Below, piece by piece: positions 1 to 64,000 of a stretch of 64,000 bases of DNA (positions are counted from its first letter, which is position 1; every line of letters starts with the position of its first letter). This DNA is from Daphnia pulex (lineage: Eukaryota > Arthropoda > Branchiopoda > Diplostraca > Daphniidae). Both the position numbers and the translations under genes were made by a program. The DNA is taken from the NCBI RefSeq assembly GCF_021134715.1, contig NC_060025.1:2914001-2978000 (forward strand), given 5' to 3'. A model generated the notes under the pieces. That model had not been told where the DNA came from, made no database searches, and was given only the letters and a program-made list of their open reading frames with translations.

Positions 1-3000
1 TTTCAAAATAGGCAGTTGTCTGTTGAGGTAAGCCAAAATACACGGGCAAAGTGAGAAACAAAACCTGCACAACAATTACTGACAAATAAGCAAATAACTG
101 ACCGGTTCTGACATATTTGGACCGTCGGTACAGCGGATTTCCAGAACTAGTTATTAACGCTGATGTGTACTTTTCGATAGTGACGTATTTGGCAATTACC
201 TTCAAAACCCATTCACGTAATTGTCATGTCCGGGTCATTGTCTCATGAACGCTGAAGTGACAGCCCAATCTGATTGGCCGGAAGCCAAATAGGAAATAAC
301 TACTCCGCACATTAGATTACGGAAACACCTTATTCAGCCGAGTATAGGAGCAGCATGGAGAAGTAGAAGTGAAAGAAGATGTAGTCATTAAATTTTGTTT
401 TAAATTCCAACTTGATCAAAAGTCCTAAATTGGAACTCAAAAATAATTGAAGCGTATAATTTGAAGATCATAATTTGATTGTGTGCAAATGTGTAATTTG
501 CGATATCGTTACTCCTCGCTGGAAAAAATCACATACCCATTGATTGCTGTCGTTTGAATGTTTCACATTTCACATAACGAATGTGTAACAACCCGCCATT
601 TTCTCGAATAACAGAGAATACGAAATATAAAGCGGAAATTGATCAAGGTTTCTTCCGGCTGGAGAAATCAATACTTCTGCGGTATAAAGAGCCTTTAATA
701 TGTTTGTTTCTTTTGAATGACTGCACGGTACAAAAATTCTATAATGCAACCAGCTGAACTATATTTTCTTATCAACAGAGTGCTGGTAATTGCTATTATA
801 AACTCCGCAGTTTGGGAAACATCCTTTCTCTACAAATGACCTTACAACAACAAATTGATCAAAGAAATTTCATTCACGTAATCTGGCGCTCACTGGATTA
901 AATATGATTCATATTTGATTCACTGGATGCGACAAAAATATTTGTGATCTCATCGTTTCGTCACCGTTTGAACTTTGGCGCCTATTTTCGTCCCGTCCAA
1001 TTTTATCATCTCAATTAAATTGTGCCATTCGTTTCCATTATAAGGCTGATTGCACATGCGAGGCGAATAACATTTAAAAAAATCTGAGACGTGGAAAGTG
1101 TGCCCAGGAAAACTTGTCTGTGTTGTGCAAGAGATCAGGATGTCACTCGCCGAGTTCGTCAAATTAATAAGTTAATTTATTAATAATTACAGTTTTACGG
1201 AATTGCCGGAGGAAAAACAAAAAAACTTGGGAAACATCTTGAACGACTTGTAGTTTACACGCACGAATTTGACGTTGACCCACATACGCAGTGAGTCGTA
1301 GTATTAGACCTTGTTAATCATAATAACAACCTCGTGTAACTCTACGAATAATTGATGGCAACAACAAAAGAAAAAAATTAAAGCTCACGGCTCGCCAATC
1401 AGTTATCGAAATTCGAGTCTTAAAAAATAATAAAAAAAAAACAAACAAAAATTCCGGTTTTGGCTTGTATATGTCGCTGTAGGTGAAGCCGTGTCATGAA
1501 CTTGATATGCTTTATAGTGTATAGGGAATACGTAGATTTTACAACAACAACAAAAATTTAATAATAATAATAATAAAACATCTCGAAAACTGAATGGTGC
1601 AACCGAACTTATTTTTTTGGCTTCCAACCCAACACAGTCAGGTGTCGATTGCTCAAATATTCGGTTTTTGGGATGTAACAGCCGTCAGGCAATAATAACA
1701 AATAATGAAATCAGAGCTGGTCAGTTCTAAGACGCATATACCGGAAAACGGCTAATGTCACTCCAATCATTTTCTTTCGTCTTTAATTTGTGATTTTCAA
1801 TTTAATCCCGTGGCTGTCGGAGATGAGATTAGGATCCTGTTTACGGTTTCACAAGTGACGTAATGGAAAGGAAAACATTTAAATTTTTTTGTTTTTTGCT
1901 TTCAAAAAATTCAAATTTGTTATATAGGCGATTCTGATCTTTTATTGAAGGGCAGTTTATAGCCCAACACCTCTCTGACGGATTTTGACATGGCTCTCAG
2001 AAAGCGGTTTGACGGGGACATGGGTGTGGCCTTTCGTGTATGAAAAAACGAAAGTGAATATAAGCTAACCCGTTCTTTTTTTAGTTATTCTTTTCTAAGT
2101 CGAGTGTACATTAATAAAGTTTATTGCGGCTCCAAAAAGTACCAAGACGTCACTTTTGTAGCCATCCAACAAAGATAACAGCAGACATGCATTATTAGAA
2201 AGTCTGTTGTGCTCTGCAATTGTTGTTTACATGTCCGAAAGAATTTGGACGAGTCTACGCCAAACATTCGAGAGACGCAACATTTTTTCAAAAACTTTTT
2301 CTTTGCATGACTTGACATTTGCAACAATTTAGAAAATGTTTCCAGCCCCTATGAAAAATATTTCAATAAAACATTTTTTTTTTTTTATAATTTTTTTGCG
2401 GTCTCTGCCCACCTGCTGGCAGCGCAGTTTCTATTCCGCATTCACCCAATCAAAATATTTTAAGGCCACCGCATTGTGTATTGTTACGTAACAACCTATA
2501 AGCGTCAGGTGATGATGTTCATTTTTTTTCCCCAGATATTATCAGCAATCATTTTGAAAGAGTCGGTCTCAAAGAAGCAAGCCGACTCGTCAGTCGGTTG
2601 GTTGTTGGAATTTTGAGCAGCTCATTGACAACCGACAACTAGTTATTATAAATGTTTGAGCATCCTCTTTTCCGTTAATTAAAAGGGAAAAAAGGGCTTG
2701 GTCTCAAGGGCGATATCATCTATCCGACAATGTAAACGCTAATCGTTTAAGAAGTTCTGTACTCTATACCAGCCCTCCCTTTCCACCCTTGATTGATGGT
2801 GATAAATGAAAAAAGATGGATAGCGTTAATTGTTGTATTCAAACGATTAGAGGTTGGCCTCAAGTAACAAGTGTTCATCTTTGAAAACCGGAATAATGCC
2901 GCCCAGAAATGCGAAATCAAATTTTCTCGAGTTTTCCACACACAACAGTCGAACGATTTTCATCAATCTGAGCGAATTTTTTTTTTTTTTTTTATGTGTT

Positions 3001-4198
3001 ATGGTCCAGAATTTCCAGCTAAATCTAAACGGTGATGGGTCTTGTTTAAATATCACGCGCAGGGCACAAGGTGATCAGTTTGGGTCGTCGAGTCAACAAG
3101 GCCATCGATATCAACAGTTATCGTGCGACGGATCGGACACCCGACCCAATCAACTATTCCGGTCGGAGAGTGTTGCGGGCACGTTAACAACAAATATCAG
3201 CCAATAAATAAAGAACGACGAATTTTCAGACGTGAGCCTCAACCACATCACATTCGACGTCGAACTAGATCTGTCACGTTTGCCGTCTGGTATTTTCTCC
3301 TTTTCACGAAAAAAAACGTGAACTGTTCAAAGCATTTCTACACACGTTCGTACAACCATAACAACAACCACATACCGAACATATAACAACTGAAAAGGAG
3401 GAGGAGGAGGAGGGTAATGTAGTGCAAACGCACCGAGCCCCAATTAGTTAGAGGACCTCGTGTAACTTGATCCGGTTAGGGAGGGTGTGTGGGCTTTTTT
3501 GTATTTCTTTAATTTCATTTTCCAACTGGGGATGATGAGGAGGATGGATGGATGGGGGGAATGAAACATGTAGGCGGTGTAGTACGTATGTGTGTGTTGC
3601 GTGTGTTCTCACGGAAAACGCGGTTGGTTATATGTTTTGCCCGCAGATCGTTTTACACGCAAAGTGAATATCACTCCCCCCCCCCCTTTTTTCATGTAAT
3701 GCCATGGAACTAAAAAAAAGGTGTCGGAATCTTCCGTCATTCCATTGCCGGCTGTCGGCGGATCGTGTGCAGTCAAAATCCTCGGCTCATTTCACTTGCG
3801 GTCGAATAGAAAAAGAATTATTATTATTATTTTTAATTTGGCTTTGCCTGTTGTTTGAATGTACTTTTTATTTAGTTGAGCGCTAGCACTTCTGTCGCCA
3901 ACATCTGTGTCGTCATCATCCAGCAGTCCGGATTATTATTATTTTTTTTAAATCATGGGTAAAAAGAAATTAAATCAATTGCCAAATTTTGTTTGTTTTT
4001 TCCATTCAGTAGAAATGAAGAATGGGAGCTGTACAGACTCCCGTAATGTCATTTATATTTTTCTTAAATCTCTGCCATGATGTTGTTTGGAAATTCTGAG
4101 AAATTGATGGACGCGTGCTGGTTGAACTGAGTTTCTTTTATCGGGAGTTAACCGCTTTTTTTATTTGTCTTCTTTCGTTTTGATTTGCTGTTTTCTAA
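1..4198. other. Long stretch with no supported gene
   Basis: I see no gene I can support. The sequence is AT-rich with many poly-A/poly-T runs, a GGA trinucleotide run near 3396-3413 and a C run near 3677-3686. Short open frames, for example 950-1162 on the - strand, lack recognisable motifs and splice context. The stretch ends at the bHLH gene and may hold its upstream control region. Confidence 0.5.
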
Positions 4199-4853
4199 AT
4201 GACGGCACCTTCATCAGGCAGTCGGCGTCCGAACGCGGCTCGTGAGCGAAGTCGGGTCCAAAACTTACGTGACGGTATTGAAATGATTATTACTGAAACT
4301 TACGCAACGCGAATCCGAGCTTCGAAATGGCTAGAGCGGATGTGGATCGTATCGCTATAGAGAAATCGAGCCGCTTTTCTAGTTGATTTAATTATTCCAG
4401 CAACTCATGTTGCATCGCTTATTTTATCGTCCAGCTTTCCAATCTTTGCAGTCGGCACTGCCGGCCGTCCCGCCCAGCACCAAACTCTCCAAACTGGACG
4501 TCCTCCTCATGGCGAGCGCCTACATCGCCCATCTCGGCCGACTGGTCCAGGTCGACGACGACGGCGGCGACCAGCAGCAGCCGCAGCAGCCAACGAATTT
4601 CAATTCAAACGACGGCGCCACTTTCCACCCCGTCAAGGTACTACATTAGACCGCATAAAGAAATAGCTTCACGTTCCGTTGAGGGACTCGAGCACAGCGC
4701 AGAATGTAACGTTATGTCGTTTCAAATGCCATATGGATCGCATCAAAGAAATGGCCAATGAGGGCTCGACTCTACGCCGGACTGAATCATTCCGGTTCGC
4801 ATCGGCCACTCCGACCAGACGAAGGTCTACCGACATCATCATTCAGGAGGTAA
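4199..4853 (+). CDS. bHLH transcription factor, TCF23/TCF24-like
   Basis: Three exons, 4199-4274, 4435-4637 and 4749-4853, join in phase to give 127 aa. Exon 1 supplies the start and the DNA-binding basic region ([14 protein letters not shown], residues 12-25). Exon 2 supplies helix 1, the loop and helix 2 (residues 26-64, with [14 protein letters not shown] and ASAYIAHL). Exon 3 continues HPVK with [11 protein letters not shown], a tail typical of the TCF23/TCF24 branch of the TCF21/musculin group. All three introns sites are GT-AG, and both introns are short (160 and 111 bp). The family dimerises with E proteins on E-boxes in the nucleus; Glu16 and Arg17 of the basic region are present. The start is the first ATG in frame, eight codons before the basic region. 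No single open frame covers the gene, so it is easily missed. The subfamily call rests on the loop and the tail. Confidence 0.85.
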
Positions 4854-5993
4854 AACTCAACGAGTTGCCAACCTAACCACAAGGAGGCGTCAATGCGCAC
4901 TCGAATATAATGCGCCAAAAATAAAAGCGAAAGTTTTTATTCCATTGTTTTTTGAATTATTCGATAGAATTGCGCAACCAATTGACATTGATTTCGATTA
5001 ATTGTTTTTTAAATTTTAAATCTCCCGCTCGTTTCGCCATCCCTTTCTCCGCCGTGTAATTGAATCCCAACTAACGTCCCCGATATGTACGGCTAATAAT
5101 AATAATCAAAAGTCTCTCGAATGTATCGCGCGTCGCCAATCGAAATACATCCACGTGTTATTAAGTGGAATCCCATTGCAAGTGACAACTGCGTTGTCCA
5201 GCCCCGGTCCAGCCACCCCTCGAAGAAAATAAGCGGGCGGAGAAGTCTAAATAGAACCCGTTTGGACGGGTGCGAACGGGCACCAACCAGGTCGCCGGAC
5301 GTTCGATTTCATTCTGAAAGTGTATAGCGGCCGGCCGTCCTCGGCCCGTGTTGTCTGGAATATTATGTGTGTTCTCCTAACAGAAAACATCTATCTATCA
5401 ACTGGGCTGATTCAATTCAGTTTTTTTTCTTCACCCAATCACGAATGTCGAAATCGTAGTGGCGAACAATTTTCGGAGCAAGAATGAATTCATCGAAGAA
5501 ATTTTTTTTTCTTTTTTTTTTGTTTTCCAAGAAGAACCAAAACTGCTAGCCGTGAAAAACAGTTTTGAGAGAGGGGTGGACACAGTTTTGTTGTCCGATT
5601 CGAACCAGTTGAAACGGGCCCGAGAGGTGAGAGCGTCCGCCGCCGCCGCCGCCGCATCACCTTTCGGCCAGCCAAAAGTGATGTCATAAGACACACACAC
5701 AAATCATGACAAGTCTTTTCATATGGCAGGGACCAGCTAGATCAAACCAACGCGTGAAAAAAAAAAAGAGTCAAAACGAGATAAATAGCTGCGTAGTAGC
5801 GGTGGAAGACACCACTCACCACTCGATTGGATTGACACAACACCAGCAGTCACTCATCATCCGTCAAAATAGTTAGGTGTAGTTCAAATCAACCTCCTAC
5901 GTGTCTGTCGATTTTTCTTCCGGACGCACCTATTTAGGCACAGAATTCAAAACCAAAACCAAAATCTCTTTGGACGGGCGATGTGAGTGTGAA
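4854..5993. other. Intergenic; putative promoter of the IL-17-like gene
   Basis: No gene is supported. A GCC repeat at about 5638-5655 makes apparent open frames on both strands that I do not accept. An AT-rich ATAAATAG at 5781-5788 could be the TATA element of the next gene. In-frame codons upstream of 5994 include no ATG. Confidence 0.4.
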
Positions 5994-6563
5994 ATGAGAA
6001 TGAAACAAGCCTCAAATGCTTCTTGTTCCATGTTGACTGTCGTTATACTCTTGGCCGGGTTGGCCGTCGCCGTCGCCGCAATCGAATCGAATTCTCAGAT
6101 GACTGTTGATCCGTTGACCGGTCCAGTTGTTGAGCTGGAAGAAGGAGGCGGCCACTCCAACATCAGCGACGGTCATCTTCTCAAGATGATTAGACGGGAA
6201 CTCCATCACCCCCACCGGCACCAGTGCCCCATCCATCCGGATCCGCGCTCGCCTCACCTGCAGAGGCGCTCGCTCTGTCCGTTCGACATCCAGCGGGACG
6301 TCAATCCCCTCCGCATTCCCGACGTCATTCATCGCGCCCATTGCCTTTGCGAGTCGTCGCCTTGCTCGGCCGGCCAGTCACAGTCACAGTCACAGCAGCC
6401 GGCCCGCTGCCTCTCGCTCGTCTCGCCGCTCAAAGTGGCCTATCTCGACCCGCAGCTGAAGCTCGTCGTTGCCACCGAAGTCATTCACGTTCCCGTCGCC
6501 TGCATCTGCGCCGCCCAGCCGGCCGGCCGCCACATGCCCGCCAATCGAAACATTGTCGTCTGA
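5994..6563 (+). CDS. IL-17-like secreted cytokine
   Basis: Single-exon frame of 189 aa. A hydrophobic signal-peptide stretch lies at about residues 13-29 (MLTVVILLAGLAVAVAA). The C-terminal half carries the interleukin-17 layout: RRSLCPFD at about 92-99, then RIPDVIHRAHCLC (Cys117, Cys119), Cys124, Cys139, a strand with LKLVVATEVI, and VPVACICA (Cys170, Cys172). In the family these cysteines form a cystine knot in a secreted dimer that acts through IL-17 receptors in immune signalling; that role is inferred here. The open frame continues upstream to 5901, but its first codon is GTG. The first ATG is at 5994, with a second at 6000. A short Gln/Ser repeat (residues 129-135) separates the half-domains. 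No intron is needed. Divergence from vertebrate forms is high, so the call rests on cysteine spacing and the RIPDVIxxAxCxC motif. Confidence 0.75.
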   Translation: MRMKQASNASCSMLTVVILLAGLAVAVAAIESNSQMTVDPLTGPVVELEEGGGHSNISDGHLLKMIRRELHHPHRHQCPIHPDPRSPHLQRRSLCPFDIQRDVNPLRIPDVIHRAHCLCESSPCSAGQSQSQSQQPARCLSLVSPLKVAYLDPQLKLVVATEVIHVPVACICAAQPAGRHMPANRNIVV

Positions 6564-6915
6564 GATGGAAAGGAAAATGATTATCTGTTGATCAGAACGA
6601 TGAAGAAAATGATGGTTAACTATTATTATGACAATGAATAAGACCCAGCTGGAATGTGGTTGGAATACTTTTTAGAAATGTCTTGTTTTTTTGTTTTTTT
6701 TGTATTGTTATTATTTAAAAATAGCATGTGTTCACTGCAAATGTGTTGTATGGAGTAAGTGGGGCGCTGGTCCGCCACATGTGTCTCTGTTCGATACAAA
6801 ATACAAATTTGTCATTTTAGATGAAAACGCCGAGATGACTCATTTGCGATGCATATTGTGCCACATGGATGTTGAGTTAATTAACAGTAACATTATTTTA
6901 AATGGACGTCCGGAG
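6564..6915. other. 3' flank of the IL-17-like gene
   Basis: No gene is seen. It holds a T-rich run (6683-6720) and a short meaningless open frame. The two flanking frames converge here. Confidence 0.4.
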
Positions 6916-7156
6916 CTAAGATGAAATAACAAATTTTTTTTTTGTGTGTGGTTCACTAGACCCGAAAGGGGATGGTTGCAACCGATTAAGGAAATTGGCT
7001 GCAATCACGATGTGTTGCAAGCCCCTTCTGTCACTGTCTGCTGTCCAGGCCCCTGAAATCCCTTTAACTGTAATGTGTCTAGTGTCTACGCCATCTGAGA
7101 TGGGACTGATGTAAATCACTACGGATTCACCTGGCCGGATGTTGAGCTTCCCATCA
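6916..7156 (-). other. Orphan terminal exon or fragment, unknown product
   Basis: On the - strand, a strong acceptor (a long pyrimidine run, then CTGTACAG, cut after 7157) opens a frame of about 79 codons ending at a stop at 6916-6918. The translation has coding character: DGKLNIRPGESVVIYISP, then GVDTRHITVKG and RRGLQHIVIAANFLNRLQP. I do not recognise the family. No convincing upstream exon was found between here and the homeobox gene. An A-run follows near the stop. It may be the last exon of a gene that reads away from the homeobox gene, a decayed gene piece, or a transposon fragment. Confidence 0.3.
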
Positions 7157-7571
7157 CTGTACAGGAAAAAGGGGGAGGGTGTAGGGGAGGGGGGGGGGGG
7201 GAAGGCAGATGAGCAGCTTATATACATATGCGTCGACTAGACTTGTATGTGTGTATACGTATATCTGGCCAATTGAAATGGAGCCGGCCCAGTAATGGAA
7301 CGAACCAATTGGCTGTGTGATATAGGGAGTATAGTAAGGGGTGGGGGGTCGGGTTATCTGGTGTCAAACGATTTGGGGTCTCACTGGAAAACACAGAGAG
7401 CCCCCCGCTAAAAATAAAGGTTAGTATTCTTAGTGTTCCCTATAGTGTTTGTTATGTGTATACATCCGACTATATTATACCTGGGCGGGCTAATTGTTAT
7501 CGTCAGTCGATTCCAGGCGTCCGTCAAAGTGAGTTAAAACGTCGACGAGACCCTCCAACAGCATCCGCGTT
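7157..7571. other. Upstream region of the homeobox gene
   Basis: Contains a C/G-rich run at about 7170-7201 that serves as the pyrimidine tract of the - strand exon. The rest is presumed promoter and 5' leader of the homeobox gene. A TATATTATAC at about 7471-7480 lies about 95 bp before the ATG. Confidence 0.35.
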
Positions 7572-10500
7572 ATGGCCATGGCGACGTCCAGTCAGTCCGG
7601 TAGCGCCAAAAAAGTGCCCATGACCCCGTCGGAGTTTTTCGCCAAAATTTACGGAGGAGCCGATCGGCCGCCGGTGGATGCATCCGTCGGTGGCGCTCCG
7701 ACCAGCACGGCGAATAACCCAGCCGGAGCCCAGGCGGATCTTCCGTCCATTTCCGCACTTCAGCAGCAGCATCAGCCCAGGGCTAATTCCGCCTGGCACC
7801 TCTACCCACCGTGGAACGCGGATCAGTTATTCTGGGCATCCGGAGTCAACCAAGGATCTTTTTTCAATCCGCTTTCACTACCTCCAGCTCTCACCGCACT
7901 AAGTACGAATAACCAAGATATTTAAATTTTTTTACTCAGCATAATTTTCGGTTAAGTGAAGAAAAATCGATAAGATTTTGAAAATTATTTCGGAAGATTT
8001 CAATTGAAATTTTCATTCATCCGATTAGTCACCGGATTCAAATTTCTATGTGGGTCACATTTTTTTTCCCCCGAACAGTTTGCACGGGGCATGAACCTCA
8101 CAGGCTCACACTGTGTGGTCTGTCAAATGACGGTGATAAGTTGAACGTCCGACTGTGGAATCGTTCTTGCGTGTTTTGACACATCTGCCCGATATTTCGA
8201 CAACAAAATTAGGTGGTCCGCTAAAAAAAAAATGTCAGAACGAAATTTTTAAAAATGATCAACGCGGCGGCGGGCCTTACTTGTTGTTTCCCCATTCTAA
8301 TAAATTTTCCAAACGTCTGGCATTGCGTGACTATTGAGGTTAAATGTTCACATCCATTTGGTTGACGCGTCCGACTTTTTTTTTCCTATCTCTCCCCCAA
8401 ACCGTTTGTTTGCTGCGTAGAAAAAATGAATGGCGTATTTAGATCTGGAAATATATAGGGAAAACAAAAATGGGACCATTGACAATAAGTATGCAGTTGG
8501 TGAACCGGAACCCAACAGCAGCCATCTTTTTTTTTCTGTTTGGTTCCGAAAATTCTCTGTGAATTGGATTGCAGCATATTACGCCATTGTCAATCGTCAA
8601 TGGGCAATTCAACATTTTTTTCGAATTGAATCGCGCGGTCATCGAAAGCGCAAGTGGCACATGATAGGGGTGAGGCCACCATTATATGATAGAGCACTGA
8701 TCGCGCACAGGTATAATATAATCTCTGTTTTCCGTGATGAACACACCCCACAGCTCTTGTACATTTACTCCCCCCCCCCCAAACCACTCCCCTATTATCT
8801 ATACCTTGAACCACCCCATTACGGATATTGACAAGGTAAGTAAGGGGAAAGAAGAAGAAGAAAAAAAAAGACGGACATACTTGAAAAATGGGGGGGGGGG
8901 GAAGCTCCCACTTCAAACCGGATATGAGGGTGAGAATAAGCGCCTCTTTTAAACATCTGTTGTCTCTTCACTTCGGGATATTAGGTAAAAAAAAAAGGGG
9001 GAGGGAGGGAGAACTGTGTATATCACGAGCAATGAAGGGACCCATGTTATAAATGCCAGCCGAAAAAAAAAACTATTAACCTATTAACCTTCCGTATCGG
9101 TCGCGCATTTGGACGTAACTCCCATCGACGACGACTGACGTTTTTCCCACAATGCCCCTCCCTATTGACAATATATTACGTGACCCGCGTTTTGTCGAGC
9201 CGTTTGAACGCTTTAATTCGCTTGGTTCTATATGATATAATACCATCAGCTCATATTTGATTGTATTGATGTCGATTTAGTGGCCAGGAGGAAGCGGAAA
9301 GGTCTGAGCCAGCGGCGGCAGAGGACGACGTTCACGCAGGAGCAGACCCTGCGGCTGGAAGTCGAATTCCAGTCGGCCGAATACGTTTCGCGGACGAGAC
9401 GCTCCGAGCTGGCGTCGGCGCTGGGATTGAGCGAAACTCAAATCAAAATTTGGTTCCAGAATCGTCGGGCCAAAGACAAGCGCATCGAGAAGGCCCACAT
9501 CGACCACCAGTACAGGTAAAAGGAAATCTATTAGCTAGATGCGATTGGACAGTAGTAGTCGTGTAAATTCGATATTAATGAACCGGTCAAGGCGGGCTTG
9601 ATTACATCATAACGACCGCGTACGAGTTCTCCTCCCTTACTTCCCACGTCCGCCTACCGGAAAAAGCGGAAATGTCATATAGTCGTATAATTGGGGAGAA
9701 ACACGCATCTCTAAGGTTGCGCACGACGGTTTAAGTAGCTCTACACGACATGGGAACCTGAAACGCCAACAAATTTGAGTATTAAAATATAACAAATTAC
9801 TTGTACATTTATGAGGGGCTTATATTAATTTTCCGACACGCCTATTCGAATCGAGGAGCATTCAGCGCCCAAAAACGGCCGGAATCGTCGCTGTTTCGCT
9901 CGTTAGTAGATATGCTATATATGTCCGCTTTTTGTGTTACTGGGTTGTTATTGTTTTGTACCGTTAATTCCGTTAACGGCGTGACGTAACATTCCCACAA
10001 TCTCGTTGGCGAACGGTAGATGGCGAGCAATTCTAAAAGAGAAAGGAAAAGTGAAAGAAAAAATCCATTTGAATTAACAAAGATAAAATTCTGTACGAAA
10101 TTGCGATTAATTATTCAGTGGAATATACTGGGGCTGATATCGATTCGTCTGATAAGGGAGAAAGTGAAACCGATGAGTAAGCAACAAGAGAGTCCATAAT
10201 TCAATCGTTTTCCCTCTTTTACATATGACTCCGATGGTATCCAGGTGGCGTTTAGATGATTTGGCTTCTTTTGTACTCCTATACATATAGTGCTCTGAAA
10301 TGAATCATCTGATTTTAATACAAGAAAATAACAGAAAAGAGAAAATGCAAGGGAAACAACCAACGCCCCCCGTTCAGATTTGAAACAAAAATGACCGAGC
10401 GCCCCGAATCATACCATTTTTCTGATATGGAAATTTTGTGTTAGACATCTACATTATTATTATTCACTGTCTGCCGTCGACTATCCGTTAGCAAGATGAC

Positions 10501-10847
10501 TGGCCTTTCTGTTACTGTTACGCAAGTCGGGTTCAAACAAGGAAAGCTAACCACACCTTTTACGCAACGGCAGCTGGTCAGCGCATATACACAGTTTTGG
10601 ACTTCAAAACTTTTTTCTCTCTAAAATCGGGTTTTTAACTACGTATTTAAATTTACCATCCATTTGTGGGCGCAGGTGCGGCGGATTGGCCGTTCAACCT
10701 ACCAGTGGATCGCCGGCATCGCAACGCGGCCAGCACGTCTGCGGCCTGTGCGCTTGCAATTCGAACGTGTTCCAGCAGCAGCCGAAAATGGATGCGGAGC
10801 TCTTGATGCCGTCCAACGAAAGTGAAACGGACGGCGAGGAAATCTAA
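7572..10847 (+). CDS. ro: Homeobox transcription factor, rough (ro) homologue
   Basis: Three exons, 7572-7902, 9281-9515 and 10676-10847, join in phase (phases 1 and 2) to give 245 aa. The homeodomain (about residues 121-180) is encoded by exon 2: [19 protein letters not shown], then [19 protein letters not shown]. Gln50 and Asn51, the main DNA-contact residues, are present. The run RLEVEF together with [15 protein letters not shown] is the signature of Drosophila Rough, which patterns the eye and acts in the nucleus. Exon 1 (110 codons) is Pro/Ala/Ser-rich and contains [12 protein letters not shown] and a WNADQLFW segment. Exon 3 is short, with a cysteine cluster (VCGLCAC) and an acidic end (ESETDGEEI). 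The start is the ATG at 7572; a second in-frame ATG lies at 7578. Poly-A signals (AATAAA) lie about 10 bp after the stop. The introns are 1.38 and 1.16 kb, much longer than in the cuticle genes. Confidence 0.85.
7903..9280 (+). other. Intron 1 of the rough homologue
   Basis: A GT-AG intron starting GTACGA and ending in TTTAG. It holds C and G homopolymers (near 8770-8780 and 8890-8900) and several poly-A runs. Open frames inside it (8430-8916, both strands) show no motif. No nested gene is supported. Confidence 0.7.
9516..10675 (+). other. Intron 2 of the rough homologue
   Basis: A GT-AG intron (GTAAAA to GGCGCAG). No nested gene or repeat was recognised. Confidence 0.7.
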
Positions 10848-12341
10848 AAAAAAAAAAAATAAATAAAACAATTAAGCGGTTTCATTCCACAATCATTTTG
10901 TTCCACATTTGACAATTAAATTAAATTTCCTTTTTTCGCTATATAATTATTGGCCAAAATTGCCATTCCTATTTGACCCTCCCAGTCAACTCCCTCCTTT
11001 GTAAATAGCAATCACACCAGTCTGGGTCTTTATAACAAAACGAATAAATAATCAGAGAAATTCGGATAATTTTTGTTTGTTTTTCTTTACCTTTTACCGT
11101 GTCCACTGCGAACTGTTTTTTCTTTGCTTTTGTTCACTCTCAATCAAAATGTGAAACAAACAAACGTTGACTGATGGTAAAATGGAAATGAAAACTGAGG
11201 AGAGAACTTTCTTTTGCCTTTCGTCAGACGAACAAAAGAGATCGGGCGTGGCTGGCCGATCTCATAAAACTGCGGATTTTCACCGGCCATTCAAGGCCTC
11301 TTGTATAGACTCACACGCATGTTGCTGGACTTGAGACTGTTGAGATTTCTCGGACCATCTGTATAGCAATCGCATATAGCCTTGTATGTAAACACTACTT
11401 GGCAAGAGAAACAATTCCTGCCGTCGTGGGATAATACATCGGTCACGGCGTCTCGGCGGTCCGTGTAAACTGCGTCTGGCGTCGCGTCGTTCAACTTTTT
11501 CGCTGTGGGCCAGATAGATAAAAACTCACTCGCTCTCTCCCTACATTACAACACGCATCTCATCTCCATATACAAGTTTGAAAATATGTAACTCTGCCTG
11601 TGGGCACTCACCTTGCTCCGAATATCTTTCGACTCCGGCGCTGTTATTATTTCTACACAAAATATTTTCTAACAGCAGAGCGGTAAAATACCTTCTAGGC
11701 ATAACGGGCGTTTTATTGTGTCTTATTTTGGAATTTTATTTCTGGAATGGTCTTCTATAATATTGGTTTGGTATCTACCAGACCATAAATTGCTAAAAGT
11801 ATACTTTTCATCCGTGTGTGACGATCGGGGGAAATTGGATGACTACAAGATGATTTCCGATTTCCTTTCGATTGGAAAATTCAATACAGATCACGCCCGT
11901 TGATCACGCGGGGAACTTAATGTAGCCGAACGGAGAAATCGAGAGTCGTCTTTCTTCTTTTCTCATCCGCCCGATGGATATTATTAATTATTATTGGCTC
12001 ATTTTATCATTTGTTATGATAGCGCATCGATCAGTGAAAACCTATCGAATGTCGAAAAAGTTTTTATTGATTGATATCTATAATGCAGCCAGATTCTTCC
12101 CATCTCAATCGTCGGCTCCCATTTCCATTTGTGCAATATGGGAAATCATGATAATAATAAAGAAAGTCCATTAGAGAAAGTAAATGAAGTCAGATGGTGG
12201 CGTCAAGTGAAAACGCATCATCCGATGGCTTTTTCTTTTGGTCAGGAAATTGTCATTCACCACCCATTTTGGTTCCCATTTGATTCGATGAGATGAAATT
12301 CATTACGCACATCACCTGTAACAAGCAGCAGCATCAGCCTG
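10848..12341. other. Spacer between the rough homologue and the cuticle cluster
   Basis: Poly-A signals of the homeobox gene lie at about 10857-10867. The rest has no gene I can support. Short frames such as 11291-11494 on the - strand show no family motif. The right end is the promoter of the first cuticle gene. Confidence 0.5.
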
Positions 12342-12417
12342 TATATATACGATGGCATCCATCCCCGATAGATTGCCAGTTGTCTGTCAAGTGTCTCACA
12401 GTACACTGAATTTTAAA

Positions 12418-14302
12418 ATGAAGGTATTTTATTCTTACGAGAAAATGTGTATAATTGATTACTAGTGTTAATTTTTCCTCGTTTTTTATGGCAGTTTTTC
12501 ATTCTGGCAACTTTGGCTTCCGTTGTGGCCTCGTCTGCTCTCTACGTCAAACCGACGACCTACTCACCTTCCAGTTGGTCATCCAATCAATCGCCAACAT
12601 CCGTCGAATCCAGCGTAATAAGATTTATAGTAATTTTCAAAATCTCACATTTGAATTGATTTCAATTTTGTTTGTTGTTTTTAAGCAGAGCCCAATGCCT
12701 TTCAGCTTCAACTACGAAGTCAAGGTAGATGACTACACCAGTTTCGGCGATACAAGAGTCAGCGACGAGCAGGGTCACGTATCCGGTTCTTATCACGTCC
12801 AACTTCCCGACGGCCGCCACCAGCACGTCAACTACAAGGATGAAGGAAACGGTTACGTGGCCGATGTCCAGTACAATCACAATCCTGAATTCAGTGCTTC
12901 TAGCGTGGTGGAATACAAGGAGAAAATGGACAGTGGGTTGGTAAAAGAACACAGGAAATCTCCGAAGAAAAATTCGTCAAAACATTCTGGAAAATGTACC
13001 AACAAGGCGAATTGCTATGAGGAATCGTCTGAAGAGAAGCCTGTCAAAGATCAAATTTACATCAATCCGGTCAGTGATAGCCCAGTGGCTCTTTTCTACC
13101 ATCAGATACCGAGCATTACAAGTCCTCTATCCTACAAGGAGCCCATCTATTTCAATCCTGCTTCGTACGCGGCTCCATTAATCAAAGGAGACGGCAGCAA
13201 GACGGCGGCTCAACATGTTTCCATTACATCGGAATTTTCAGCTGACGACGTTGTCTTCACTTACGCGCCGGAAGAATACGGCTTTTGGCAGGTTATGTAT
13301 ACTACTCCGAAATACTTGAAGCCAGCAGTGACAACCACCGAGAAGCCCTCCTATATCACCACTACAACCCGTAGTGCTCCTAAGTCTCCTTCATCTCACA
13401 AAACACCTAATTCTACCCCGGCAATTCCTTATTACACAACTACCGTTTCCACCACCACCACCACTAAAACTCCTACTACTAAAGCGTACAAGGCTCCTTA
13501 TCCAGCCACAACCTCAGCTTACAAAAAATTAGTTTCCACTACACTCGCTTATAACCGCCCAGCTTCCAAAAATCCTGCTGTCCCAAAGAAGCCCAGTAAC
13601 ACTATTACCCCTCCACCACACAAGAATCCAGTCACTTATAAAGCTACTACTACACCGGTCTACAAGACTCCTTCCACCACTAAAACGTACAGGATTCCAG
13701 TTTCCACTACACCGGCATACAGGATTCCAGTTTCTACTACACCGGCATACAGGATTCCAGTTTCTACTACACCGGCATACAGGATTCCAGTTTCTACTAC
13801 ACCGGCATACAGGATTCCATTTTCTACTACACCGGCATACAGGATTCCATTTTCTACTACACCGGCATACAGGATTCCAGTTTCTACTACACCGGCATAC
13901 AGGATTCCATTTTCTACTACACCGGCATATAGGATTCCGGTTTCTACTACACCGGCATACAGAAAACCGGTTTCTGGTAACGTTGCTCCCAAGAAACCCT
14001 TGAATCCCAATCCTGCCTACAAAATTCTGGTTTCAACTACTCCGGCATACAAGAACCGATACTACACCACCAAGCGCAACAAAGTGGCTTCCGACAAGGC
14101 CGTTTCCAAAAAGCCTTTTGCAGTCTACAAGCCGGCCTCCAATAAAATTCCCATCAAGGCAGTCGATCCTTACGTCATTGCCCCTTCGTACCACACAGGT
14201 AAAACCGCTTATTATGCAGCCCCGTCAAACGTCAATAACATTCCTCCGTACACCGTCATCTTGTACAAGCCGAACAAACAGGTAACGCAAATTAAGTACT
14301 AG
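12418..14302 (+). CDS. RR cuticle protein with long Thr/Pro/Tyr repeat tail
   Basis: Exons 12418-12423, 12495-12614 and 12689-14302 give 579 aa. Exon 1 codes Met-Lys. Exon 2 codes the signal peptide (FFILATLASVVASSA) and a Ser/Pro linker. Exon 3 opens with the RR domain (about residues 43-105: FSFNYEVKVDDY, then GSYHVQLPDGRHQHVNYKD). This is more diverged than the other RR domains here. A low-complexity tail of about 450 residues follows, with nine RIP(V/F)S repeats in a ten-residue frame (TTPAYRIPVS) coded by a 30-bp tandem repeat. The family binds chitin in the extracellular cuticle. Most paralogues here are 110-230 aa, so this is the second longest RR-type gene plan in the window. TATA at 12342-12349, start-site CCAGT near 12377. 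An open frame starting at 12455 lies in intron 1 and is not the true start. Confidence 0.9.
13690..13970 (+). repeat. 30-bp coding tandem repeat (TTPAYRIPVS units)
   Basis: About nine copies of a 30-bp unit that starts TTTCTACTACACCGG. Copies differ mainly at one base that switches Val to Phe (order V V V V F F V F V). A tenth, changed copy reads RKPVS. The high DNA identity points to recent expansion or homogenisation. Confidence 0.95.
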
Positions 14303-14870
14303 GCATCTTTAAATCAGACATCTCTTTCAATGTTCTATTCTTTTATGGCCAACTATTATATTGGTGGCTAATATTCCTAAATCTTTATTGGCCAACAAAT
14401 ATTGGTGTCTTGCATGCCGAATGTTACAGTGTGTACAGTCTTACCGTTTATGCAATACAGAATGCCTTTGTTTTTATTTGACGTGTCACTTTCGACGACT
14501 TAATAAGATACGCCCAAGCAAAAACGGAAAAATACTAACAAGATTCGGTATAGTTGAATGGATGGTAGTTGAAAATTCAAATTATTAATCTTAGGTTTAA
14601 TTGTTTTAATGGACACTAGGCTATCGGAAAAACGAGTTGTCATCAGGTGGAAAGAAAAGAAATCTTTTATAATTCACGTACACAACGAGTCGTAGTACAT
14701 AAATATCGATATCAAGGACACATTTCGGGTGTAGACTTGCACACCTGTCGTGAAAAAAACAACCAACAAACCAGCATTCCAATGTTACGCCAAACCAGTT
14801 AATGGTCCCTGTTATCTTTTGACCCGGTTTGATCACTCAGTGATTAATGATACTTTGAGGTGGACTGTGT
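14303..14870. other. Intergenic spacer
   Basis: No gene is supported. The promoter of the next RR gene follows (TATATA at 14875-14880, TCAGTT at 14907). Confidence 0.5.
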
Positions 14871-14957
14871 GTAGTATATAACTGTTGAATTGGTCGATCA
14901 AAGGAGTCAGTTATTGATCTGATTTTAACCACCTAACAGCTCTCGGACACAGTCAAC

Positions 14958-15550
14958 ATGAAGGTAAAGTGGAGGCAAGACAAATAATACGACTTTTTCA
15001 TCAATTACAATTTCTTTTGCTGGATTAGTTCTTGATTCTTGTCAGCCTCATTGCTGTCGTTGCCGCCAAATCCGCTTATCCAACTAAGGATTATTCATCT
15101 CCCGCTTATGAAAAGCCTGCTGAATCCTACGTATATATTTGAATAAATGCTAATAACTACAAACAACAATTTTTATATTGTATGATCCATAAATCTTAAC
15201 TTTTATTTCAGAAACCTCAACCATATAGTTTCGAATGGGCGGTTAAGGATGAATCCTACAACGACTACTCTCATACTCAGAGTAGCGATGGGAAAGTGAT
15301 CACAGGATCGTACCGCATGGAACTCCCAGACGGCCGTGCTCAAATCGTCAACTACAAGGCCGACAGCAACGGATACACCGCCGATGTCACGTACGAAGGA
15401 GAGGCCCAATACCCGCCTGTCACTTACTCCGCCTCAGCTTACTCTGCTTCGGTCTATAATGCTCCAACTTACCCCGCGTTCAGCAAAATCCCAGTAAGCG
15501 AAATTCCAACATACAAGTCCCCAACCTACAAAAGCCCATCTAGATATTAA
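14958..15550 (+). CDS. RR cuticle protein (pro-resilin-like), 148 aa
   Basis: Exons 14958-14963 (Met-Lys), 15029-15130 and 15212-15550, all phase 0. The signal peptide is FLILVSLIAVVAA, followed by a short linker ending AESY at the splice site. The RR domain spans about residues 37-105 (QPYSFEWAVKDESYNDY, then GSYRMELPDGRAQIVNYKAD and GYTADVTYEGEAQYP). The tail has YSAS and YKSPT motifs and ends SRY. The EWAVKDE start of the RR domain resembles the next gene (DWEVND). Introns are 65 and 81 bp. Confidence 0.93.
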
Positions 15551-16350
15551 GCATAATTTCACGTTACGCATGTAATTTATCTGTGTGAATCGATGTGAAT
15601 GGTTATTGATTTTCGCTTGTACACGAAAATTAGATTTCATTAGCAGGAACTCATTTATGTATGTCAACCCCCCACAATTAGTAACTTTCACCATAAAATC
15701 ATGCTGATAAGTCCGGATAAATCAAATAATACATAATCGAACTTTGTTTCTATTCCGAGTAAATGTGGCTCAAGTCATTTAAAAAAAAGAAAGACACAAA
15801 GCGTTGCTAAATTTCTCTATTTGGACTTTATCGCTATTCCCGACTTGATTTTCTAACGGACATTCCCGACCAAGAAAGGAAAAGTTGTCGGAATGGTTCT
15901 CTCGCCGGGTAGAGCAAGAAAATTTCTCTCTCTAAAAAAGCAGTGTCCGAATTTTGCCGGCACTGAAAGTCATGTGAAAATCATTGATTTTTCAGGAGGG
16001 GCGTTTTCACCCGGTTAATCAGAAGGTTTAACAAATACAATATACCGGTAGTAGGTTGGGCGCATTTTTTCCAAATTACAACATCGTAATGTAGTAATAC
16101 TGTCGAGTGAAAGTTCAAAGAAATCTAGGCTAAAATGTGGGCATGAGTCGCCCATTCAACTATTATCCAGAAGGTGACGGGCATTTCGGGTTAGGCGAAA
16201 GAGACTCATCCAATTTCGAATGTATTTCGCGCCCGACTCGTGCTCGCCAGAGGAAATCTACGTTCACTTGAATGTTTCATCATCTTTCGCCCGCCCACTC
16301 CAGCAGATTTTGCACGAGTGTTCTTTCACGTATCACAGCCCATGATGTGA
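15551..16350. other. Intergenic spacer
   Basis: No gene is seen. The last 150 bp hold CTTTC-rich promoter-like sequence before TATATAAAG at 16357-16365. Confidence 0.5.
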
Positions 16351-16432
16351 GATTGGTATATAAAGGATGTAAACGGTCCACTTTAGGTATCAGTTATCCA
16401 GCTGAATTCAATCGTACAACAACTCCAGCAAC

Positions 16433-17099
16433 ATGCAGGTAAGAAGTTATAAGAAGTGCCTGTTCAGTCATAAGGAATCAACAGTAACCGAAAGATTATT
16501 TGGTTATTTATCTACAGTTCCTCATCGTCGCCGCTCTCGTCGCTGTTGCCGCCGCCAATTCCGCATACCCGACTCCAGCTCCAGCTTACCCAGCAGCTCC
16601 AGCTTATCCCGCCCCTGGATACAAGACTGAATCATACGTAAAAGTCTACCTTAGAAAAACTAATAGCCGGCTTATAGCCAATATTATTTTAGAAGTTACG
16701 AGCACTCGCTATTCACAGAGATAAGCGTGATTTGGTTCAAATGATTATCCTAACAAATGTCGTGTTGTCTTCTTTTCCATTTAGCCCCCACAGCCGTACA
16801 GCTTTGACTGGGAAGTCAACGATGCCCCATCTTACAACAACTACGGCCACTCTGAGAAGAGCGACGGAAAAGTGACCACCGGATCTTACCGTGTTTTGCT
16901 TCCCGATGGCCGCACCCAGATCGTCACCTACAAGGCTGACAGCTACGGATACGTTGCTGACGTCAAGTACGAGGGTGTAGCCAAGTACCCCGAGTACAAA
17001 CCCAGCACATATGCTGCCCCAGCTTACAAAGCTCCCGCATACCCAGCAGCAGCTCCCGCTTACCCCGCACCTGCCTACAAGGCTCCCGCCAAGTACTAG
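16433..17099 (+). CDS. RR cuticle protein (pro-resilin-like), 146 aa
   Basis: Exons 16433-16438, 16518-16637 and 16785-17099. Exon 1 codes Met-Gln instead of the usual Met-Lys. Exon 2 gives the signal peptide FLIVAALVAVAAANSA and an alternating Ala/Pro/Tyr stretch, ending in Tyr. The RR domain (about 43-108) reads QPYSFDWEVNDAPSYNNYG, then GSYRVLLPDGRTQIVTYKAD and DVKYEGVAKYPEY. The tail is AYKAP/AYPA repeats ending AKY. TATA at 16357 and TCAGTT at 16390 are 33 bp apart. Poly-A signals follow within 150 bp. Confidence 0.93.
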
Positions 17100-18232
17100 A
17101 AAATGAATGTTTACATGAATTTTTATTGTTCAAGAATAATCCTATAAATGAACTATTGTCGTGATTTGAATCAAGAGAAATATATTATGTAAAAAGAAAT
17201 ATTTGTCAACATAATTATTTGTCTGTATTAGTATAAGTTATTGCTAATTGCATTTAAGAACGCAATAAAACGAAGTGGCATTCGCCCTAATCTATGCTGC
17301 AGGCCTACAAAGTCATTTCAATTCGTACCTATCATAAAAAGAATGTTTAACTAACGTAACAAAAGAACCCTTTGACACGAAGCTACAGTTTCTGCATTTC
17401 ATGCCTTTGATTTCCGAAGTTGTTGTTCCTTCCTATCAATTTGAGCTAGAGAACAGCAGCATCTTTCGGGATGGTGGGTCAGCTTCGTCGACAATATAGT
17501 TCATTTGTTGTCAGCTACCTGCGTTTTTAGCAAGGTACGGTACCAGAAGAGATGTGTTGATGTAATTTTTGTTTCATGAAAATTAAAATAGCATATGCCG
17601 TTCAATAAATGGCATACATATGCCATCGAATTTAAAAGTATCATAAATGATGGGGAATAAGAAAAGGTAAAACAACACGGTAGAAATAATTGAGATTATA
17701 TATGGGACAGAACCCGATTTATTGAGAAAAAAGAAAGAAAAAAAAATTACAAAAACCAAAGCGCAAATGATTGAAACTGAACCAGCCCTACAATCGATAA
17801 TGGTCAACTTGCTCGGCTGTCTCCATCGTAACTTACCGTAAAGAATTGGTGGACTCATTTAAGGGTAAATAAACCCCCTGTCAAGGTAGTCAAATGTTAC
17901 ACTGACATGTAGGGTGAGGACAACCTACTTCTCTGACTGTTAGAGGAGTTGTATTGTGTAAGCACTTTCGTACTTCCCAATGACAAATCAGCTTGTGCAG
18001 TTCAAAGTATATTCAGAAGTCCCCACGCACAACAGCGACACACCAACTCCATTGACAGGTTCACCCACCATTCCCTTCCGGATTGTTACGAGGAGGGAGC
18101 GTCATCACAAATCAACAAATATCAATCGCAAGACTGACATTCAGCTTCAACCATTATACTTAACTTCGATAAAAAAAAACCAAAACAAAAAAAAATCCAA
18201 CTCAGCGAGCGCGAATCCATCAGGTGAACAGG
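17100..18232. other. Convergent spacer between an RR gene and the J-domain gene
   Basis: It holds 3' flanks of two converging genes. No gene is supported. Poly-A runs occur at about 17727-17745 and 18170-18195. Confidence 0.5.
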
Positions 18233-19630
18233 TCAGTACTTGTTCCAATTTCTCTCTGCATAGCGAGCCTCATTGGCCTCATACTCTCGAATCCTATCTT
18301 CAGCGTTTTTTATATCAATCATATCGATCCATACGTCGTAATGTTCTTTGAGATTCGGATCCGATAGAATCAGTCTTCCTCTATGAAGGGCTTCACCTAA
18401 TGCTTTTGCTTTAGCGAAGGCTTTTTCGTCCGCGTCTGGTTTCATCTTGTCCGGATGTATCGGACGCATTTTCTTGCGGAAGCAACTTTGGACCTTTTCT
18501 TTGGAGGCCTTCCCGCGTTCCACACCCAGAAGTTTGTAGTAATTCGGCAGGGAGAAGGAGGCAAGTTCCAGTTCGTCAATAGACAGGTTTAACTCGGTGT
18601 TATGCTTCGTTAACTCCTCAATGCGGGATTCTAGTTGCTGTAAGTATTCATTATGCTTTCGGATGACGACTGAATACCTTTTCCTCGTTTCTTGCATTTC
18701 TGTCCGGCTGTCATATTCGAAGTCATCGAGTTTTTGGTTTAAATCTGAGATGGTTTGCTCGAGTTCAGCGATTTTGATGTTACGGTTCTCGAGCAAGGTG
18801 TTGTGAAAACCTCTCATTTTCTCCAGGTTGGCGCTGTGTTCGCTTTCCAAATCTTTCAAATTCTTACTTGACGAGGCAATTTCTTCTTCGAGCTCTCTGT
18901 TCTTTATCTCGAGTTGGTCAACGAGTCTTACGTTTTCGCGTTGTAAAACGGCACGGGAAGAGATAAGTCCTCGCACCCGTCGGTGCATCGCTGCAAACTG
19001 TATGCAAGTATTGTCATACATTTCCTTGTAATCAATCGTGTGAGCAGGAGTCACAGCAGTTTCGGGGGATAATCGGTGTACGATTGGCTGCGTTAGATCT
19101 TCATTATCAACGGGACGAATCTGGGAGTCAGAGTGTTGAATCGGCGCAACTACCGGATCCGGATGTAGCGGAAAATCTTCGATAGTTGCCGATGAAGTTT
19201 GAGTGTCCACGTCGACGACTGCCGTTTCCTGCGCCTCTACTTGATCCGTTTGTACCTCTGCGTCGATAAATGTTGGGTACTCCGCCGCTGACTTGTCATC
19301 TTCCACCGCCACGGGGACCAAAGTTGACGCTTCCGGGATGGTAACGGGAGGAAGAGTGTCCTCTTTCTGCTGGGGGAGAGAAGGCTTAGCAGATTGTTGA
19401 ATGACATCCAGGAGCTTCTCGTTGTCGACTGGAGTAGAGATATCTTCTTTCAATGTCCAAACTTGTGTCAGCGCATTTTGACGACCACAAGTAACTATCG
19501 GACAATTCGGTACATATCGATCTTCATCAAAGTAAATCAAACTTAAGAGTACGCATGTCGACTTTTCCTTGACAATTACGCTCCTCTTCTTCGTACGAAA
19601 CAAACTCTTCAACTTCTTCGAAAAACTCAT
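18233..19630 (-). CDS. Coiled-coil protein with C-terminal J domain (DnaJ-like)
   Basis: One intronless frame of 465 aa. The start is the ATG at 19628-19630; the two codons before it begin with TTG. The N-terminus is basic (SFSKKLKSLFRTKKRS). Residues about 60-200 are Thr/Pro/Asp-rich and look disordered. Residues about 205-355 form a long heptad-rich coiled coil. A J domain (about 363-434) follows: NYYKLLGVERGKASKEKVQ, the HPD tripeptide in RPIHPDKMK, and a LILSDPNLKEHYD end. J domains recruit and activate Hsp70; HPD is the key motif and is intact. The J domain sits at the C-terminus, unlike classical DnaJ, and no zinc fingers are seen. TATATATA at 19757-19764 lies about 130 bp upstream. It is the only non-secreted gene within the cuticle cluster and reads against its neighbours. 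Lack of introns would fit a retrocopy or a lineage-specific gene. Confidence 0.85.
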   Translation of the reverse strand: MSFSKKLKSLFRTKKRSVIVKEKSTCVLLSLIYFDEDRYVPNCPIVTCGRQNALTQVWTLKEDISTPVDNEKLLDVIQQSAKPSLPQQKEDTLPPVTIPEASTLVPVAVEDDKSAAEYPTFIDAEVQTDQVEAQETAVVDVDTQTSSATIEDFPLHPDPVVAPIQHSDSQIRPVDNEDLTQPIVHRLSPETAVTPAHTIDYKEMYDNTCIQFAAMHRRVRGLISSRAVLQRENVRLVDQLEIKNRELEEEIASSSKNLKDLESEHSANLEKMRGFHNTLLENRNIKIAELEQTISDLNQKLDDFEYDSRTEMQETRKRYSVVIRKHNEYLQQLESRIEELTKHNTELNLSIDELELASFSLPNYYKLLGVERGKASKEKVQSCFRKKMRPIHPDKMKPDADEKAFAKAKALGEALHRGRLILSDPNLKEHYDVWIDMIDIKNAEDRIREYEANEARYAERNWNKY

Positions 19631-22097
19631 TTTCAAGAACGATACTACTTCGACGTATCAATGAACTTCAGACTGTGATAATCAGGGGAATAGTTTGTTT
19701 GAGAAAGTGTAGAAAAACTTCTGAAAATTCATAACTTAAAGGGATTAGGACACTCCTATATATAGACTCCTACTCGGATCACTGCGTTTGCAACGAGCCA
19801 AGCGAGCACTATTTCAGATTTTTGTGAACTTTATCTCTATTTCAACTCGTTCAATTTAATTGTATCGCTCGAAAAAGAAAATTTCACGTAATATTCATCT
19901 TTAAAAAAGATATTATAAACTAAGCGTAATTTAATATCCAGGAAATTGACATTCGGAAAATCCACGTTACGATATCCTTGCAGGCTTGCCAACGTTATGC
20001 TATATTCGTCTGCACTCGTTCGATTTTACGATTCTCATTGAAGCTGGTACATGATATTTGGAATTATGGCCTTTTGTAAGTTTTAATTGTAGAGTAACTG
20101 TGAAAAAGTTAATAAAAACTTTACCCCTTTTAATTTCCCATTGAAATATAATCTGACTCGTCTATTACATTATACATAGGAAGTGAGCTAATCAAACAAC
20201 CTGTAAAAAAGACTATCTAAAAAATGAAAAATCATGTTTGCAAACGAGGTCTTCTAACATAAATCATTTATTTATTTTTTTAAGGATTCAAGATCAAGAA
20301 ATTACAAAATTTCTTGTGCAATGTAAATGAATGAATTCAAAGGTGCAGGTCATCAGAAACTTAGAATAAAAAGAAATGTTCCAAAATTTGATTACCTATA
20401 AATATAATATAAATACATGATTAGATGCAGACTTATTTTCTTGTCAGAGTTGTTTAAATTCAGCTCAATAATAAGGTCATTGTTACCAGTGGCTTGTGAA
20501 GTCCAGTTGAAGGACCCAGAGCAAAGTAGCTCGTCATCAATAATAAAAATAACTTGATTCATCAAAAATGTGAGTTTGTTAGTATGTACTCAAATCTCTA
20601 TTTGATGAGAATGGGAGGCAAATATGCATATGTACTAAAAATGTAAACTCCTTTACCATTTTCATAAAACGGTGATTCTGGGATCCAAAAGCTGTCTCCA
20701 TGCTCTGGTATGCCAACTCCGACTCTTGACTCCAACTGTGTGACATTGAAACACAACATCTGCAATCTCAAAACAAGAGATGCAATAAACTGCAGATTTT
20801 TATTTTTAATAAATCACTTAAACTATACCTATTTATATTTGTTTCATAACATAACTGCTGAGGATGTTTGATTTCCATAGCAATTTCAGGAAACTCCTGG
20901 CAAACCCATGATATCATGAATTCTGTTTATCACCAATTCGTAGGTTGTGCTCTTGTGCTACACAAAAATTTTAATAGTATAATTAGGGTAATTACATTGA
21001 TTTGCTAGAACTAAAGAAAACAAGCACAATATTGCAATCATGATAACAATACTAAAACATGCTAAAACGAAACGAAAACCGATTGTGTTTTCTATATTTA
21101 GGCCTCGCCCAACCCCACGGGAGCCATCTAGTAGTCGGCGAAAGAGACTTTTTCAAAAGTATCGCCTTTGGGGATTGGATTTGGACTTTGCGGATTTTTT
21201 TAAAAATAATATGACGAAAATATCTCATATTTACATCTCTTCTTGTGTTTCTTGATTTGAAAAGACAAATATTTTGTTTTAGATGGTAAAGCGCAATGAG
21301 CACATTCATTTCCCCGATTGCGAATATCCTAATAAATTAAATTGGAAGTCGGGTGCGGTACAAAAGGAACGAGTTTTGAAAAGGCGAACTATTCGTTCGG
21401 TTCCGATGAAGCAGAACGGAAAGAAATCTATCATAAACGGGACTTTACCCCGGGTGTGCAATAGTTCCCTTGAGAACCGTGAGGGCACGTGTGCCGATAC
21501 TTAACGCCGGTGAATGGAAAGGATGCAAAGTGCAATTGAATAAAACATGACAGGACAGTGCATACCTCCATGTTCGGAATTATGGCAGAAAAAAAAAGTC
21601 CCCCCCCCCCCAGACTCCATTGGATTTTTATTGTTGTGCAAACACCGGAGCGACATTGCACACTATAGTGTGATCGACGTGATGAGCATTCCCACAATGA
21701 AGAAAGAGCCATTACCCTTGAGAGGGAAACATCGCCTCGTTTAATTGACAAACGATGCAATGCGCCAACAGCAGCAATACAAATCCAAGAGAAAGTGCAT
21801 GTTATTTTCAGGTGCAATTTATATCTAGGCTACCCTGAGATTGAATTGAGTGCCGATAAATCATCAATGTTTAGTGCATACGTATTGGCTTTCCATTATT
21901 TTTCATTCGCACGTCCTTCGTCCGGACGTTGCAAAATCTTCCATTATATACGTTAAATGGCGTGTTATCCGCTATATCGCGCAAACGATGAGGATATGGC
22001 GCAATTTCACGACCCTCTGTAAAGGCCACTTTTTAAATAGACATGCATGTGGGGGGTTGGTCGCGTGACTGTTATTGAATGTCGTCTCACTCTCACC
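19631..22097. other. 2.4-kb spacer
   Basis: Apart from the J-domain gene promoter at the left edge, nothing is supported. Open frames at 21040-21255 (+) and 21431-21817 (-) have no recognisable motif. A C run lies at 21601-21610. TATAAAAG at 22098 starts the next promoter. Confidence 0.45.
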
Positions 22098-22145
22098 TAT
22101 AAAAGACGAAAACCGAGTCTTTGTCAATTTCATTCCTCCTCGACG

Positions 22146-22703
22146 ATGCGGTTCCAATCAGCGATCGTCATGAAGGTAGCTATAATTTCCTATTTCTTAA
22201 ATGTTTTAATCCAAAGTATTTTGTGTTTGATTCATCACAGGCTATCATGTTGGCTGCAGTACTGGCCATCGCCTCTGCCGGGTATTCTTCCGAGGAAGAT
22301 TCCTACGTGAGTGGCCGGGTTATCCATGTTCGCACGGCATTTTTACCGACAGTCATATCATGTCCATAATTGTCTCTAGGTGAAGGTTGCCGCGGCTGAA
22401 AGATTTAAGCGGCAGACCGCAAGCGATTTCGGCAACACCAAACCGTTTGACCAGGCGAAACCGAATTCTCCTGAAAAGGGAAATAACAAAAGAAGTCCGC
22501 CCTATGCCAACACTTTTTTCGCTGCCTACCGAAAGAAAGGGATAGGCCAGCACGAGAATAAGCGAGAAGAGCCTTCTGACTTTGATTACCTGAAAGACGT
22601 TCCCAAACAATCGGCGTACAACCCCATCAGTTATTCGACATATTTGCAACAGAATGCTAAACAGGCCGATTACGTCATCGGCGCTTCGTACAACTCCTAT
22701 TAA
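22146..22703 (+). CDS. Secreted protein of unknown family with cuticle-gene layout
   Basis: Exons 22146-22175, 22241-22306 and 22380-22703 join at phase 0 to give 139 aa. The exon plan copies the RR genes: a short first exon ending Met-Lys, then a signal-peptide exon (AIMLAAVLAIASAGYSSEEDSY) ending in Tyr at the splice site. There is no RR domain. The mature part is basic and polar (VKVAAAERFKRQTASDF, then KRSPPYANTFFAAYRKKG) and ends with a Tyr/Ser-rich segment (SYSTYLQQNAKQADYV, ending YNSY). A KR pair before QTASDF could be a processing site. Exon 1 codes ten residues from the first ATG, but a second ATG at 22170 would restore Met-Lys exactly. TATAAAAG at 22098-22105. I do not recognise the family; a structural cuticle or secreted peptide role is inferred from layout and location. 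Confidence 0.7.
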
Positions 22704-25700
22704 AAATTGCATCGTTCTTTTTTAAACAAAATCCCGTCGTCTAGACTAAACAAACAACTGGGCAATTACTCCGACACGACCGCAGTCGACTTGTTACGCA
22801 ATACCAAAATCATCCGCCGCCAGTCTGTGTGCAGAGCTGAATGGACGTTTTCCTCGGTTTTCCTAAACGACCGCGGGGAGGATGTAGCCTTAAATAAAGC
22901 GAAAATGTTTACGATGCTGCCACCCATCACTTTCCATTTAATTCTCACGTATTTGTGTATCAAAAATGATCTTACTTGTTATCTATCTCTTTCCCTCGCA
23001 ATTTCTTTTTTTTTTTTTCATATGACGGGGGGCCTCTAATAATTATTTATTGCTTGTATAATAGATGGGCAAAACATATAAAGGCATAAGAAAATCATTT
23101 TATTATTGACGTATAGACGTTTTCATTTTTGTTGGCTTATTATTAAACCAGCGTCATATAATATAGGACCGTAGAATAAAAGAGTGAATAGAGCAACGGC
23201 GACAGCAACCGGATTTTCCATTGGAAAGGTGTGGCCTAGGTTGCATCTAGACACTTTCCAAAGCTTCCAGCTAAATAACCTACTGTTCCACATAAGAACA
23301 TATTCCCTTTCAAAACGCGCGCGACTTGAAGACAGCGCGTTATTCACGCAAGTCAGCTTTTTTTTTAAACAACTGTAAAAGGCTTTGGCTTTTATTGAAC
23401 GAAATAAACGAGGTAAAACTGGAATAACTGGCACCACGTATCGAGTTCTGAGCTTTTTTTTTGTCTTTATTGTTTGCTTTATTTTAACGAATGGAAAAAT
23501 TATACTGAAATCTCTTTTACTTATTTTATATAGTTGCAGGTGCCAAAAATCTTTTGAGAAAGTTTCTCTTGAAATCTGAATGGCCAGTCATTCCAACTTT
23601 TATTTAAGACACAAAGTGTAGCTAGGCCCTTAGACTAATTGAATTTCTCAAAAGTAAAATTTTAGTTGTTAGCTATACTAGTTCTAGACACCAACGGGAG
23701 ACTCTTGATATCTTCCCTTTGGCTAAGTATATTTTGGGATAAAATCTGAAACGCAAAGATTTTCTAAAAATCAACCACCGAATTAACCAGAAAACTTTCC
23801 TGGTTCAACTCTCACCCAGACAGAGTTCAAACTGGTTGAGGTTCAACTTTCAATGGACCCAGCAACTCCTTTTAAAAAATCATCTCCGGGATAATTTGAA
23901 TTTCTACATAAATTGCGATTGGGCTGGGCACCGATAATGAAAGTGCGCTAGATGAAAAAAATTGAGAACGGTTTACTAATTTGAATAAATACAAAAAGAC
24001 GAGTGGCAATAACCTAATAGAAAAAAGGTCGCATAGCAGATTTCTTGAGTTTGACGGGTTCTTTGGAGTGTCAGGAAAAACTGGACTGTAGCTGAATATC
24101 AGTCAAATCGTTTGACGCGACCACAATAAGTTGATGGTGGCTGGGCGTCACAGCGATAGCAATGTCCCACCTGTTTCATCCAGCGGTCTAAATCGTCGAA
24201 CAAGTTTCCTATACGGGGCCAGTCGAAATATAACTCGAAAAGATGAGGAAGCAGAGAGTGCCGGGATCAAATCAGATCAACTTTGAATCGTTTTCACCCG
24301 AACTGGAATCACATCTGCAGACTTGTCGTGGACTCGTGCCTAAACGCTCCCGTATACTGCGCTTGGAAAGTTGAAAAATAAGAGAAATCAAAATTAAAAA
24401 TGAACGAAAATGTCACTTCCGCGTATTTCAATAATACCAGCTTTTAAAAAAAATACACCCGGTCAAGATTTATAGAGAAATTGAGTTCGCGGGGAAATCC
24501 AATCAAAATTATTCGTTCGAATACACACTCGAGAATAATCTCGCCGCAGGCCTCACGAAACAGGAATAGTAAACCATCGCCGTTCAAATTCACTTTCCAA
24601 TGTTTTCACGGTGCGATAAACCTTACAGCAATAATTTGCGCTTCTACATAACATTGAAAACGACGGAGAGGATCCATGAATTTTAAAATCGGAGTATAGT
24701 TCTCAGACAGTCGGCTAGCCGATAACCGAAAATCGGGAGGGGGGCTACACACGACGTGATTACGCCATCAGACTAGTCTGGTGCGCTGTTGTTACGGTAC
24801 ATTTTTCTAAAAAAGGAAAGACGGATGATTTGGTATGCGCCAAACGAAAGAGAAAGGAACGCAACGACCGAAAGGCATCACAGCCAATGTTGTATAGCTG
24901 TTGCTACTGACTGCAGTCTCAGTGCTCTGCAAACATTTCAACCGAGGAAGAATCACGATGACGAAAGGTGGATAGATGTTTTTCTCCCCGCACATTCACG
25001 CATAAATAATCTATTCCATACGTGAAATAGAAATACTCTTTTGTTGATGGACAGAGAGATTATGCAGCAGGCGGAATGCCTTTTACGGCCGGATACGTGA
25101 AACTTGTACCGATTGGGCTTATCGGTGACCGGTTGCACTTTTCATGCTCGATGGATAATTTATCTTGTCATTCTTGATGTAGGATACGCCAGGAATATTT
25201 TTTTATTATTCAAATATGCAAAACAGCCACCGCTGGGTGTTGACACCATTGAAGAAATGAAAAAATTAATACATAATACAGCGGCCGGTATAGGCCTGTC
25301 AAGGAGTATAATATGGTAGGCAGCACAAAAGAATCAAATTATTAAAAGGGAAATAATGATTGCTGGCATATAGTGAAAGGCTGCTGTTCTATAAAAAATC
25401 TGCCCTTATAAAACTATTATAGCTAAACTTGATGGCTCGAGGAATCATTTTGATTTCGGCTGTCTAGTGTTTTTGTATATTCTCTAGGTCACTCGAGCAG
25501 TGAGCCTTGGACGTATTCGGACTTGAACTACATTTCAACCGAATTCGATATTACCTAGAGCAATTTCTCATAGCATCTACTAGAATCTAATGTGACTTTG
25601 CCGTTTTCGATTGGCAACTAGTTGGCCTTTGCTGTGTTGTATATTCACTTTCTCTCAGCACTCGAAAGGTTATGCAAAGCACTTCCCACATAGAGGTGAA

Positions 25701-25742
25701 GTGACGGGGCATTTGATAATAGCTTGTGAACGTCTCACCGTG
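22704..25742. other. 3-kb spacer
   Basis: No gene is supported on either strand. The right end (from about 25480) carries the distal promoter motif ACTTGAACTACAT (25521-25533) and CACTTTC near 25647, followed by the TATA box of the next RR gene. Confidence 0.45.
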
Positions 25743-25817
25743 TATATAAAGCCTTAGTCGGTCACGACTGAATCACCAGTTCATCTACAACTGTCTAGAG
25801 CAACTCACATCTCCAAC

Positions 25818-26463
25818 ATGAAGGTAACAATCCGACAGCGACTCTACAACAGCTGTTCTTTCACGTTGGATTTCCAGCGCACATCTGAAAGCCCATCCAT
25901 CTGAACTTTCGTTTTCATCTTTCATTTTTCTTTCTTTTTTCTTTTTTGGCAAATGTTCCAGTTCATCATCTTCGCTGCTCTCTTCGCCGTCGCTGCTGCT
26001 AGCTCCTACAAGGCCGCTGAGTACGCTCCTAAATACGAGGCTCCCAAATACGAAGAAGTCACTTACGTGAGTTTCCTTTTGCTTCAATATTATAAAACAA
26101 AAAAGCTTTCGTCAAAATTAACATTTGAATTTGGTTTGACAGGCTCCCCAGCCCTACAGCTTCGGATATGACGTCCAGGATAAGGAATCCTACAACGACT
26201 TTGAGCACAACGAGAAATCCGACTACAACGTCGTCACCGGATCTTACCGCGTCGCTCTCCCCGATGGCCGCACCCAGATCGTCAACTACAAAGCCGATAA
26301 GGACGGATACACTGCCGATGTCAAGTTCGAAGGAGAGGCCAAATACCCCGAGGAGCCCGCATACAAGCCCGCTTACTCTGCCCCAGCCTACTCTGCCCCG
26401 TCTTACCCCGCTCCCGCTTACCCCGCACCAGCCTACAAGGCCCCCGCCTACCCCAAATACTAA
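25818..26463 (+). CDS. RR cuticle protein (pro-resilin-like), 143 aa
   Basis: Exons 25818-25823, 25962-26066 and 26143-26463. The signal peptide is FIIFAALFAVAAASS, then KYEAPKYEEVTY to the splice site. The RR domain (about 38-105) has QPYSFGYDVQDKESYNDFE, then NVVTGSYRVALPDGRTQIV and DVKFEGEAKYPEE. The tail is Pro/Ala/Tyr repeats ending YPKY. Exon 3 is almost the same DNA as exon 3 of the gene at 41055, while introns and exon 2 differ. TATATAAA at 25743, start-site CCAGTT at 25776. Confidence 0.93.
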
Positions 26464-27674
26464 TTTCTCCAATCCTCCCTATTGCCTTATTTATTGAGCT
26501 GAATGAATGAATGAAGATCGTGGTTCAAAGATATCTATCAACGGCAACGTCATGACCGTTTGATTTATTTAAAAAATACAATAAGTTGGCAAAATTCTGT
26601 GTTTCCTGGAACTTTTCAATTTAAAAAAGCGAATTTGAAGGAAATTAAAAAAAAAAAAAAATCAGTGGCTGTATGCGATGTTCGAAATTCCCAGAAAACC
26701 ATAAAGACATCTTACTTTCGTTAGAGGTGCTCATATAAGGAATCTGGATCAAATTTATCATTAGCTGGAACTGGGGCACACCCGATCAAACAACCACAAT
26801 GATAACAACAAAAAAAAAAGATGAATATGTGGCAACAAAAGTGATTATAATCTCGGAAACCCTGACCCAGTTTTTTAGGAAATTACACCTTTTTGCCGTT
26901 CTGACAAGCCCTTCGGCTCTGATGCATAGTAAATCTCTAGTAGATTATTCGAGTTGTAATAATAACAGCTCATAAAGTAACCGTGTGGCATTTTGCCGAG
27001 TCACTTGCACATATGAAGATCTACTATGTAGGGCCAAGGCGTTTGATAGCTCACTTCTTAGAGCACGCACATGTATCAATTCTAAGTATAGGAATGTGTT
27101 GGAGAAAGTAGTTCAGCGTCTTGAGATTCCTTAAGAGTGAGACCATCATTCATAAAGGTAAAGCCAATTCTTTTCGTCTTGAGATCATCCAGAGTCTCAT
27201 CATTCATCCGCTAATGAAATTGGTATTAACATTTCAAGATCAGAGGCTAATATAATAAATTTAATAGCTATTATGCCGAGTTATATAAAAAAATTGGCTA
27301 TTAAGTGAAATGATTGCGGTCGAATTACGGGTTCCGACAATTTATTTGGCCAACACGTCGGCCCGCGGAGATAAAATCGTGTAATATTTTTGCACGTTCT
27401 CTTCTGATGCCGCCAACGTATTACGTTCACTGCCTTGCCGCGCATGAACTACATAGAGTACAAAAGCTTCCAAATGTGGAACAATTCGTCTTATACCTAG
27501 AAATTGTTTTGCCGGGCTTCTATTCAGAGGTGCTATTCATAATTTCCGTCGCCCCCTTCTCCGCATTCACTTTCACTCGCAGGTAAAATCCTCATCAAGT
27601 ACCTGCTCCACCCAATACGCCCACGTCTTTCACACATACATCTGCCTACTAGACAATGACGCGATAGACTCGGG
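26464..27674. other. Intergenic spacer
   Basis: No gene is supported. TTCACTTTCACTCGC at about 27566-27580 matches the proximal promoter motif of other RR genes here. Confidence 0.5.
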
Positions 27675-27748
27675 TATAAAACGCTCGGCTGGCCAACTCC
27701 AAAGCATCAGTTCTTCCAGCTGCCTCAACCAACTCTCACATCTCCAAC

Positions 27749-28485
27749 ATGAAGGTAAAAAATAAGCGGCCTATCATTTCAAATTCAATCATCTGGAACA
27801 GCACCCATCAGCAGCAGTTGAATGATTATTCCATTTTCTCTTCCATTATGTAGTTCTTCATCCTCGCCGCCCTCGTCGCCGTCGCTGCCGCCAACTCTTA
27901 CAAAGCTCCCGAATACGCACCCAAATACGAAGCTAAATACGAGGAAGTTACTTATGTGAGTCTGAATAGGATCATAATAAGTCACTTCTAGGATCGACTA
28001 AACATTTCCAATTGGATTTTTGACAGGCCCCACAGCCGTACAGCTTCGAATACGACGTCCAGGATAAGGAATCCTACAACGATTTCCTCCACTCTGAGAA
28101 ATCCGACTACAACGTCGTCACCGGATCTTACCGCGTTGCTCTCCCCGATGGCCGCACCCAAATCGTCACCTACAAGGCCGATAAGGACGGATACAACGCC
28201 GATGTGAAATACGAAGGAGAGGCCAAGTACCCCGAGGAGCCCGCTTACAAGCCCGCATACAAGCCCGCTGCTTCCTACCCTGCCCCAGCTTACCCCGCTC
28301 CCGCTTACCCCGCACCAGCCTACAAGGCTCCCGAGTACAAAGCCCCCGCTCCCGCCTACAAGGCCCCCACCTACTCCGCTCCCGCCTACAAGGCCCCCAC
28401 TTACTCTGCCCCAGCCTACAAGGCCCCCACTCCGGCCTACAAACCCACGGCCTACAAGCCCGTTCCTGCCTATCCTAAATATTAA
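27749..28485 (+). CDS. RR cuticle protein (pro-resilin-like), 188 aa
   Basis: Exons 27749-27754, 27854-27955 and 28027-28485. Signal peptide FFILAALVAVAAANS, then EYAPKYEAKYEEVTY. The RR domain (about 37-104) reads QPYSFEYDVQDKESYNDFL, then GSYRVALPDGRTQIVTYKAD and GYNADVKYEGEAKYPEE. The long tail repeats AYKAP, TYSAP and AYPAP and ends YPKY. Intron 2 (71 bp) and the start of exon 3 are nearly identical to those of the genes at 36808 and 38592, which points to exchange between loci. TATAAAAC at 27675, TCAGTT near 27708. Confidence 0.93.
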
Positions 28486-29582
28486 AAATAATTCCTTTTC
28501 CCTTCAAATATTTTCCGAGTGAATGTGGTTTATGATGAAAAATTGAAAGTCAAAGATATATGATGGCGACTATAATCCATAGTCGTCTCATTTATTTATT
28601 AAATACAATTCGACAATTTAAAACAAAAATGTTTCAGTGTTTGGTTTCCATCGTCATTATTTCGTCCTCGCAAAACAAACAAAAACAAAACTTTTGATAG
28701 CATGAGTTCCATAATAATTCCAATTTAAAAAAAAATTATTCGTTGTGGGGAAAACCAATTACTGGCTCCAATAAGACTTCAAGCAGATACGTAGCTCATG
28801 ACTCATTAGGGACATTTGAGAAAGACGTTCGATTAACTCGCAATCTCAACTAGAGTGAGCTTATTGCACACTCTTATGATGTCAAAGTGTCTGCTGGTTA
28901 GTCAAATCATTTCTGTCAAGTCAAATCACAAATAAGACCCGTAGTACGAAGTCAAAGTGCACTAAACTCGACTAAACCTCTTTTTTTTGCTGACGACGAA
29001 AAGGTTAAATTCGTGTTTGGTGTAAGATGCAACTTGACAATAATTCATGATGGAGCAAAATATTCATTCAAAATTTTCCATTACGAAACTCTTGCGTAAA
29101 ATCAGCGAAATCATTCCTTTGTGGGAATGTGGCAGGTGCTATACATTGTGCACAAAAATCACGTTACTTTTACTCCAAAAGACAAGTCGTCCGGAATTTC
29201 ACGGACACTTGCCAAGTAATCGCCAAAATTCTTCTCACCGTTGATGATATGTAAGAGATTTGAGGTTGGACCATATTCGCATAATCCACTCTATACTTAT
29301 GCTCGCACTATTTCCTATTCGGGATAATACGACAACAGCGGGAGATTTGAGGCGTTCTACCTAATAATAATGCACCCGAAACCTTCGTTCGAGTCTCACG
29401 CATGTGTTGAGGGAGGCTTCGCATTGTCGAGTGATCTTGAACTAAATAAGAGTAGCCTAAGATAAATGTTGCTGGGCTCCGATTATGGCCATTGCTATCG
29501 CACATTGTTCTCCGTTACACTTTCGCTTCAGGCCGAAATATCCATCATAGATGAAGTAGACTCCCCTGAAAAAAATCGCAGC
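28486..29582. other. Intergenic spacer
   Basis: No gene is supported. CTTGAACTAAAT at 29436-29447 matches the distal promoter motif. TATATAAA at 29583 belongs to the next gene. Confidence 0.5.
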
Positions 29583-29659
29583 TATATAAACGTTTGACTG
29601 GCAAGTTGAACAATATCAGTTGCACAACTGTTTCCAGTCGATTCACAGCTCCCTCCACA

Positions 29660-30560
29660 ATGAAGGTAAACAGCATTCCTGTGTGCGCATAGAGTATAGT
29701 GATGCTGCAATCAATTCTCTTCTCAGCGCTCTCAACACGTTGTCACCCAACGAAAGTGCCATAAATATTATATAACCAATCGTTTCATTTTCCAGTTCTT
29801 CATCTTCGCCGTTCTGTTCGCCGTCGCCGCCGCCGGGACTTATAAGACCAGCGATTACGTCCAGTCGAAATACGAGGCTCCCGCCAAACCTGATTACGTG
29901 AGTGTATATCTCCTGATCACATAATTTCAGCTGTCCAACAAATAATAATTTGACGACTTGTTTTATACTTAGGAGAAACAACCTTACAGCTTTTCGTGGG
30001 ATGTTAAGGACGAGGATACTTACAACGACTTCGTCCACACCGAGGAGAGCGACGGCAAAGTGATTAGCGGATCTTACCGCGTCGAACTCCCCGATGGCCG
30101 CACCCAGATCGTCACCTACCGAGCCGACGAGAACGGCAATGTGGCCGATGTCACCTACGAGGGAGAGGCCCAGTATCCCGATGAATCCGAATACAAAGCT
30201 GCTCCCGCTTACTCTGCTCCAGCCTACAAGGCCCCCGCCTATTCTGCTCCGGCTTACTCTGCTCCGGCCTACAAGGCCCCTGCTTACTCTGCTCCGGCAT
30301 ACAAAGCTCCCTCTTACTCTGCTCCGGCATACAAAGCTCCCGCTTACTCTGCTCCGGCTTACCCTGCTCCAGCTTACAAGGCTCCCGCTTACTCTGCCCC
30401 GGCGTACAAAGCACCGGCTTACTCTGCTCCGGCCTACAAGGCGCCAGTTTATTCCGCTCCGGAATACATGGCTCCGATCTTCAGATCGGCCTACAAAGCC
30501 CCCGCTGCTTACCCAGCTGCTTACCCAGCTGCTTACCCAGCTGCTTACCCCAAATATTGA
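29660..30560 (+). CDS. RR cuticle protein with long AYSAP/AYKAP tail, 231 aa
   Basis: Exons 29660-29665, 29796-29897 and 29973-30560. Signal peptide FFIFAVLFAVAAAGT, linker ending KPDY. The RR domain (about 37-105) begins EKQPYSFSWDVKDEDTYND, then VISGSYRVELPDGRTQIV and NVADVTYEGEAQYPDE. The tail is a dense run of AYSAP and AYKAP units (15-18 bp DNA repeats), then an irregular EYMAPIFRSAYKAP and four AAYP units, ending YPKY. A 310-codon open frame on the - strand across this exon mirrors the repeats and is not a gene. TATATAAA at 29583, TCAGTT near 29616. Confidence 0.93.
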
Positions 30561-31800
30561 AGCTTCCGCCATCATGTGTACTGATGACTATATATTTAAT
30601 GAAGATCAAGATTATAATTTATTCGAAGGCGACATCACAAATTAAAAAAAAAGTGAGTGGTCGTCTCCGTCTATATAGTTCTGTACAAATTCAAATTACC
30701 AAAAGAAATATCGTGTGTGTGTTTTCATGTACTGGAAATGAAAATTTATTCGTCTGTCTGAATTCTGAAATAGAATAACTGGAAAAAAAATTATAGTTTT
30801 AATTCATTTACTCACAACTCAAAAAATTAACTAGATGTTGCGGAGATATTCCCGATGACCAACTCACGTACGAATGACAATATTTTTGGTGGAATTGGAA
30901 CATTTGTATTTCTGGAAAAAAAACGAAGCAAAATAATCTTATTGATAAAAAAGAAGGTGAATTCCTCGATAAAAAAGCTTTTTGGGCGCTGATTTGAATC
31001 TGACAATCCCTGACCTAATTTCATGCAATTATTCCTTGTTTGCATATTCTAGAGCGACTGCCACTGCCAAGCCTTTCGGTTTTTGATATTGCGTCTCCCT
31101 TTAAAATAATAATGAGATGAGAAAACCGCTGTTCTTTTACATTATTAAGCACATGTCTTTGCCAAATTTTGCCAAGTCATTCCCATAAGGCGATCTTTCC
31201 GAAACGTGTTTGCCTGCCCAATAAAACAAACGGTTTTGGTTTGTTTCAAAAAATGTTCACCGTTGTCCTTTGTTTAATTGGACATTCTCACACAAGAATT
31301 GAACTCTCACTGGCCTTGGGCCTGGGGAGTATTCCTGGCCATCCACTTGTTACGTCTCGACCTCGAGCCCCTCGACTGTTTTACGACGACCAAAAACTAA
31401 GAAAAAAAAGATTCTCAATAAAAAGTTTGGTTTGAACTAAATACCAGCGAATTGTAAATTTCGAGCAGAGCTCAATAAACTGTTGCGATCTCGGGCATCC
31501 CAGCACTTTCACTCTCGAAATCTCAGACTCAGACTCTAGCCAAATATAATTATGAAATCCACCGTTTTATTGAGATCGGCATAATAAAACGATTAATATA
31601 GGCTGGGCTGCCATGCAGAACGTGTGCCCGAAAATTGAAAAAAAATATGTTTCCAAAAATATATAAACGCAACAGCGCGCGGGGTAAACTAGCTTGATAA
31701 ATATAGCGTGGTTTTGGATTTAAATAAGTATATAACCGACTATGCTGACTATATCTGAATATTTAAGTTTCAGTCGTATTTTGGGTAACCGCATATTTGT
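30561..31800. other. Intergenic spacer with a relic promoter
   Basis: No gene is supported. TATATAAAC near 31660 may be the old TATA box of the RR pseudogene that follows. Confidence 0.4.
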
Positions 31801-31803
31801 TAT

Positions 31804-32020
31804 AGCTCGGCCTTACACAGTTTTGAGGCTGGAGATCTCACATCTATTCAAGGTTGAGGAATCTAGCGGCACGCCCGCCAACTGCTGGCAATATGTAGCC
31901 CAAATGTTTTTGGAGGACCGCACCCAAATGGCCATCTACAAAACTGACAGCCGCCGTTACGACATTTGTTTGTCAGTTATTTTGAAGGACGAAAAAAAGC
32001 AAAAAGCAAAGATACCCTGA
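31804..32020 (+). pseudogene. Decayed RR cuticle gene (last-exon remnant)
   Basis: The DNA aligns by eye with the last exon of RR neighbours. CGGCCTTACACAGTTTTGAG matches the PYSF start; GTTGAGGAATCTAGCGGC matches the E-K-S-D-G segment; GACCGCACCCAAATGGCCAT matches the DGRTQIV segment, followed by YKTDS for YKADS. Key residues are lost: GSYR reads CWQY, LPDGR reads FLEDR, and the EGEAKYP end is replaced by Lys-rich sequence before a stop. No acceptable Met-Lys exon or signal-peptide exon was found upstream. The frame stays open for 92 codons, so a changed short protein cannot be excluded, but a chitin-binding function is unlikely. Confidence 0.7.
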
Positions 32021-32677
32021 ATATTAAAATGGCCCAGCACAATGCGAACTACTTTGTTTTTATATCTTTGACTTCAATTTTCTGCCTTCCTTCATTGAAT
32101 TTCAGTAAAAAGACCAGGAACATTTCAAAATGTTATCCCCCTTGCTAATGCAAACAAAAATAATTGGACTTAATGTTTTTTTTCTTTGCTGTGTATTACA
32201 TGATTATTCATGTTCCTGTTGTTAATGGTGCAAGGTCCTGAAAGCTTTTGTTATTCGTATATTTCGTAATGCGGGTTGTTGTTGTTGCTGTTATTGTTAT
32301 TGTTGTTATTGGCCACGCTAGAGATTGTGCTCTGTTCCTATAGACAATAACAAGGTGAACTTCCATGTTTCGAAAGAGGAAAAGCAGAACTGACTGGACT
32401 CCCCACTGGGCAAATTCGATCTTCAAAAGAGTATTCAGGCTATCATCTCTTCTAGGTCATCAAGTGTACAGGTGCAAGCCTTCACAGACTGTGGGTTGTT
32501 CTTGAACCAGATAAATCGTCCCGGCCCCGGCGAATCGGAATCCTTCTGGATGGAATAGCTATCTACGGTCTTCCTTAACTGCGCACATTACACGATAATC
32601 CTTCCTCATTTCACTTTCTGTTTTCCAACCGGAATTCCTCTCCGTATACACCCGCGCAACTTCCTCCTCGAAATCGC
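32021..32677. other. Intergenic spacer
   Basis: No gene is supported. A GTT/ATT-rich simple stretch lies at about 32276-32310. TTTCACTTTC near 32610 resembles the proximal promoter motif. TATAAAAG at 32678 follows. Confidence 0.5.
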
Positions 32678-32752
32678 TATAAAAGCCTTTGACTGCGTTG
32701 GGAAAAAGCATCAGTTCTAAAACTGTAACAACCAACTCACAACCACTCCAAG

Positions 32753-34001
32753 ATGAAGGTAATAAGTCAAATAGAATAAGTATAACAGCAGAAAAATGTC
32801 TTTGAACTCGAAATTTTTAAACTTCTTTCAGTTCATCATTCTCGTAGCCCTTTTCGCCGTCACGGCCGCTTATGACTCTCCTAAATACGAGTCCATGAAG
32901 TACGCAGCTCCAGCAGCACCTAAGTATGAAGCTCCTGTACCCAAATACGAAGCCCCGGCTCCTAAATACGAAGCCCCAGCTGTCAAAAATGAAGCCCCAG
33001 CTCCTAAATACGAAGCCCCAGCTCCTAAATACGAAGCCCCGGCTCCTAAATATGAAGCCCCAGCTCCTAAATACGAAGCCCCGGCTCCTAAATATGAAGC
33101 CCCAGCTGTTAAATACGTAGCCCCAGCACCTAAGTACGAAGCTCCAGCTCCTAAGTATGAAGCTCCCAAGTACGAAGCTCCTGCTCCTGCTGTGTACGTG
33201 GCTCCAGCTCCCGTGTACGTGACTCCAAAGTACGTGAAGCCGAAATACGAAGAAGTCAAATACGTAAGTCTTTAAAGCTCAAACTTTTGGCAGCAGTGGC
33301 CATTGATGGCTATATAATCAACTGTAACACTCAAAAACTTTTTTTTAAATTAATTACAGGACCCACGCCCCTACAGATTTGGTTATGAAATCAAGGACGA
33401 AGAATCTTACGCCGATTTCTCCTTTTCCGAGAAGAGCGACGGTCACGTAGTCAGCGGCTCCTACCGCGTCGTTCTCCCCGACGGACGCACTCAGATCGTC
33501 AACTACAGAGCCGACAAGAACGGAAACGTCGCCACCGTCACCTACGAAGGTGAGGCCAAATACCCGGAATTCGTCGAGCCCGAGTACAAACCCAAACCCT
33601 ACGTCGCTCCGGTTTACACTGCCCCGGCCTACAAAGCTCCCGCTTACGTTGCGCCAGCACCCGCTTATGTTGCGCCAGCACCCGCTTATGTTGCGCCAGC
33701 ACCCGCTTACGTTGCGCCAGCACCCGCTTATGTTGCGCCAGCACCCGCTTACGTTGCGCCAGCACCCGCGTACAAGGCTCCAGTTGTCTACGCTGCTCCG
33801 GCTTATGTTGCTCCCGCTCCCGTTGCTTACGTTGCCCCGACTACCCAAGCATATGTGGCTCCAGCTTATGAAGCTCCGACCACCACAGCCGCATACTTTC
33901 CAGCTCCGACCACCGCCGCTTACGCTGCTCCGGCTTACGTGGCTCCAACTACCGCTGCCCCCGCATACAAAGCTCCCGCTTACTCCGCCCCGGAATATTA
34001 G
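32753..34001 (+). CDS. RR cuticle protein with repeat blocks on both sides of the RR domain, 359 aa
   Basis: Exons 32753-32758, 32832-33263 and 33360-34001. Exon 2 is unusually long (144 codons): the signal peptide FIILVALFAVTAAYD is followed by about a dozen seven-residue PKYEAPA units, then VYVAPAPVYVTPKYVKP and EEVKY at the splice site. The RR domain (about 147-214) reads PRPYRFGYEIKDEESYADF, then VVSGSYRVVLPDGRTQIV and NVATVTYEGEAKYPEF. The tail has six YVAPAPA repeats (21-bp DNA units), then YVAPTT and AYKAP units, ending PEY. Repeats before the RR domain at this length are found in no other gene of the cluster. TATAAAAG at 32678 and TCAGTT at 32711. Confidence 0.93.
32920..33160 (+). 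repeat. 21-bp coding tandem repeat (PKYEAPA units)
   Basis: A unit of the form CCTAAATACGAAGCCCCGGCT repeats about 11-13 times with few differences, including AVKNEAP and AVKYVAP variants. Confidence 0.95.
33645..33770 (+). repeat. 21-bp coding tandem repeat (YVAPAPA units)
   Basis: Six copies of a unit of the form TATGTTGCGCCAGCACCCGCT, varying mainly at TAT/TAC. Confidence 0.95.
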
Positions 34002-35097
34002 AATTGGAACACTTACTCCAACAGGTCTTTAATTATGTATGGTGTTCATCCTTGATTGCCTCCTATACCTTAATGTATTGGCTATTTTAATAATTTAAGA
34101 CCACCAAACCAAAATGTTAAACTCTGACGGCAACTTTTTTGTTATCTGTCTGAGTGATAATTAATTATGTGCAAATACAAGTTTTGAAGAAAAACAAACA
34201 ATTAATATTTGGATTGTTCATCGCCCAATTTGAATTAATGTGATGTGCAAAAACATCATTTGCTACCTTTCAGTGGCTCTGAAAGAGAAAGAAAAAAACA
34301 ATGATGAGTCACGATGCATAGCAAAAAATACGGGGAAGGCCTTTATCTCTCGTGAGTCGTGATGTAACTATAGCACTTATGATGCTAGGAATAATGAAGT
34401 CAATAAGGAATAATGTTTTTTGCCAATATTTGTTTTACATAAAAGCCCTATACTCAGTCCCGCATGTGTAGTGCGTAGTTTGTTGAGCAAATTGCAAATT
34501 GATCGTTCAGTTTGAAGACGCATTGTCTAGACAACTTGTAAAAGCTGAACGTATGTAAAAAAGACGCTAAGCCTTCGGGCGGTACAGTCGGTAAAAATTA
34601 TTTGATCTGACACTGTATAATTACTGATTTCGATTTTGTTACGTCACGTTACTTTCGCAATTCTCGAGCTGTACCATTCTTATTGTGGGCGTCCATCAAA
34701 ACGAAGTTACGCGTTTAGGGGAGGAAGGGTTAGCTATTTTTGTGACGAGTGAAATCTAAAAAATTAGAGGTGAGGACATACAAAAGAAAAAGAAAAATTG
34801 ACGAGGAAACTTATTTCAACTATGGGACCCCCTCCCAATAAGGTCCTCGTCCTCGTCTGAAAAATGATGCCATTGTTCTAGAGCGAGGAGGGGTTAGAAA
34901 ATCAAGGAAAAATGTAATGGCGTTGTTTAATGTTTATGGACAGCACCTTAGACACATGTACTCTGTAGGAATAATAATTTACATTTGCGAATTTCGACAT
35001 CAAAACAATCGGCCATAATTGTAAGTGTGGCCGTGAACGCCGCGTGACAGTCAATAAATAATCAGGAGAAAAAAAATGATAGGAAATTTGGGGTTAT
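34002..35097. other. Convergent spacer
   Basis: It lies between a + and a - strand RR gene. No gene is supported. Confidence 0.5.
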
Positions 35098-35693
35098 TTA
35101 CAGTTTGGGATAGGCGGGATAAGTGCTGGGCGTTTTGTATTGCGGGAAGCTAAGGCCGGCATAAGCTGGAGCGTTGTAGACTGGAGAAGTGTAAGCCGGT
35201 GTGTAGGGACTAGCTTTGGCGTAGGCGGGGGCCTTGTATTCGGGATACTGGGCCTCTCCTTCGTACTTGACATCAGCGACGTTGCCGTTCTCGTCGGCCT
35301 TGTACGACACGAACTGGGTGCGGCCGTCGGGGAGCTCGACGCGGTAAGATCCGCTCGTCACTCGGCCATCAGCTTGCTCGGCGTGATCGAAATCTGTGTA
35401 CGTTTCCTTATCTTTGACGTCGTAACCGAAGCTGTACGGCTGCGGACCCTGAAAACAAAATGTCCATAAAATCCAGAATTGAATTTTATTTGTTATTTGG
35501 TAAATCATCAATGATGAAAATCATTCACGTGAGTGACTTCTTCGTATTTGGCGGCCGTCTTGTAGGAATTGGCGGCAGCAACGGCGAAGAGGGCGGTCAG
35601 GATGAAAAACTGGAATAATTAACACGGTCGAATAATTTTTAATTTCATTTTTTGCTGTCGCCATCAGAAGTAAATGGCGATTTTTACCTTCAT
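35098..35693 (-). CDS. RR cuticle protein (pro-resilin-like), 145 aa
   Basis: Exons in transcript order: 35693-35688 (Met-Lys), 35609-35529 and 35448-35098. Signal peptide FFILTALFAVAAANS, linker KYEEVTH, so the splice follows His instead of Tyr. The RR domain (about 30-97) reads PQPYSFGYDVKDKETYTDF, then VTSGSYRVELPDGRTQFV and NVADVKYEGEAQYPEY. The tail is more varied than in its neighbours (ASPYTPAYTSPVYNAPAY, ending YPKL). The TATA box (TATAAAAAA on the - strand) is at 35762-35770. GAGCGAAAGTGAA at 35839-35851 and ATGTAGTTCAAGT at 35908-35920 are the reverse forms of the two shared promoter motifs. Confidence 0.92.
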
Positions 35694-36214
35694 GATGTTG
35701 GAGGGTTGTGTATATTTTTAAGTCAGGTGTCGGACTGATGCCTTAAGCCAAGAGGCGAACCTTTTTTATAGCAACGTGACTTGACTGTCGAAACGAAAAA
35801 TTATGGGAGGTGCTGCTGTTACTCCGCGGTTATACCGTGAGCGAAAGTGAAGGAGGTGAATAAACGAAAGGTGGAATGCTCCACATTTGTTCATATATCT
35901 GCCCTGCATGTAGTTCAAGTACACAAGGGCGGAGGCTGCTGATGATCTGATCCGGGAGAACGGCAGTGACTCTTCTGAATTGGGATCCGTATCGATTATA
36001 TGCCCAGCATCCTTGTAAGGAGGATACTAACTCGTCAACCATCCATCGAATCATTTTCTAAAACACAAAAATGGCATTATTCAAATTTCTAGATAGTCCG
36101 CCGACAGCAGTCGGGGTGGTGCGCAGTCGGTCAATTCCGGTTTTTTCTTTAAAAAGTCTGCCGCGACTTTAATATAATGAAAGTGAAGCAATTTCTGTTA
36201 ATTTTCTTCTGTAG
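35694..36214. other. Promoter region of the 35.1-kb gene and spacer
   Basis: The left half holds the - strand promoter. CTCCGCCCTTGTG followed by ACTTGAACTA (- strand, about 35909-35935) is shared with the + strand upstream region of the gene at 41055 (about 40802-40825). A 74-codon - strand frame at 35830-36054 spans this and is probably not coding. Confidence 0.4.
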
Positions 36215-36400
36215 AATTTCAAACGTGAGTCAAGGGAGAGGCAGAAATTGAGAAACTTCGAATTTCCCAAAGTTGCAGCAGACACAGCCCAAAATGCTCT
36301 AGAACTTGCAACAGCAGAAGAAAATGTAGACGTTATTAAACCAGCGACAGGAAAGTTAACCAAGCTTGACTTGTTCCACAAAAAAATGAATAAAAGATAA
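36215..36400 (+). other. Orphan terminal exon or fragment, unknown product
   Basis: After a good acceptor (TTTTCTTCTGTAG, ending 36214) a frame of 61 codons runs to TAA at 36398-36400. The translation looks like real protein: KRESRERQKLRNFEFPKVA, then ALELATAEENVDVIKPATG and KLTKLDLFHKKMNKR. It is charged, helical-looking and unlike cuticle proteins. No matching upstream exon with phase 0 was found; an ATG at 36070 opens a 33-codon frame that ends in a stop before the acceptor. I do not recognise the family. It may be a gene relic left by rearrangement or the end of an ordinary gene with unseen exons. Confidence 0.35.
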
Positions 36401-36807
36401 GATGACTAGATTAAATTCGTACAATCAACCTTGAGATCAGTTAGACCTCATTTTGAGCTTGCCAGAACGCCCATCGGCAAATTTTGAAAGGTTCGTTCTC
36501 CGACAACAAAATGACAATAGAAAATTGGTTTTTTGTTCACTTCGCGTGTCGTTAACTGGGACTGTCAATTAATCAATTCAACAAGGACACTTGATCGCCG
36601 ATCTGCAAGCCCAGAATTTCGAATAGATGTTAGAATAAAACGGGAGAACAAAGACACAAAAGAGATTTTTTGTTTGTTTGCTAAAACTATTTAAACTGAG
36701 GTTGTAATAAAGAAAGACGGTAGTATCGTTGCCGACACAATTTTTTTTTAATGATGTTTTTATTAAATAATCAATTTAGAATATAGTCCATACGTCATTA
36801 TGGAAAT
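36401..36807. other. Intergenic spacer
   Basis: 3' flank of the - strand RR gene. Nothing else is seen. Confidence 0.5.
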
Positions 36808-37610
36808 TTAATATTTAGAGTAGGCTGCTGGGGCTTTGTATGAGGGGGCAGCGACGTAAGAAGTTTTAGGCTTGTAGGCCGGGGCGGTGTAAGCGGGAGC
36901 AGAGTAAGCGGGGGCCTTGTAGACTGGGGCAGAGTAGACGGGGGCAACGTAGGCGGGGGCTTTGTATTCAGGGGCCTTGTAGGCTGGGGCAGAGTAAGCC
37001 GGAGCGGGGTAGGAAGCAGCCTTGTATTGCTTCTCGACGTACTCGGGGTATTTGGCCTCTCCTTCGTATTTCACATCGGCGGTGTATCCGTCCTTATCGG
37101 CCTTGTAGGTGACGATTTGGGTGCGGCCGTCGGGGAGAGCGACGCGGTAAACTCCGGTGACGACGTTGTAGTCGGATTTCTCAGAGTGGAGGAAATCGTT
37201 GTAGGATTCCTTATCCTGGACGTCGTATTCGAAGCTGTACGGCTGTGGGGCCTGTCAAAAATCCAATTGGAAATGTTTAGTCGATCCTAGAAATGATTTG
37301 ATCCTATTCAGACTCACATAAGTTACTTCCTCGTATTTAGCTTCGTATTTGGGTGCGTACGCCGGGGTCTAAACATTGAATCGAATCAAAATTTTAGTCG
37401 AAATTTCTTTCAAGTTATGACGATTTAATTAAGACTCACGTAAGTGGCTTTCTCGTATTTAGGAGCCTCGTACTTGGGGGCGTAGTCAGCGGCGGCAGCG
37501 ACAGCGACGAGGGCAGCGATGATGAAGAACTGAAATTTTGAATTAAAAAAGAAATTAATTCCAAATTTTAAATTAATAATTATCAAATCTTTTAAGTCAC
37601 TCACCTTCAT
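36808..37610 (-). CDS. RR cuticle protein with an extra exon, 196 aa (inverted partner)
   Basis: Four exons in transcript order: 37610-37605 (Met-Lys), 37529-37440, 37368-37318 and 37251-36808, all phase 0. Exon 2 gives the signal peptide FFIIAALVAVAAAAD and KYEAPKYEKATY. The extra exon 3 (17 codons, TPAYAPKYEAKYEEVTY) matches the end of exon 2 of the gene at 27749. The RR domain (about 50-117) reads QPYSFEYDVQDKESYNDFL and VVTGVYRVALPDGRTQIV; GSYR is changed to GVYR. The tail begins YVEKQYKAASYPAPAYSAP and ends AAYSKY. Introns 2 and 3 are identical to those of the divergent gene at 38592. The TATA box (- strand) is at 37679-37685. Confidence 0.92.
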
Positions 37611-38517
37611 ATTGGAGTGGTAGTGGAGTGCTAGAAACAGTTGGAAGACTGATGCTTTCCAACGAGATTTGCCAATGATTTTATACCCAATTTGACAGGG
37701 ATGACAACACGCGAGGAGGCGGGGGCTTCACGATTTTTACGACGTTTAGTGAAAGTAATTTATTCAGCTAATATCAGACAACTCTAGCGAAATGTACAGG
37801 AGAACTAACAACTTGATTAATGAGGTTAATCAAAAGATTATGGCTCTCTACGCTTTTTGGATCGATATAACATCCACCCATTTCGGACATTAGATATGCA
37901 TGAAATTCCACATTCGTGTTGGTCTCGATAGGACTCGATAGCCTGAGATATGATGGCATTTCAGTACCGGTATCAACTGGTATATACGTATACACTGTGA
38001 ATGTGCCAAATCATTGCACTTATTAAACCCTATGGCTCATACAAGAAGTATAAACTGGTCCTGGCCAGCGAGGGGAAAGGTAGCCGAAGCAAAAAATGCT
38101 GCTCGCCTTATACGGTCGAACTAAATATCATAGTTTGAAACTACTTTCATTGTGTGTACTAGAATTTTCCCCGACAGTTGTTTTGTACCGAGGCAAAGGC
38201 GCGTCAGGAATTATCTAAAAGAGAAGGGTCAACCCGAGAGACAAGATAACCAGCCCCAATTGCTGGCAACTGTAACACGTGAAGTTATTTAGAGAAATAA
38301 GGACTTTGACCTTTTGTCTCCCCCTTTGGTGCATAGGATTTTTTGCTACCTCCATTTGATCCCAAGTTATAGGTGCAATAGACGGCAACTAGGTTTGCTG
38401 AACTGCTTACATTCACCGAGATACAACAACGATGGTCAATCGCTTTCGCTCGATATTAAACTATACCCTGGAAAAAAGAGGCGCCTCCCACACGTTTGCA
38501 TCGCATAGCAGCGGCGA
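37611..38517. other. Divergent promoter region between the inverted pair
   Basis: The two head-to-head RR genes share about 980 bp between start codons. TATA boxes lie at 37679-37685 (-) and 38518 (+). Unlike the gene bodies, the spacer shows no obvious mirror symmetry. No gene is supported inside it. Confidence 0.5.
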
Positions 38518-38591
38518 TATAAAACAGTCGGAGGATTGGCATTAAAGTATCAGTCCATCAACTGTTCTAGCCAAATCACAACAACTCCAAC

Positions 38592-39500
38592 ATGAAGGTA
38601 ACCATCTCAGTGATAACTTCGCTAACTTGAGTGGACCACATCATCAACTAATCTCAATATTATTAACTTTATTTCATTCCAGTTCTTCATCATCGCTGCC
38701 CTCGTCGCCGTCGCTGCCGCCGCTGACTACGCCCCCAAGTACGAGGCTCCTAAATACGAGAAAGCCACTTACGTGAGTCTTAATTAAATCGTCATAACTT
38801 GAAAGAAATTTCGACTAAAATTTTGATTCGATTCAATGTTTAGACCCCGGCGTACGCACCCAAATACGAAGCTAAATACGAGGAAGTAACTTATGTGAGT
38901 CTGAATAGGATCAAATCATTTCTAGGATCGACTAAACATTTCCAATTGGATTTTTGACAGGCCCCACAGCCGTACAGCTTCGAATACGACGTCCAAGATA
39001 AGGAATCCTACAACGATTTCCTCCACTCTGAGAAATCCGACTACAACGTCGTCACCGGAGTTTACCGCGTCGCTCTCCCCGATGGCCGCACCCAGATCGT
39101 CACCTACAAGGCCGATAAGGACGGATACAACGCCGATGTGAAATACGAAGGAGAGGCCAAATACCCCGAGTACGTCGAGAAGCAATACAAGGCTGCTTCC
39201 TACCCCGCTCCGGCTTACTCTGCCCCAGCCTACAAGGCCCCTGAATACAAAGCCCCCGCTTACACTGCCCCAGCCTACAAAGCCCCAGCCTACACCGCTC
39301 CAGCCTACAAGGCCCCAGCATACAAGGCCCCTGAATACAAAGCCCCAGCCTACGTTGCTCCCGTCTACTCTGCCCCAGCCTACAAGGCCCCCGAGTACAA
39401 AGCCCCCGCTCCCGCCTACACCGCCCCCCTCTACAGAGCTCCAGCTTACCCCGCCGCTCCATCATACAGAGCCCCCGCTGTTGCCTACCCCAAATACTAA
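38592..39500 (+). CDS. RR cuticle protein with an extra exon, 228 aa (inverted partner)
   Basis: Exons 38592-38597, 38683-38772, 38844-38894 and 38961-39500. Protein order is as in the 36.8-kb gene: signal peptide FFIIAALVAVAAAAD, the 17-codon extra exon, then the RR domain (about 50-117) with the same GVYR change, and a YVEKQYKAASYPAPAYSAP tail start. The tail is longer, with repeated AYKAPEYKAPAYTAP units, and ends AYPKY. Introns 2 (71 bp) and 3 (66 bp) are identical to the partner's, and exon 2 differs at one base by eye. Intron 1 differs fully, so the shared tract starts at exon 2. TATAAAAC at 38518, TCAGT near 38550. AATAAA follows at about 39543. Confidence 0.93.
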
Positions 39501-40980
39501 ATTATTTGAAATGTTATTTGCCAATAAGCCATATTAAAAATATAAATAAAGAATGTGATTCGTATTGATTCAACGTCACGAGTGTTAAATTCATCAAGTA
39601 TCTAGCGCACAAAAAAATATTAAACATATTCATGCTACATCTTTTCCGAAATGTGGTTAAAAGTGTGTGAAACTCTTTTCACCATAGTTATTTATTTCCA
39701 CCCACATTTGCGTACGCCCAATTTTGAGCCGCAAATCTCGCTAGAGGTATGCAAGTCTAGACCGAACCCATTTGTTCCGCTAACTTTCAAATGTCGTATT
39801 AGATTACTGGATCGCAAAATCTCTGCCCTGACCGAATAGCGATCGTAAAAAAAAAAGAGATTTCAAAATCGGTCAATGCCGATATTTACTTCGATGCAAT
39901 CAACCTTACGCACAACTTTTCACCTGTCCCTTCTTAACAAACACTTTACTGCCACAATGTTCTACATTTCGTCCTTATAAGCGCAGCCATAAGATACACT
40001 AGATAAAAAAAAACGACATTACTTCAAAGTGGCAGATATAAAGGAATATGTAAACCCCTAAGTGTGCACAGCAAAAAATACTGGAGGTGCATACCAACGG
40101 CACTTATCCGAGGAAAAAAAAACTAACCGACATTATTTTCCAGTGCGTGTAATTTCTACCGGCATTTTAAAAAAAAAACGCCCCATATCTGTTGGCATTC
40201 AAAGAATTACGAAATCGCCTTCAAGGCCATTCTAAAAGAAACGTGATAGAAAATTTTGATTTTCACGTGCCGCACCCGGGGGCAGAAATACGAGAAACAA
40301 TACACCGTAGTCTAATATACTAGAGTTGTCTCGAGTTGTCTGACACGACAATTCTACTGTAGCCTTACTAACTGGGTACTGGCTATTTCACTAACACGAT
40401 TACAACGGTAGAAATAATTGGGTATCCTATATTATCTTGTTGTTTCTAGCGTATAACAACCCAGTTTGCCTGGACGACGGTATACGAGTTTTGGAACATG
40501 TTTGCTTTCGGTTTTTGATATTGTAGTCAAACATTAACAAGCATTACTAAATTTCTACACATGGTCGACTATATTAACGATCTCCTGCCCATCGCCAATT
40601 AATTGGAACACTTTTTCCGGGTTTCAGCAACAAGCGCTAAACGAGAAAAATAAGGCGAAAAAGATTTGTAAGCACGGCCATATGCTGACGGGAAAAAGAT
40701 GTGTAGATGAATATAATTTGCTGGTGACCGCGGAGCGTCCGGAGGCATTCCGTAGTTTAATGTTGCCGCACTTTTGCTTCTCAAAAATCATTTGGGAGAA
40801 GCTCCGCCCTTGTGGACTTGAACTAAATAAAAAGATGAATTTTCAAAAGTATTCCTTTCTATAGGTAACCCTGTTCTTTACTCACCTCATTATTGGCCTT
40901 CTTCTTCGTTCACTTTCACTCGGATTGCAACCATAATTGAGTTGAACACCTCCTACACTATGCACTACTGTCACGTCTCC
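39501..40980. other. 1.5-kb spacer with promoter motifs at its right end
   Basis: No gene is supported. ACTTGAACTAAAT (40816-40828) and GTTCACTTTCACTCGG (40908-40923) are the shared promoter motifs of the next RR gene. The frame at 40682-40864 covers the first motif and is probably not coding. Confidence 0.45.
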
Positions 40981-41054
40981 TATAAAACGGACCGACTTGT
41001 CTGCGAAAGGTATCAGTTCTGCAACTGTCTCAAAAAACACACCTCCACTCCAAC

Positions 41055-41690
41055 ATGAAGGTAAAAAAGAAATTCCAACAACTCAGTTTCATCATAATCA
41101 AAATTTTTGCTTTTCAAATGTTACAGTTCATCATCCTCGCCGCCCTCGTCGCCGTCGCAGCTGCTGCTGACTACGCTCCCAAGTACGAAGCCCCCAAGTA
41201 CGAGGCTCCTAAATACGAAGCCAAATATGAGGCTCCTAAATACGAAGCCCCCAAGTACGAAGCTCCCAAATACGAAGCTAAATACGAGGAAGTCACCTAT
41301 GTAAGTCTCATTCAGAAAAATGGAAATTGAAATCTGAATGTCATCTCTTGAATCCTCACATTTTAACAGGCTCCCCAGCCCTACAGCTTCGGATATGACG
41401 TCCAGGATAAGGAATCTTACAACGACTTTGAGCACAACGAGAAATCCGACTACAACGTCGTCATCGGATCTTACCGCGTCGCTCTCCCCGATGGCCGCAC
41501 CCAGATCGTCAACTACAAAGCCGATAAGGACGGATACACCGCCGATGTCAAGTTCGAAGGAGAGGCCAAATACCCCGAGGAGCCCGCATACAAGCCCGCT
41601 TACTCTGCCCCAGCCTACTCTGCCCCGGCTTACCCCGCTCCCGCTTACCCCGCACCCGCCTACAAGGCCCCCGCCTACCCCAAATACTAA
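41055..41690 (+). CDS. RR cuticle protein (pro-resilin-like), 166 aa
   Basis: Exons 41055-41060, 41127-41300 and 41370-41690. Exon 2 is longer than usual (58 codons): signal peptide FIILAALVAVAAAAD, then about seven KYEAP units ending EEVTY. The RR domain (about 61-128) reads QPYSFGYDVQDKESYNDFE and NVVIGSYRVALPDGRTQIV; Thr before GSYR is replaced by Ile. The tail ends KAPAYPKY. Exon 3 is almost the same DNA as that of the gene at 25818. TATAAAAC at 40981, TCAGTT at 41013. Confidence 0.93.
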
Positions 41691-42520
41691 GATCCCAAAT
41701 CCTCTATCCAAATTTCTTTTAGCTTAATTTATTGACTTTTGAAACGATGATTTGAATGTTGGTGAAATTCAAGATGTGTTAAAACGGCAATACCATCATG
41801 GCCGTGCTTTATGCATTTTAATTCTGAAAGAATGTAAATACAAACATTAGTACAGAAAAAAAAACAGTTCAGTTTTTCGAAACGTTTCTCTTATTTTTAA
41901 ATTATTATAAATTTGAAATGATTATCCAAGTGATTATCCATTACTGGTAGCAAAATAAGGAAAGATATTGAAAAGCAACAAATAGAAATGTGTGAATAGA
42001 TGAAAGTACTGCTGTTTGCAAATTGCGATACGCGGTGAACCTGAACGACTGTTTCATAAATAGGGCCGTCTTTATATAAAGAATTGTTGCACCAAATCAA
42101 ATCGTTGGATTGATTGCACATCATCATTTATTTCGAAATAAAATTGATTGGAAAACTGAAATGTCGATAAATCTGCATTAAAGTCCAACATTAACAGTTT
42201 ACAATTTTACGGATCTTTTTCCGCTTTATTACCTCAGGGTAAGATCGTCTGTAAATTCATTATTTTACTTCAATTATGTCATGAAATTGAATATGTGCAA
42301 TGGAAGAACGGTTACTGGCTGAATGTATGAATGAGAAATAAAAAGTCATCCATTCATAAGATTAAAGCGGGTTGCGCTTTTAGGCTAGAGCTAGCCTATA
42401 GTCTACAGAATTCACCCAGAACTGAACTTGAATTACATACACGTAGGAGGTGAATAAAAAGTAGACCGCTCCGTATGACCCCGTTCTTTTATCTCCGCTA
42501 CAACATCCTTTTTCTTCATT
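41691..42520. other. Spacer related to the tandem-unit spacers
   Basis: No gene is supported. The stretch at about 41768-41840 (TCAAGATGTGTTAAAACGGC and following) matches parts of the spacers near 44035, 45832 and 47575. ACTTGAATTACAT lies at 42426-42438. Confidence 0.5.
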
Positions 42521-42660
42521 CCCTTTCACTCGGAATGTGACCAAAATTGAATAGTGAACCACACCTCGACCACAGACTGAGCTGAGGTTCACTGTCAAGT
42601 TTTCTGCTATAAAAACGACCAATGCTTCCACAAACGCTATCAGTTCTTCAGCTGTCTTCG
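42521..42660 (+). promoter_or_regulatory. Tandem-unit promoter block 1
   Basis: In order: CCCTTTCACTCGGAATGTGA (42521-42540), a CCACACCTCGACCACAG stretch, GAGGTTCACTGTCAAG, TATAAAAAC at 42608 and TCAGTT at 42640. The same order recurs before the next three genes. The TATA to TCAGTT distance is 32 bp. Confidence 0.75.
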
Positions 42661-42679
42661 ATAAACACACAACTCCAAC

Positions 42680-43273
42680 ATGAAGGTAAAAAGGCACAAC
42701 AACTTGTGGATTACTCTGTCAACATTCGTCGAAAACTGTCTTATCTCGCTAAAATCAAAATTGTTTTCAAATTTTACAGTTCATCATCCTCGCCGCTCTC
42801 GTCGCCGTCGCAGCTGCTGCTGACTACGCTCCCAAGTACGAAGCACCCAAGTACGAGGCTCCTAAATACGAAGCCAAATACGAGGAAGTCACCTATGTAA
42901 GTCTCATTCAGAAAAATGGAAATTGAAACCTGAATGTCATCTGTTGAATTATCACATTTTGCAACAGGCCCCTCAGCCATACAGCTTCGGATACGATGTC
43001 CAAGATAAGGAATCTTACAACGACTTCGAGCACAACGAGAAGTCCGACTACAACGTCGTCACCGGATCTTACCGCGTCGCTCTCCCCGATGGCCGCACCC
43101 AAATCGTCACATACAAGGCCGATAAGAACGGATACACCGCCGATGTCAAGTTCGAAGGAGAGGCCAAATACCCTGAGGAGCCCGCATACAAGCCCGCTTA
43201 CTCTGCCCCAGCCTACTCTGCCCCAGCTTACCCCGCTCCCGCTTACCCCGCACCAGCCTACCCTAAATACTAG
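42680..43273 (+). CDS. RR cuticle protein, tandem unit 1, 142 aa
   Basis: Exons 42680-42685, 42780-42896 and 42968-43273. Signal peptide FIILAALVAVAAAAD, then three KYEAP units and EEVTY. The RR domain (about 42-109) reads QPYSFGYDVQDKESYNDFE, NVVTGSYRVALPDGRTQIV and DVKFEGEAKYPEEPAYKPA. The tail is short and ends AYPKY. It differs from units 2-4 after the RR domain: it keeps KNGYTADVKFEGEAKYPEE, where the others have AYGYTADVKYEGEAKYPEY plus VEKQYKAAS. The tail is therefore of the 25.8/41.1-kb type while the promoter and introns are of the tandem-unit type. Confidence 0.93.
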
Positions 43274-44240
43274 AAATCCAGTGACTGTATGCCTAATTTA
43301 TTAATTCTTCGAAAATGGTTTGAATGTTAATAATTGATGAAGATGCTCCGTGATAGCGATATCATTGTGTCGTCAAAAGTTATTAATAGTCTACTGTAAA
43401 TAAAATCTTTTACACGATCACCGTCCTTTTAATTTTGTGAATTTACATAAGAACAAGAACGCACACTCCTTCAAAACTTATGCAACTGTTACCCAACTAC
43501 GATCCGATTTCATTTAGTTAGAACACGAGATTTTGGAGATTGGTTTTTATTTGTAATACATGACGGTTGCAAGAGTGTGTAAAAGTGCAATCAAACAGGA
43601 TTGTAAACCCAAAAGCAGGTAACCACACCTTGGGATAAGTTTCAACAAACTCAAATCGTTATTTAGATTTTATTTGTGAAAAAATGAAATAAGTTTTCCT
43701 TCTTTCGCTTGAATACGTTACTTACGGCCCAACGTAGTAAAGATCAACAAATCATAGTGTATTTCGCGTTCGTTAATTAATACTTCAAATAATATCTAGG
43801 TCACATATGAAAAATACACTAGTATAAATTACCTTATTGGCTTATTGCAAGTCTACTCAATCTCAAAAGTAAAAACAAGTCACTAATAAAATAGTGGCCA
43901 TTGTAATAAATCATTGATGATAACATGTTTACCAATTAAATTGTGGCGGTTATCAGTGAATTGATCACTATAATGAAGTCATTTTTAATGAAATAGTGAA
44001 GCAAAAAATTGTAATACTGTTAATTCCTGGTTAATTCAAGATAGTATTAAAACTGCCATACTACCATCATGGTCGTGCTATGCGTATTAATTCTGAATAA
44101 ATGTAATTCATAAAGTCTAACGACTTAACCCAGAATTGAACTTGAATTGCATGTGTAATTTTGAAAAGTAGATCGTTCATATTACCCTGTTCTTCGATCG
44201 CCGTTATAGTATCCCTTTTTCTCCATATATTCTGATGTAT
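43274..44240. other. Tandem-unit spacer 1
   Basis: Non-coding but conserved with the other unit spacers. It holds poly-A signals (about 43396), ACCACACCTTGGGA (43622-43635), an AT-rich segment with AATAAATCATTGATGA near 43906, and ACTTGAATTGCAT (44140-44152). Confidence 0.6.
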
Positions 44241-44372
44241 TCCCTTTCACTCGGAATGTAACCAAAATTGAAAAGCGAACCACACCTCGACCACAGACTT
44301 AGGTTCACTGTCAAGTTTGGTATAAAAACGAACAATGTTTCCACCAACGCTATCAGTTCTTCAGCTGTCTTC
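44241..44372 (+). promoter_or_regulatory. Tandem-unit promoter block 2
   Basis: TCCCTTTCACTCGGAATG at 44241, CCACACCTCGACCACAG, TATAAAAAC at 44321 and TCAGTT at 44353. Same order as block 1. Confidence 0.75.
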
Positions 44373-44392
44373 AATAAAAACACAACTCCAAC

Positions 44393-45028
44393 ATGAAGGT
44401 AAAAAGGCACAACATCCTGTGGATTACTCTTTCAGCATTAGTCGAAAATTGTACCAACTCTTTACAATCCAAATTGTTTTCAAATATCACAGTTCATCAT
44501 CCTCGCCGCTCTCGTCGCCGTCGCAGCTGCTGCTGACTACGCTCCCAAGTACGAAGCACCCAAGTACGAGGCTCCTAAATACGAAGCCAAATACGAGGAA
44601 GTCACATATGTAAGTTGCATTTTTAAAAATGGCAATTTAGACCTGATGAACACCATCTGTTGAATTATCTCATTTTGCAACAGGCCCCTCAGCCATACAG
44701 CTTCGGATACGACGTCCAGGATAAGGAATCATACAACGACTTCGAGCACAACGAGAAATCCGACTACAACGTCGTCACCGGATCTTACCGCGTCGCTCTC
44801 CCCGACGGCCGCACCCAGATCGTCACCTACAAGGCCGACGCTTACGGATACACCGCCGATGTGAAATACGAAGGAGAGGCCAAGTACCCCGAGTACGTCG
44901 AGAAGCAATACAAGGCTGCTTCCTACCCCGCTCCGGCTTACTCTGCCCCAGCCTACTCTGCCCCAGCTTACCCCGCTCCCGCTTACCCCGCTCCCGCCTA
45001 CAAGGCCCCCGCCTACCCTAAATACTAG
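44393..45028 (+). CDS. RR cuticle protein, tandem unit 2, 155 aa
   Basis: Exons 44393-44398, 44493-44609 and 44684-45028. Signal peptide and KYEAP linker are as in unit 1. The RR domain (about 42-109) ends ADAYGYTADVKYEGEAKYP, then the VEKQYKAASYPAPAYSAP segment also found in the inverted pair at 36.8/38.6 kb. The tail has one KAP unit more than unit 3 and ends YPKY. Exon 3 looks like a mosaic: RR start of the unit 1 type, tail of the inverted-pair type. Confidence 0.93.
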
Positions 45029-46050
45029 AAATCCACTGACTGCTGAGTGACTGGATGCATAATTTATTAATTATTAAAAATGGTTTGAATGTTAATAATT
45101 GGTGAAGATATTCTGTGATAGTGATATCATTGTGTCGTCAAAAGTTATTAATAGCTTATTGTAAATAAAATCTTTGACACGATCACCATCCTTTTCATTT
45201 TGTGAATTTACATAAGAACTAAGAGTGGACACTCGTTCAAAACTTATGTAACCGTTACCCAGCTATGATCCGATTTCATTTTCGTTCGAACACGAGAATT
45301 CGGAGATTGGCTTTTTATTTGTACATAGTGCTGGTTAATTGCAAGAGTGTGTAAAAGTGCAATCAAACAGGATTGTACACCCAAAAGCAGGGGACCACAC
45401 CTTGGGAAAAGGTTTATTAACAAACTCATATCGTTATTTAGACTAGATTTGGTAACAAAATGAAATAAGTTTCCTCCTTTCGCTTAAATACAGTTACTTA
45501 CGGCCCAATGTAATAACGAATAATGTAATAACGGCAATAATAACAAATCATAATGTATTTCGTGATCGTTAATTAATACTTAAAATAATATCTAGGTCAA
45601 ATATGGAAAAGACACTAGTACTAAAAATTACACTATTGCACGGCACGTCTACTCATTCTCACAAGTCAATTCAAGTCATTCTAATAAAATATTGGTAATT
45701 GTAATAAATCATTGATGACTACCAGTACATGTTTAGCAATTAAATTATGACGGTTATCAGTGAATTGATCACTATATTAAAGTCATTTTTAAGAAAATAG
45801 TGAAGCAAAAAAATAAAATATCGTTAATTCAAGAATGGTGTTAAAACGGCAATAGGACCATACTGGTCGAGCTAAATGCAGATTAATTCTAAAAGAATGT
45901 AAGTCCTTAAATCTAACGACTTAACCCAGAATTGAACTTGAATTGCATACATGTAATATTGAAAAGTAGATCGTTCCATATTACCCTGTTCTTTAATCGC
46001 CGCTACAATATCCCCTTTTCCGCCCTTTTCTCCATATATTCCGAAATATT
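45029..46050. other. Tandem-unit spacer 2
   Basis: No gene. Conserved spacer with ACCACACCTTGGGA (45394-45407), AATAAATCATTGATGA near 45700 and ACTTGAATTGCAT (45936-45948). Confidence 0.6.
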
Positions 46051-46184
46051 CCCTTTCACTCGGAATGTGACCAAAATTGAATAGCGAACCACACCTCAAC
46101 CACAGACTGAGGTTCACTGTCAAGTTTGCTGGTATAAAAACGTACATTGCTTCCACAAACGCTATCAGTTCTTCAGCTGTCTTC
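46051..46184 (+). promoter_or_regulatory. Tandem-unit promoter block 3
   Basis: CCCTTTCACTCGGAATGTGA at 46051, CCACACCTCAACCACAG, TATAAAAAC at 46133 and TCAGTT at 46165. Confidence 0.75.
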
Positions 46185-46204
46185 AATAAACACACAACTC
46201 CAAC

Positions 46205-46805
46205 ATGAAGGTAAAAAAGAACAACATCCTGTGGATTACTCTTTCAACATTCGTTGAAAACTTTCTCATTTCGTTACAATGAAATTTTGTTTTCAAATAT
46301 TACAGTTCATCATCCTTGCCGCCCTTGTCGCCGTCGCAGCTGCTGACTACGCTCCCAAATACGAAGCACCCAAGTACGAGGCTCCCAAATACGAAGCCAA
46401 ATACGAGGAAGTCACCTATGTAAGTCTCATTAAAAAAAATGGAAATTGACACCTGAATGTCATCTATTGAATTATCACATTTTGCAACAGGCCCCTCAGC
46501 CATACAGCTTCGGATACGACGTCCAAGATAAGGAATCATACAACGACTTCGAGCACAACGAGAAATCCGACTACAACGTCGTCACTGGATCTTACCGCGT
46601 CGCTCTCCCCGACGGCCGCACCCAGATCGTCACCTACAAGGCCGACGCTTACGGATACACAGCTGATGTGAAATACGAAGGAGAGGCCAAGTACCCCGAG
46701 TACGTCGAGAAGCAATACAAGGCCGCCTCCTACCCCGCTCCGGCTTACTCTGCCCCAGCCTACTCTGCCCCAGCTTACCCCGCTCCCGCCTACCCCAAAT
46801 ACTAA
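46205..46805 (+). CDS. RR cuticle protein, tandem unit 3, 144 aa
   Basis: Exons 46205-46210, 46306-46419 and 46491-46805. Exon 2 is one codon shorter than in units 1, 2 and 4 (one Ala fewer in the VAVAAAD signal peptide). The RR domain (about 41-108) has SYNDFEHNEKSDYNVVTGS and the AYGYTADVKYEGEAKYPEY end. The tail begins VEKQYKAASYPAPAYSAP and ends YPKY. Confidence 0.93.
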
Positions 46806-47800
46806 AAATCCACTGACTGGATGCCTTATTTATTGATTCTTAAAAAATGATTTGAATGTCAATAATTGATAAAGATTTACTGTGATAGCGATATCATTAT
46901 GTCATCAAAAGTGATTAATATGGCTTACTTAAATAAAATACTTTACACGATTATCTGTCCTTTTTATTTTTTTTAAACTTATATACGAACAAGAGTTGAC
47001 ACTCGTTCAAAATTTAGGTAACCGCTCCCCCACTATGATCTGATTTAATTTAACTAGAACATGAGATTTTAGAGATTGGCTTTTACATTGTCCATAATGG
47101 TCTCACAAACTGGCGTGTGTAAAAGTAAAATCAAACGGGATTTTAAAAGCAGGTGACCACACCTTGGGATAAGGTTTATTAACAAACTCACAGAGTTATT
47201 TACCTTATATTTGGAAAAAAAATGAAGTGAGTTTTCCCCATTTTGCTAAAATACGTTTACTTACGGCCAGCAGTAGTTAATATAACAAACCATAACGTAT
47301 TTCACGATCCTTTATGAATAATAATTTAAAAAAATATCTGGGTCAAATATTGAAGAGACGCTAGTCATTCACCTTAATTTAAGTCTACTTACTCCCATAA
47401 GACAAGAAAGTCTTTAGAAAACATAATGGCAATTGTAATAAATCATGGATGATTACATATTGATCAATGAAACGATTACGGTTATCAATGAATTCATCAA
47501 TATGTATTACATTCATTTGTAAGGAAATAGTGAAGCAAACAAAACAAATAAATGAAAAAAATATGCCATGAATTCAAGATAGGCTATGATCTAAGACGAC
47601 AATAGAACCATAATTGCTGTGCTAAGGGCCTATCCATATTAATTCTGAAAAAAAATGTAAGTGCTGTAGCCTGTAAGTACATACTTTAATTGACCAGAAT
47701 TAAACTGGATTGAATATATTAGAGGGCGACTAAAAGGTAGATAATTCCATATGACCCTTTTCTTAAAACGCCGCTGTACAATTTCCTTTTTCTCCATATA
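46806..47800. other. Tandem-unit spacer 3
   Basis: No gene. ACCACACCTTGGGA at 47156-47169. The distal TTGAA motif is degraded here (AAACTGGATTGAAT near 47703). Confidence 0.6.
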
Positions 47801-47935
47801 CCCTTTCACTCGGAAAGTGATGACCAAAATTAAATAGAGAACCACGCCTCGACCACAGAGTGAGGTTCACTGTCAAAATTGGTATAAAAACGACCACTGT
47901 TTCCACAAACGCTATCAGTTCTTCAGCTGTCTTCA
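47801..47935 (+). promoter_or_regulatory. Tandem-unit promoter block 4
   Basis: CCCTTTCACTCGGAAAGTGA at 47801, CCACGCCTCGACCACAG, TATAAAAAC at 47883 and TCAGTT at 47915. Confidence 0.75.
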
Positions 47936-47954
47936 ATAAACACACAACTCCAAC

Positions 47955-48546
47955 ATGAAGGTAAAAAAGGCACAACATCTTTTGGATTGGCCTCTCAACA
48001 TTCCTCAAAAATTGTCCCAACTCTTTACAATCCAAGTTGTTTTCAAATATCACAGTTCATCATCCTCGCCGCTCTCGTCGCCGTCGCAGCTGCTGCTGAC
48101 TACGCTCCCAAGTACGAAGCACCCAAGTACGAGGCTCCCAAATACGAAGCCAAATACGAGGAAGTCACCTATGTAAGTCTCATTCATAAGAATGGAAATT
48201 GAAACCTGATGAATGTCATCTATTGAATTATCACATTTTCCAACAGGCCCCTCAGCCATACAGCTTCGGATACGACGTCCAAGATAAGGAATCCTACAAT
48301 GACTTTGAGCACAACGAGAAGTCCGACTACAACGTCGTCACTGGATCTTACCGCGTCGCCCTACCCGATGGCCGCACCCAGATCGTCACCTACAAGGCCG
48401 ACGCTTACGGATACACAGCTGATGTGAAATACGAAGGAGAGGCCAAGTACCCCGAGTACGTCGAGAAGCAATACAAGGCTGCTTCCTACCCCGCTCCGGC
48501 TTACTCTGCCCCAGCTTACCCCGCTCCCGCCTACCCCAAATACTAA
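47955..48546 (+). CDS. RR cuticle protein, tandem unit 4, 140 aa
   Basis: Exons 47955-47960, 48056-48172 and 48247-48546. Signal peptide FIILAALVAVAAAAD, linker with three KYEAP units. The RR domain spans about 42-109 and matches units 2 and 3. The tail is the shortest of the array (SYPAPAYSAPAYPAPAYPKY). Intron 1 keeps the TTTACAATCCAA and CAAATATCACAG blocks of unit 2, so units 2 and 4 are closest there. Confidence 0.93.
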
Positions 48547-49563
48547 AAATCCACTGACTGGATGCCTAATTTATTAATTCTTCAAAAATGGTTTGAATGT
48601 TAATAATCGATGAAGATGTTCTGTGATAGTGATATATCATTGTGTCGTCGGAATTTATTAATTGCTTACTGTAAATACATTCTGAAACACGAATTTTCTT
48701 CCTGGTTACTTCTTTTTCATTTTGTTGATTTCTAAGAACAAAAGTTGACTCTTTTGAAAATAATAACCGTTTCGTCAGTCGTCACTATGATCCAATTTCA
48801 GTTAGTTGGAATACGAGTTTTTAGAGATTGGCTTTTACTTTGTACATGTTTGCAAAATGCGGTGTGTAGCAGTGCAATGAAACTGGATTGTTCCTATCCA
48901 ACAGGAGGTGACCACACCTTGGGAAGAGGTTTTAACAAACTCACAGCGTTTACCTTATTTGGAAAAAAAAAATGAAATAAGTTTTCCCCCTTTCGCTTAA
49001 ATACGGTTACTCACGGTATATCCCACAATCCTTTATTAAATCTAAAAATAATATCGAGGTCAAACTGTTTACGGTTTGCAAGTCACTAGGTAAATCACCT
49101 TAATTGGAAGTAGACTTACTCTCGTTAAGCAAGTAATATTTAGAGAAAATAATGGAAATTATTTTGCATTGGTATTAAATCATGGATGTTTACATATTTA
49201 TCAATGAAATGATGGCGGTTATCAGCGAATTCATCACTATACAGTCATTTTTAAGGAAATAGTGATAAGCCAAAAAAAAAGATACCGTTGGAAAGCAGAA
49301 AAGGTGCTGGAAGGGCGGTACTTGGATCCCCGCAGTTCCCTGGATGCCCCGAGGAGTGTATAGTGTTCGCCTTGTTGGGTTCTTATTTACATGTGTGTGC
49401 ATACATAAGTGAAATCTAAACGTGACGAAATATTTTTTTTTGTTTTTTTTTTCGGATCTAGTATATTTTACATTCACCAACAGCTTATTGACCCCGTCTT
49501 CGTGCACTTTCCCCCAAATGCAAGTGCCATACATCATCAGATCAAAGACGCTAGGAAGTCGAG
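48547..49563. other. Tandem-unit spacer 4 and upstream region of the next gene
   Basis: No gene. ACCACACCTTGGGA at 48911-48924 and the AT-rich conserved segment up to about 49280 show that the fourth unit includes its full spacer. The similarity then stops. TATAAAAAC at 49564 belongs to the next gene. Confidence 0.6.
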
Positions 49564-49638
49564 TATAAAAACCCTCGACTTGCTTACCTCACAATACCAG
49601 TTGTGCCATTGCCATTCAACAAGAATCACTACTCCGCC

Positions 49639-50235
49639 ATGAAGGTAAAGACCCCAGCAGTGATATTACTACTTCTAAAGTGAAAATTCAGTCTAGACAG
49701 CGCTACAAAATATTTTTAAAATTTATTACATCCAGTTCGTTATTCTCGTCGCAATGATCGCCGTTGTTGCTGCCAACAATGCTTACAAGGCAGCACCACC
49801 AGCATACGAAACCCCCGTCACCTACGTGAGTTCAACACTCTTGAAATTTCAAACATTAATTATTAATTATTCTCCATTGGTATAAACAAATTTTAGCCCC
49901 CTAGACCATACAGCTTCAATTATGACGTCAAGGATAAGGTAAAATTTAGTTTTATCAATATTACGTCAAATATTCATCAGCCTTAATAAACATTATTGTT
50001 TCTTTTCTGATAGGAATCCTATGCCGATTTCGTCCATTCAGAGAGCAGCGACACCAAAGTGACCACCGGTTCTTACCGTGTCGAACTTCCCGACGGCCGC
50101 ACCCAGATCGTCTCATACAGAGCCGACGAAAATGGATACACCGCCGATGTGACATACGAAGGAGAGGCCCAGTATCCGGAATACAAGGAACCAGAGGCCA
50201 AAGCAGCTCCGGCAGCGTACGCTCCTGAATACTAG
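49639..50235 (+). CDS. RR cuticle protein with an extra intron in the RR domain, 119 aa
   Basis: Exons 49639-49644, 49736-49825, 49897-49938 and 50014-50235, all phase 0. Signal peptide FVILVAMIAVVAANN. The RR domain (about 33-100) reads RPYSFNYDVKDK, then after the extra intron ESYADFVHSESSDTKVTTG, SYRVELPDGRTQIVSYRAD and GYTADVTYEGEAQYPEY. The 75-bp extra intron (49939-50013) sits exactly between DKDK-type Lys and ESY, at an AAG|GA site that is uninterrupted in every other RR gene of the window. The tail is short (EPEAKAAPAAYAPEY) and lacks the usual YPKY end. TATAAAAAC at 49564, CCAGTT at 49597. Confidence 0.92.
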
Positions 50236-51174
50236 CCGAATCTCGTTTTCAAAATTTCAATCTCACATTAATAAATAAAAAAATAACCAAATATATGAAT
50301 TAACATCATAAATGGATCATCGATGACAGCGCTAAAAGGTCATAATAAATGTCGTGAAAAAACCAGTTCTATGCGAGAAATGTTTTCTTTTTTGTTCTCT
50401 AAAGTAATATACTTATACGGATCAAAATATTTATACATTTTAAAGAGCTCCATTCTTTTGGTCATGTGGGTTCGCGGTTCGCCGGTGCATACAGTCTGAT
50501 GTTAGAAAAGTCTTCAGACAAGGTCGTCCCTATTCCATTTTAAGAGAAAGTTCAACCGTTTCTCCAGCAGTCGCTAAATTAGACGGTTTGGCAGAGAGAA
50601 CTCTGTTGAAATCACGATGCGTACAGCATCACGGGACCATCCATCAAGGTGAAATTGATGGATCACCGCTATGAAAATAGCCTCATCATCACTTTCATTT
50701 TCTTTCCCGTTGAGACCAGATTGAGCCGTATAATGCTGTTCAACTCAGGTTGTGTCGAAAACTCAATTTGCATATTATAATAGGTAAAGTCGGCATTGTA
50801 CAGTCAAACTCGGAACCGTTTCACTTTTTCCAATGAATCTAAACAGAGGAAACACAGCAATGAATGCAACAAATTCTAATGAGCGCCTTGGGATATTGGC
50901 TCGAATCGTTGTCTCAGTTGCTGTTTACTGTCAGCTTTCGCTTAAACTGGCCTCGTCGCAGATAAATATAGCGACATCAAGATAATGTTATATCGGTGGT
51001 GGTCTTGGGTCCAATTCAAATATGGATCCAGTCCATCTACAGAGCGGGCGATTTCCTGTTTCATTAAAATCTTAGTATTGGCTTTCTCCATTCACTTTCC
51101 CTTCAAGTCTTTAGCGCCTCCCAAAAATCCACGAATTCAAGCTGATTGTCACCAGTTCACCACCTTTGTCTGAG
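50236..51174. other. Intergenic spacer
   Basis: Poly-A signals lie at about 50269. No gene is supported. TTCACTTTCCC near 51090 resembles the proximal promoter motif. Confidence 0.5.
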
Positions 51175-51263
51175 TATAAAAACCCCGTCCACTTATTCAC
51201 GTTTCAGCATCAGATAAGATAAGAAGCCAAGCAGTTCAACGAAATAATTATTCTCTCTTCAAC

Positions 51264-51869
51264 ATGAAGGTAAAAAAAAATCTACGGAATAACAATATCC
51301 ATTCTTCTGATCAAGCATTTACCGATAAATGTTTGTTTCCTTATTTTTAGTTCATCATTCTTACTACTATGTTCGCCGTCGTGTCCGCTATGCCCACCGA
51401 TCAGACCGATGACAAATATGTCAAGTTAGAATCAGCCCCAGCACCTGTGTACAAGACTCCGGCACCAGCTCCGGCTCCAGCTCCAGCACCTGCATACAAG
51501 GCTCCGGCTACGGCCCCAGCATCTACTGGATACGTTGCTCCCGTCAAAGAAGTATACGTAAGTCTAATAATAATTCATTGCTATTTATAATTTGGTATTC
51601 CAAATTAATATACGATTTTATTTCTTTTCCATCAGGTCCCTCAACCCTATAGCTTCTCGTACAATGTGGTGGACGATGAAACCTACAACGATTTCGATCA
51701 CTCTGAAAAAACGGACGGCAAAGTGACCACCGGATCTTACCGGGTCGAACTTCCGGACGGCCGTACTCAGATCGTTACGTACAGGGCTGACGAAAACGGC
51801 TACACGGCCAACGTCAAGTACGAAGGAGTAGCTCAGTATCCTGAGTACGTCGAAACTAAGAAATACTAA
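51264..51869 (+). CDS. RR cuticle protein with Ala/Pro linker, 148 aa
   Basis: Exons 51264-51269, 51351-51557 and 51636-51869. Exon 2 (69 codons) holds the signal peptide FIILTTMFAVVSA, then TDQTDDKYVKLESAP and a run of AP dipeptides (PAPAPAPAPAPAYKAP), ending EVY. The RR domain (about 72-139) reads QPYSFSYNVVDDETYNDFD, KVTTGSYRVELPDGRTQIV and NVKYEGVAQYPEYVE. Almost no tail follows (ETKKY). The repeats lie before the RR domain instead of after it, a mirror of the common layout. TATAAA at 51175, TCAGCA near 51204. Confidence 0.93.
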
Positions 51870-52816
51870 ACCGTGTTTATTTTTTACATCTTTACTGCTC
51901 AAAATACATTAGATTATATGTACTGTTATCATCTCAGTTGTTCACGACGTGACAATGTGTTCTGACCGTCGTCGCTGCCAAATAAATTTGTTTTTAAAAT
52001 TTCAAATTATTCTAACAAAATTTTGTGACGCATTCCCGACGCATTCTAATCGGAATTAAATTCCAACATGACATGAAATAGTGATACCAGTTATTTAACA
52101 AGGAATTTGTGTGAAAGCAGGAAGAGGTATTTCTTATTTCACTCTAAAAGATATCGGGTCTGCCGGAGAAAGTATTCATTCAATCTAATTATGGATCGAC
52201 CTGACGATGTTTTGTGGAAATTCGAACTAACAAAAGAGAAAATAGTAGGGGTGACCCATAGGTTATTTATTGCAGACAGGTCGCTTTCTGTTACATTAGC
52301 TTGTTTTTAACAAAAATCACCGCCCTTAATGAACAGCACTGCTAGAAAAAAAACAAGAAACAATACAATGAGATGATTGGAATCGCAAAAGGCGTTCACG
52401 TAGTTTCACTCGTGAGTCCCGACTCCCGAGACTCCATTGCGTTTTTACTATAGGTGCCATGATTGAAAAGGTATGATAAGACCTCGAATGTCCAGTTGTT
52501 TTATACTTCGTCAATCTATGCTGAAGCTCGGAACCCCTTCGGAATGGAAAATATATTATCATAGAGTTGCTCTCTGTCATTTGCATTTCGTATTTTGTTT
52601 GCCATTAGTATTCCTATGAAGCTTAATTTGACGCTCAAATCGGGGTCGAGCTGAGTCATCACGATTGATATACTGTGTAGTAGCCTCCAAATTAACATTT
52701 AAATAATTCCCCAGCATTTATTATTTTTTTTTTTTTTCACTCCTGTTGCTATTATCGCTTTCTCTTGCGCCTATATCTATTCAAGGAAACCGAAGCTACC
52801 ACAACAAGTTTCAAAA
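51870..52816. other. Intergenic spacer
   Basis: No gene is supported. An A/T-rich stretch and short frames show no motif. Confidence 0.45.
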
Positions 52817-53539
52817 ATGAATCTGGTTAGCTATCAAGTTACTTTATGGATTAACAATTTTTCTTTCTATTATACAGTTCACCCTGCTGCCTTAATTGTT
52901 ATCTGTGTTCCGCAATTTTGCAACGAATTGCGGAACTCGAGTACATACATATCTCTGAGCCAAAATAAAATTGATGATATTAGTCTAGAAAATAAATTTT
53001 CTGAGAAATATTTGTTTGTCAGGAATCAGGATGTAGTTATTCAAATCAAAGATACGTAAGATTTGTAGCAAACGATAACGTCACAATCGACCGATCTTAT
53101 CTCTGCTGAAAAGTTTCTGTGTGGTTATTTTAAAAGAGAAAAAACTTGAATATCAACTACCAGTCACTTGTCCTAAATGCTCCCAGTCTTCCTCTGTACC
53201 CCATGTTGATTTCAACAGAAAAATTTCTCAGAATTTTTCATCACAAAAATTTGTCGTGATAAAATTTGAAATATTTAAACGTACGGTTATGGCAAAGGAT
53301 TTATTTAACTTTTCGTGCGACTGGCTCTCATTATACAGCAGACTATGTCTATTGACGGAACAATAAATTTTTGGATGCTGCCATTTGTATTTTAAGCCAA
53401 GTAAAACCCATCGTACGAGTTTCGTTTTGTCCAAAACTGGTGGAAACGTGAGGTTGGTGGAAGACGCAATGGACGACGAAGTCTTCCTGGACAATAAATA
53501 TAGAAAACTCGAATGTGGTTCTGCTATGCTGGAAATATA
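52817..53539 (+). pseudogene. Coding-like fragments, possible decayed gene
   Basis: Three + strand segments look like protein but do not form a clean gene. 52817-53052 ends KFSEKYLFVRNQDVVIQIKD at a GTAAGA donor. 53121-53366 has LPVTCPKCSQSSSVPHVDF and SSQKFVVIKFEIFKRTVMA. About 53397-53538 has HRTSFVLSKTGGNVRLVED and DNKYRKLECGSAMLEI. The CPKC pair followed by a KFVVIKFEIFKR strand faintly recalls the zinc-binding and LxxxLKRF part of ubiquitin-specific proteases; this is a weak inference. No catalytic Cys or His box was recognised. It may be a host gene relic, a set of exons I could not assemble, or a transposon fragment. Confidence 0.3.
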
Positions 53540-54315
53540 ACAGGTTGTTTCTCCTGAAAAAAGAGAAACGATCCCTTATCTATTTGTCCCAACGTTTTCA
53601 CTGAAATTTCATTGCTGGCTTCCTCGTGGGGATCTTGTTTTTCTTTTGCAATGTTCGTCGCGACATGTCGATGACCGTTTAATTGGAACGAAAGCCGGGG
53701 AAAGCGAATGAGCAGTCTCAATGTGTCTCCAATCTTTTCTTCGTTGTTTTTGTTTTTATTTTATTTTGTTTTTTGTCTGGTTTTAATCAAACGGAGAAAG
53801 TCTTTTGTAATTGCCCGCACAATAATGCAATTGTTTTAAAGAGCTAGTGTTGTTCACTTTGGGTGCCAATAATGAATAAAGAGAAATAAAATAGATTTTC
53901 CGATATCACAAACTGACTGACAAGTGACAACCGCTTATTGTCACTTTTATTTCAAAGTCGCTAGTTGTATATACCATATCCGCATATATTTTGACAAGGA
54001 CGCGCATCTAATAATACGACAAAAAATGAATTCACGCCCGATCACAATTATATGGACTGATCCACATAGGTGTATCGCATGAATGACCATTTTTGGAATG
54101 ATGAGCGGTGAAAGTAGAGAGAGAGAAAGTAACTGGTTCAAATAGACTCGTCGCGAAAACAATCCTCTTTCTCCACCGGTATCCCAGCAGAACGAGGAGA
54201 CGATCAAAAGAGAACCTGTTCGTCTTGTTTATTCGGGATATAGATTAATTGCTCCCATTCCTCAGTGGGTCCTTTTGAGACGGCAAGTCAAATCCTACGA
54301 GAATGTGAGCAAGTG
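53540..54315. other. Upstream region of the large secreted-protein gene
   Basis: No gene. A GAGAGAGAGAAAGT stretch lies at about 54116-54130. TATAAAAG at 54316 and TCAGTC at 54349 form the core promoter. Confidence 0.5.
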
Positions 54316-54400
54316 TATAAAAGGAAGCGTTCAAGCGTTGGGGATGCATCAGTCTGTGTTCGCCGTGCCTTCACTGTTGGTGATGATAGCGCCAAATAAA

Positions 54401-57400
54401 ATGAAGGTAAGTAAAAAAAAAACCAAAAACCAAAAAGAAGATTGGCTATATCGTAAAAGTGTCAAACGCTCATCGTTGATCAATGGATTTATCCCGTTTC
54501 TTAGATCGCCATTTTATCGATCGTCGTTTGTTCGATTTTGGCGGTGGACGCCGTCCCTGATAATAACGTTTACGGATCCAACCAAGTTCAATTTTCGCAT
54601 CCGCAACCAATCAATTACCATTACGTAAGTCAATGTTATTTCATTGATTTGAATCAAATTCAACTATAGAAGACTTCCGCCTGTTATTTGATACAGCCGC
54701 AGCCACAGCCTCAGCCTCATTACGGGTCTCAGCCAAACTATCACGGCCAGGCAGGATTTCATCCAGCTCCGCAACCTCAACAGCACCACGGCGCTAATCA
54801 ATTTTCTGAGCAATATTTAGTGACGGCCATCAAAACTGATCCCGCTCCTCCTCCGGTCCAGTATCAGCAGCCGAGCTTCAAACCGGAGAGTCCGTTTAAC
54901 GGCCAATCCTACATTATTGAGCCGTCTTACCTTCTGAAGCCATTCCGGCCGGAAACTAGCTATCACGCTCAGCCCTACCGTCCACATAACCCGCCAGCAC
55001 CTTATCCACCTACTTACCAGGCACCTTCCTATCCATCCTATCAAATTCCGTCCTATCCCGCACCCGTCTACAATCAAGCGCCAGCTTATCAGCAACAACC
55101 CTATCCAGCCCCGGTGTACCAAACCCAGCAGACGCAATCTTCTGTCTTCTTAGTGTACTCAACTCCGTTGTTGGCCGGGTATTCCACCAGCACCGTCACC
55201 ACTATTGAGCCGACCAAGACGGTAGAATTATCAGCCGTTTCGCCCAGTCAAATTCAACCTGTAGTTGAAACGGTGGTACCTGGACCCGCTGTCAAATGGT
55301 CGGACATTCTATCGGCGGACGCCAACGAACTAGGTCAAAAGTACGCGGACAAAGGTAAAGCCGATAAAGAAGTTGCTAAAGAATCGGAAGAAGACGACGA
55401 CGACGAAGAGAAACCGTCAACTACCAAAGAAAGTGATTCCAGCAGCCAGCCGGAGAAGAAGCAGCAGCAAGACAACGAAGGCAGTCAAGAACAGAGCAGC
55501 AGTTCGGAAAATGCCAATTCCCAGATTTCCTATCCGATTCCGGCTAATCTTGCTTCGAAAGCCGTTTGGAAAATTCCCAAGACGGTGGCCGACTACGTCC
55601 AGTCTGGCGCAGTGCCAGACGGCAGCGTCGATTCCGTCCAGCAAGAAGTCGGCGACAAAAAGAGTCCGTCCAGGGACTCTGAAAACGAAGAAAGTAGTAG
55701 CAAGTCCAGTTTGACAGATTACGACCAAGTTGGAACGGAGAATAAAGAAAGTAGCGAGACGACCACCGCTGACCAGGTCACCCAAGTTTCACTCCAAGGA
55801 GAGCCGGCCAAATACGAAGGACGGACCCAGCAGCACCAAGTCGAACAATTCACCAGCAGCGAAACACCTGGAGACAATCACAAGGAACCAGGTGTTGTCG
55901 AACTGGTTACTCCTCTTCAACAGGAGAAACCGAAATCTGGATCATCTGTTTACTACGAACAAGGTCCTACAATTGCTGGACAGGAAGTCGTCGAATCGAA
56001 ACCCCAGCAAGAGGAAAGCAACTTGGAATCCTCGACTCTCTACAAGGAACCGGTAGCCGAAATTATTAGTCAGCCGAATTATTCCGTTGCGGATAATTCG
56101 GAGGAAGAAGAAACCGGAACGGAAAAGTCGCCAGTCGTCTACCAGCAGGTCGACGAACTTCAGAAAGTCAATTACGAAGCTGCCAGTTATTATCAATCGC
56201 CTAAATCTGAAAGCCCGTCTGTTGCGGCCATTGCTGAAAATCCGGAAGTCCCAATCCAGGTCAGCCCGGAAGAGGTGTCACAACTCATTTACCAATTAGC
56301 TTCGCTTCCGGGATTCAAACCATCAGCTGAAAGCGAAGAAACCACCGATGCGGCAGTTGAGGTGTCGAGTGAAAGGCCGACGGATCCAGCGACCTATCAA
56401 TCTCCTGAGCCAGCACTTGCATCGTTACCGGATGAAAGCCAAGAGATTCCTGATGCTGCGACACCATCGACCGATAGACCGGCCTATCAAACGACTTACA
56501 AACCCGTGATCCCGAGAATATACCGGCCTAAAGTTGATTCGGGAGAAGTTGAGCCACCCGAGTCGGATTTCGGCGAAAAGATCAAAACTTTCACTAAATT
56601 CGCCCTTGCAGTTCAGAAGGCCACCCATCAAGGCATTTACCAGCAGCAATCTGAACCTGTACGAACTGCGGAGTCAATTAGTTTCACGCCCTCGGCCCCG
56701 TACGCCAGCGGAGAAGAAGTAACCCAGGATAACAAATCCGAAAGTGTAAGTACTCGAGAAAAAACCAGTTCGGAAAATGATTATGCGCCCGGCAATGTAA
56801 ACGACGAGCTGCTCAAAGTCCAGCAACCGGTCAGCGAGCCAACGTATCCAGCCGAGGGACCTACATACGAGGCCAGTTTGTTCTACAGAAAGCCCGTAGC
56901 CCCGGAAAATGAGGCTGCTGGACCTACTACTCCGCCCACGGCCATCCAATCTGAACTAGAGTTTTCAACTGAGGGGCCCTACAAGTTTAAGCCGCTTTTC
57001 TATGCTCAAGCGGCTGACAAATTCACGCCACCTCCACCTACTGCGGAAACCAATTACGAAGAGCCCAAGTTGGTCCAAAATGTTGCTGAAACGACGGGCT
57101 CTTATAACGGACGCATTGTGGCTGAGAAAATGTCACCCGATGAGCCTGTGCAAGTCATCAACGCATTCCACCAATTCGTGTACACAGGTCCGTCATCGGT
57201 TCCGGCAGATTCGACTTCGGCACCCATCATCGCCCAGTTGCCGGTTTTGGTTAGCGATCCGATGGAGAAGACGGACAATTACGCCACTCAAAGAATTTAC
57301 ACGGCATCGGCTGAAATCCCTGGCGATTACGTCGCATCCTCGACGCCAACTTACAGGGACCAGAATTCATACGTTACCAGTACGTACGCTTACATAGAAG

Positions 57401-58854
57401 AAGCCGGACTTTCGGCCGAATACCAAAAAGAAATCGCTTCCGCCCAGAAGGAGGCCGACTATGTTGCCCAAACTTCGGCGGAAGGGCCCTACGATCAAAC
57501 TGAAACTTCCAATATTTCCCAGGAAGAGGCCACCGACATTCCGGCCGTAAACAATCAATATCCCTCGTACGAGACGTCTAAAGTTAAATCCACGGAAGAG
57601 ACTTCGGCCGAGGTTTCCTACGTGACCGATTCTTACCAGGAAACAACAAAATCTCCATCGTACGAAGCATCAGTCGACACTAATAAAGCTAAATCCGCCG
57701 AAGTGAGTTCCGCGGAAGTCATTTACGCTCCGGTTACCGATTCGCCCTACTACCAAGAAAAGACTAATGCCTTTTCATATGAAGCAGCAGTCAGCAGCAG
57801 CCCTAAAATCAAATCCGCAGAGGAAGTATCTGCTGAGATCGTTGACGCTCCGGCAACCGAATCCGCTTACCCAGATAAAACAAGCGAAGCTCCGGCATAT
57901 GATGTCGTTGCTCCCGCTATTACAGCCGGTCCCGCATATGATGTCGTCCCTCACGCTGCTGCATCCGCCGAAGATGTGTCGAATGAGGATCAACCGGTTA
58001 CCGATCAATACGAAGCGACTGAATATCCAGCAGACGTTTCATTGACAAATTACCAAGCTCCGGCGATCACAGAAGAGTTCATTCCCGCTGTTGCCCCGCC
58101 CCGTGACATTTACTTGAGCACGCCAGCAGAGCCCGAGTCGTCAACACTTGGCGGGAGTAGCTCGGAATCGCAGGAAACTACTTCAAACCAGCCGGAAACG
58201 AAATCCGCACAAATTACAGATTCTTCGTCTTACGGGACCCTTCTGCCAACTGAAATTCCTCTGCCACCCTGTCATCACTCGGACAAGAGCGACGGGAGCG
58301 GTCATTTTCAGAAATTTCTTTTCAATCCCGCTGCTCTTGCTAATGTTCCTCTCGACAGTGTTGAGACCAATAACAGTGGCGAAGATGAATCGACCACCGA
58401 AGTTCCCGACGTGACCACTCCAGTCCCTACTTCTAACGAATCGACTTCAGCCGAGACCTCGACGGTGGCCGCTGCCGACGGCTACAAGTACGTATTCAAA
58501 TCACGACCAACTCCCAATCGTTTTTACGAATCGAGATCGACCACTGCCATCCCATCGGCCAATTCGACTACCGTCACACCGCCGACTTCCAAGCGGCCTT
58601 TCGTGATTATTGGCAAGCCAATCGAAATGAGAAAACCCGTCAACGGTCGAGTTTATTCCAGGCCTTCGCCGTTGCCCCAGAGGAAGCCTCAAACACTGGC
58701 TCAGATCAAGATTTTGCCGACGCGATTGCGCTCTTCGTCGTCCACCCTTCAGTTGCCCAATCGTCGTTTTTTCATCGGCAGAACGCTGATGAATAATGAC
58801 AAGAATAATAATCAGGAGACGAGTAAAGAAGATGAAGCCAAGAAAGACGCTTGA
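54401..58854 (+). CDS. Large secreted low-complexity protein with cuticle-gene layout, 1,427 aa
   Basis: Exons 54401-54406 (Met-Lys), 54505-54624 and 54697-58854, all phase 0: the RR gene plan, but with no RR domain. Exon 2 gives the signal peptide IAILSIVVCSILAVDAVPD and ends HYHY at the splice. The 4.16-kb last exon codes a Pro/Gln/Tyr-rich start (YQAPSYPSYQIPSYPAPVY), an acidic stretch (ESEEDDDDEEKPS), then a very long Ser/Glu/Thr/Pro-rich middle. Residues about 990-1140 hold roughly three imperfect copies of a unit of the type K(A/I)KSAEE(V/T)SAE(V/I), then APxTxSxY. The C-terminal part is basic (NRRFFIGRTLMNN). An in-frame ATG at 54344 lies upstream of the predicted start site TCAGTC (54349), so 54401 is preferred. 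I do not recognise a family; an extracellular or cuticular matrix role is inferred from the signal peptide, Tyr/Pro repeats, gene plan and location. Confidence 0.85.
57540..57990 (+). repeat. Imperfect protein repeats in the large secreted protein
   Basis: About three copies of a 36-43 residue unit that combine a KSxEExSAE core, a Y/D-AP-x-T-D/E-S segment and a SYEA or AYDV end. The DNA is less similar than the protein, so they are older than the repeats in the RR genes. Confidence 0.6.
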
Positions 58855-60031
58855 ATCAAATTGAAGAAGCGTTTAATAAGAATATTAGAGTTTTGAATAT
58901 GTAGCTTCTTCGATGCAGGGTGTCAGAAGCGTGCCAAGAGTCCTTCCTGTTTCCGTTATGAATTAATATTTTCTTTCTATATAGTTTTACAGGTGTTGAA
59001 TTTACTACTCTACCGTTCGTTCACACTGATGATTGTTTCAAAATTGGCCAAATCGTTGTTTCTATACACAAATCAGATAAATAAATAGTAATGATACTAA
59101 ATGTTTATACCGAAATTAATTTCTTGTTTTCTACGCGAGTATAATTTTTCTGGCGTCGAATAAAATGAGAGAAATACGTAGAATAAGAATGAAACAGGAG
59201 ATTAATTGTAAATGTCACTTGATTTGACAATAATCCTTGGTAAAGGTGACGAACCGGTTCACTATTCTGTCCTGCGCGTAACCTACTAAGATATAAATTT
59301 CGAAGGGAAAGTTGGCACAGTAGATATGTGGCCTGCCCAGAGGCGCCCAACGTAAACCTCTTTCTCAACCACTATATGAGAGGTCCAGCTGGTTTTTAAA
59401 TGTTGTTTTGTTTGTTGCTATGCTTTGATGATGAATGAAAATTCAGATAATATGCCACAAACAACCACGACGAAGTGATGAAACTACATTAAACTAATTG
59501 GTAATAGTGTCGCTCAAATGAGAATTTGCTAATCAAATTCAACCACAAAACGAATTAAATTGGTTAGGGCTTAATTAATTTAAAAAAATAACAATGGAAA
59601 AGAAACAATGGAAGGTAAAACAGAAACACGAACTCGAGATAATAATCCCATTCTACATTCACATCTCTCCGCTCGGTAAAAGCGTACGCATATGAATATG
59701 GTAGCTGTCACTTGTCACTGTCACTCTTCTTATCATTTAGACTGAAAAGAAACACGATTGAATTGGCATTCGACGAAGATGTGCAGAAAAGACATTATGC
59801 ACGCATGCCCGAAATGGTGTCGTCAAGGCAAACAGGGGACAAGGCAACACCGAAAAACAAAAAAAATACTGTTGGAGTTGCGGAGAAAGTGGATTTCAAG
59901 AAAACTATACTTGCCCCTGTATAGGAGGTTATATCCCGTGATTACGTTTATTCCTAGGACTCTCGATTCGCACCATAAATTTCCACTGCTGTGCACGTAT
60001 CCCCTTCTCGTCAGAGCCATATGGCTTCGCG
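58855..60031. other. Intergenic spacer
   Basis: No gene is supported. The right end is the promoter of the last RR gene. Confidence 0.5.
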
Positions 60032-60129
60032 TATAAATAACCGAGTCCACCGTCACCACCATCAACAGTTTTGTCAACGAGTAAGACACAGTCGGATCAA
60101 ACTCACCAAAGTTCTCCCTTCCTCAACAC
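60032..60129 (+). promoter_or_regulatory. Core promoter and 5' leader of the last RR gene, cut off by an insertion
   Basis: TATAAATA at 60032-60039, a TCAAC start-site candidate at 60062 and a CT/CA-rich leader running to 60129. Beyond the inserted element the leader resumes at 62296, seven bases before the first ATG. Without the element, TATA to ATG would be about 105 bp, close to the 72-110 bp of the neighbours. Confidence 0.65.
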
Positions 60130-60328
60130 TGTTGATATAGAAATTAACACGTGAACCTGTTTGCTGCAAAGAACGCTTTGTATTGCTACTCGCCTAGCCA
60201 CAATCGTCAACAGCACTGAGTCCCCCTCTCTTATTCCTTTGTCTGGGTAGGTCCTTCTCCCCCTCTCTTCTTTCCTGGCTATCCTGCGTTGCCGCACTGT
60301 CCAGTTTGTTTATCTTTTATACTCAACA
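60130..60328 (-). repeat. 3' LTR of the copia-type element
   Basis: 199 bp, identical by eye to the other LTR at 62092-62290. It begins TGTTGATATAG and ends ACTCAACA on the + strand. On the element's own strand a TATAAAAG lies near its start. Confidence 0.92.
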
Positions 60329-61378
60329 CCTCCCCTCAAACTGGACCCCCAAAAATAAACATGAGCACAGAATACACAGCATATTTGAATCAGACATAAA
60401 TACTAGGTTCAGTGTCACAAGACAAATAATAAGAAAAGAAATATCAGCCTCCTTTAACTCTTCAGTTACACCTCCCCTACACCCCGAACGCCAATCTTGT
60501 CACGGAGATACTTGAAGCGTGGAGCAGCCAGGGGTTTCGTGAGTGCATCGGCCAGTTGCTCCTGGGAGCTTACATAGTTTATCATCTCTTCTGTCATGTC
60601 GATCGTAACGCTTCCTTTTTCTGTCCGCTTCTTCTCCTTCTCTCTCACGCCGGCGTTTGTATTGACGGCATTGAGCTCTAACATGCGTAGTGGAGTTGCA
60701 CTCCCAGCATGTTCTCGGTATACCAGCATGTTGACTGGAAGGGTGGCTTTTTCCTTTGTTCTGACCGTACTGGGCAGGAAGTGCTTGCTCTTTGTGCTGT
60801 GATTCATCTCTGTTCGGCTTACTGAGATAGGCAGTATCAGATGTCGATTTTGCTTCTTCGTCGTTGCGCAGGCTCTTGTCCAATGCTATAAGGCGAGTAG
60901 TCAGTTTCTTGAGAGTTTTCTCTGCAACAGGCGTGCTGTCCCATGCAAAGGCAAAAACACGGAACTCTGGAGGAAGCGACATGAGTATCTTTGCCATTAT
61001 TTGATTATCATCAATAGCTATGTTGAGGCTCTTCAGACGGAATGCTATCTGTTCCAACTCAGTCAGGAAGCTTGATACACTTTGGCTTGGTCGAAATGTG
61101 CATCCATAGAACTTTGTCCACAATAGAGGTGCATTGTCTGCGGCATCTTCTTCATACTCAGTCTCCAATTTCATCCACATCTCTTGGGCTGTGCTACAAG
61201 ACATCAGGATCCTTGATTGGTCTTCTTTGATGGCGCCAAATATGTTCTGCATTGCCGTGGTATTTCTCTTGTTCCAGTTGGTTATATCAGCTGCATTTTC
61301 AATCACCTGGTCAGCATTGCGTCTCTGATTGTGGTAACAAAACGAGAAGATGGTTAGGTTTGTGATATCCATGGCAGC

Positions 61379-61535
61379 CTCACATTATCTCAATGTGGAA
61401 TCTCCCTCACATCATCTCGATGTGGAATACCTCTCACATTATCTCAATGTGGAATCTCCCTCACATCATCTCGATGTGGAATACCTCTCACATTATCTCA
61501 ATGTGGAATCTCCCTCACATCATCTCGATGTGGAA
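61379..61535. repeat. 27-bp tandem repeat with small palindromes, inside the element
   Basis: Six units alternating between CACATTATCTCAATGTG and CACATCATCTCGATGTG cores, so the higher-order period is 54 bp. Each core can pair CACAT with ATGTG around a 7-base loop. Confidence 0.9.
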
Positions 61536-62091
61536 AAACACTCAGCTGTCTCCTAGATGCTTGCAACTCTAGCACACACTTGTCCACCATCATATGATGG
61601 AATTTAGCCAGAGTGACCAAACAGATTGAGAAAGAAACACAAAAAAAGAGAAATGTCCAGCAAACACAAACACACAAAAAACAAAATCAAGTGGCAGAGA
61701 TTAAGCACTCACGCCGGGATCTAAGTTTGTCAATTTAATAGTTGGTACCACGCCACAGATAGGCATCTCATATCGCGTTGTTGTCAGGCACGGATCACAC
61801 ACATAAAGAAAACAATAAATCATCAATAAACTTACTTCAGCAGGTTGCCGTTGAGTCCCGTTCACGACTTCCCAAAGCTCAACACTTTGTAACGCCAGCT
61901 TCATTCCAAATTTCCAAGACGCGTAGTTTTTCCCATTCAGACACCATACAACATGGCGGCGGCCATCTTTCTCCATCACTCCAGAAAAGAATTTCTAATT
62001 TCTTGGGAACAGTTAGCCGGGGACACACACAAAAAAAATAATTGTTCAGACAGAGTAGCTGTTAGCTGTGCGTACAGCTGGGCCCATAACC

Positions 62092-62290
62092 TGTTGATAT
62101 AGAAATTAACACGTGAACCTGTTTGCTGCAAAGAACGCTTTGTATTGCTACTCGCCTAGCCACAATCGTCAACAGCACTGAGTCCCCCTCTCTTATTCCT
62201 TTGTCTGGGTAGGTCCTTCTCCCCCTCTCTTCTTTCCTGGCTATCCTGCGTTGCCGCACTGTCCAGTTTGTTTATCTTTTATACTCAACA
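62092..62290 (-). repeat. 5' LTR of the copia-type element
   Basis: 199 bp, identical by eye to the copy at 60130-60328. It ends five bases of duplicated target plus seven further bases before the start codon of the next RR gene. Confidence 0.92.
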
Positions 62291-62302
62291 AACACAACAG
62301 CC

Positions 62303-62793
62303 ATGATGAAGGTAAGAAAATCCCATGTTGAAAATTGAATTTCACAGTAACTAAAACGTTGATTTTAATTTTGAATCGACTGATGTTGAGCAGTTCTTGA
62401 TTTTCGCCACTCTGATCGCCGTTGCCATGGCCGGTTACGAGCCTGCCGCCAAGGCTGTTGAGGAGGCTGCTCCAGCTGAACCCGTATTTAAACTTGAACA
62501 ACTTTGATCCCGAACCGTATACAGCAAATTCCTACTCATTTATTCATTAGGCCCCTCAGCCGTACAGCTTCGGCTACGGCGTAAAGGACGAAGAGACCTA
62601 CAACGATTTTGATCACGCTGAGAACGCTGATGGCGAAGTCGTCACTGGATCTTACCGCGTCGCTCTCCCCGATGGCCGCACTCAGATCGTCACCTACCGA
62701 GCTGACAAAAACGGATACACCGCTGACGTGAAATACGAGGGAGAGGCCCAATATCCCGAGTACGTCGAACCTGCGCTCAAAACCACATATTAA
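62303..62793 (+). CDS. RR cuticle protein with an insertion in its 5' leader, 113 aa
   Basis: Exons 62303-62311, 62394-62483 and 62551-62793, all phase 0. Exon 1 codes Met-Met-Lys (or Met-Lys from 62306). Signal peptide FLIFATLIAVAMAGYE; the linker ends AEP, so the splice follows Pro instead of Tyr. The RR domain (about 34-101) reads QPYSFGYGVKDEETYNDFD, EVVTGSYRVALPDGRTQIV and DVKYEGEAQYPEYVE. It ends LKTTY with no repeat tail, making it the shortest RR protein here. The coding part is intact. Its TATA box lies 2.2 kb upstream because of the element at 60130-62290, so normal expression is doubtful unless the insert is tolerated or spliced out. Confidence 0.9.
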
Positions 62794-63400
62794 AAAAGGA
62801 TATTTTTGTCTAGAATTTAAACCCCCATTTCTTTTTATCTATCACAATTATTAATTATCCATTCAAAAAGATATTTAATGTATTATCAATACAAAACGAA
62901 TTTACACTGAACTGAACCAAAGTTACAAACTTACAAAAGTCCAGTCACTTACATCATTCTTCGATGTGAGTGACTGAAAAGTTAATTTTTCCAAGTAGAT
63001 TCTTTGTAAATTTTACACCACCACACGAAAAATTTTAGCTAAAAGAAGGGAAAGTTTTGATTGGTAGTTGCTCAATATCGGCCAGATTTTTTAAAACTAA
63101 TTTACTTTGAGGACGTTTGTATGGTTGGACACTGGTCTGCCTATTGTAGCGCCTATGCGACAGAAACATCTCTCACGGTTTAGTTGAGTGGTATTTTTTC
63201 CGGAACACTGGTGGGTAACTCAGTTAAACTTCTAGAGTAAGACAGGAATCCGTTTTATTTTTGCAGATTGCTGATTTGTTAGAAAACTTGGCGTCCAGTC
63301 TTTTTTCAACAGTGGCAGATAGTCGGGATAAACTTTGTAATCGGTTTAACCTGTGGAATGGATCAAGCATTAATTAGAAAGTCGAGACGTATATTTCATA
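62794..63400. other. 3' flank of the last RR gene
   Basis: No gene is supported. Confidence 0.45.
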
Positions 63401-63419
63401 ATTTTTTATTTGTACCAGT

Positions 63420-63943
63420 TTCTTTGAAGATGGTCAGAGATCGAGCAAACTGCAGCTTCATATGCTGTCGAAGATTTGTGTCCACCACTTTCTTCTCGAT
63501 GTTTTACTTCAATTAAGTCGTGTCGTGCACCACTGCAGCTCCAGGCACATAAAATACCGGGTTCCAATTTAACTCTCAAGGCACTGCTTGTCCGGCAGAT
63601 AAAAATCGACGTTAACGGAGAATTCTTCGTTGAATTCTTTAGTCATGAAACAGTTAACAAACGAACAGCACCTCTGAAATGAAAAGTAGACAGATTGCAT
63701 TAAAATTAATTAATTTTCTAAATGTAATTGAATTTACGATTTTAATGGGTTTTCGTATTCCGGACTAAACAGCAGCCACAGAATTTCTGGATGGCAGAGA
63801 CGATTTCAGTATGGGATGACGAAGAAATTGGAAAAATCCTCATCTAGCTGCTCGCCAGTCAATTGCAAGACCTTGAGGACATCTTTCAGTTCGAATCCCA
63901 TGGGTTGGAATGTCAAGCTGATATTTTGCCCATTTTTCACCAT
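63420..63943 (-). other. Coding-like fragments at the window edge, unknown gene
   Basis: On the - strand, an ATG at 63941-63943 opens a 45-codon frame to TGA at 63806-63808, reading ISLTFQPMGFELKDVLKVLQ then GEQLDEDFSNFFVIPY. A CAG acceptor lies just upstream (63951-63953). Further on, about 63657-63420, two frames look coding: EFNEEFSVNVDFYLPDKQC, then in another frame GARHDLIEVKHREESGGHK and YEAAVCSISDHL. The + strand of the same DNA also has an open frame (63476-63682), so strand is not certain. I do not recognise a family. This may be part of a gene that continues past the window or a decayed copy. Confidence 0.25.
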
Positions 63944-64000
63944 TGTTCACCTGAAAAAATAAGTAGTGCATTCCATTAAAGCATAAAGAAAATGCTATTC

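Follow-up and report, generated by a model that had tools for sequence, protein, structure and literature searches.

A pol-less, non-autonomous copia-type retrotransposon very probably inserted into the leader of a cuticle gene of Daphnia pulex very recently, during a burst that left at least 21 near-identical copies in the genome, and split the promoter of this gene from its ATG. The stretch of DNA analysed here, referred to as the window, comprises 64,000 nucleotides (C9:2914001-2978000). Coordinates are window positions unless a contig is named, and the genome searched comprised 133,188,837 bases in 13 contigs.

The whole element, a gag-only LTR retrotransposon of 2161 bp, occupies 60130-62290 on the minus strand and is flanked by the target site duplication (TSD) AACAC at 60125-60129 and 62291-62295 (plus strand). 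Along the minus strand its parts follow each other in the order LTR, primer binding site (PBS), gag, remnant of the pol end, polypurine tract (PPT) and LTR. The 5' LTR (62092-62290) points away from the cuticle gene. It is identical to the 3' LTR (60130-60328) at 199/199 bases, and both LTRs show TG...CA ends. These results bear out the initial annotation, which had described two identical 199-bp LTRs, AACAC on both flanks and a 2.16-kb element opposite to the gene between TATA (60032) and ATG (62303). The span given there, 60032-62311, runs from the TATA box to the end of exon 1 and has to be narrowed to 60130-62290 for the element itself. Immediately 3' of the 5' LTR lies the putative copia-type PBS GGTTATGGGCCCAGC (62077-62091, minus strand; half initiator tRNA-Met type), which would match the middle of initiator tRNA-Met; the 21-base PBS pattern occurs 25 times genome-wide. 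The purine-rich tract AGTTTGAGGGGAGG (60329-60342, minus strand) is found immediately 5' of the 3' LTR. Rfam and ARAGORN searches of the window gave no matches. Gag is read from the minus strand and is split into exon 1, which starts at its ATG (61836-61976; DUF4219 / Retrotran_gag_3), and exon 2 (60500-61324), which carries Retrotran_gag_2, presumably a CCHC knuckle, assigned by eye, and a tail that continues past the site of the pol deletion. The two exons are separated by a GT-AG intron of 511 bp (61325-61835) that harbors a minisatellite (61379-61535; period 54, or 2 x 27, 2.9 copies, 100% match).

Paired LTRs with TG...CA ends, a 5-bp TSD and a copia-type gag place the element with Ty1/copia. 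The pol arrangement of copia, with integrase before reverse transcriptase (RT), was not found, and neither RT nor integrase was matched by the three element frames run against Pfam. Because the LTRs, TSD and gag point to copia while pol is missing, we file the element as a non-autonomous derivative and not as an autonomous copia. The earlier label "copia-type" is appropriate for LTRs, TSD and gag, but this is not an ordinary copia; it belongs to an internally deleted, gag-only, intron-containing family. Compared with a longer relative on C10, homology in gag extends to about 60584 and resumes on the 3' side at about 60577, and the relative holds approximately 3.4 kb extra at this point, which places the deletion junction (60577-60584, minus strand) by match coordinates only. 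The remnant of the pol end (60476-60577, minus strand), which by its motif we take to be the RNase H end, shares 81-82% identity with the 3' parts of two longer relatives (C10:6665411-6665512 and C2:10597726-10597823). Internally deleted LTR elements are common, and the element could in principle be an ordinary copia copy, decayed and without a family of its own, whose pol was deleted in place once it had inserted. This reading is practically untenable and is refuted by the deletion junction, which is common to all 21 copies: the same deletion and the same sequence recur at separate sites, of which 20 have a TSD of their own, and all 21 copies run unbroken across the deletion site. The same is true for a more distant cousin on C3 (95% identity over 740 bp, 80% in the 3' part), whose own two LTRs show no substitutions and differ by the length of a G run and a 7-base gap. 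No stop codon interrupts gag exon 2 in 22/22 copies, in the cousin over 257/274 residues.

The recent insertion date that had been read from the LTR pair is upheld, and the youth of the element is much better shown by the 21 near-identical, dispersed copies than by the window LTR pair. With an internal query of 771 bases, all 24 candidates gave matches, 21 at 100%, one at 96% and two at 75% and 72%; 20 of the matches at 100% cover the full query and one starts from base 7. The 20 full copies are spread over 10 contigs with different flanks, each of them carries two exact LTRs (42/42 identical LTRs when the 21st copy is included), and perfect 5-bp TSDs were found for 19/20 as well as for the 21st copy, which is a spliced one (see below). 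When aligned, the full copies differ at four columns only, all within two T runs (element sense), and collapsing these runs reduces all 20 to one sequence without any substitution. Errors in the assembly may account for the T-run differences. A genome search with the first 30 LTR bases gave 42 exact matches, corresponding to 21 copies with two LTRs each, and 47 when up to three mismatches were allowed; the reversed pattern, used as a control, gave 0, which puts these counts far above chance. Since all 42 exact starts fall into the 21 paired copies, there is no exact solo LTR in the genome by this pattern. With about 44,871 bases, zero substitutions and an assumed star tree, the age of the burst is bounded at 95% by 6.7e-5 per site, which at mutation rates of 3.8e-9 to 1.0e-9 (from the excerpt of PMC11550904) corresponds to about 17,600-66,900 generations. 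The LTR pair of the window copy is a weaker clock and on its own bounds the age only to 2.0-7.5 million generations. This is an animal genome with a burst so recent that 20 full copies show no substitution.

It could be argued that the identity of the copies reflects an artefact of the assembly or gene conversion of recent date instead of a recent burst, since assemblers can place one repeat consensus at several sites and conversion can homogenise repeats. We regard this as very improbable, as the 20 full copies are distributed over 10 contigs between different flanks, 19 with TSDs of their own, their T-run lengths vary, and the C3 cousin was not homogenised.

Several individual loci deserve mention. 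The copy at C10:16065168-16067327 is the sole full copy of the 20 that lacks a TSD; ACCCTT is present on both sides, six bases off the element. At C1:4383197-4385357, a 306-codon frame is open across the joined flanks, although without a Pfam family in the frames tried, and the element may interrupt a coding exon there. Two diverged LTR starts at C8:4888977 (+) and C8:4908435 (-), each followed by a PBS, face each other about 19 kb apart and may stem from a related element that was duplicated in inverted orientation. We found no sign of an insertion preference near tRNA genes: ARAGORN, run on the 20 loci together with flanks of 3.5 kb, detected 0 tRNA genes. A preference for promoters was not supported either: a TATAWA-like site towards the element lies within 200 bp in 6/20 loci, a count obtained with a loose motif and without a control. 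Among ten flank frames, picked from the longer ones, one scored above the Pfam cut-off (XK-related).

The 21st copy reveals that the gag gene has a real intron, because it lacks exactly the 511 bp and thus represents an integrated copy of spliced RNA. This copy (C8:3685583-3687233) is 1651 bp long and has two identical LTRs and the TSD GTCAC. It is the same as the window copy apart from one T in a run and the loss of the 511 bases of window positions 61835-61325 (GTAAGT...CAATCAG), with zero ambiguity at the junction. The simplest reading is that a spliced RNA was reverse-transcribed and then integrated. The segment accordingly shows both the GT...AG ends of a spliceosomal intron and its exact loss in an RNA-derived copy, and its donor ranks in the top 0.56% of the 7,100 GT sites of the window (generic matrix). 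Splicing opens a gag frame of 321 codons, whereas translation of the unspliced sequence from the same ATG reaches a stop after 91 codons. Retrotran_gag_2 is matched nearly end to end by the spliced gag (E=1.9e-29) and in the window copy with E=1.3e-25. The C3 cousin has the 5' part of the intron, starting with GTGAGT (the piece read ends inside the intron), and in the C2 relative the two gag exons would lie about 245 bp apart, judged by match coordinates alone. A phrase search of the literature for an intron inside gag gave no match, and a paper retrieved on integrated copies of spliced RNA was, in its excerpt, not on point.

Where the Pol functions come from is a separate matter. The closest pol-bearing relative among the candidates scored, on C10, has 71% gag identity and three TAA codons within its RT match. 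The gags in listed frames of more than 1000 codons reach at most 34% identity, except for 40% over a single 75-residue stretch in a 1388-codon frame, and the distance from intact copias therefore depends on the stretch compared. No pol-bearing copy of the family was found among the best 150 of 280 RT candidates and the best 141 of 248 gag candidates, and among the latter there was no gag relative between 93% and 71% identity. A fragment at C4:8583338-8584276 has an 89% similar, partly repeated PBS region with an end resembling a PPT at a distance of 0.5-0.7 kb, and is possibly another short derivative. Pol must have some source, and a pol-bearing partner of the same family, missing from the assembly or segregating in other individuals, might drive the burst. 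Such a partner could reside in an assembly gap, among the remaining candidates or in other individuals, and may have been missed because the searches covered the best 150 of 280 and the best 141 of 248 candidates, respectively; moreover, three LTR-like starts on C8 with 1-3 mismatches are known by their start sequence only. On the other side stand the gap between 93% and 71% gag identity among the candidates scored and the fact that every one of the 42 exact LTR starts falls within one of the 21 short copies. We consider such a partner a sizeable, if minority, possibility. Judged from sequence, the missing Pol functions would rather be supplied by another copia element.

At the cuticle locus the plus-strand order is the TATA box TATAAATA (60032-60039), the insertion after 60129, AACAC, AACAGCC and the ATG at 62303, 7 bp past the downstream duplication. 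The insertion thus separates the promoter from the ATG of the gene. The TATA box lies 98 bp upstream of the insertion, and in the empty site the TATA-to-ATG distance is 105 nt by coordinate arithmetic (103 if counted from 60034). As had been noted, the coding exons are intact: the coding region (62303-62793, plus strand) was read by eye as three exons, and the product of the exons joined by eye matches Pfam Chitin_bind_4 with E=8.1e-15. The gene is of the RR type and sits in a cluster, with 13 matches to its main exon in the window, itself included, among the best 40 of 97 genome-wide candidates. Five RR cuticle exons at 37034-48464 (C9:2951034-2962464) score equally against the query exon (208 bits, 81%) and may be recent duplicates or homogenised copies. 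A leader plan common to the paralogues of the cluster was not recovered. Among 12 paralogous exons, a TATA-to-ATG spacing (75 nt) could be determined for a single gene (37253, minus strand; 35445 is the same site), and support for the cuticle promoter therefore comes from its own TATA box and not from paralogue comparison. A search with the 200-bp promoter and leader revealed no second copy at the sensitivity used, and neither the empty site nor the start of the LTR was matched in viral contigs.

Assuming transcription start at 60063, the filled leader is 2240 nt long with 27 upstream ATGs, compared to 74 nt and 0 in the empty site, and it contains poly(A)-like signals (AATAAA or ATTAAA) at 60354, 61814 and 61825. 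Since transcripts starting at the old promoter would include the 27 upstream ATGs and the three signals, a strong drop in cuticle protein output would be the most likely result. If active, the promoter of the element itself would run leftwards and oppose the cuticle transcript. The many RR paralogues could mask the effect of the insertion. The gene would keep working if splicing of the cuticle mRNA took the element out as a new intron of the 5' UTR, as the initial annotation had suggested. A candidate donor, CGA/GTAAGA at 60081 in the native leader, ranks in the top 4.8% of the 7,100 GT sites of the window, and an AG ends at 62300, two bases ahead of the ATG. However, this donor, although the best in the native leader, scores a mediocre 1.67 compared to 7.0 for intron 1 of the gene, no plus-strand donor inside the element scores above 5 (generic weights for all scores), and the pyrimidine tract before the AG is poor (10/20). 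Candidate splice sites are present, but we consider removal as an intron unlikely. A promoter cut off from its ATG, with output probably lowered, is the reading we continue with, and it is plausible that the insertion allele still varies between individuals. The insertion is a tangible candidate for an expression allele that segregates in a model crustacean, and it can be tested by PCR.

We propose that a burst placed at least 21 near-identical copies of this pol-less family in the genome. The family would retain LTRs, PBS, PPT and a gag that becomes readable as one frame only after the 511-bp intron is spliced. Unspliced RNA would be the source of 20/21 copies, while spliced RNA would have been copied and integrated once, with Pol functions coming from another copia element. 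One of these insertions would have placed 2.16 kb of antisense element between cuticle promoter and ATG. In a broader reading, in which we have not quite even confidence, this is an animal gag-only copia family that uses spliced RNA for Gag and unspliced RNA as its genome, as in retroviruses, and that has just expanded without a pol-bearing member of its own in the genome, with Pol borrowed from a distant copia. The single intronless insertion (1/21) would then record leakage from one RNA pool into the other, with the cuticle allele as a fresh by-product.

By analogy, the closest known system appears to be that of the TR-GAG elements, making the family a candidate parasitic LTR element with its own Gag. 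TR-GAG elements are terminal-repeat retrotransposons with a GAG domain that are non-autonomous and mobilised in trans by an autonomous element, which the 21 pol-less copies suggest for the D. pulex family as well; TRIMs have no gag frame. Like TR-GAG elements, the D. pulex family has an LTR pair, PBS, PPT and a gag frame without pol, and was amplified despite the missing pol. It differs in its animal host, in a gag that is split by an intron and continuous only after splicing, and in the one integrated spliced copy, while the TR-GAG literature found concerns plants. To our knowledge, gag-keeping, pol-less parasitic LTR elements are known from plants.

Drosophila copia has a 5-bp TSD like that of the D. 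pulex element, and its PBS would resemble the putative PBS found here. Drosophila copia likewise has a copia-type gag and makes a separate spliced gag RNA, but it splices out 2.9 kb of pol sequence (excerpt of PMC3735527), whereas in D. pulex the DNA itself is devoid of most of pol and the intron interrupts gag. The intact copia families of D. pulex belong to the same superfamily in the same species (Rho et al., 2010; PMC2996953). According to the excerpt of that study, most LTR elements end in TGT/ACA and carry TSDs of 4-6 bp, gag and pol domains were required, and the shortest copia measured 4064 bp. A gag-only family of 2161 bp would therefore have escaped that survey. For D. magna mutation lines, the excerpt of PMC8594854 lists gains or losses of Gypsy, Pao and DIRS and no Copia. 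TRIM elements (PMC4528315) are also among the closest known systems, and the D. pulex family differs from them in that it retains gag.

BARE1 and BARE2 of barley, as described in the excerpt of PMC3735527, are also members of the Copia group; splicing yields a gag-only RNA, unspliced RNA is packaged, and a defective subfamily is parasitic. BARE1 removes 104 nt just after gag, whereas the D. pulex intron lies inside gag, and BARE2 is unable to make Gag, whereas the D. pulex family has gag and no pol. In the same excerpt, the authors could not amplify DNA copies of the spliced gag RNA of BARE1. In contrast, one spliced copy has integrated in D. pulex, and this family thus offers natural evidence on the question of whether the spliced RNA of a retrotransposon can serve as template for an integrated copy.
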